Below are positions 1-35,570 of a DNA stretch of 35,570 nt, piece by piece (position 1 is the stretch's first letter; each line of letters begins with the position of its first letter). The stretch comes from Chloroflexota bacterium (lineage in GTDB: Bacteria > Chloroflexota > Limnocylindria > Limnocylindrales > CSP1-4). The notes beneath the pieces are model-generated. The model was not told the DNA's origin, searched no databases, and saw nothing but the letters and a program-made list of their open reading frames with translations. The position numbers and the translations under genes were made by a program. The stretch spans positions 1 through 35,570 of the forward strand of contig PMKN01000090.1 of the NCBI GenBank assembly GCA_003158675.1, in the 5' to 3' direction.

Positions 1-18
1 CCACTGAGCTACGGGCGC
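1..18 (-). tRNA. tRNA gene, 5' end only (truncated by window edge)
   Basis: Reverse complement of 1..18 reads GCGCCCGTAGCTCAGTGG, typical of a tRNA acceptor 5' strand plus D-arm (TAGCTCAGTGG). Anticodon lies outside the window. Confidence 0.72.
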
Positions 19-468
19 GCGGTTAGTGACTGGCTCCACGCTCATTTAGAGCATCTGATCCGACGAACCGATGCTACGGGCGGGGCTCGCTGCACAGAGC
101 GTGTAGAACATCCGATTCGGCGGCCGAGTCAAGCGTGGAAACCAGGAACCGCGACATGGTAACCGTTCGGAGCCTACGGAGCTTCATCGACGACTCGGCT
201 ATTCGCGAAGGGTTCGACCTGTCGATCAACCTGGAGCCACTCCGCGTCTACCCTTCGCCTCTTGCCACGCACATCACCTACCGCGTGCTCCGCTGACAAT
301 GCGTCTGGTGACGCAGCCGCTCGAAGATGCTCGACGTTAGCCAGCTCGCTCGCACGGAAGTCCTCGCACGAGATAATCGCCAGAGGACCTGCTGGGCGGC
401 CCGATCGACGGGTACTGCGGACGCGCGCATGAGCGAATCTGGGGTTTCTGCCCCCATGAGCGGGAAGA

Positions 469-1008
469 TCAACGTGGTCGATGCGCCTCCTCGCTCTCCT
501 CCACGAGCAAGCCCCAGGCGACATCGGCTGCGCCTATGAGCAGGACGAACACCACGAAGGTCGCGTAGTAGAGCGGGATCGCATCGTTCCTGGCCGCGAA
601 TGATGCCGCTACATACAAGAGCACAAGATCGGCGATCGCCGTCCAGGAGATGCGACGGATTGTGGCGCGGCCCTTCCACGAGCCATCCTTGCCACGGGTG
701 AGGCCGACCACCCGGCGGCCAATGCGGACGAGACCAACCCCGGCAACCGCGGCCAAGCTGACGGCCAGCGAGTACGCATCCGCACTGGGGATGAGGACTA
801 TCAGCGACACACACAGTAGATAGAGCAGGTTCGAAAAGGCGAGATCAGCCCTCATCCGGAGGTCGGCCCGCTTCTCCACCGCAATCGACGAGAGATTGAT
901 CGATACGCCTACGAACAGCAGCCCGAGAAGAGCGGCAGACGCCGACCCGACGGCGATGTAGAAGTCGTGCCACGAATCGACGCCCGCCTGGAACGCGCTC
1001 ACATTCAC
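469..1008 (-). CDS. Small membrane protein with about four TM segments, unknown function
   Basis: 179-aa ORF; N-terminal WHDFYIAVGSASAALLGLLFVGVSINL and three further hydrophobic segments; 60 bp downstream of the TIR-WD40 ORF on the same strand. Confidence 0.75.
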   Translation of the reverse strand: MNVSAFQAGVDSWHDFYIAVGSASAALLGLLFVGVSINLSSIAVEKRADLRMRADLAFSNLLYLLCVSLIVLIPSADAYSLAVSLAAVAGVGLVRIGRRVVGLTRGKDGSWKGRATIRRISWTAIADLVLLYVAASFAARNDAIPLYYATFVVFVLLIGAADVAWGLLVEESEEAHRPR

Positions 1009-1068
1009 TCGCCAACCCTACCCTCGGCTGGCTGCGAGGACCGCCTCCGTCGCACTCAGTGGCACGCC

Positions 1069-4000
1069 CTAGTTCGCCGGGCAGGTGGGCGCGGTACTCG
1101 TCACCAGGTACTGGCCACGCTCATCCTGGGTGAGATCGCGAGATAGATCCGCACAGGCTCGGCTCATCGTGTCGAGGTACCCGGTGTCCCACAGCTGCGC
1201 CGTGCCGTCGTAGCCGCCCACCAGGACGTATTTCCCGTCTGGCGAGAACGCAACGCTAAGCGCGATCCCAGTCGGTCCGCTGAAGGTCCGCACCGAAGTT
1301 CCGGTGGCGACATCCCACAGGATGGCGGTCTCGTCTGCGCTGCCGGTCAGGATGTACTTGCCATCCGGAGAGAAGGTGGCGCTGGTGATGCCGCCATGAT
1401 GCCCGCTGAGCTTGCGGATCTCCGCCCCCGTGCCGGCGTCCCAGATCACGGCCGTGTCGTCGGCGCTCGCGGTCAGTACGTATTTGCCATCTGGGGAGAA
1501 GGCGACGCTGGCGACGGAGTCTGTATGCCCTATGAAGCTGCGAATCTGCGCCCCGGTGGCCGCGTCCCAGAGCATGGCCGTGTGGTCCCAGCTCCCCGTG
1601 AGCACATACTTGCCGTCCGGGGAGAAGGCCACGCTTTCAACCCACCCCTTGTGCCCGCTGAACTTGCGGATGGCCGTCCCGGTCGCAGCATCCCAGAGCT
1701 CCGCGTCGCCGCTCTCCATATTCAGACTCGAGCCGCTGCCCGACAGGACATACCGTCCGTCCGGCGAGAAGGCGACGCTGAGGAAGTCGTCGCCAAGGCT
1801 GGCAAAGGTCCGCACCTCCGCACCGGTGGTCGCGTCCCAGAGTTTGAGATTGCCCGGCCCGCCAGTAAGCACGAACTTGCCATCCGGCGAGAAGGCGACG
1901 CTCTCTATGGCCAGCGTGGACGCGGCGATAGTGACGAGGCGCACACCGGTCCGCGCGTCCCACAGCTCCACCGAGCCGCTGTCGCTCCCAGTGAGCAGCC
2001 TGGCTCCGTCTGGCGAGTAGGCGACGCTCCAGATTCCGCTGGGCCTGTCGCTGATACTGATCCCGCCCGCGCTCGCCGCGACGGTCCACAGCCTGGCCGT
2101 TGCGTCCTGGCTGCCCGTCAGAGCGTACCTGCCGTCAGGAGAGAAGGCGACGCTCTGGACCGGGTCTAGCCAGCCCTCGCTGTGGCCGCTGAAGGTCCGA
2201 AGCTCCGCCCCTGTTGCCACATCCCATAGCTTGGCGGTGTTGTCGTGGCTGCCCGTGAGCACAAACCTGCCGTTTGATGAGAAGGCAACGCAGTACACGG
2301 GGCCGGTGTGCCCGCTGAAGGTCCGAACCACCGCGCCGGTCGCGGCGTCCCACAGCCTCGCGGTTCTGTCGTCGCTGCCCGTGAGCACGTATTGGCCATC
2401 GGGCGAGAAAGCCACGCTATTGACATTGTCCGTATGCCCGGCGAAGGTCGTGACTGTGGCGCCCGTTCCGAGATCGAACATCTGCGCGGTGTAGTTCCCC
2501 CCTGTCAGCACGTACTTGCCGTCAGGCGAGAAGGCAACGCTGTCGGCGGTATCGGCCGCGCCGAAGGTTCGTACCTGGGTCCCGGTCCCGGCATCCCAAA
2601 GCGTGGCAGGTCCGTTGGCGCCCTCGCCCGTGAGCACGTAGTTGCCGTCGGGTGAGTAGGCGACGCTCTGGATGGACGAACGACCGCTGAAGACCCGGAC
2701 CTGTTGGCCGGTCGCAGCGTCCCACAGCCTCGCGGTTCTGTCCTCGCTGCCCGTGAGCACGTACTTGCCGTCGGGCGAGAAAGCCACGCTGTTTACGTAG
2801 TCCGTGTGCCCGCTGAAGACCCGGACCTGGGCCCCGGTGGCGACGCTCCAGAGCCTGGCCGTGGCATCGCGGCTGCCCGTGAGCACGTACTTGCCGTCGG
2901 GCGAGAAAGCTACGCTGTTCACGTAGTCCGTGTGCCCGCTGAAGGCTCGGACGTAATAGACCTGGGCCAGGCTCTTCATGAGAGCGCCATCGGCCTGAGC
3001 CGTGTAGCCGCTCTTGAGGGACCGCAGGCTCAGCAGGGCCGCCGTCTCGGCATTGCCGTCGGGCTGGGACAGGATGTTCTCCGCCTCCGCGGCAAGCCGC
3101 AGCCTCTCCGATTGGGCGAGCTGGGCCTCCGCAGTTGCCTTCGCCGTCAGGGCCTGGGCCTCGGCCGTGGCTCGAGCAATGACTTCCGTGGCTCGGGCGT
3201 TGGCTTCGTTGAGGGCCGTCTGCTGGGCCTGATAGGCCATCAGGCCGGCGATCGTCGCGACGACCAGCAGGATCGAGACGATACCCGTGGCTCCCAGGCT
3301 GGCGACCAGTGTCACGCGCTGACGGCGGCTCTCGGCCCGCCGGCCGGCCAGAACGAAACTGCGCTGGACGTCCGTGGGTTGAGGGTCGGAGTGCACGCTC
3401 ACTTTCGATAGCCACTGCTCGGCCTCCGCCAGATCTTTGCCGCGCAGCAGCCGGCTGGAGTCTTGGGCGTGCCGCTCCCATTCGCGGGCTCGGCTTTCCA
3501 GGCGAGATTGAGCCCTGACCCAGTCCCAGTCCGTGTGGATCGCCGCGTTGAGCTTCTCCAGCGCTTCGCGGAACCTGGGCTCCCTGGCAAGCGCCTCCCT
3601 CTGTTCCTCGGGCGGCAGGCCCGCGCCCGGCCTGGGCTCGAGCAGGAAGGCATCGTCCTGGCGGAAGATGATCCAGTTGATGGCGGTCAGATCCGGCAGG
3701 AACTCCTGGATTGACGCCACCGGCGTGTCATCCACGATGACCGGAATGACGCGCTTGTTGTGGCTGAGGGCCTGACTTATCTCGCTCTTACAGACCTCCG
3801 AGCCGATCGAACTGCGGCTGATAACGAACATGAAGACACTGCTTCGCTCTATCGCCCGGCAGATCTCGTCCCACCAGCGCTCCCCTACGGGGATGCGATC
3901 CCAGTCGATCCACGTCTGAACGCCGGAGTCTTCCAGCGAGCCGCGTATCAGCCGTGCGAAAGCGATGTCTCTCCGCGAGTACGAGATGAAGACGTCGGCG

Positions 4001-4134
4001 ACGTCAGGAAGCGCGCTGCCACTCGAACTCGTGGCTGCCTGGCCGGCGGCCCTCGCGTCCCCGGCCGCGACTCGTGCGCCATTCGGGTCGTTCGTGGCGT
4101 CCATCCAACCCTCGTCCATCTGCCGACCAAGCAA
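1069..4134 (-). CDS. TIR domain - TM/coiled coil - WD40 repeat protein (predicted membrane-anchored signalling/immunity protein)
   Basis: 1021 aa. TIR_2-like DVFISYSRRDIAFARLIRGSLEDSGVQTWID...FMFVISRSSIGSEVCKSEISQAL; TM VTLVASLGATGIVSILLVVATIAGLMAY; Ala-rich coiled coil; 14 recognisable SVAFSPDGKYVLTGS...ARLWD units; C-terminal CADLSRDLTQDERGQYLV..PTCP. Confidence 0.93.
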   Translation of the reverse strand: MLGRQMDEGWMDATNDPNGARVAAGDARAAGQAATSSSGSALPDVADVFISYSRRDIAFARLIRGSLEDSGVQTWIDWDRIPVGERWWDEICRAIERSSVFMFVISRSSIGSEVCKSEISQALSHNKRVIPVIVDDTPVASIQEFLPDLTAINWIIFRQDDAFLLEPRPGAGLPPEEQREALAREPRFREALEKLNAAIHTDWDWVRAQSRLESRAREWERHAQDSSRLLRGKDLAEAEQWLSKVSVHSDPQPTDVQRSFVLAGRRAESRRQRVTLVASLGATGIVSILLVVATIAGLMAYQAQQTALNEANARATEVIARATAEAQALTAKATAEAQLAQSERLRLAAEAENILSQPDGNAETAALLSLRSLKSGYTAQADGALMKSLAQVYYVRAFSGHTDYVNSVAFSPDGKYVLTGSRDATARLWSVATGAQVRVFSGHTDYVNSVAFSPDGKYVLTGSEDRTARLWDAATGQQVRVFSGRSSIQSVAYSPDGNYVLTGEGANGPATLWDAGTGTQVRTFGAADTADSVAFSPDGKYVLTGGNYTAQMFDLGTGATVTTFAGHTDNVNSVAFSPDGQYVLTGSDDRTARLWDAATGAVVRTFSGHTGPVYCVAFSSNGRFVLTGSHDNTAKLWDVATGAELRTFSGHSEGWLDPVQSVAFSPDGRYALTGSQDATARLWTVAASAGGISISDRPSGIWSVAYSPDGARLLTGSDSGSVELWDARTGVRLVTIAASTLAIESVAFSPDGKFVLTGGPGNLKLWDATTGAEVRTFASLGDDFLSVAFSPDGRYVLSGSGSSLNMESGDAELWDAATGTAIRKFSGHKGWVESVAFSPDGKYVLTGSWDHTAMLWDAATGAQIRSFIGHTDSVASVAFSPDGKYVLTASADDTAVIWDAGTGAEIRKLSGHHGGITSATFSPDGKYILTGSADETAILWDVATGTSVRTFSGPTGIALSVAFSPDGKYVLVGGYDGTAQLWDTGYLDTMSRACADLSRDLTQDERGQYLVTSTAPTCPAN
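2740..2950 (-). repeat. Nearly identical tandem WD40-encoding units at nucleotide level
   Basis: The segment CCGTGAGCACGTACTTGCCGTCGGGCGAGAAAGC(C/T)ACGCTGTT(T/C)ACGTAGTCCGTGTGCCCGCTGAAG occurs twice, about 126 bp apart. Confidence 0.8.
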
Positions 4135-4217
4135 CTCGCCAGATCATAGCGCTGGGCATGGGCTCGAACCGAGCACATTCGAGCGGCCAAGGACGACCGA
4201 TGAAGCCATGATGCGAA

Positions 4218-4262
4218 CGAACGCCCGCCTCGAACGCCCGCCTCGAACGCCCGCCTCGAACG
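4218..4262. repeat. 13-bp tandem repeat CGAACGCCCGCCT, about 3.5 copies, in the divergent intergenic region
   Basis: Read directly: 4218-4230, 4231-4243, 4244-4256, then CGAACG. Confidence 0.95.
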
Positions 4263-4349
4263 TTGGCGTCGGGTGTTGTCGCTGGCAAGTTCTCGGCCAC
4301 CACTTCCATGTAGTCTGTAGACGCTTCCAACGCAACAGGAGGGCGGGCC

Positions 4350-7300
4350 GTGCCTGAGGACCTGACGAAGGACGTTCGCCCCGAGATCGGGTCGGGCACT
4401 CGTGTCGTGGTGACGGCCGGCGACGTGGTCGTCGACTGGAACCTCGCGCGGACGCGCAAGGTGCCCGACGGCAGCGCGACGTGGAACGCGTCTGACCGAA
4501 CCGAGATCTACGGGCACCTGGGCGGCGCGGCGATGCTGGGCCGGCTTCTCCAGGGGGTAGCCGAGACGCTGGGACCGGGCGGCATGGAGGCAGACGTGTG
4601 CTGCCCGCCGGCGCACCAGGAGCCACGCGGCTTCGACGATCCGCGCTTCAACCACTCGTACGCGGTCTGGTCTCTGGTCCCGAAGAAGAAGGGCGACCGC
4701 GAACCGAGCGTGTGGCGGGTGGAGGAGTTCCTGGGCCTCGATCTGGCAACCGCGGCCGGTCCGGCCGCCGACCCGGGACCGGAGACGGCAGACCTAGTTG
4801 TCCTCGACGACGCGAATCTGGGATTCCGTGAACAGCCTCGCCGCTGGCCGAAGGCGATTCGGCGGGCTTCCCCGACCGGACCCGCGCCCTGGGTGATCCT
4901 CAAGACGGCTCGGCCGGTCGCCGCCGGCCAGCTGTGGCGCCACCTGCTGAAGCACTACGCTGAGCGGCTCATCGTCGTGATGACCCTCAACGACCTGCGA
5001 CTCTCGGAAGTCAAGATCAGCCGCGAGCTCTCGTGGGAGCGCACCGGGGGCGACCTCGCGCGCGAGATCGTGAACAACCCGGCGGTCAACGGTCTCTCTC
5101 GCTGCGCCCACGTCGTCGTCTCCGTGGGAACCGGTGGGGCCGTGGTGCTGTCGCGCCGGCGCGAGCTCGCGTCGAGCCCGGCCAGCCTCGATCGACCGCT
5201 CTGCCGGGTGGTCTTCGATCCGGAAGCGATCGAGAACAGCTGGGTCGAGCAGTACCCGGGCTCGATGGTCGGCTATGCCAGCTGCCTGACCGCCGGGATC
5301 GCCAGGTCGGTCCTCCTTACGCCGGACGATCCCGACGTCGAGGACGGCACGCGGCGCGGATTGGCTACCTCGCGCGCCCTCCACCTGCGCGGCTACGGCA
5401 ACCCGGTGGCTGGATCCGATCGGGCCGGGCTGGCCTTTCCAGCTTCCGAGATGGCCCTGGCGCTCTCGAAGGCCGCGCCCGAGTTCGGGGTTGCGGTCAT
5501 CGAGCAGCCGGTTCGCGACGATTGGTCCATTCTCGAGTCGCGCTATCCGGAGGGCCTCGAGGCCGTCGCCGAACGGGTCGCGATCGAGGGCCCCGAAGCG
5601 ATCGTAAAGGGCGTCCCGTTCGGGCGGTTCGGCAATCTGCTGACCCTGGATCGTGGCGAGACCGAAGGCTTCCGCAGTATCAGAAGCCTGATGCGGGAGT
5701 ACGTGTCCGAGCCCGCGCCCCGGCCGTTGAACATTGCCGTCTTCGGCCCACCTGGAGCCGGCAAGTCGTTCGGCGTCAAGGAAGTCGTGAAGTCGATCCT
5801 GGACAAGGACAAGATCGAAGACGTCACCTTCAACCTCTCCCAGCTGCGCGATCCGGCCGAGCTCGCAGACGCCTTGCACCAGGTTCGGGACATCGGCCTG
5901 CGCGGCAAGCTGCCTTTCGTTCTGTGGGACGAGTTCGACTCGGACCTCGCCGGGCACGCCTTCGGCTGGCTGCGCCACTTCCTGGCTCCGATGCAGGACG
6001 GCTCCTTCCAGGAGGGCCAGGTTGTCCACCCGATCGGCAAGGCGATCTTCGTCTTCGCCGGAGGTACGAGCTCCAACCTCGACGATTTCGCCGCCAATCG
6101 GAGCGAGGCTTTCAAGCTGGCCAAGGGCCCGGACTTCGTCAGCCGGCTCAAAGGTCACGTGGACGTCGTCGGGCCGGACCCGCGGGGCGGTGATTCCCAG
6201 GCTGACCCGCATTTCCGAATCCGGCGGGCGATTCTGCTCCGCTCGATGTTGTTGCGCTCCCGGCCGTACCTGTTCAGCGGCTCAGGGAAAGCGACTCGGC
6301 TGGCGATGGACCCGGGCGTGCTGCGCGCGTTTCTGGGCGTCCCACGGTATCGCCACGGCGCTCGATCGCTCGAGACGATCGTGGCCATGAGTACGCTGCA
6401 CGGCAAGACCCGCTACGAGCGGTCTGCCCTGCCAGCCGCCGACCAGCTCGACGCCCACGTCGATGCTCGGGAGTTCATGTCGCTCGTGGAACGGTACGTT
6501 CCCGACGGTGAGGTGCTCGAGCAGCTGGCCGAGGGCGTCCATATCGAGTACTGCGCAGAGATGCTTGGCCAGGGCCACGCCTGGGCGGGCTCCGAGGCAT
6601 ATCTGTCCGATCGGCCGTCGCTCCGCCGCTTCGTGGCCGTCATGCCGACCCTCGGCCCGCTGCCGGCCCTGGTCGACTGGTCGTGGCTCTCCGAGCATTT
6701 GAGGGACCAGAACCGCGATGCCGCCCGCGATCTGCCCGGCAAGCTAGCGACGCTCGGCCACGTCCTTCGCAAGGAGGCTCCCGGCGGCGCCCCGGTGGCG
6801 AAGCTGGCGCGCCGCGATCCAAGGGTGGAGATGCTCGCCCGTCGCGAGCACGAGCGTTGGGTTCGGCTGAAGGAGCGACGAGGCTGGCATTACGGCGACC
6901 CGCGCGACGACGCTCGCAAGTTGCATCCGTGCCTGGTGCCGTGGTCCAACCTTCCGGAGGCGGAGCGCGCCAAGGATCGGCAGCAGGTGATGAGCTTGCC
7001 TCGCATCGTGGCCGCGGCCGGGATGACGCTGGCGCGATTGGACGACTCCGGGGAGTTGCGGGTCGGTGTTACGGGGCATCGCGCACTCGCCGATCCGGAG
7101 GTCGTCGCGGCGGGCGTGGCGGCCGCGCTAACACGGATCTGCGAGGCGCGGCCGGGCAGGGTGCTGGCGGTCGTGTCGGCGCTCGCGGAAGGGGCGGACC
7201 GGCTGGTCGCGGAGGCGGGGTTGAAGCTCGGGGCGCGGCTGGTGGCAGTCCTGCCGCTGCCCAAATACGACTACCTCGAGGACTTCGCCACGACCGAATC

Positions 7301-7637
7301 CAAGGACGAGTTCCTGCGGCTGCTCGGCGAGGCGGACGAAGTCGTTGAGGCGAAGGCGAACGCGGCAGCGGAAACGGCAATGGGGCTCAAGGATGGCGGC
7401 CGGAATGCCGCTTATGCCGCGGCGAACGATGCCGTCCTCGACCGTTCGGACGTGCTGGTGGCCGTCTGGGACGGCAGGGCCTCCCAGTCCGAAGGCGGAA
7501 CAGGCGACGTAGTTCGCGCGGCCCGCGCCCGGGGCATCCCCATTGCCTGGGTCCAGGCCGGCAACCGCAAGCCGGGCACGATGGAGCTCAGGTCTCTCGG
7601 CGCCGACCAGGGCAAGGTCACGTTCGAGGGTCTGTAG
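4350..7637 (+). CDS. Multidomain protein: PfkB/ribokinase-like N-terminus - AAA+ ATPase - RyR domain - SLOG/Rossmann-like C-terminus
   Basis: GTG start with AGGAGG upstream. Walker A GPPGAGKS, Walker B LPFVLWDEFD, sensor-1-like FVFAGGT; RyR-like HERWVRLKERRGWHYGDPRDDARKLHPCLVPWSNLPEAERAKDRQQVMSLP; C-terminal LRVGVTGHRAL...VVSALAEGADRLVAEAGL...VLDRSDVLVAVWDG; N-terminal GDVVVDWN / GGAAMLGRLL / SVGTGGAVVLSRR resembling PfkB. Confidence 0.9.
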   Translation: MPEDLTKDVRPEIGSGTRVVVTAGDVVVDWNLARTRKVPDGSATWNASDRTEIYGHLGGAAMLGRLLQGVAETLGPGGMEADVCCPPAHQEPRGFDDPRFNHSYAVWSLVPKKKGDREPSVWRVEEFLGLDLATAAGPAADPGPETADLVVLDDANLGFREQPRRWPKAIRRASPTGPAPWVILKTARPVAAGQLWRHLLKHYAERLIVVMTLNDLRLSEVKISRELSWERTGGDLAREIVNNPAVNGLSRCAHVVVSVGTGGAVVLSRRRELASSPASLDRPLCRVVFDPEAIENSWVEQYPGSMVGYASCLTAGIARSVLLTPDDPDVEDGTRRGLATSRALHLRGYGNPVAGSDRAGLAFPASEMALALSKAAPEFGVAVIEQPVRDDWSILESRYPEGLEAVAERVAIEGPEAIVKGVPFGRFGNLLTLDRGETEGFRSIRSLMREYVSEPAPRPLNIAVFGPPGAGKSFGVKEVVKSILDKDKIEDVTFNLSQLRDPAELADALHQVRDIGLRGKLPFVLWDEFDSDLAGHAFGWLRHFLAPMQDGSFQEGQVVHPIGKAIFVFAGGTSSNLDDFAANRSEAFKLAKGPDFVSRLKGHVDVVGPDPRGGDSQADPHFRIRRAILLRSMLLRSRPYLFSGSGKATRLAMDPGVLRAFLGVPRYRHGARSLETIVAMSTLHGKTRYERSALPAADQLDAHVDAREFMSLVERYVPDGEVLEQLAEGVHIEYCAEMLGQGHAWAGSEAYLSDRPSLRRFVAVMPTLGPLPALVDWSWLSEHLRDQNRDAARDLPGKLATLGHVLRKEAPGGAPVAKLARRDPRVEMLARREHERWVRLKERRGWHYGDPRDDARKLHPCLVPWSNLPEAERAKDRQQVMSLPRIVAAAGMTLARLDDSGELRVGVTGHRALADPEVVAAGVAAALTRICEARPGRVLAVVSALAEGADRLVAEAGLKLGARLVAVLPLPKYDYLEDFATTESKDEFLRLLGEADEVVEAKANAAAETAMGLKDGGRNAAYAAANDAVLDRSDVLVAVWDGRASQSEGGTGDVVRAARARGIPIAWVQAGNRKPGTMELRSLGADQGKVTFEGL

Positions 7638-7799
7638 GTAACCTGTCGTCCCGTCCACCGCCTCCAAACCCCATTTCGTGCTTGGCGCGACACTCAGCCT
7701 CCGTGCGGGCCATCGCTGAGGCCGCGCCATCGAAGACCACTCGCTTCGCGTAGTGGAGCGAAGATCGGTCAAGGTCCGCGCCGTTCGCCCGACCCGAGC

Positions 7800-8366
7800 C
7801 TACCAGGCGTCCCCTGAACGCAGGATGCAGTCGATCGGGGCGGTCACATCGACGCTGGGCGACGACCGGGTCCGCAGGACCATGATGTAGCCGTCCTCGT
7901 CGGGCGTGGGGCGCCGACCATCGGGGGCACGCACCGACGACTTGCCCTGCCAGGTCTCCCAGCCGAGCCGCCGGTAGAACCCGTGCTCGCCGGTGCCAAG
8001 CGCTCCTAGGTCGAACGACTCGTCGAGATGCGCGTCGACGACTCCCATCAGCCTGGTGCCGATGCCGCGGCGCTGCCGGGCCGGAGCCACTGCCACGGCC
8101 TCGACGTAGCCGGTCCGGATCGGCCTCTCGTCAACGTAGAGTTCGCGCTCGGCGACGGACGCGTACGCCACGATCTCGCCGTCGAGTTCGGCGACGAAGT
8201 GCTCGCCCGCGGCCGCGTGCGCCCAGTCGGATTCGGTCATGGGATCGGTATCGGCGAACGCTGACCACAGCAGGCCCCGAATCGACGCCGTCTCCTCTGC
8301 GGTGAGGTGCCCGTTGGCCACGCGGCGGATTCGGAGGCCGCTCCCGGCGCCTGCGACGGTGCTCAT
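7800..8366 (-). CDS. GNAT acetyltransferase resembling aminoglycoside 2'-N-acetyltransferase AAC(2')-I
   Basis: Likely start MSTVAGAG at 8366 (ORF-track start 8687 looks too long). YVEAVAVAPARQRRGIGTRLM..., LGALGTGEHGFYRRLGWETWQGKSSVRAP...PTPDEDGYIMVL...SGDAW follows the AAC(2')-I pattern. Confidence 0.85.
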   Translation of the reverse strand: MSTVAGAGSGLRIRRVANGHLTAEETASIRGLLWSAFADTDPMTESDWAHAAAGEHFVAELDGEIVAYASVAERELYVDERPIRTGYVEAVAVAPARQRRGIGTRLMGVVDAHLDESFDLGALGTGEHGFYRRLGWETWQGKSSVRAPDGRRPTPDEDGYIMVLRTRSSPSVDVTAPIDCILRSGDAW

Positions 8367-8457
8367 GGCCCGAGGATACCCCGACCTCCCGCCTGCACCT
8401 CCAGGCTGCGGACACGGAAGCCACCGCGGCGCGCACAGCGGGCGGGAGCGGGCCGTG

Positions 8458-8973
8458 TCAGCAGCCGAATGCAAACCAGCACAACTCATTACGCAGCCGC
8501 TGGTCGTCGAGCACAAGGTCTCGGATCTCGTTGGGGAGTTGGGCACGCTGCCACTGGCACTCAAAGCGGCCAGCCGCCTCCCGCTCGTCTGGCGCCGCTG
8601 CCGCACGCTCGGCCTTGATCGCGTAGGCCGCCGCTCCGAGTTCGAGTGCGGCGACATGCGCCACCACTGCTGCCTGCCCGGCAGCATATGCGGCGTGCCG
8701 AGCGGCTCCGCTCAACTCTCTTGCCGCGGCCATGGCATGGCCACCCGCCGCCCGGGCCTGAGACATCTTGATCTCGCCGCGCGCCCATGCCCGAGTCTGC
8801 TCGATCGCGTGGCGAGGCCGCGGGTCCAAGGGCTGCACCGACTCGAAAAGGTGCAGCACGTGCTCTGCGCACGCAACCGCCCAGATCGCGAGCAGACGAT
8901 GGTCGCCGTCTTGGAGGGTTCCGCCGCGACGTACGGTGATGAATCGAGGATCCCGGACCTTGGGGAGGATCAC
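8458..8973 (-). CDS. Imm5-like putative immunity protein
   Basis: Likely GTG start at 8973: (M)ILPKVRDPRFITVRRGGTLQDGDHRLLAIWAVACAEHVLHLFE...PRPRHAIEQTRAWARGEI...AAGQAAVVAHVAALELGAAAYAIKA, matching the Imm-5-like pattern from memory. Confidence 0.78.
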   Translation of the reverse strand: MILPKVRDPRFITVRRGGTLQDGDHRLLAIWAVACAEHVLHLFESVQPLDPRPRHAIEQTRAWARGEIKMSQARAAGGHAMAAARELSGAARHAAYAAGQAAVVAHVAALELGAAAYAIKAERAAAAPDEREAAGRFECQWQRAQLPNEIRDLVLDDQRLRNELCWFAFGC

Positions 8974-9044
8974 AGTTGGCCCATCTCGATCTTGTGTCCG
9001 CCAAGGGTCGACTGAACGATCGGCCTCCGACGAACTGGGGGCGG

Positions 9045-9458
9045 CTAGGCGAGGGGCTCGCTCCGGCCAGCCGCAAGGTACGCGACCAGGATCCCACCCG
9101 CAACGGCGCACTGGATCAGGAGCGTCACCAGCGTGCCGCCGACCGAGGCGTGGCCGACATTGACATCCAGGATCTCTACCACCATGAAGCCCACCAGCAC
9201 CGGCAACGTCAGAAGCAGGATCATCCTGCGTTCGATTGATCGCCGGACACCCCAAACCAAGAGCAGAGTCCAGCCGAGCATCAGCGGAAAAGCCGTCCGG
9301 GTACCGTCCGAGTAGGCGATCTGAGAGCCGAGCACTCCCGGGTAAGCCAGCTGGCGAATTGGCGAATCGGCCGGCGAGAGCAGCGCGACGGCGGCCACCG
9401 CGTCAACAACGATTCCGATCCAGAACATCAGCTTGACAGTCCATCCGAACCGAGCCAT
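9045..9458 (-). CDS. Small integral membrane protein, unknown function
   Basis: 137 aa, four hydrophobic segments (MFWIGIVVDAVAAVALL, AFPLMLGWTLLLVWGV, MILLLTLPVLVGFMVVEIL, LVTLLIQCAVAGGILVAYLA). Confidence 0.72.
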   Translation of the reverse strand: MARFGWTVKLMFWIGIVVDAVAAVALLSPADSPIRQLAYPGVLGSQIAYSDGTRTAFPLMLGWTLLLVWGVRRSIERRMILLLTLPVLVGFMVVEILDVNVGHASVGGTLVTLLIQCAVAGGILVAYLAAGRSEPLA

Positions 9459-9767
9459 CGCCTCTCCCTATTCATGATCGCGCGGAGGTTTGAGTCTGCT
9501 GGCTGCCGTCACCATCGCTCCTCGATGATGAGTTCGCCGTTCTACGAGCGCACCCTTCGGATGATCATCGAAGGCTACAGGTCACGCCGGTATGCGGTCC
9601 GAGCCACTTCGGGTGCCTGACAGCCGCCCGCCGGCGAGATGTTGGCCTGCCGGCCGCGCAACCTCCAACCCGCGCGGCGCCTGCGGCAGTAACCTTAGGA
9701 ACAGTTTCGGACGGCTCGCCAGCACGATCGTTCGGCAGTCGGGCGCCATCGCGAGGAGGACCCGCAA

Positions 9768-11093
9768 ATGAGCGACTCGCTCAATATCGACAAGGTTTCC
9801 GGATCGGGCGCCGGCAGCGGTGCGGAAGCCAGCGGCGTTGCCGCTGCCCCGTCCGCAACCGAGACCGCGACTCTGACCCTCACTCCCCCTGCGCCGGTGG
9901 CCGAAGTGGCCGCGCCCCAGGCGCAGGAAGCCGTCAAGCTCGACCCCGAAACCGTCGCGAAACTCGACGCCATGGTGGCAGGCTACCTCGACGCGATCGC
10001 CAATCTGGATGTCCACGACGCCACCTTCGCGGCTCGGGCGGCCGACATCCGAAAGCTCGGCGACGACGATATCAAGGCCTCCGCCCAGGTATCGTCGAGG
10101 CTGCTGGATCGGCCGGTAGCCTCCATCAAGCACGGCGGCCTGTCCGGCTCGTCGGAAGTCTCGGCCAGTCTGCTGGCTCTCCGTCACCAGGTGGACGACC
10201 TCGATCCGGCTCACCAGGGCGACCTCCTCTCGACCCACAAGCTGTTCGGGATCCTGCCGTTCGGCGACCGGCTGCGCGGCTACTTCGACAAATACCAGTC
10301 CAGCCAGAGTCACATCAACGCCATCGTCAACGCCCTCTACCACGGCCAGGACTACCTGCAGAAGGACAACGCTGACATCGAGCAGGAGAAGGCGAACCTC
10401 TGGCAGGTGATGGAACGGCTCCGCCAGTACATCTACCTGGCTCAGAAGCTGGACGCGGGGCTGGCCGCCCGGATCGCCCAGATCGAGGCCACAGATGCCG
10501 AGCGGGCCACGATCCTCAAAGAGGACATGCTCTTCTACGTCCGCCAGAAGGTCCAGGACCTGACCACTCAGCTGGCGGTCAGCATCCAGGGCTACCTGGC
10601 GCTCGACGTCATCCGACGCAACAACCTGGAACTGATCAAGGGCGTGGACCGCGCCACCACCACGACCGTCTCGGCGCTGCGAACCGCGGTCATCGTGGCC
10701 CAGGCACTGGGCGATCAGAAGCTCGTCCTCGATCAGATCACGGCCCTCAACAGCACCACGTCGAATCTGATCGAGAGCACGTCCGTCCTGCTGCGCCAGC
10801 AGTCGGGCGCGATCAACGAGCAGGCGGCTTCGTCCACGGTGGACATCGCCAAGCTCCAGGCCGCTTTCGACAACATCTACGCCACGATGGACGAAATCGA
10901 CAGCTTCAAGCTCAAGGCGCTCGACAATATGTCCCAGACCGTCGACGCCCTCACCACTCAGATCGGCAAGGCCCAGGCATACCTGGATCGGGCACGATCT
11001 CGTGACGCCGGCCCGGACACAGGCGGCTCCGGTGTCGGCGGCCCGGAGGCGGGCGGTCCGGACGCCGGCGGGCTTTCGGCCCTGCCCAAGTGA
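9768..11093 (+). CDS. TelA / toxic anion resistance family protein
   Basis: 441 aa; LSTHKLFGILPFGDRLRGYFDKYQSSQSHINAIVNALYHGQDYLQKDNADIEQEKANLWQVMERLRQYIYLAQKLD and the C-terminal helical region are characteristic of TelA (PF05816). Confidence 0.92.
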   Translation: MSDSLNIDKVSGSGAGSGAEASGVAAAPSATETATLTLTPPAPVAEVAAPQAQEAVKLDPETVAKLDAMVAGYLDAIANLDVHDATFAARAADIRKLGDDDIKASAQVSSRLLDRPVASIKHGGLSGSSEVSASLLALRHQVDDLDPAHQGDLLSTHKLFGILPFGDRLRGYFDKYQSSQSHINAIVNALYHGQDYLQKDNADIEQEKANLWQVMERLRQYIYLAQKLDAGLAARIAQIEATDAERATILKEDMLFYVRQKVQDLTTQLAVSIQGYLALDVIRRNNLELIKGVDRATTTTVSALRTAVIVAQALGDQKLVLDQITALNSTTSNLIESTSVLLRQQSGAINEQAASSTVDIAKLQAAFDNIYATMDEIDSFKLKALDNMSQTVDALTTQIGKAQAYLDRARSRDAGPDTGGSGVGGPEAGGPDAGGLSALPK

Positions 11094-11110
11094 TGAAGGC
11101 CTGACAGGCC

Positions 11111-12100
11111 GTGGGCCGTCTGGCCGGCTTCCTGCGTTCGCGGCATAACGTCGCGGGCTGCGTGCTCGCCGCGGCAGGGGTCGGGTTGTACGCCGCGGGC
11201 GTGGTCGCCGGGCTCGCGGCGTTGCCCGTCATCGCGGGCCTGTACGTCGTAGGCGCGGTTCTGGTGCCGCGGCGGCGGGCGCTCGACCCGTATCCGCAAG
11301 ACGCGACCGACACGGTGGACGTCGGCCATGCCCTCGATGAATTGTTGCGATCGATGGCCGGCCGCCTCCCGGCCGACATCTTCGACAAAGTCGCGAGTAT
11401 CCGCCGCTCCATCCTGCTGACGTTGGAGCATGTCGCCGGGCCGTCGGTCGCCGATCCCAACGTGTTCGTGATTCGCCAGACGGCGCTCACGTACCTGCCC
11501 GAGGCGCTGAACGAGTACCTCGCAATACCACCGGGCTATCGGGACCGGAGCCTGGAAGGACAGAGGAACCCACGCGAGGTTCTGATCGAGCAGTTGGGCC
11601 TGATGGACCAGAAGATGCGCGATGTCGCCGAGGCGGCCGTCGCGGACGATGCCGAGAAGCTCGCCGTCCACGGGCGGTTCCTGGCCGACAAATTCGGCGG
11701 TTCGACGCTCGACCTGCGGGCTGCGGATCGGGCGCCTGGGACGGGTGCCGCGCTACCAATCGCGGCCGATGCGGTCGAAACGGCGGCGCGCGAAACGGCT
11801 GCACGGGCGGCCGCCAGCGAAGCAGCGCGGGCCGGGCCCGCCAGGACAGCCGAATCTGCTGCGGCCGACGAAGAGGCACGGCAGTCGGCCGAACGGCGTG
11901 CCGTCGCGGCCCGGGTGGCCAAGGCGGCCCAGCGGGCGAGCGCGATTGCGGCCGAGCTGTCGGGCTCGACCCCGAACGAGGGGAGCGCTCCCGAGCACTC
12001 GGCCCAAACGGCGGAGGCCCCCGAACCGGCGCACGCCACTGAATCCGCGGCCGAACAGGCGGCCGAATACAAGTCCTCTCTGGACCGAATTCGCGGCTGA
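11111..12100 (+). CDS. Membrane protein, possibly XpaC-like, partner of TelA
   Basis: GTG start 17 bp after the TelA stop; two N-terminal TM segments, then a helical region with TYLPEALNEYLAIPPGYRD and an Ala-rich low-complexity tail. Confidence 0.62.
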   Translation: MGRLAGFLRSRHNVAGCVLAAAGVGLYAAGVVAGLAALPVIAGLYVVGAVLVPRRRALDPYPQDATDTVDVGHALDELLRSMAGRLPADIFDKVASIRRSILLTLEHVAGPSVADPNVFVIRQTALTYLPEALNEYLAIPPGYRDRSLEGQRNPREVLIEQLGLMDQKMRDVAEAAVADDAEKLAVHGRFLADKFGGSTLDLRAADRAPGTGAALPIAADAVETAARETAARAAASEAARAGPARTAESAAADEEARQSAERRAVAARVAKAAQRASAIAAELSGSTPNEGSAPEHSAQTAEAPEPAHATESAAEQAAEYKSSLDRIRG

Positions 12101-12116
12101 GGACGAGCGGCCCGGT

Positions 12117-14879
12117 TCACCCGCCCGCGGCGCGTCGGAGGGCCGGCGCCCCTTGCTCGACGACGGCCACATAGCTGCCTGGCCCGCCCCGGGCGCCGCC
12201 GAGGGAAGCCGTCAGCGCCGGCGTGACGACGCGATCCAGGAACGTCTCGGGCGGCTCGTTGGCCGTGGCCAGCTGCGCGGACAGCCACGTGACAAAGGAC
12301 GAGTCGAAGGTCACCGCGATCCCGGAACGCTCGAACCGGCGGGCGAGGGGCACGAGGAGCTCGTCGGCTATCCAGGCGCTCCCCTTTCGACCGGACCCGA
12401 CCTGGCCTGCGGCCGACACCGCCACCACGTCGCACACCTCGATCAAGTCCCGGCCGAGCAGCGGCGCGAGGTCGTCGCCCGCGGCCGCGACATCCGGCGC
12501 AACGTCCGGCGCGGTCATGATCACGACCGCCGAACTCAGTGGAATCGTCCGACCTACTGCGTCGGTGAAGGCGCCGCCGGCAAGGGCCGCGGCGATCGTC
12601 CGGCGGATAGATGGCGCGCAGCGGTCGACGCCCGCCAGCGAGAGCACCTGACGCGGCGATCGCCGCAGTTCGTGGAGCGGCAGCGTCCGGTCCGAGCCCA
12701 CCAGTCCTGGGGCGGAGCCGAGCAGCGTGGACATGGTCGAGTCCTCGGTCATGGCCGATAGATCGATCGAGATCCGCGCCGTCGTTCGGCCGAACAGCGT
12801 GGCCGCGACCGCCGTGGCCAGCGCGTCCGCGGTCCCGGCGGCGGGCCCCGCTAGCAGCACCACTGCGTCGGGACGGAGCGACCTCGAATCCAGCCCTCGC
12901 AGCGTCACGCCGAGCCGTGCCAGCAGCGCCGCGGCCGAATCTCGCGCGAGCAGCTGCCGGCGGGCGATCGCCGCCGCAAGCGCGGCCAGCGCCTTCGTCG
13001 GATCGAGTTCGAGCCCCAGGTAGGTGGCCGCCGACTCGCGCGCAAGCGCCCGATCGACCGTCTTCGACTTTCGAACCAGAGCAGAGACGACCGCTTGCTC
13101 GATCAGATCGACCCCCTTGTCGGGGAAGAAGCGGCCGGGCATATAGGCGTCCGCGAGGTCGATCAGTTCGTCCAGCGCATCGTCGGAGACTCGGACACCC
13201 CGCTTCCTGGCGAGCGAATCGCGCACGCCGGCGAGAACGGACTGCACCGCGGCGTCGTCCATGGGCTCGACCTGAACGGGCGAGAAGCGCCGGGCAAGCG
13301 CGGCCTCGGGCTCGATGTAAGCCTGGTATTCGGCCCCGGTGGTCGCGCCGATGCAGGCGATGTCGCCACGCGACAGGGCCGGTTTGAGCGACTCTGCCAG
13401 CACTCTGGACGTCGGCGAAGCGAGCTGGTGGATTTCGTCGAGGAAGACGACCACTGACGGGTGGCGCGCCTCGGCCAGAAGATCGCGCAGGCGCTCCGGA
13501 TCGCGCTCGATGGAGCCGGCCAGCGCGGAGATCGGCACGTCGAAGATGCGCACTTCTGCCAGTGCGGCTGGAACCTTGCCGGTTGCGATGCGCTCAGCCA
13601 GGCCCTCGACGATCGCGGTCTTGCCCGAACCGGCGGGCCCGAGCAGCACTGGGTTGCGCTTGGTCTGGCGCAGCAGCACCTCGGCGACCGCGTCGATCTC
13701 TCGGTCGCGCCCGATCACCGCAGTCAAGGAACCGGCCTTTGCCAGCGCCACCAGGTCACGCCCGAACCGGTCGAGCGTCGGGGTCGAGGATGCGCGCGTC
13801 TGCCAGACCTCGGTCGTACGGACGGCTTCGGCCGTATCTACCGTCTTGCGGCCGGCCACGATGGCCTCGGCAACGGCCTGCTCGAGCAGGTCGATCGCCT
13901 TGTCGGGGAAGCGGCGGTTGGCGATCCGCTGCTCCGCGAACGTGAGCAGGACGTCGATCGCGTCGTCGGAGACGGTGACGCCACGCGACTTGGCCAGCCG
14001 GTCGCGAACCGATTGCACGATCGGGCGGGTCTGTTCGCGTGTGAGTTCCGCGATGGCGATCGTCGTCAGGCGTCGGGCGAGGGCGTCGTCCTGCTCGATG
14101 GTGGCCCGGTATTCATCGGCTGTGGTCGCCCCGATGATCGCGATGTCGCCCCGCGCCAGGGCCGGCTTGAGCGCCTGGTCGGCGCCCATCCCACCCTCGC
14201 TCTTGCCAGCGCCGGCGAGTAGATGGATCTCGTCGAAGAACAGGATGACTCTGGGGTTGCTCGCTTCCTTGACAAGAGCCTGGAGCCGTTCCTCCAGCTG
14301 ACCGCGGTAGCTCGTACCGGCGACGATCGAGGCCAGTGGAATCTCGACGATGCGCGCATCTTTGAGCTGGTCGGGAACGCGGCCGGCGGCGACTCGTTGC
14401 GCCAGACCTTCCACGATCGCGGTCTTGCCCGAACCGGCGGGCCCCAGCAATACGGGATTGCGCTTGGTGCTGCGGACCAGGATTTCGATCACGGAGTCGA
14501 TCTCGGGCTCGCGGCCGATGATCGGGTTGAGTTCGCCGCGGGCGGCGAGGGCGGTCAGGTCGCGTCCGAGGGAGTCGAGGAGGGGCGTGGTCGACGCCTG
14601 GGCAGGCGCGGCGGGCTGAGCGGCCGCCGGGGCCGATGGCGGCGCGCTGCGGGCCGGGTCGGGCGCTGGGGCTGGCTCTAGAGCGGGCGCGATCGCCGTT
14701 TCTTGCCCTACTTCGGGCGCCGTCGATTCGGTTCCCGGCGGCGTCCACGCTGTGGTCCGGCGGATGGCCTCGCCCTGGCGGCGGGCGGTCTCGGTCAGCT
14801 CGTCGAGGTTGCGCTCGAGCCAGCCGAAGGCGCGATCCAGCCCCTCGGGCGCAAGCGGATCGCGATCGCCACCAGACAC
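12117..14879 (-). CDS. Clp-like ATPase with three AAA+ modules (two D1-like, one degenerate D2-like), lacking a Clp-N domain
   Basis: GTG start. LGPAGSGKTAIVEGLA occurs twice; Walker B ILFFDEIH and VVFLDEIH; Arg finger region DDALARRL and EAALARRF; third module SIDLSAMTEDSTMSTLLGSAPGLVGSD...GGAFTDAVGRTIPLSSAVVIMTAP aligns with ClpB D2 but with LLAGPAAGTADALA in place of Walker A. Confidence 0.9.
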   Translation of the reverse strand: MSGGDRDPLAPEGLDRAFGWLERNLDELTETARRQGEAIRRTTAWTPPGTESTAPEVGQETAIAPALEPAPAPDPARSAPPSAPAAAQPAAPAQASTTPLLDSLGRDLTALAARGELNPIIGREPEIDSVIEILVRSTKRNPVLLGPAGSGKTAIVEGLAQRVAAGRVPDQLKDARIVEIPLASIVAGTSYRGQLEERLQALVKEASNPRVILFFDEIHLLAGAGKSEGGMGADQALKPALARGDIAIIGATTADEYRATIEQDDALARRLTTIAIAELTREQTRPIVQSVRDRLAKSRGVTVSDDAIDVLLTFAEQRIANRRFPDKAIDLLEQAVAEAIVAGRKTVDTAEAVRTTEVWQTRASSTPTLDRFGRDLVALAKAGSLTAVIGRDREIDAVAEVLLRQTKRNPVLLGPAGSGKTAIVEGLAERIATGKVPAALAEVRIFDVPISALAGSIERDPERLRDLLAEARHPSVVVFLDEIHQLASPTSRVLAESLKPALSRGDIACIGATTGAEYQAYIEPEAALARRFSPVQVEPMDDAAVQSVLAGVRDSLARKRGVRVSDDALDELIDLADAYMPGRFFPDKGVDLIEQAVVSALVRKSKTVDRALARESAATYLGLELDPTKALAALAAAIARRQLLARDSAAALLARLGVTLRGLDSRSLRPDAVVLLAGPAAGTADALATAVAATLFGRTTARISIDLSAMTEDSTMSTLLGSAPGLVGSDRTLPLHELRRSPRQVLSLAGVDRCAPSIRRTIAAALAGGAFTDAVGRTIPLSSAVVIMTAPDVAPDVAAAGDDLAPLLGRDLIEVCDVVAVSAAGQVGSGRKGSAWIADELLVPLARRFERSGIAVTFDSSFVTWLSAQLATANEPPETFLDRVVTPALTASLGGARGGPGSYVAVVEQGAPALRRAAGG

Positions 14880-15220
14880 GGTATGTTCCTCCGCGCCGTG
14901 CTATCAGGGGCCGAGCGTTCGCACGCCCCCACAGAGCAATCGTACCCGCCTGAGGGCGGCGGCAATCGCGGCGCTGTCGGGATCGTAGCGACTGCGCAAG
15001 CGGTGAGCCTGTGCGGCAGGGCTTCCATCCGCCGCGGCTCGCATCGACCGGGCTCTCCCGTCGCGCTCGATCCGCCACGCCCGGTGGCGATGGCCGGCGG
15101 CAGGCGCGGCATCTTGGCTGTTTGTGAACCCCGGCAGCAGCCCGCTACGCCGACCTCCCGAATCCTGCGGAAGGAGTCTTGCGGCCCTCCCGATTCAGAG
15201 CCGTTCGTACCTGGGCAATA

Positions 15221-15234
15221 TCAATGGCTATTGA
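15221..15234. promoter_or_regulatory. Candidate ArsR operator (TCAAT-ggct-ATTGA)
   Basis: Perfect 5-bp inverted repeat, within CAATATCAATGGCTATTG, just upstream of the likely arsR start. Confidence 0.5.
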
Positions 15235-15250
15235 GACAGTTCGCAATGAG

Positions 15251-15646
15251 ATGTCAGACCACACGATTACGGCTCCCACGGCTCCCACGGCGCCCGCCTG
15301 CTGTCAGGATGGCCCCACGCAGCCCGATCCTCACCTCCCGCCCGAGCCGCGCCTCGACCTTCCCGCGCCGGAAGTCGGCGACGCGGTAGCCGCAGCCGCG
15401 CTCCTCGCCGACCGGACCCGTGGCGGGATCATGCGCATGCTGGCCGAAGGACCCCACTGCGTCTGCGAGCTAGCCGCGGCCCTCGGAGAGCGCCAGAACA
15501 ACGTCTCGATGCACCTCGCCCGACTCCGCGAGGCCGGGCTGGTCCGCGCCGTTCGCCACTCGGGCGACGCCCGCTGGATGTTCTACGAACGCGACGACGA
15601 ACGCTGCGCAGCTGCTGCGGCCGCCCTCACCGAACTGCTGCGATGA
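15251..15646 (+). CDS. arsR: ArsR-family transcriptional regulator
   Basis: Likely start MSDHTITAP at 15251 (an upstream ATG lies inside the operator-like repeat). wHTH: LLADRTRGGIMRMLAEGPHCVCELAAALGERQNNVSMHLARLREAGLVRAVRHSGDARWMFYE. Confidence 0.85.
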   Translation: MSDHTITAPTAPTAPACCQDGPTQPDPHLPPEPRLDLPAPEVGDAVAAAALLADRTRGGIMRMLAEGPHCVCELAAALGERQNNVSMHLARLREAGLVRAVRHSGDARWMFYERDDERCAAAAAALTELLR

Positions 15647-16695
15647 CTGGGCTCGCGCTGCCCTCGCTCCGACGCCCAAACGCGCCATTGCCCCTGGTGG
15701 CCGGCGGGGCGGCCGCGGCCTGGCTCGTGGGCTGGTTCGCAGAGGCGCCGGCAGCGGATTGGCTCGCCTTCACGGTCCTGCGCCTCGAACCGGGCACGCA
15801 TCTGGGCGATGCCGTCGCCTTCTTCCTCGAAGACCTGCCCAAAGTCCTGCTGCTCCTGCTGGGCATAGTCACAGTGGTGACCTTGATCCGCGGCTTCTTC
15901 CCGCCGGAGCGGATCCGCCCGATCCTCGCAGGCCGCGGCCTCTTGCCCGGCACGTTCGCCGCGGCGGGCCTTGGCATCGTCACGCCGTTCTGCTCCTGCT
16001 CGGCGGTGCCGCTCTTCATCGGTTTCGTCGAGGCTGGAGTGCCGCTGGGCGTGACCTTCGCCTTCCTCATAAGCTCGCCGATGGTCAACGAGGTGGCACT
16101 GGTCCTGCTGTGGGGCCTGTTCGGGCCTGGCATCGCGCTGGCCTACATGGCCGCGGGTCTGACTGTGGCGATCCTGGGCGGCCTGCTGATCGGCCGGTTG
16201 CGTCTGGAGCGCTACGTCGAGGATTACGTCTGGCAACTCCAGACCGGGAAGATGCGGCCAATCTCAGTTCGCCTGACCTGGGCCGACCGGCTGGGCGATG
16301 CCTGGGACTACACGCGCACACTGGTTCACAAGATCTTCCCCTACCTGCTCGCGGGCATCGGGCTGGGCGCGCTGATCCACGGCTACGTCCCCACGGACCT
16401 GGTCGCGTCGATCGGCGGACGTTCCAACCTGCTGGCCGTCCCGATCGTGGTCCTGCTCGCGGTGCCGATGTATTCGAACGCCGCCGGCACGATCCCAATC
16501 GTTCAGGCCCTGCTCGGCAAGGGTCTCCCTCTGGGAACCACTCTCGCGTTCATGATGGCCGTCACCGCCATCAGTCTGCCCGAGTTCGTGATCTTGCGGC
16601 GAGTCATCAAGCCGCCACTGCTGGCTATTTTCGCCGGCGTGGTCACCACCGGAATCCTGGCCATCGGGTTCCTCTTCAACAGCCTGATCGGCTGA
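15643..16695 (+). CDS. Permease, ArsP_1/DUF318 (SO_0444-type) family
   Basis: Overlaps arsR by ATGA; hallmark TPFCSCSAVPLFIGFVEAGVPLGVTFAFLISSPMVNEVALVLLWGLFG; about 8-9 TM segments. Confidence 0.92.
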   Translation: MTGLALPSLRRPNAPLPLVAGGAAAAWLVGWFAEAPAADWLAFTVLRLEPGTHLGDAVAFFLEDLPKVLLLLLGIVTVVTLIRGFFPPERIRPILAGRGLLPGTFAAAGLGIVTPFCSCSAVPLFIGFVEAGVPLGVTFAFLISSPMVNEVALVLLWGLFGPGIALAYMAAGLTVAILGGLLIGRLRLERYVEDYVWQLQTGKMRPISVRLTWADRLGDAWDYTRTLVHKIFPYLLAGIGLGALIHGYVPTDLVASIGGRSNLLAVPIVVLLAVPMYSNAAGTIPIVQALLGKGLPLGTTLAFMMAVTAISLPEFVILRRVIKPPLLAIFAGVVTTGILAIGFLFNSLIG

Positions 16696-16741
16696 TCGGG
16701 CCCGATCGGCTGACCACCGGACGCCTCAAAAGGAGCGAGCA

Positions 16742-16978
16742 ATGCGAAGTATCGAAGTCCTGGGCTCGGGTTGCCCCAACTGCCAGCGTCTCGAGGCGAA
16801 CGCACGCGAGGCTGTGGCGATGGCCGGCGTCGAAGCCGACGTCCGCCATGTGACCGATCCGCGCGAGATCGTCCGCCGCGGCGTCATGAGCACTCCTGGC
16901 CTCGTGATCGACGGCGAGGTCGTCTCGACCGGCCGGATCCCCTCGGCCGGCGACATCGCGGTCTGGCTGAGCAAGTAG
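16742..16978 (+). CDS. Thioredoxin-like small redox protein (CPNC motif)
   Basis: 78 aa: MRSIEVLGSGCPNCQRLEANAREAVAMAGVEADVRHVTDPREIVRRGVMSTPGLVIDGEVVSTGRIPSAGDIAVWL; GGAGCGAG upstream. Confidence 0.9.
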   Translation: MRSIEVLGSGCPNCQRLEANAREAVAMAGVEADVRHVTDPREIVRRGVMSTPGLVIDGEVVSTGRIPSAGDIAVWLSK

Positions 16979-16986
16979 AGCTGGCC

Positions 16987-17820
16987 TCAGGCGGTCGCCG
17001 CTTCGGCCGCGGCGCCGCGCGCCCTTCGAGCCAGTTCCACGAACGGCCGCAATCGGGTTGCGACTTCGGTGCGCGTGCGGCGGAAGGCCTCGAGCTTGCG
17101 CTCGTCGGTGCCTTCGACCTCCGCCGGATCGTCCAGGCCCCAGTGCAGCGAGTTGTGATCGCCCGGAAAGACGGGGCAGGTTTGGCGGGCTCGATCGCAA
17201 ACGGTGATTACGTAGTCGAACGGCTGGCCCAGGAACTCGGTCACGGATTTGCTCCGCGCGGCGGACCAATCGATATCTATCTCGGCGAGAACGCGGGTCG
17301 TGTATGGGTTCACGCCCTTGGGCTCGGTACCGGCGGAAAAGGCCTCGAAATCGGCGCCGCCGAAGTCTCGCAGCAAGGCTTCCGCGATCTGGCTGCGAGC
17401 CGAGTTACCGGTGCAGACGAAAAGGACTCGAATTGGTGCGGGCATGGTTGCCTCCGTGGAGCGCCGGACTCGGCCGGCTGCGGCGATAGTCAACTCCAGG
17501 TCTGTTAACTCCGCGTCAACGCTGTCGAGATCGGATCGCTGGCGTTCGATGGCGGCGCGTTGGGTGGCGATGAGCGGCGCCAGGTCCAGGTCCACTTCGC
17601 CCTGTCCGATACACAGCGCAGCCAGCCGTCCGGCATCCACGGGCGCCAGACCGAGCCGCCGCAACGCCACCACCAGGCGGAGTCGGGCCAGATCCGGGTC
17701 ACCGTACTCGCGGTAGCCGTTGGGGAGGCGCGGAGCCGCCGGCATGACGCCCAGCGCCTCGTAGAAACGGACCGCCGAAGGGGCGAGTCCGGAACGCCGG
17801 GCGAGTTCGGAAACCTTCAT
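16987..17820 (-). CDS. MerR-family regulator fused to low-molecular-weight phosphatase-type arsenate reductase (ArsC)
   Basis: N-terminus MKVSELARRSGLAPSAVRFYEALGVMPAAPRLPNGYREYGDPDLARLRLVVALRRLGL; C-terminus VLFVCTGNSARSQIAEALLRDF...VITVCDRARQTCPVFPG...HWGLDDPAEVEG. Alternative GTG start at 17829. Confidence 0.93.
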   Translation of the reverse strand: MKVSELARRSGLAPSAVRFYEALGVMPAAPRLPNGYREYGDPDLARLRLVVALRRLGLAPVDAGRLAALCIGQGEVDLDLAPLIATQRAAIERQRSDLDSVDAELTDLELTIAAAGRVRRSTEATMPAPIRVLFVCTGNSARSQIAEALLRDFGGADFEAFSAGTEPKGVNPYTTRVLAEIDIDWSAARSKSVTEFLGQPFDYVITVCDRARQTCPVFPGDHNSLHWGLDDPAEVEGTDERKLEAFRRTRTEVATRLRPFVELARRARGAAAEAATA

Positions 17821-17834
17821 TTGTGACACCCTAC

Positions 17835-17855
17835 ACCTTCAAGCTGCTTGAAGGT
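17835..17855 (-). promoter_or_regulatory. MerR-type operator: perfect 21-nt dyad ACCTTCAAGC-t-GCTTGAAGGT
   Basis: On the minus strand: TTGACC-(19 bp, containing most of the dyad)-TAGGGT-gtcacaa-ATG; 19-bp spacing is typical for MerR-controlled promoters. Confidence 0.85.
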
Positions 17856-18008
17856 CAAGGGTTGCGCCGAGTCCCGCCGAAATACCGTCGCGTTCCGCCG
17901 CAGACGGTGACCACCCCCTCGGCCGCCGCAAATCGGCCATCACAGGGCCGCACGCAATGGCGTCACAGACGCGTTCCTACATCGACGATCTTCCGAAGGG
18001 GGCGAGCC

Positions 18009-19439
18009 GTGAAGTCGGTCTTCTCGTGGAGTCGCACATGGCGTGAGCGCATCGCGCTCGTAACGCTCACCGCAATGATGGCGGCCGGTTGCGTTGGGGG
18101 GACTCCGAGCGGCTCCGACTCAGTCTTGCCAGCAGCCAGCCCGACCGCTGGGGCGTCGGCATCGGTTGCACCCGTGGCCGCGCCGACAGGGGCGCCAACG
18201 GCCGCGCCAACGGCCGCGCCGACAGCAGCGCCAACGGCCGCGACGGACCCGCTCCCAAGCGTTCCGCCGGCTCCTTCGGGCACCTGGAAAGGCATCCACT
18301 GGACCGCGCTATCTGCCACTCCCGCGATCGGGATCCAAAGCGATCCGTCCGCCGGCTCGACGTTCCAGGTCTTCGGCTGGAGCCGCGGCTACGTCGGCTT
18401 CGCGATCACCCCCTCCGAGTCTGGCGTCGACCAGTCGACCGGCCAGATTGTCTATCCAGAGCCCACGGTCGTCTCCAGCTACTCGGCCGACGGTCTGCAC
18501 TGGCATGTCGGGCAGGAGCTTGATCTCGTCGCCGCGGGCTCCCAGTACCTCCAGGAGATCCGATCGGTCATCGAAGGCCCGGCGGGTTTGCTGGCCGTCG
18601 GCTGGTCCGCGGCATGCGGCTCGGAGTTCCTGGATTCGCTGTGGACTTCCTCGGACGGGATCTCGTGGCATCCGGTTGACGTCAGCAAGGTGTTCGGAGC
18701 TGTCGGCGCCGGAATAACGCATGTTTCGGGTGGAGCGGCCGGGTATGTCGCCGTTGCCTACAACGGCGCCGGCGTGTGGACTTCGAAGGACGGCTCCGGC
18801 TGGCAGCCCGTCGCCCTCAACACCGGTCCTTTCGAGGACGCCCTCGTGAACGATGGCACGACGCTAACAGGCGGCTTTGTGCTGGCCGGCACCGCCGGAA
18901 CTCGAGATTGCGCGGTAACTGTCACGGATGGTTCGACTCCTGCGCCAGTCTTCAAGACGGCGTCCGTCTGGTGGTCCGCCGACAGTTCCGGCTGGACGCG
19001 CGTCTCGCTGCCAGGTGCCGTCGCCCGCTCCGACTACCAGGACATCTGGGTTGCGCGCCTCAGCGATGGAGCGATGTTGGTCGTCGATGACGTCTGGGCG
19101 ACAGGGCACCGATCCGCCTGGGCCTCGAAAGACGGCCGGACCTGGGCCGTAGCCAATCTGCCGCAGGACGTGGGCCAGCCTGACATCGTCTCGGGCGTCC
19201 AGCAGAACCTGGTTGTCGAACCGGCCCGGGGCCCTGACATGTTGGGCGACCTCCGGCTGCACACGTTCGACGACAGCTTCGCGCTCGTCTCTGTGGGCCA
19301 GAGCGGTGCCGTGCCCCAGCTTGTCTATCCCAGCGGAGGAATGGGCAGATATGGTCTGGTCGCCCTCGGCCCGACGGGCGTCGTCGTGACAAATGCCGAT
19401 GGCAGTCAAATCTGGTTCGGGACGCCTTCCGCGAAATAG
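18009..19439 (+). CDS. Predicted lipoprotein with Thr/Ala/Pro-rich linker and beta-propeller-like repeats
   Basis: Likely GTG start at 18009; signal peptide ERIALVTLTAMMAAGC; APTAAPTAAPTAAPTAA linker; repeated W(T/S)S(S/K)DG.SW motifs resembling BNR/exo-sialidase-like propeller repeats. Confidence 0.78.
   Translation: MKSVFSWSRTWRERIALVTLTAMMAAGCVGGTPSGSDSVLPAASPTAGASASVAPVAAPTGAPTAAPTAAPTAAPTAATDPLPSVPPAPSGTWKGIHWTALSATPAIGIQSDPSAGSTFQVFGWSRGYVGFAITPSESGVDQSTGQIVYPEPTVVSSYSADGLHWHVGQELDLVAAGSQYLQEIRSVIEGPAGLLAVGWSAACGSEFLDSLWTSSDGISWHPVDVSKVFGAVGAGITHVSGGAAGYVAVAYNGAGVWTSKDGSGWQPVALNTGPFEDALVNDGTTLTGGFVLAGTAGTRDCAVTVTDGSTPAPVFKTASVWWSADSSGWTRVSLPGAVARSDYQDIWVARLSDGAMLVVDDVWATGHRSAWASKDGRTWAVANLPQDVGQPDIVSGVQQNLVVEPARGPDMLGDLRLHTFDDSFALVSVGQSGAVPQLVYPSGGMGRYGLVALGPTGVVVTNADGSQIWFGTPSAK
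18183..18242 (+). repeat. Short (12-bp period) repeat encoding PTAA linker units
   Basis: GGCGCCAACGGCCGCGCCAACGGCCGCGCCGACAGCAGCGCCAACGGCC. Confidence 0.75.
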
Positions 19440-19497
19440 CCTCGATCCCCTGGCAACGACCCCGGGGCCGGTCCCGATTGCTCTTTTGCCGAATCGG

Positions 19498-19842
19498 CTA
19501 CTCGGCGGACCGGCCTGGTAGCGTCTCAATCTTGCCCGAGAGGGCAGCCACGGGCCGAGCCGGACCGGCCGCGAGCGAGCCAGCCAGCTCCCGGAATCGA
19601 GCCACCGCCTCCGGACGAATGCTGTACCAGATCCAGGTCCCGCGCCGTTCATTCGTCACCCAACCGGCCTCGCGCAAGACCCGGAGGTGATGCGACACGG
19701 TGGGCTGGCCGATCCCGCAGCAATCCGAGAAATCGCACGCGCAGATGGCGCCCTGGGCGCTCAGCTGGCGCAGGATCGACAACCGGGTGGGATCGGCTGA
19801 GGCCTGGAGGAGGAGGACATCTGGATCCGTGGCGCGCTTCAT
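19498..19842 (-). CDS. arsR: ArsR-family arsenic-type repressor
   Basis: Start MKRATDPDVLLLQASADPTRLSILRQLSAQGAICACDFSDCCGIGQPTVSHHLRVLREAGWVTNERRGTWIWYSI; candidate thiol site CAC...CC at the recognition helix. Confidence 0.9.
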   Translation of the reverse strand: MKRATDPDVLLLQASADPTRLSILRQLSAQGAICACDFSDCCGIGQPTVSHHLRVLREAGWVTNERRGTWIWYSIRPEAVARFRELAGSLAAGPARPVAALSGKIETLPGRSAE

Positions 19843-19861
19843 GCACCCAGAATATCGACCG

Positions 19862-19899
19862 CAATAGATATTGACAAGTACCGATATAGACACTATCGT
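19862..19899 (+). promoter_or_regulatory. Promoter with overlapping ArsR operator-like inverted repeat
   Basis: CAATA-ga-TATTG at 19862-19873 overlaps TTGACA (-35, 19871-19876); 17-bp spacer; TATCGT (-10, 19894-19899). Confidence 0.7.
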
Positions 19900-19926
19900 A
19901 CGCTTCGGAAGGAGATCGAAACACCA

Positions 19927-20091
19927 ATGTCGATTTACCACAGTCCTGAGATCGTCCAGCTCCTGATGGCCGAGCGACTCCGCGAGGCAGAGCGCTCGCG
20001 CCGCGGGAGCCGCCCGCACGGACCACAGGTCCCGAGCCAACTTCGACGCCTCTTCGTCGGCGCCCAGACTCCCGCCCCGTGCGCCTGCTAA
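19927..20091 (+). CDS. Small 54-aa protein preceding arsM
   Basis: ATG TCG ATT TAC CAC ... TGC GCC TGC TAA; MSIYHSPEIVQLLMAERLREAERSRRGSRPHGPQVPSQLRRLFVGAQTPAPCAC; preceded by GGAAGGAGA. Below the ORF-track length cutoff. Confidence 0.6.
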   Translation: MSIYHSPEIVQLLMAERLREAERSRRGSRPHGPQVPSQLRRLFVGAQTPAPCAC

Positions 20092-20102
20092 GAGACATTC
20101 CG

Positions 20103-20912
20103 ATGACCGACATTCACGAAACCGTCCGTCTCCACTACGCACAGGCGGCCAGCGGCGTTCTCGACGGTCAGTCCTGCTGCGCCGCCGACGACAGATACGG
20201 GAGCCAGCTCTACTCCGCGCTCGAGCGCGACGAACTGCCTGACGCCGCCGTCATGGCATCGTTGGGCTGCGGCAACCCAATCGCCGTGGCGGAACTGCAT
20301 GAAGGCGAGCGGGTACTCGACCTCGGCTCGGGGGGCGGCATCGACGTACTCCTCTCCGCCAGGCGCGTCGGTCCGACGGGCCGCGCGTTCGGCCTGGATA
20401 TGACCGACGAAATGCTCGCCCTGGCGCGGCGGAACGCGGCCGAGGCCGGCGCCACGAACGTCGAGTTCCTCAAGGGCCACATCGAGGCGATCCCACTCCC
20501 TGCCGCGTCGATCGACGTCGTCATCAGCAACTGTGTCGTGAACCTGGCCGCCGACAAGCCGGCCGTCTTCCGTGAGATCGCCCGCGTGCTTCGTCCGGGC
20601 GGCCGCATCGGCATCACCGACATCGTCGCCGGCGACGCCCTGACTCCGCAGGAGCGAGCCGAACGCGGATCATATGCCGGCTGTCTGGCTGGGGCGCTCT
20701 CCTTCTCCGAATTCAACTCGGGGCTTGAGTCGGCCGGTCTGACAGAGATCTCGCTGAAGGTGAGCCACGAGGTCGCGGCTGGCATGTTCAGTGTCATCGT
20801 GAGGGCGAAGAAGCCCGTTGACGGACTGGCGGCCGTCGCTGACGCGGCGGCCAGTGCTGGCGACGCCACGGCTCCAGCCCGATCCTGCTGTGCGGGCGGG
20901 AACTGCCAGTGA
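20103..20912 (+). CDS. arsM: Arsenite S-adenosylmethionine methyltransferase
   Basis: MTDIHETVRLHYAQAASG...SCCAADDRYGSQLY...GCGNPIAVAELHEGERVLDLGSGGGIDVLLSARRVGPTGRAFGLDMTDEMLALAR...SNCVVNLAADKPAVFREIARVLRPGGR; C-terminal SCCAGGNC. Confidence 0.95.
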   Translation: MTDIHETVRLHYAQAASGVLDGQSCCAADDRYGSQLYSALERDELPDAAVMASLGCGNPIAVAELHEGERVLDLGSGGGIDVLLSARRVGPTGRAFGLDMTDEMLALARRNAAEAGATNVEFLKGHIEAIPLPAASIDVVISNCVVNLAADKPAVFREIARVLRPGGRIGITDIVAGDALTPQERAERGSYAGCLAGALSFSEFNSGLESAGLTEISLKVSHEVAAGMFSVIVRAKKPVDGLAAVADAAASAGDATAPARSCCAGGNCQ

Positions 20913-21367
20913 TCGGCATCGAAGCCGCTCGCGCGACCGACAGACCCGCGCTCGAGGGCCTGCTTCTCGCTAACGGCCTGCCAATTGCCGGGCTTGAGTT
21001 CGCCCTGGGCACGGCCGTCGTCGCCCGACAGGATGGCCGCATCGTTGGCTGCGCCGCAGTCGAGGTCTATGGCTCGGCTGGCCTGCTTCGATCGGTCTGC
21101 GTTGAGCCCAGACAGCGCGGCCTCGGCCTGGGCCGGCGTCTCGTCGAGCAGGCCCTGGACGTCGTACGGAAACGCGGCGTCGGCGAAATCTACCTTCTCA
21201 CCGAAACCGCCGCCGAATGGTTCCCCCGGCTCGGCTTCGAGCCCGGGCGACGGGAGGACGCGCCCGAGGCGATCCAAGCCTCGCCCGAATTCACGGGCGC
21301 CTGCCCCGTAGGCGCCACGTTCTTCCGCAAGCACCTGAACCCGGCCGCGGCTACCGCCGTCGGCTAG
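20909..21367 (+). CDS. arsN2: GNAT N-acetyltransferase, ArsN2-like (arsenic resistance)
   Basis: GTG start overlapping the arsM stop; LRSVCVEPRQRGLGLGRRLVEQAL...EIYLLTETAAEWFPRLGFEPGRREDAPEAIQASPEFTGACPVGATFFRKHL. Confidence 0.8.
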   Translation: MIGIEAARATDRPALEGLLLANGLPIAGLEFALGTAVVARQDGRIVGCAAVEVYGSAGLLRSVCVEPRQRGLGLGRRLVEQALDVVRKRGVGEIYLLTETAAEWFPRLGFEPGRREDAPEAIQASPEFTGACPVGATFFRKHLNPAAATAVG

Positions 21368-21469
21368 ACCCCGTTCCCAGAGGTCCCGAGGCCGAATCCA
21401 GTTCGCTTCGACCCTTCGGTCACGTCCGGTCGTGGGCGCCGCCCCGAATTGGCCGCCTATCATGGCCCC

Positions 21470-21931
21470 ATGCAGACGCGTCAATCGACGGCCGATCCGA
21501 GGGCAGCGGAACTGACTCGCGCCCTGGACGAGGCCGGCCATCGGATGACCGGCTCGCGGCGCGCCGTGGCGGAGCTGATCGCCAGTCGTGATGGCGCCTT
21601 CGAAACGGCGGACCTGGTGGCCGACTCGCGGCGCCGCAAGCTGGGTGTCGCGCGAGCCACGATCTTTCGAACTCTCGAGTTGCTCGTGGGCCTGGGCGCC
21701 GTGGAGCGGCTGGACCTTCCGAGCGGCGCGCATTCCTACGTGCGCTGCGAAACCACCCGCCACCACCACCACCTGGTGTGCATCCGTTGTCAACGGGCGG
21801 TAGACCTGGAGGACCTGGGTATGACGGCAATCGTTACCGAAGTGGAACGGCGGACGGGCTACAAGGTTGACCGTCACCGGGTCGAGCTGTTCGGGCTGTG
21901 CCCATCCTGTCAGGCAGCGACTTCGACCTGA
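21470..21931 (+). CDS. Fur-family regulator (probably Zur-like, by context)
   Basis: MQTRQSTADPRAAELTRALDEAGHRMTGSRRAVAELI...ATIFRTLELLVGLGAVERLDLPSGAHSYVRCETTRHHHHLVCIRCQRAVDLED...GLCPSC. Confidence 0.9.
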   Translation: MQTRQSTADPRAAELTRALDEAGHRMTGSRRAVAELIASRDGAFETADLVADSRRRKLGVARATIFRTLELLVGLGAVERLDLPSGAHSYVRCETTRHHHHLVCIRCQRAVDLEDLGMTAIVTEVERRTGYKVDRHRVELFGLCPSCQAATST

Positions 21932-21955
21932 CGGACTGCGCCGCCGGCCGCTCAC

Positions 21956-22801
21956 CTAGCTGCCGAATGCTCCCGACGGATGTCCGATCCGACCGGCCAC
22001 GAGCGTACTCATCAGGACGACGCAAAAGACCGCGCTCTCGACCAGGACCACTGTGGCGCCGCTCGCCGAATTGAGCCAGTAGCTGCAGTAGAGGCCCACG
22101 ATTGGACAGAACACGCCGATAGACCCAGCTATCACGACAAGACGGCCGAAGCTCTTCGAGATCACTTGGGCCGTGGCCGCGGGAGTAACCAGCATCGCCA
22201 CCACGAGGATGATCCCCACCGACTGCAGGCTGATCACGATGGTGAGGGCGATGAGGGCCAGCAGCAGGTAATCCAAGCGTCCAACCGGAAGCCCCGAGGC
22301 CGCGGCACCGAGGGGATCGAATGTCGCGTACAAGAGCTCTTTCCAGAGCAGGGCCACCGTCCCGAGAACAAGCGCCGCCAGAACCGCGAGCGAGATCAAA
22401 TCGCTCATCCCGATTCCCAGCACCTCGCCGAAGAGAAACCCGAAGAGATCGCCGACGTAGTTGGGGATCAAGCTGAACAGGAAGACGCCAAGGGCGAACA
22501 TGCCTGCGAACAGGACCCCGGTGGCGGTGTCGCTCCGGAGCTTGCCCTGCCGGGTGACCCAGCCGATGGCCAGGGCCGTTCCCACCGCCGCAATGGATGC
22601 ACCGAAGTAGAACGGCACCTTCAGCAGGTAGGCGACCACGACCCCCGGAAACGCAGAGTGGCTGAGCGCGTCGCCCATGAAGGCCAATCCCCGCAAGACC
22701 ATATAGCTGCCGACCGTCGCGCACACCAGCCCAACGATCGACGAGGCGGCCAGGGCCCGCAAGAAGAACGGATATGCGAGCGGATCCAAGACGAGGTTCA
22801 T
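21956..22801 (-). CDS. znuB: Metal (Zn/Mn) ABC transporter permease
   Basis: 281 aa; FFLRALAASSIVGLVCATVGSYMVLRGLAFMGDALSHSAFPGVVVAYLL, ABC-3 family. Confidence 0.92.
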   Translation of the reverse strand: MNLVLDPLAYPFFLRALAASSIVGLVCATVGSYMVLRGLAFMGDALSHSAFPGVVVAYLLKVPFYFGASIAAVGTALAIGWVTRQGKLRSDTATGVLFAGMFALGVFLFSLIPNYVGDLFGFLFGEVLGIGMSDLISLAVLAALVLGTVALLWKELLYATFDPLGAAASGLPVGRLDYLLLALIALTIVISLQSVGIILVVAMLVTPAATAQVISKSFGRLVVIAGSIGVFCPIVGLYCSYWLNSASGATVVLVESAVFCVVLMSTLVAGRIGHPSGAFGS

Positions 22802-23664
22802 GACCGACCCGCCGGATGGTCTTCGTGGAAGTGCCGCTCGGAGCCCGCCGGATCGTCGTGGTGGTGCGAGTCGTCGAGGATGCCGAGGTTGTCGCCCAAC
22901 ACGAGCAGATGGCCGCCGTATGTCTGGGACAGGATCTCGGGGTCGGTCAGCAGCGTTGCCGGGCCGGACGCCACGATGCGGCGATTGACGGCTACGACGG
23001 ACTTGAAGTGCTTCACGGCGGCGCCGAGATCGTGCGTGGTCGCGACGACTGCCTTGCCCTTCTCAGCCTCAGCCGAAAGCAGGGCCATGATCGCCTCCTG
23101 GGTCGGGACGTCGACACCGGTGACCGGTTCGTCGAGCAGGTATAGGTCGGCATCCGCGGCCATCGCCCGGGCCAGGAAGGCGCGGCGGCGCTGGCCTCCC
23201 GACAGCGCTCCGATCGGCGTGCGGGCTCGGCCCAGCATGTCGACCCGCTCCAGGGCCGTGCTTACCGCCTCACGATCGGCGCGGCCGGGCTGGCGCAGCG
23301 GCCCCAACCGCGGATACCGGCCCATCATCGCAACGTTCCAGACATTCACCGGGAACGACCAGTCGACGAGCTCCGCCTGCGGCACATAGGCAACTCGGTG
23401 AGCCTCGCGGCCGGCGGCGGCGCCAAGAACCTCGATGCTGCCGGTCCAGGGCTTCAGGACTCCGGCGATGAGTTTGAGCAGCGTGGACTTGCCGCCGCCG
23501 TTGGGCCCCACGACTGCCACAAGGGCCCCGACCGGGATTTCGAGGTGCACGTCCTCGAGGGCCACTCGGGCTCCATAACCTGCCGTGACCCCCTGCAGAC
23601 GGATCGCCATGGCCGGTACACCGACCGCCTCCATGGGTCCGCCGGTCTTCGAGGCCGCCTTCAT
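22798..23664 (-). CDS. znuC: Metal ABC transporter ATP-binding protein
   Basis: VVGPNGGGKSTLLKLIAGVL, LSGGQRRRAFLARAMAADADLYLLDEPVTGVD; ATGA overlaps on both sides. Confidence 0.93.
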   Translation of the reverse strand: MKAASKTGGPMEAVGVPAMAIRLQGVTAGYGARVALEDVHLEIPVGALVAVVGPNGGGKSTLLKLIAGVLKPWTGSIEVLGAAAGREAHRVAYVPQAELVDWSFPVNVWNVAMMGRYPRLGPLRQPGRADREAVSTALERVDMLGRARTPIGALSGGQRRRAFLARAMAADADLYLLDEPVTGVDVPTQEAIMALLSAEAEKGKAVVATTHDLGAAVKHFKSVVAVNRRIVASGPATLLTDPEILSQTYGGHLLVLGDNLGILDDSHHHDDPAGSERHFHEDHPAGRS

Positions 23665-24566
23665 CGAAGCGCTCCGACCAGTTGCGTCGTGTCCCAGCGA
23701 ATGACTCCTTCGTAGCTGTCGACCGGTGGATCGCCCAGGGCGTCGTCATAAAGATCGGCGACCACCTTGCAGTTGGCCTCCGCTGCCAGCTGATCGACGA
23801 GTTTCGTGGGGAACTGGCTCTCGGCGAAGATGGCCTTCACTCCAGCGCTCTTTATGGCCGTGATCAACTGCGCCGTGTAGCCCGCGTTGGGATCCTGGCC
23901 AGGCGCCTCGACGGCGACGCCGACGATCGTAATGCCGTACTCGCGGGCGTAATAGGGAAATGCGTCGTGGAAAGTCACGAGCTTCCGGTTCGCTTCCGGG
24001 ATGGTCGCGATCTGGGCCCGGACCCAGGCGTCCAGGGTTTCGAGCTGCCGCTTGTAGGCCGCGGCCTGAACGTCGAACGTCTGGGCGTGCGCCGGGTCGG
24101 CGGACTTGAGCGCAGCCGCGATACGATCCACGTACAGTTCCACGTACTTCACGTCCATGAACAGGTGGGGGTTCTGCGTGCTGGCGGTCTCGCCCGGCAG
24201 CAGGGTGACGCCCGGCAAATCGACGCCAAGCTTGAGCAGCGGAGTGCCCTCGGCCGCCGCATTCGTGATCGTCTTGGTGAGCCAATCGTCGAGTCCGAGG
24301 CCGTTCATGATCAACAGCTTCGCCGAGGCGATCGTTCGCACGTCCGCGGGTCGGGGCTCGAAAGTGTGGACATCGGCATTCTTGGGGACCAGGCTTGTTA
24401 CTGATACCAGGTCGCCGCCGACGCTTGCGGTCATGTCGGCGAACACAGTGGTCGTCGCCACGACTGCCAACTTTCCGCTGGAACCGACGGGCGCGGGCGC
24501 ACCGACGCATCCGCCCGCAAGGACGGCCGAGGCCATGATGAATGCGATCGAGCGACTCAATCTCAA
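23661..24566 (-). CDS. znuA: Metal ABC transporter substrate-binding lipoprotein
   Basis: Likely TTG start at 24566 after GGGAG: MRLSRSIAFIMASAVLAGGC signal/lipobox; VVATTTVFADMTASVGGDLVSVTSLVPKNADVHTFEPRPADVR. The ORF track extends the frame to 24635. Confidence 0.88.
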   Translation of the reverse strand: MRLSRSIAFIMASAVLAGGCVGAPAPVGSSGKLAVVATTTVFADMTASVGGDLVSVTSLVPKNADVHTFEPRPADVRTIASAKLLIMNGLGLDDWLTKTITNAAAEGTPLLKLGVDLPGVTLLPGETASTQNPHLFMDVKYVELYVDRIAAALKSADPAHAQTFDVQAAAYKRQLETLDAWVRAQIATIPEANRKLVTFHDAFPYYAREYGITIVGVAVEAPGQDPNAGYTAQLITAIKSAGVKAIFAESQFPTKLVDQLAAEANCKVVADLYDDALGDPPVDSYEGVIRWDTTQLVGALR

Positions 24567-24633
24567 CGCGCTGCTCCCAGGATGGTCTCGTCCACCTCTC
24601 CGGTGAACAGTACCACTATTGAGATTCAGTCGC
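24552..24633 (-). promoter_or_regulatory. Long imperfect inverted repeat spanning the znuA leader and start codon
   Basis: GCGACTCAATCTCAA (24552-24566) and TTGAGATTCAGTCGC (24619-24633): 14 of 15 positions complementary, 52-nt loop. Confidence 0.7.
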
Positions 24634-24674
24634 ATCTGTCGGGACGAGGCCGGGAGGCCACCCGGAGGCGAGGG

Positions 24675-25289
24675 TCAGACCCCGATCGGCTCCCGCACCA
24701 AGATGACGGTGATCCGGCCCGGGGTCGGCTCTGCGTTCAGCACCAGCACCTTGTTGATTGCGCTGTGCCGTCCGAATGCCGCCTGGATCTTGGCGTCTTC
24801 AGTCGGATAGCTGTACTCCTCGATCCGGCGCAAGGCCGTGGCCAGGTCCGGAACGATCTTCTGCGCACCGACGACCAGGATCACGCGGCCCGCTCCGAAA
24901 CCGATCGGGCCGAGCTGGCTACCCGTCATCGACGCGATCACCAATCGGCCATCCTCGGTGGCGGCCTGAACGCTGTTGATCTGCACGTCGGGCGCCGCGC
25001 CGAGCCTCTTGATCTCGCGCATCTGCGTCGCCCGGTCCATTGCTCGCGTGCGGGGCCGGACCGCGTCGTAGCGGCCGCTCTTCTCGATGACCTCCGTCAC
25101 GCCGATCTCGTCGAGCGTGGCCGACGCGCCTTGGCCGACCTCGACGCCCTCGGGCACCAGGCTGAGCAGAAGCTCGCGGGCTCCGGCCGCGTCAGCGACG
25201 ATTCGGACATCCATGCCATGCGAGACGAGTGCCTCGGCCGCCCTGTCGAAGGCAGCATGATCGGCCGGCCGGGCGAATTCCTCGTTCAC
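24675..25289 (-). CDS. LUD domain protein (LutC/YkgG-like)
   Basis: GTG start at 25289; AFDRAAEALVSHGMDVRIVADAAGARELLLSLVPEGVEVGQGASATLDEIGVTEVI...GRLVIASMTGSQLGPIGFGAGRVILVVGAQKIVPDLATALRRIEEY. Confidence 0.85.
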   Translation of the reverse strand: MNEEFARPADHAAFDRAAEALVSHGMDVRIVADAAGARELLLSLVPEGVEVGQGASATLDEIGVTEVIEKSGRYDAVRPRTRAMDRATQMREIKRLGAAPDVQINSVQAATEDGRLVIASMTGSQLGPIGFGAGRVILVVGAQKIVPDLATALRRIEEYSYPTEDAKIQAAFGRHSAINKVLVLNAEPTPGRITVILVREPIGV

Positions 25290-25435
25290 CGGCAGAAGCT
25301 CGATCCGTTGTCTGTGATGGTCATCTCTACTCCGGGATCGTGGCGCGTCGCATCGGGGAGACGTCTCGCCTGCGGCGACCATTGCGCCGTCGCCTCGGCG
25401 ACCTGTCTGCACTCATTATCATGTATACGTGCATC

Positions 25436-25449
25436 GTTACCGTGGTAAC
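25436..25449. promoter_or_regulatory. Candidate operator: GTTACC-gt-GGTAAC inverted repeat upstream of marR
   Basis: Perfect 6-bp arms, 2-nt centre, 34 bp before the MarR start, in an AT-richer divergent promoter region. Confidence 0.55.
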
Positions 25450-25483
25450 ATTGCTACGTCAACCATACCAGGGACGATAGTGT

Positions 25484-26002
25484 ATGTCTACAGTATCTTC
25501 TGAACCCGGCGCTCGAGTAGCACTGGACATCCCGATCGGCGACTCGCCGACGCCGGCATTGGCGGTCCAGACCGGCATCTTCGTGGACGCCTTTGAGCGT
25601 TGGGCGGGGCGAAAGGCCATCGAGGCCGGGGCGAGCGCGCCGCGACTTCGGCTGCTGAACGCTGTGCTCTGCCACGGGCCGCAGAAGATGGCAGATCTGG
25701 CCGAGGCGCTGACCGTAACGCCGCGCAACGTGACAGCCCTTGTCGACGGGCTCGAGGGAGACGGCCTGGTGCGGCGCATCCCCCACACGACCGACCGCCG
25801 TGTCACCCTCGTCGAGCTGACTTGCAGTCGGGATCGCGTAGCCTCGCAGTTCCAAACGTATCAGGCCTCGATCGAGCGGCTCTTCGAAGTGCTGACTGTC
25901 GAGGACCAGGGGACGCTGCTGCGCCTGCTAGGCACCCTGCACGACCGACTGCAGTCAGATTCGGGTTGCTCGGTCGTCGGCGCGGATGGCCCCGATGCCT
26001 GA
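25484..26002 (+). CDS. MarR-family transcriptional regulator
   Basis: APRLRLLNAVLCHGPQKMADLAEALTVTPRNVTALVDGLEGDGLVRRIPHTTDRRVTLVELT. Confidence 0.9.
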   Translation: MSTVSSEPGARVALDIPIGDSPTPALAVQTGIFVDAFERWAGRKAIEAGASAPRLRLLNAVLCHGPQKMADLAEALTVTPRNVTALVDGLEGDGLVRRIPHTTDRRVTLVELTCSRDRVASQFQTYQASIERLFEVLTVEDQGTLLRLLGTLHDRLQSDSGCSVVGADGPDA

Positions 26003-26816
26003 TCCGGCACAGCGCACAGAGCCGACAGAGGCGCAGCGGAACCCTGCCCGAATGCCGGCTGTCTACCTCGGCCATGGTGCCCCAATCCTCATCGACGACC
26101 CGGTCTGGCCCGGCGAGCTGGCCGCGTGGGCGGAGAAGATGCCGCGTCCCAAGGCCATCCTGGTCGTCAGCGCGCACTGGCAATCGGCACCGCTGACGCT
26201 CGGGGCGGTGAACCCGGCGCCGCTCACCTACGACTTCTACGGCTTCCCGGAGCGCTATTACCGGCTCCGCTACGACTCCCCCGCCGCGCCGGACCTGGCG
26301 GCCAGAGTGAGGGCGATGATGCCGCCCGAGGAGCCGGTGGCCCAGCGAGAACGCGGCCTGGACCACGGCGCTTTCATCCCTCTGCTGGTCATGTATCCCA
26401 ACGCGGATGTGCCGGTGCTGCAGATGTCGATGCCAGACCTGGCGCCGGAGCATCTGTTCCGAATCGGCCAGCGGTTGGCGCCCCTGCGCGACGAGGGAAT
26501 TCTGATCATGGGCAGCGGCTTCATGACCCACGGCCTGCCCTTCATCGACCAGTACTGGGACGGCCGCGAAGGCGCTCCGGAGTGGTCCAAGGACTTCGAC
26601 ATCTGGGCCGCCGAAGCGCTCGAGCGGGGCGACCTGGACTCCCTCTTCGATTTCCGCAATCGAGCTCCGGGGATGCCCTACGCCCACCCCACGGTCGAGC
26701 ATTTCGCGCCGTTGTTCGTGGCTCTCGGCGCAGCGACCGCACCCGGCGAGGCGCTCAAGTTCACGATCGAGGGCTACTGGCTCGGTCTGGCCAAGCGCTC
26801 ATTCGAGATCCGCTAG
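25986..26816 (+). CDS. DODA-type (class III) extradiol ring-cleavage dioxygenase
   Basis: MPAVYLGHGAPILIDD...PRPKAILVVSAHWQ...YDFYGFPERYYRLRYDSPAAPDLAARV...RGLDHGAFIPLLVMYPNADVPVLQMSMP...IMGSGFMTHGL; overlaps the MarR gene. Confidence 0.93.
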   Translation: MAPMPDPAQRTEPTEAQRNPARMPAVYLGHGAPILIDDPVWPGELAAWAEKMPRPKAILVVSAHWQSAPLTLGAVNPAPLTYDFYGFPERYYRLRYDSPAAPDLAARVRAMMPPEEPVAQRERGLDHGAFIPLLVMYPNADVPVLQMSMPDLAPEHLFRIGQRLAPLRDEGILIMGSGFMTHGLPFIDQYWDGREGAPEWSKDFDIWAAEALERGDLDSLFDFRNRAPGMPYAHPTVEHFAPLFVALGAATAPGEALKFTIEGYWLGLAKRSFEIR

Positions 26817-26890
26817 CCGTTCTTGCCCACGACTCGAGAGCCGGTCGCGCGCGATCTGGCTTGACCGGGCTCGGCGCTCCCGGTAGCATG

Positions 26891-26922
26891 GCGTGAATTC
26901 ATACTAACTAACTATGAATTAC
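26891..26922. promoter_or_regulatory. AT-rich inverted repeat upstream of the ZIP transporter
   Basis: AATTCATA-ctaactaac-TATGAATT, 8-bp perfect arms, about 25 bp before the ZIP start. Confidence 0.6.
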
Positions 26923-26945
26923 GCCCGACGCCGCCGGAGAGGCCG

Positions 26946-27728
26946 ATGAGCTTTGCCCAGACCGTGCTCCTGGCCGCCTTCGCCGGTGGCACGATCTTCC
27001 TGGGATTGCCGGTAGGCAGACTCCGCGGCCTGTCCCAGAATGCGCGGGTTGCGCTCACGACCGCCGCCGCGGGAGTGGTTCTGTTCCTCATCTACGACGT
27101 GCTGTCGCAGGCCGTGGCCCCTGTGAACGTGGCCCTCGAGGCGGCGCGCAGCGGTTCGGGCGCGGCGGACTTCGTGGTCTACGCGGCAACCCTCGGCGGC
27201 AGCGTCGCCTTCGGACTGTTGTCGGTCACGTATTTGATGCAGCGGATGAACGGCCGCTCCCAGAAGGCTGCCCTGACGCCACGCCAGGTGGCGCTCGGGA
27301 CGGCTACGGGCCTCGGGCTGCACAACTTCTCCGAGGGGCTTGCGATCGGGCAATCCGCCGCAACCGGGGCCACAACGCTGGCCCTGGTCCTCGTGATCGG
27401 GTTCGCACTGCACAACGCCACCGAAGGGTTCGCGATCGGCGCTCCGCTGGGGATGGGCGAGCGGCCGACCTGGGGCTTTCTGGCGGCGGCCGGGGCTGTC
27501 GGCGGAGGACCGACGTTCGCGGGCAGCCTGGTCGGTTACACGCTGGTCTCGCCCGTGCTGTCGATCCTCTTCCTGGGCATGGCCGCGGGCGCGCTCATCT
27601 TCGTGTTCAACGAGATGATGGCCGCTTCCCGTCGCTTCGCAGTTCCCATGGTGGCAGGCCTGGCCCTGACTCTCGGCTTGCTCGTGGCCTTCGGGACGGA
27701 CTTCGTACTCTCGGCCGCGGGCACCTGA
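26946..27728 (+). CDS. ZIP-family metal transporter
   Basis: LGTATGLGLHNFSEGLAIGQSA...LVIGFALHNATEGFAIGAPLG; multiple TM segments. Confidence 0.93.
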   Translation: MSFAQTVLLAAFAGGTIFLGLPVGRLRGLSQNARVALTTAAAGVVLFLIYDVLSQAVAPVNVALEAARSGSGAADFVVYAATLGGSVAFGLLSVTYLMQRMNGRSQKAALTPRQVALGTATGLGLHNFSEGLAIGQSAATGATTLALVLVIGFALHNATEGFAIGAPLGMGERPTWGFLAAAGAVGGGPTFAGSLVGYTLVSPVLSILFLGMAAGALIFVFNEMMAASRRFAVPMVAGLALTLGLLVAFGTDFVLSAAGT

Positions 27729-27749
27729 GAATCGCTCGAGCGGCCGCCT

Positions 27750-28895
27750 TCAGGCCAGGACCACCGGGTCGATCGGGTACTCGAAAAGAGGCTCCGGGCC
27801 GCCGGCCGTGAGCCGGTAGACGTCCTCGAAACGTGCGCCGCCGAAGCCCGGGATCGCCAGGACGGGGTGGCCGATCGTGACTGTCATTCCCGTCGCGAGC
27901 GGCAGCGCCTTGTGCGGCGGGATGATCGTCGGCGCGGGCGGCTCCTCGAATCGCAGCCCGATGCCGTGGCCGATGCCGTAAACCTGGTACTCGGCCAGGC
28001 CATGGCGAGCGGCCGCTGCCTTTGCCCGTTCATCGAGCTGGGCCATTGTCACGCCCGGCCGCATCTCGGCACGGACCGCGGCCACGATCTCGCGGTAGGC
28101 GGCGAGCAACTCGGCCTGACGGGCGTCCGGCTGCCCCAACACGAAGGTCCGCGACAGGTTGGCGCAGTAGCCGTCGACCTGAGGCGTGAGATCGACCAGC
28201 GCCAGCTGGCCTCGCTCGAGCGGCGCGGGGCTGATACGGCCGTGGAGCATGCACGTCTCCACGCCGAAGTTGACGTAGATGGGCGTGCTCGTCCCTTCGG
28301 CGCCGGCGCGCCACATCGCGTAGAGGGCCTCGGTGGCCACCTCGTGGGCACTCACGCCCGGGCGTAGGAGGGCGCGCGCGCGATCCATCCCCTCGCCGGC
28401 GATCCGCTGAGCCTCGGTCATGGCTGCCAGCTCGTCGGCGTCCTTGATCGAGCGCAGCGGGTCCATCACCGGATCCGACGAAACGAGCTCCACCTCGGGA
28501 TTGACCTGGCGGAAGAGATCGACCAGGAACGCCGGGGTGTGGAACCACATCTGCATCCCGACTTTGGGTCGCGCGCCTGCGGCCACAGCGCCGAACGGGT
28601 CGCTCTCGGCAATCTCCCGCACTCTGCCCACGATGTCGTGGATCTGGCCACCCACACTGCCGAAGACCCGGACTTCACCCTGCGCCAGGGCAGCTCGCAG
28701 TTCCGGTTCCTCGCCGGTGAAGGCGATCAACTCGGGCGGGCCCTGGAACGGAATCAGAGCCCGCGGCTGGGAGCGGTCCGTGCCGAAGAGATAGCGGTAG
28801 TCATCGTGATTGATGACCACGATCGCGATCAAGCCATGCTCGCGCATAGCAGCCTGAACCCGCGCAATGCGATCGAAGCGTACCTTCATTGCCAC
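27750..28895 (-). CDS. M24-family metallopeptidase (Xaa-Pro aminopeptidase-like)
   Basis: RIAGEGMDRARALLRPGVSAHEVATEALYAMWRAGAEG...LALVDLTPQVDGYCANLSRTFVLG...YGIGHGIGLRFEEPP...GMTVTIGHPVLAIPGFGGARFEDVYRLT. Confidence 0.92.
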   Translation of the reverse strand: MAMKVRFDRIARVQAAMREHGLIAIVVINHDDYRYLFGTDRSQPRALIPFQGPPELIAFTGEEPELRAALAQGEVRVFGSVGGQIHDIVGRVREIAESDPFGAVAAGARPKVGMQMWFHTPAFLVDLFRQVNPEVELVSSDPVMDPLRSIKDADELAAMTEAQRIAGEGMDRARALLRPGVSAHEVATEALYAMWRAGAEGTSTPIYVNFGVETCMLHGRISPAPLERGQLALVDLTPQVDGYCANLSRTFVLGQPDARQAELLAAYREIVAAVRAEMRPGVTMAQLDERAKAAAARHGLAEYQVYGIGHGIGLRFEEPPAPTIIPPHKALPLATGMTVTIGHPVLAIPGFGGARFEDVYRLTAGGPEPLFEYPIDPVVLA

Positions 28896-28964
28896 TCCCT
28901 TGAGGTCGCACGGTGCTGAGCGCAGGGGCGCCCGCGCAGGGGCGCCGGCCCATCGGCGCCACGA

Positions 28965-29378
28965 TCAGATGGCGCTTGCGCAGGCCCTGCATTTGGTGGC
29001 GTCCGCCGGGACAGTCTCCTTGCAGAACGGGCAATCCTTGGTCGGCGGGGCCGGGGCTTCGGGCGCGGGGCGAAGAAGGACCTTCGAGATCGCGTAGACG
29101 ACCAGGGCGACGATGACGAACGTGATGATGAGGTTGATGAAGATGCCGTAGCGGATGGCGACCTCAGGCACCGGCTTGCCGGCCGCGTCGACCGTCGCGT
29201 CCTTGAGCTTGACCACCATGCTCGAGAAGTCAACGCCGCCGAGGAGCACGCCAATGGGCGGCATGATGATGTCGTTGACGAGCGAGTTGACGACGTTACC
29301 CAACGCGATGCCGATGATCACGGCGACCGCCAGAGCCAGGGCGTTGGTTTTGAGCAGAAACGCCTTGAAGTCGGACAC
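28965..29378 (-). CDS. mscL: MscL large-conductance mechanosensitive channel with C-terminal zinc ribbon
   Basis: GTG start at 29378: SDFKAFLLKTNALALAVAVIIGIALGNVVNSLVNDIIMPPIGVLLGGVDFSSM...YGIFINLIITFVIVALVVYAISKVL + CPFCKETVPADATKCRAC. Confidence 0.94.
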   Translation of the reverse strand: MSDFKAFLLKTNALALAVAVIIGIALGNVVNSLVNDIIMPPIGVLLGGVDFSSMVVKLKDATVDAAGKPVPEVAIRYGIFINLIITFVIVALVVYAISKVLLRPAPEAPAPPTKDCPFCKETVPADATKCRACASAI

Positions 29379-29501
29379 CGGGGCCTCCTCCTCTGCGTGG
29401 ACAATCCGGACGCTCGCACCCATGTTGAGCGCGGCGGCTTCAGGATACGCGAAGCGATCAGTTCCCCCGCTGGAAGCTCGCCCGGTGGGCCGCGAGGTCG
29501 C

Positions 29502-29885
29502 TCAGAGGCCGAGCAGCGTGCGCTTCGCTGCTGCGAACTCCTCGTCGCTCAGAGCGCCCTTATCGTGCATCTCCGATAGCTCGCGGAGCCTGTCCACGCC
29601 CGTTAGGTCGGTCGAGCGTCGCGACGCCCCGGCGGACAAGCCGGAGAGCACGACTACGAAGAGCCAGACAAGGAGGAATCCGATCAGCAGAGCGCCGAAC
29701 AACGCGAACGGGCCGAAGCCATAGGTGTAGCCATATCCGCCGAAGTTGCCGCGCATGGGCCCGAACATGCGGATCGTGCCGTGATCGACCCCGGTGCCGA
29801 CGTTGTAGGCCACGACGCCGACGACGGCCGCAGCTGCGATGGCCACGAGTAGCAAGAAAAGGCGCCGAGCGCCGGTGCGATTCAT
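29502..29885 (-). CDS. SHOCT-domain membrane protein
   Basis: Two TM segments, then RLRELSEMHDKGALSDEEFAAAKRTLLGL. Confidence 0.88.
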   Translation of the reverse strand: MNRTGARRLFLLLVAIAAAAVVGVVAYNVGTGVDHGTIRMFGPMRGNFGGYGYTYGFGPFALFGALLIGFLLVWLFVVVLSGLSAGASRRSTDLTGVDRLRELSEMHDKGALSDEEFAAAKRTLLGL

Positions 29886-29958
29886 ATCTCAACCCTGAAG
29901 CGGTAGTTCGGCTGATAATGGCGCGTGGGGCTGAAGCCGCGCTGAATCTCCGCCCGCA

Positions 29959-30016
29959 CCCCCCTGAGCAGGTTTGGGGGGCCTGTGCCGCGGCACACCG
30001 TCACGAGGCAGTGACG
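29959..30016 (+). other. Three consecutive stem-loop-capable elements upstream of the RDD gene
   Basis: CCCCCC(29959-29964)/GGGGGG(29976-29981); palindrome TGTGCCGCGGCACA (29984-29997); CGTCAC-gaggca-GTGACG (29999-30016). Confidence 0.55.
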
Positions 30017-30117
30017 CTGCTACGATGACCGCGGCCACGGAGGTGCGCCCGAGAACGGCGTATCTTCGCCCCGTATGCAGGATCGCGGTTCAACCGCGGA
30101 ACCCCGGAGGCGACGTA

Positions 30118-31131
30118 ATGGGGACGGACGATCGGGATGATGTAACGGGCGGAGATTGGTCGGCTGACGGACAGCTTGCGCCCCCGGCTGACGCCGCAGC
30201 CGGCTTTGTGCTGCCGCAGCTGCCGACGGAGCCCTCGCAGCCCTCGCAGCCGGCGGAGCCCTCGCAGCCGGCGGAGCCGAGCTGGGCGCCGCAGCCGAGC
30301 TGGGCGCCGCAGCCGAGCTGGGCGCCGCAGCCGAGCCAGCCGCCGCAGCCGACGCAGCCGAGCTGGGCGCCGCAGCCGAGCCAGCCGCCGCAGCCCAGCG
30401 CACCGCCGTCGCCCAGCGCACCGCCGTCGCCGACTCCACCCCTTGCCGCGCCCGGATACGCTCCGATCTACCCCGGGTACTCCGGCCAGGCTGCGCCGGG
30501 TTACACGCCCGCCGCCTGGCCGCCGCAGCCTGCTGCTCCCGGCTATCCGCCGGTGTATCCCGGCGCAGCCGGCTATCCGCCTGGCTACGGTCCCGGCTAT
30601 CCCGGTTCAGCCTATCCGAACGTCCCGCCTGCGTTCGGCTATCCGGGCGCCAGCTGGCCCGGTTCTCAGGTCCAGTACGGACCCGCACCAGGCCTCGCGT
30701 GGGCCGGCATGGGCCACAGGATCGGCGCCCTTCTACTAGACATCTTGTTCATGTTCGGCGCGCTCATCGTGGCGGCGATGGCCGCGGAAGCCTTCGGCGT
30801 GAAACGCTACAGCCAAGTGAACACGGTCTACTCCACCGGCGCGACGATCTCGTACCTGCTGTGGGTCATCCTCTTTCTCGTCTACCAGCCAACCTGCTGG
30901 TGGGCCTTTCAGGGCACCGTCGGCCAGCGGCTGCTGAGGCTGCGCGTTGTTCGTGCGGCCGACGGGCGCTCGCTGGGAGCCGGCTCCACGACTGTCCGCT
31001 TCATCATCTGGGGACTCTGCAACGTCGTCGTCGTGCCGGCCATCATCGCCGCCATCGTGGCGCAGGACGAACCGACACAGCGGACCTGGTGGGACGACGC
31101 GGCCGGGTCGGTGGTGATCCGCCAGCTTTGA
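30118..31131 (+). CDS. RDD-family membrane protein with Pro/Gln-rich repetitive N-terminus
   Basis: Likely start MGTDDRDDVTGG at 30118; PSWAPQPSWAPQPSWAPQPSQPPQP repeats; RDD core GMGHRIGALLLDILFMFGALIVAA...GTVGQRLLRLRVVRAADGRSLG...WWDDAAGSVVIRQL. Confidence 0.88.
   Translation: MGTDDRDDVTGGDWSADGQLAPPADAAAGFVLPQLPTEPSQPSQPAEPSQPAEPSWAPQPSWAPQPSWAPQPSQPPQPTQPSWAPQPSQPPQPSAPPSPSAPPSPTPPLAAPGYAPIYPGYSGQAAPGYTPAAWPPQPAAPGYPPVYPGAAGYPPGYGPGYPGSAYPNVPPAFGYPGASWPGSQVQYGPAPGLAWAGMGHRIGALLLDILFMFGALIVAAMAAEAFGVKRYSQVNTVYSTGATISYLLWVILFLVYQPTCWWAFQGTVGQRLLRLRVVRAADGRSLGAGSTTVRFIIWGLCNVVVVPAIIAAIVAQDEPTQRTWWDDAAGSVVIRQL
30277..30330 (+). repeat. 18-bp perfect tandem repeat CCGAGCTGGGCGCCGCAG x3 (coding)
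   Basis: Three consecutive identical 18-mers at 30277, 30295 and 30313. Confidence 0.9.
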
Positions 31132-31209
31132 GCGATCCACGGGTAGCGGCCGATCGTGCGCACGTCGCCACCGGGCCCGGTCGCTTCCGGCAGACCCGCC
31201 CCAGGTGAG

Positions 31210-31839
31210 CTAGCCCGTGATCGTCACGTCCGTCGCCGTGCGGGTAGTCGGCGTTCCCGCGCTGGCGCTGGCATTGGCGCCGGGGGCGGCGCCGCCCGAC
31301 GTCTGGACCTGGACCGTCTGGCCGGCCGCCAGATCCGAGCTCGATCCCGAAGTCTGATTGTGGTAGGTGGTCGACGAGCCGGTGGCGAGGGTCACAGTGG
31401 CGCCGCTCGCCAGCTGGACGGTGATTGAGTCGGCCGAGACGCTCGCGACGGTGCCGGTGATCGCGGCCGCGCCGCCGATGCCGCCTGGCTCGCCACCGCC
31501 GGGAATGCCGCTCGGGGCGGCGAACTGGCCCGAGATTCCGTTGACGTCGCCGTTCTGGGCGGTCGCGGTCTGGCCATTGGTTGTCGCGTGGCCGACGGCG
31601 AACCCGACGCCACCGACGGCGATGAGAGCGGCGGCGACGAGCAGGAGGCTTGTGGAGTTGCCACGGCGGGCCGGGGTGCTGACATGTGTCTTGGAAACAG
31701 GGGCAGGCGCCGCGGCAGGCGCCGCGTCTGGGAAGGTCACTTCTTCGGCTGCGTCCAATTCGTTCTCGGGCCCCCAGACGGGCGGCTCGGCGGCGCCTGG
31801 GCCGATGCCGACGGCGGCGGATGCCTGGGACGTGGTCAT
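31210..31839 (-). CDS. Membrane-anchored DUF5666-like protein
   Basis: Start MTTSQASAAVG at 31839 with AAGGAG; TM LLLVAAALIAVGGVGFAVG; ITGTVASVSADSITVQLASGATVTLATGSSTTYHNQTSGSSSDLAAGQTVQVQ. Confidence 0.75.
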   Translation of the reverse strand: MTTSQASAAVGIGPGAAEPPVWGPENELDAAEEVTFPDAAPAAAPAPVSKTHVSTPARRGNSTSLLLVAAALIAVGGVGFAVGHATTNGQTATAQNGDVNGISGQFAAPSGIPGGGEPGGIGGAAAITGTVASVSADSITVQLASGATVTLATGSSTTYHNQTSGSSSDLAAGQTVQVQTSGGAAPGANASASAGTPTTRTATDVTITG

Positions 31840-31963
31840 GGCCGGGTGCTCCTTTGTCGTAAGCGGGTCGGACGAGTTGGGCCGCGTCGCGGCGGTTCCG
31901 TTCATGCCTTGAAGCTTGACGTGCCCATGCTTTCGAACCGGTTACGGCCGCTGGATCCGCGAG

Positions 31964-33277
31964 TCAGCCGGCGGCGTGAGTCTCTCGGCGTCCCGATACT
32001 GAACGCGGCCAGCTGACTGAGACGCTCGCGCCTCCGGCTGCAGAGCTCCCGATCGTCCAGCGGCCGCCGCTGGCGCGGACGATCGCGTCGGCAATGGCCA
32101 GGCCGAGACCTGCACCGCCGGGAGCGTCCGTGGCTCGGCGGAAGCGGTCGAATACCCGGCTTCTATCTTCGATCGGGATGCCTGGCCCTGAGTCGTCGAC
32201 GGTGAGCCGGACGCGCCGCCCATCGCCCGCGACGGTGACGGCGATGGTGCCACCATCCGGGGAGTACTTGCAGGCGTTGTCGAGCAAGACGCCGAGCAGC
32301 CGATCGAGCCACTCCGGTGGCGCGGTCACTATCGAGCCATCCGAGCCCGAGGCGGAATGGACGGTCAGCGTCTGGTGCCGCGCCTCTGCCACCGCCCCGA
32401 AACGATCGGCCGTCTGAGCGGCCAGAACGCCGACGTCCACGGGTTCGGCATCCGGCTGACCGCCAGTCGAATCGAATCGAGCCAGCCAGAGCATGTCGTC
32501 CACCAGATGGCGGGTCCGTTTCAGCTCGGTGTCGATCCGTCCGAAGGCATTCGCGTCCCACGCGCCGTCGCGTTTACGCGCCAGGGCCAAGCTGGTTTGG
32601 GCTTCGATGACCGAGAGCGGTGTGCGCAGTTCGTGCGAGGCATCGGCCGTGAATTCGAGCTGGCGCTGGCGTGCCCGCTCGATCGGCAGGGCGACTCGCC
32701 GGCCGATCGCCAGCGCACCCAGGAAGACCACGATCAGCAGCGCGCAGCCAATGCCGATCTCGGCGACGAGGAGGGTGGAAACGGTGCTCGAAACCGCGTC
32801 CATCGACTGGGCCACCACGTAGCGCTGCGAATCGACCACTGTGCCGGCGACGCGATAGCTGGCTCCGCCGATCGAGACCGTCGTCGGGGCAGATACGGAA
32901 GTGTCAGCCGCTGGGAGCGCCAGAGGATTGAGACCCTGGCTGACGGCCGTTCCGTCGGCGCCGACCTTCCAGAGCAGCACCGGCAAGCCGCGCGGATCCT
33001 GACGGCCGGGATCGAAGCCGGGGGGTTGCTGCCCGATGTCGGGGAGTCCACCGGGCCGTCCGATCGACTGGGTGTCCAGCGCTTGAATGAGGTGACCGTC
33101 CACGTCGGCCGTGAGGTTGCCCGACACGATCACAGCCACCGCCACGGCGATGACGACATAGGCGATGCCGACGATCGCGCTGGCGGCCATTGCCACACGA
33201 ACGGTGAGCAGGGCCACGGATGGTCCGTCGTGGACCTGAGGGCGAGCTTCTCCCTCGGACCGGCCGAACTTCTTCAC
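31964..33277 (-). CDS. Two-component sensor histidine kinase
   Basis: FTADASHELRTPLSVIEAQTSLAL (H box), LLDNACKYSPDGGTIAVTV (N box), VDDSGPGIP, GGAGLGLAIADAIVRASGG. Confidence 0.95.
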   Translation of the reverse strand: MKKFGRSEGEARPQVHDGPSVALLTVRVAMAASAIVGIAYVVIAVAVAVIVSGNLTADVDGHLIQALDTQSIGRPGGLPDIGQQPPGFDPGRQDPRGLPVLLWKVGADGTAVSQGLNPLALPAADTSVSAPTTVSIGGASYRVAGTVVDSQRYVVAQSMDAVSSTVSTLLVAEIGIGCALLIVVFLGALAIGRRVALPIERARQRQLEFTADASHELRTPLSVIEAQTSLALARKRDGAWDANAFGRIDTELKRTRHLVDDMLWLARFDSTGGQPDAEPVDVGVLAAQTADRFGAVAEARHQTLTVHSASGSDGSIVTAPPEWLDRLLGVLLDNACKYSPDGGTIAVTVAGDGRRVRLTVDDSGPGIPIEDRSRVFDRFRRATDAPGGAGLGLAIADAIVRASGGRWTIGSSAAGGASVSVSWPRSVSGRRETHAAG

Positions 33278-33942
33278 GCTTCCTCCAGCCGGTACCCGGC
33301 CCCCCGGACCGTCACGATACGGATCCCCGCCCCCGGCAGCTTGGCCCGCAATCGGCTGAGTTGAACGTCGATGGCATTGGAGCCGAGCGGATCCGTCTCG
33401 TCGCGCCAGGCATGCTCGGCGATCGCCTTTCGATCGACGACAGCGGGTGAGCGGCGCATCAGCAGCTCGAGGATGTTGTATTCGGTCGAGGTGAGCCCGA
33501 GCGAACGGCCGGCGACGCTGACCTCGCGGCGGACCGGGTCCAAGGCGAGCGATCCCCTGGCGATGACGGGGGCATCCACGCCGCGCGGCCGCCGCTGCAA
33601 GGCCCGGATGCGCGCCAGCAGCTCACCGAAGTCGAAGGGCTTGACCAGGTAGTCGTCTGCCCCGGCGTCGAGGCCGCGGATTCTGTCCGGCGGCGCGTCG
33701 CGAGCCGTCAGCATCAGGATCGCGGTCGGCTTGCCGTGCTTGCGGGCCCAGGCCACGACGTCGATTCCCTCCGCGCCGGGCATGCGCCAGTCGACGACAG
33801 CCACGTCGTAGTCGTAGAACTTGAGCAGGTCGATGGCGTCGTCACCGCGCTCGGCCGCGTCCACCTGGTAGCCGTGGTCCGACAGGCCCAGGACCAGGAT
33901 CTCGCGCAGGCCGGGATCGTCTTCGGCCACCAGCACGCGCAT
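33274..33942 (-). CDS. OmpR/PhoB-family response regulator
   Basis: MRVLVAEDDPGLREILVLGLSDHGYQVDAAERGDDAIDLL...VVDWRMPG...GADDYLVKPFDFGELLARIRAL; C-terminal wHTH; 4-bp overlap with the kinase gene. Confidence 0.96.
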   Translation of the reverse strand: MRVLVAEDDPGLREILVLGLSDHGYQVDAAERGDDAIDLLKFYDYDVAVVDWRMPGAEGIDVVAWARKHGKPTAILMLTARDAPPDRIRGLDAGADDYLVKPFDFGELLARIRALQRRPRGVDAPVIARGSLALDPVRREVSVAGRSLGLTSTEYNILELLMRRSPAVVDRKAIAEHAWRDETDPLGSNAIDVQLSRLRAKLPGAGIRIVTVRGAGYRLEEA

Positions 33943-34192
33943 GGAGTCTCCTACCGAGTGTCAGCGGCGTCACTGCAGTTGGCAGCGTCCGCGGGCTCAT
34001 CGTACCAACCGAGTCGCGCCGCGGAGCGGACCGGCAGTCGGGCGGGAAACCCGCGCCGCCCCACCCGGGAGATGGGCAGACCGGATGAGGCGGTACCGCG
34101 GGTCAGGCCGAGTGTCGGTCGCGGGTTGAGCATCTCCAGAAAGGTGAACCAACGGGCCTTTCGTTCTGGTTACGCCGGCCGCTCCGGCCTGG

Positions 34193-35570
<1,378 letters not shown>

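What the first reader, a model, noticed from the sequence alone, without database searches (positions are those of the whole stretch)
469..7637. Candidate novel immunity/signalling locus: membrane TIR-WD40 divergent from a PfkB-like/AAA+/RyR/SLOG protein
Seen directly: a 1021-aa TIR-TM-WD40 ORF and a 1095-aa four-module ORF diverge from one 215-bp region. Established: TIR domains often generate or degrade NAD-derived signals in bacterial immunity. SLOG domains are predicted or known binders of nucleotide-type ligands. RyR domains occur in prokaryotic systems predicted to act in biological conflict. Inference: WD40 (sensor) to TIR (NAD-derived signal or NADase) to SLOG/RyR/AAA+ (ligand sensing and ATP-driven output). 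The 4-TM protein 60 bp downstream of the TIR gene may be an additional part. I do not recognise this exact combination as a named defence system.
Basis: partly seen in the sequence, partly recalled or inferred. Interest (0 to 1): 0.88.

Follow-up and report, generated by a model that had tools for sequence, protein, structure and literature searches.

The report
TIR enzyme paired with RyR-domain ATPase
A bacterium carries, side by side, a membrane protein with a TIR domain (a family that consumes NAD to make immune signals) and a large ATPase bearing the nucleotide-binding RyR domain of animal calcium-release channels; this pairing recurs across several bacterial phyla far more often than chance, suggesting that RyR domains are built-in readers (or erasers) of TIR-made signals.

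Summary
In detail: a 1021-aa TIR-TM-WD40 gene diverges from a 1095-aa gene encoding a degenerate PfkB-like fold, an AAA+ ATPase, a complete RyR Repeat12 unit and a SLOG domain. The large protein sits beside TIR genes, or beside DUF4062 genes (TIR-like NADases), in 10 of 12 cellular loci. In a draw by RyR family alone over 1,037 genomes of three phyla, 17 of 43 RyR loci (seed genomes removed) have a TIR within 5 kb, against 0.35 expected. The window's RyR keeps, at identical spacing, the four residues with which phage RyDEP (May 2026 preprint) binds and cleaves 2'/3'cADPR: H75/W78/H100/D117 = H834/W837/H859/D876. Best reading: TIR-based nucleotide signalling, probably antiviral, in which the RyR12-AAA+-SLOG protein reads, or less likely erases, a TIR-made ADP-ribose signal; Thoeris-like logic with an unrecognised receptor type. 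No ligand, enzyme activity or phage protection was tested. The four-TM gene is not a conserved part, and three plasmid relatives of the core have no TIR nearby. Two key works could not be read, so novelty is uncertain. New variant of a known kind; interest 0.8.

The parts
1069..4134 (-). TIR-TM-WD40 protein, 1021 aa (TTG start; true start may be codon 6 or 11)
   Evidence: homologues 35-38% identical beside the core in L018 and L020
3655..3993 (-). TIR domain (aa 48-160), catalytic Glu E118 at 3781-3783
   Evidence: Pfam TIR_2 E 4.4e-26; Glu invariant in 13 of 13 RyR-linked TIRs aligned
3259..3315 (-). single transmembrane helix (aa 274-292), preceded by RRQR: predicted N-in, C-out
   Evidence: hydropathy; topology is inference
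1186..2958 (-). WD40 beta-propeller region (aa ~393-983, 14 WD40 stretches)
4350..7637 (+). core protein, 1095 aa: pseudo-PfkB + AAA+ + RyR12 + SLOG
   Evidence: AGGAGG at 4337-4342
4398..5399 (+). PfkB/ribokinase-like fold (aa ~17-350), GAGD motif degenerate
   Evidence: Foldseek 2jgv, 7c1z, 5eyn; motif
5622..6485 (+). AAA+ ATPase (aa ~425-712; Walker A 466-473, Walker B 525-530, sensor 569-574, Arg finger ~598-600)
6507..7043 (+). RyR Repeat12 unit (aa ~720-898); Pfam RyR aa 826-895; ligand residues H834, W837, H859, D876
7056..7634 (+). SLOG domain (aa 903-1095); a separate gene in L019, L020, L024, L034

Best explanation
The locus is a TIR-based nucleotide-signalling system, most likely antiviral. 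The membrane TIR-WD40 protein (sensor plus enzyme) acts on NAD+ when triggered and releases an ADP-ribose-type signal such as a cADPR isomer or ADPR. The partner protein is the receiver: its RyR Repeat12 pocket (H834, W837, H859, D876), perhaps with its SLOG domain as a second site, binds the signal and switches its AAA+ ATPase, which carries the output. Shown by computation here: architecture, intact catalytic and ligand residues, non-random linkage. Shown by others for relatives: RyR-domain proteins bind, and one cleaves, 2'/3'cADPR; the SLOG of ThsA binds 3'cADPR; TIR and DUF4062 proteins are NADases in phage defence. Inferred: that this TIR is active, which ligand is used, that the RyR acts as a receptor, what the AAA+ output is, and the immune role.
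For: RyR-TIR linkage 22 of 48 RyR loci (17 of 43 without seeds) against 0.49 (0.35) expected, with 2 of 23 for a DUF4062 control; core beside TIR or DUF4062 in 10 of 12 cellular loci; TIR Glu invariant in 13 of 13; RyDEP pocket residues conserved at identical spacing, H 45/45, W 42/45, H 29/45, D 41/43 of RyR hits (a few hits are duplicates from overlapping fetches); RyR12 fold match to ATP-bound RyR3; RyDEP data: six of eight other homologues bind without cleaving; Thoeris SLOG precedent.
Against: No biochemical or phage data. Core relatives on three plasmids have no TIR nearby, one lying among chemotaxis and histidine-kinase genes. More than half of all RyR loci have no TIR within 5 kb (partly short contigs). 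The window locus lies among ordinary genes, not in a defence island. Linkage P-values ignore shared ancestry. The RyR catalytic dyad is also kept, which an eraser would need.
Confidence: 0.5

Rival explanations
1. The RyR domain is the off-switch: a host-encoded counterpart of RyDEP that hydrolyses or sequesters the TIR product to reset or restrain the response, much as ring nucleases do in type III CRISPR. Output is NAD+ loss or another effector.
For: RyDEP is a glycosidase with an H75/D117 dyad and both residues are kept in the window and in nearly all cellular RyRs.
Against: Of nine phage R12 proteins tested in that study only one cleaved, despite conserved residues. Fusion to an AAA+ motor and a second nucleotide-binding fold suits a receiver better than an eraser.
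Confidence: 0.2
2. The TIR protein is itself the executioner NADase; the AAA+/RyR/SLOG protein controls it by contact or by sensing ATP, ADP or ADPR levels, and no dedicated diffusible messenger exists.
For: RyR3 Repeat12 binds ATP and ADP (structures 6uhh, 9l9b); DUF4062 relatives that replace TIR hydrolyse NAD+ to ADPR and kill directly.
Against: The pocket residues match those that hold cADPR-derived ligand in RyDEP; the core also carries a SLOG.
Confidence: 0.17
3. The locus serves stress or developmental signalling rather than immunity.
For: Ordinary genomic surroundings; Clostridium plasmid core among chemotaxis and two-component genes.
Against: Patchy presence (10 of 399 Chloroflexota genomes), swapping of TIR, DUF4062-STAND, SLATT and TPR-S partners, plasmid carriage and a SIR2 neighbour are typical of conflict systems.
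Confidence: 0.08
4. The core is counter-defence: a sponge or eraser of phage or plasmid origin that happens to lie near TIR genes.
For: 243 phage records hold RyR-like stretches similar to the window's; some core relatives are on plasmids.
Against: Core genes were recovered from cellular genomes of four phyla, often on the same strand as and close to a TIR gene; the phage matches cover only the RyR part.
Confidence: 0.05

Closest known systems
Thoeris (ThsB TIR + ThsA SIR2-SLOG or TM-macro)
   Same: TIR enzyme paired with a separate protein carrying nucleotide-binding domains; a SLOG domain is present.
   Different: No SIR2 or macro effector; the receiver is AAA+ with RyR12; SLOG is of YAcAr/DprA type by weak hits; the TIR is on a membrane WD40 protein.
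RyDEP / phage R12-domain proteins (PF02026)
   Same: R12 fold and the four pocket residues at identical spacing.
   Different: Cellular, fused to AAA+, SLOG and a PfkB-like fold, and linked to TIR; activity untested.
Swarozyc and TEP1-like DUF4062 NADases
   Same: DUF4062-STAND(-WD40) genes occupy the TIR place in several related loci.
   Different: The window locus has a TIR_2 gene, not DUF4062; the paper does not mention RyR.
Nucleotide-centric conflict systems (SMODS/SLOG/SLATT/TPR-S)
   Same: SLOG, SLATT, LSDAT and TPR-S modules recur across the related loci.
   Different: RyR is not mentioned in the two such papers I could search (PMC7159879, PMC9503650); the 2015 founding paper was not available.

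Membership tests
Thoeris | TIR-domain (ThsB) gene | tested here: met
   TIR_2 E 4.4e-26; Glu E118 kept
Thoeris | Adjacent ThsA effector (SIR2-SLOG or TM-macro) | tested here: not met
   No SIR2 or macro domain in Pfam or PADLOC scans of the three window proteins
Thoeris | cADPR-type signal activates the effector | not testable with these tools
   needs biochemistry
R12/RyR domain family (PF02026) | Profile match over the curated cut-off and R12 fold | tested here: met
   60.6 bits against 27.4; Foldseek 6uhi E 8e-8
R12/RyR domain family (PF02026) | Ligand residues H75, W78, H100, D117 of RyDEP | tested here: met
   H834, W837, H859, D876 with equal spacing (numbering)
RyDEP enzymes | Cleaves 2'/3'cADPR | not testable with these tools
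   most tested homologues bind without cleaving
SLOG superfamily | DprA/LOG-type Rossmann fold with G-rich motifs | tested here: met
   fold match to DprA 3uqz and ShosA 8zva; Pfam YAcAr only sub-threshold
AAA+ ATPase | Walker A, Walker B, sensor and Arg-finger motifs conserved | tested here: met
PfkB kinase | Catalytic GAGD motif | tested here: not met
   reads GYAS in the window and varies in relatives; aligned by eye
Any PADLOC defence system | Model match to both proteins of a named system | tested here: not met
   TIR-only partial matches; nothing meaningful for the core

The most novel reading that the evidence does not exclude
RyR (Repeat12) domains are native receptors of TIR-made cyclic ADP-ribose signals in bacterial immunity: a polymorphic class of TIR systems with RyR readers on AAA+, RCK-like membrane, cyclase and RelA-type outputs. 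Phage RyDEPs would then be stolen or mimicked host readers, and the cADPR-ryanodine-receptor link of animals would have a prokaryotic precedent.
Probability: 0.4. Interest if true: 0.93.

Novelty: new variant of a known kind. Interest (0 to 1): 0.8.

Why it matters
If right, it gives the recently found cADPR-binding RyR domain a cellular role inside the host's own TIR pathway and supplies a new receptor type for TIR signalling. It makes an old question, whether ryanodine-receptor domains read cADPR, directly testable with small bacterial proteins, and the residues to mutate (E118; H834, W837, D876; Walker A) are already named.

Tried and rejected
The 4-TM gene as a component: rejected, no conservation. 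A known PADLOC system: none. Sequence-profile proof of PfkB from the N-terminal alignment: no useful PDB hit; the fold search succeeded instead. Sequence-profile hit for SLOG in PDB: none useful. Defence-island context as the explanation of linkage: the window is not one and the DUF4062 control shows 2 of 23. Literature on prokaryotic RyR with TIR or SLOG: several searches gave nothing relevant until 'ryanodine receptor + TIR domain + cADPR' found the RyDEP preprint. The 2015 NAR paper on nucleotide-centric systems and the 2025 Yirmiya preprint on TIR signalling systems are not held, so earlier description of RyR-TIR loci cannot be excluded. K+ channel identity for the TrkA_N-RyR family: no TVGYG filter seen. 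An empty-site test was not possible because the window begins at a contig edge.

Full report
Observation. The two large ORFs, their coordinates and the 215-bp divergent gap are real. The minus-strand protein is TIR_2 (aa 48-160, E 4e-26), one TM helix (274-292) and 14 WD40 stretches. The plus-strand protein has a PF02026 RyR domain (60.6 bits; cut-off 27.4). An AlphaFold2 model (mean pLDDT 68) searched against the PDB gave matches for all four modules: PfkB sugar kinases for the N-terminus, AAA+ (ClpB), the ryanodine-receptor Repeat12 unit including the ATP-bound RyR3 crystal, and DprA/ShosA for the SLOG end. A second model of the AAA+ and RyR parts (pLDDT 76) matched RyR Repeat12 (E 8e-8) and ORC/FtsH-type AAA+. 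The ATPase motifs are invariant or nearly so across ten homologues, while the PfkB GAGD motif is lost, so I read the N-terminus as a pseudo-kinase. The models are of moderate confidence, and the SLOG and PfkB calls rest mainly on fold.

Neighbourhoods. Homologues of the large protein ('core') were found in the window's genus and in records named Chloroflexi, Armatimonadetes, Verrucomicrobia and Planctomycetaceae. Full-length relatives of the window's TIR-WD40 lie beside the core in L018 and L020 (L020 cut by its contig end), and a TIR-x-WD40 gene in L024. The SLOG domain is a separate gene next to the core in L019, L020, L024 and L034 and is fused in the window, L023 and L027. In L021, L023, L027 and, with a weak or truncated match, L025, a DUF4062-STAND gene sits beside the core; L034 has both DUF4062 and TIR. 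DUF4062 was shown in a May 2026 preprint to be a TIR-like NADase with phage-defence activity (PMC13174449). Only L019 (a 7.8-kb contig) and L026 lack both, giving 10 of 12. Counter-examples: on three plasmids core relatives have no TIR nearby; one lies near a SIR2 gene, one among chemotaxis and histidine-kinase genes, and one lacks the RyR part.

Statistics. To avoid choosing loci by the answer, I drew genomes by PF02026 alone: 399 from the window's phylum (10 with RyR), 243 from the phylum of L021 (12) and 395 from the phylum of L022 (21). TIR_2 was then mapped in the RyR genomes. Of 48 RyR loci in 43 genomes, 22 have TIR_2 within 5 kb (expected 0.49 from TIR density). By phylum: 7/10, 9/15 and 6/23, each far above expectation. 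Removing the three seed genomes: 17/43 against 0.35 expected, nominal P ~1e-25. These P-values treat loci as independent, which related genomes violate, and one counted TIR (G553) is below Pfam's cut-off; but the effect spans several unrelated RyR architectures, so I do not think ancestry alone explains it. As a control for defence-gene clustering, DUF4062 loci away from RyR in the first two phyla have a TIR within 5 kb in 2 of 23 cases. Many RyR contigs are short, so linkage may be under-counted.

Ligand residues. [quoted passage not shown] In the window protein H834, W837, H859 and D876 have exactly the same spacing (+3, +25, +42). In 45 RyR hits from the cellular loci the four positions are H 45/45, W 42/45, H 29/45 (Ser in most TrkA_N-RyR proteins) and D 41/43 (a few loci were fetched twice in overlapping pieces, so the distinct number is slightly smaller). 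The TIR catalytic Glu (E118 in the window) is invariant in 13 of 13 RyR-linked TIRs aligned. I compared residue numbers from the paper, not the RyDEP sequence itself.

Wider family. Other cellular RyR proteins carry, besides RyR: a predicted two-TM segment with TrkA_N (RCK-like) Rossmann domains, TPR-S with a nucleotide-cyclase domain, and RelA/SpoT (one with a weak TRPM-type SLOG match). A stand-alone RyR gene in L032 lies between a SLOG-SLATT gene and a TIR-WD40 gene. This is the module set of nucleotide-based conflict systems. PF02026 is absent from all 14 control genomes of the tool, consistent with an accessory gene.

Mechanism. Established elsewhere: TIR proteins make ADP-ribose-type signals; the SLOG domain of ThsA binds 3'cADPR (PMC11204291); RyR domains bind 2'/3'cADPR. 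Inferred here: the WD40 part, probably outside the membrane by the charge rule, senses a trigger; the TIR acts on NAD+; the core's RyR12, and perhaps its SLOG, reads the product and drives the AAA+ motor. I put about 0.5 on this receiver model, 0.2 on the RyR being an eraser of the signal and 0.17 on control without a dedicated messenger. All three keep RyR and TIR functionally linked, which I regard as well supported; the immune role is likely but untested.

Comparison and novelty. It works like Thoeris but fails one of its defining features (no SIR2-SLOG or TM-macro ThsA). It carries an R12 domain of the RyDEP family but is cellular. I found no paper linking cellular RyR genes with TIR in the library available; the RyDEP preprint notes bacterial R12 sequences and a Bacteroides structure but, in the text I read, not TIR linkage. 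Two key works could not be read, so I rate this a new variant of a known kind rather than categorically new.

Noticed in passing
L018:1524-3317, L023:5454-7256, L026:9705-11696, L027:4708-6531, L028:8952-10736, L033:10104-11942, L034:8181-9920, L037:2927-4795: A second RyR family, often near a TIR gene or the core: two predicted TM helices, TrkA_N/RCK-like Rossmann domains and a C-terminal RyR12, without a TVGYG potassium filter. A candidate ligand-gated membrane effector.
   Followed up: partly
L035:10587-12668 and L036:2838-5687: RyR fused to TPR-S and an adenylate/guanylate-cyclase-like domain, with TIR genes nearby.
   Followed up: no
L048:4113-6779 and L041:8070-10775: RyR fused to a RelA/SpoT (alarmone synthetase-like) domain, the first also with a weak TRPM-type SLOG match.
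   Followed up: no
L032:7074-12059: SLOG-SLATT gene, stand-alone 94-aa RyR gene and TIR-WD40 gene in a row.
   Followed up: no
phage collection, (e.g. Arthrobacter, Gordonia, Salmonella, Pseudomonas phages): 243 phage records hold a stretch similar to the window's RyR domain; most listed ones are annotated hypothetical. Candidate RyDEP-type sponges or enzymes.
   Followed up: no
L034:4595-4918: Partial, nearly identical duplicate of the RyR end of the neighbouring TrkA_N-RyR gene (8184-9977); a gene fragment or an assembly effect.
   Followed up: no
window 4218-4269: 13-bp tandem repeat (CGAACGCCCGCCT, about three to four copies) in the divergent intergenic region; possible regulator site.
   Followed up: no
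L054:1194-11571 (Methylobacterium sp. FF17 plasmid pA): Core relative near a 6.2-kb SIR2-family gene, with a transposase and an HTH gene between: another NADase-type neighbour.
   Followed up: partly
L018:6698-7900: A 400-aa protein between TIR-WD40 and core with weak matches to nucleoside deoxyribosyltransferase and CAP12-type TIR; possibly a further TIR/SLOG-like enzyme.
   Followed up: no
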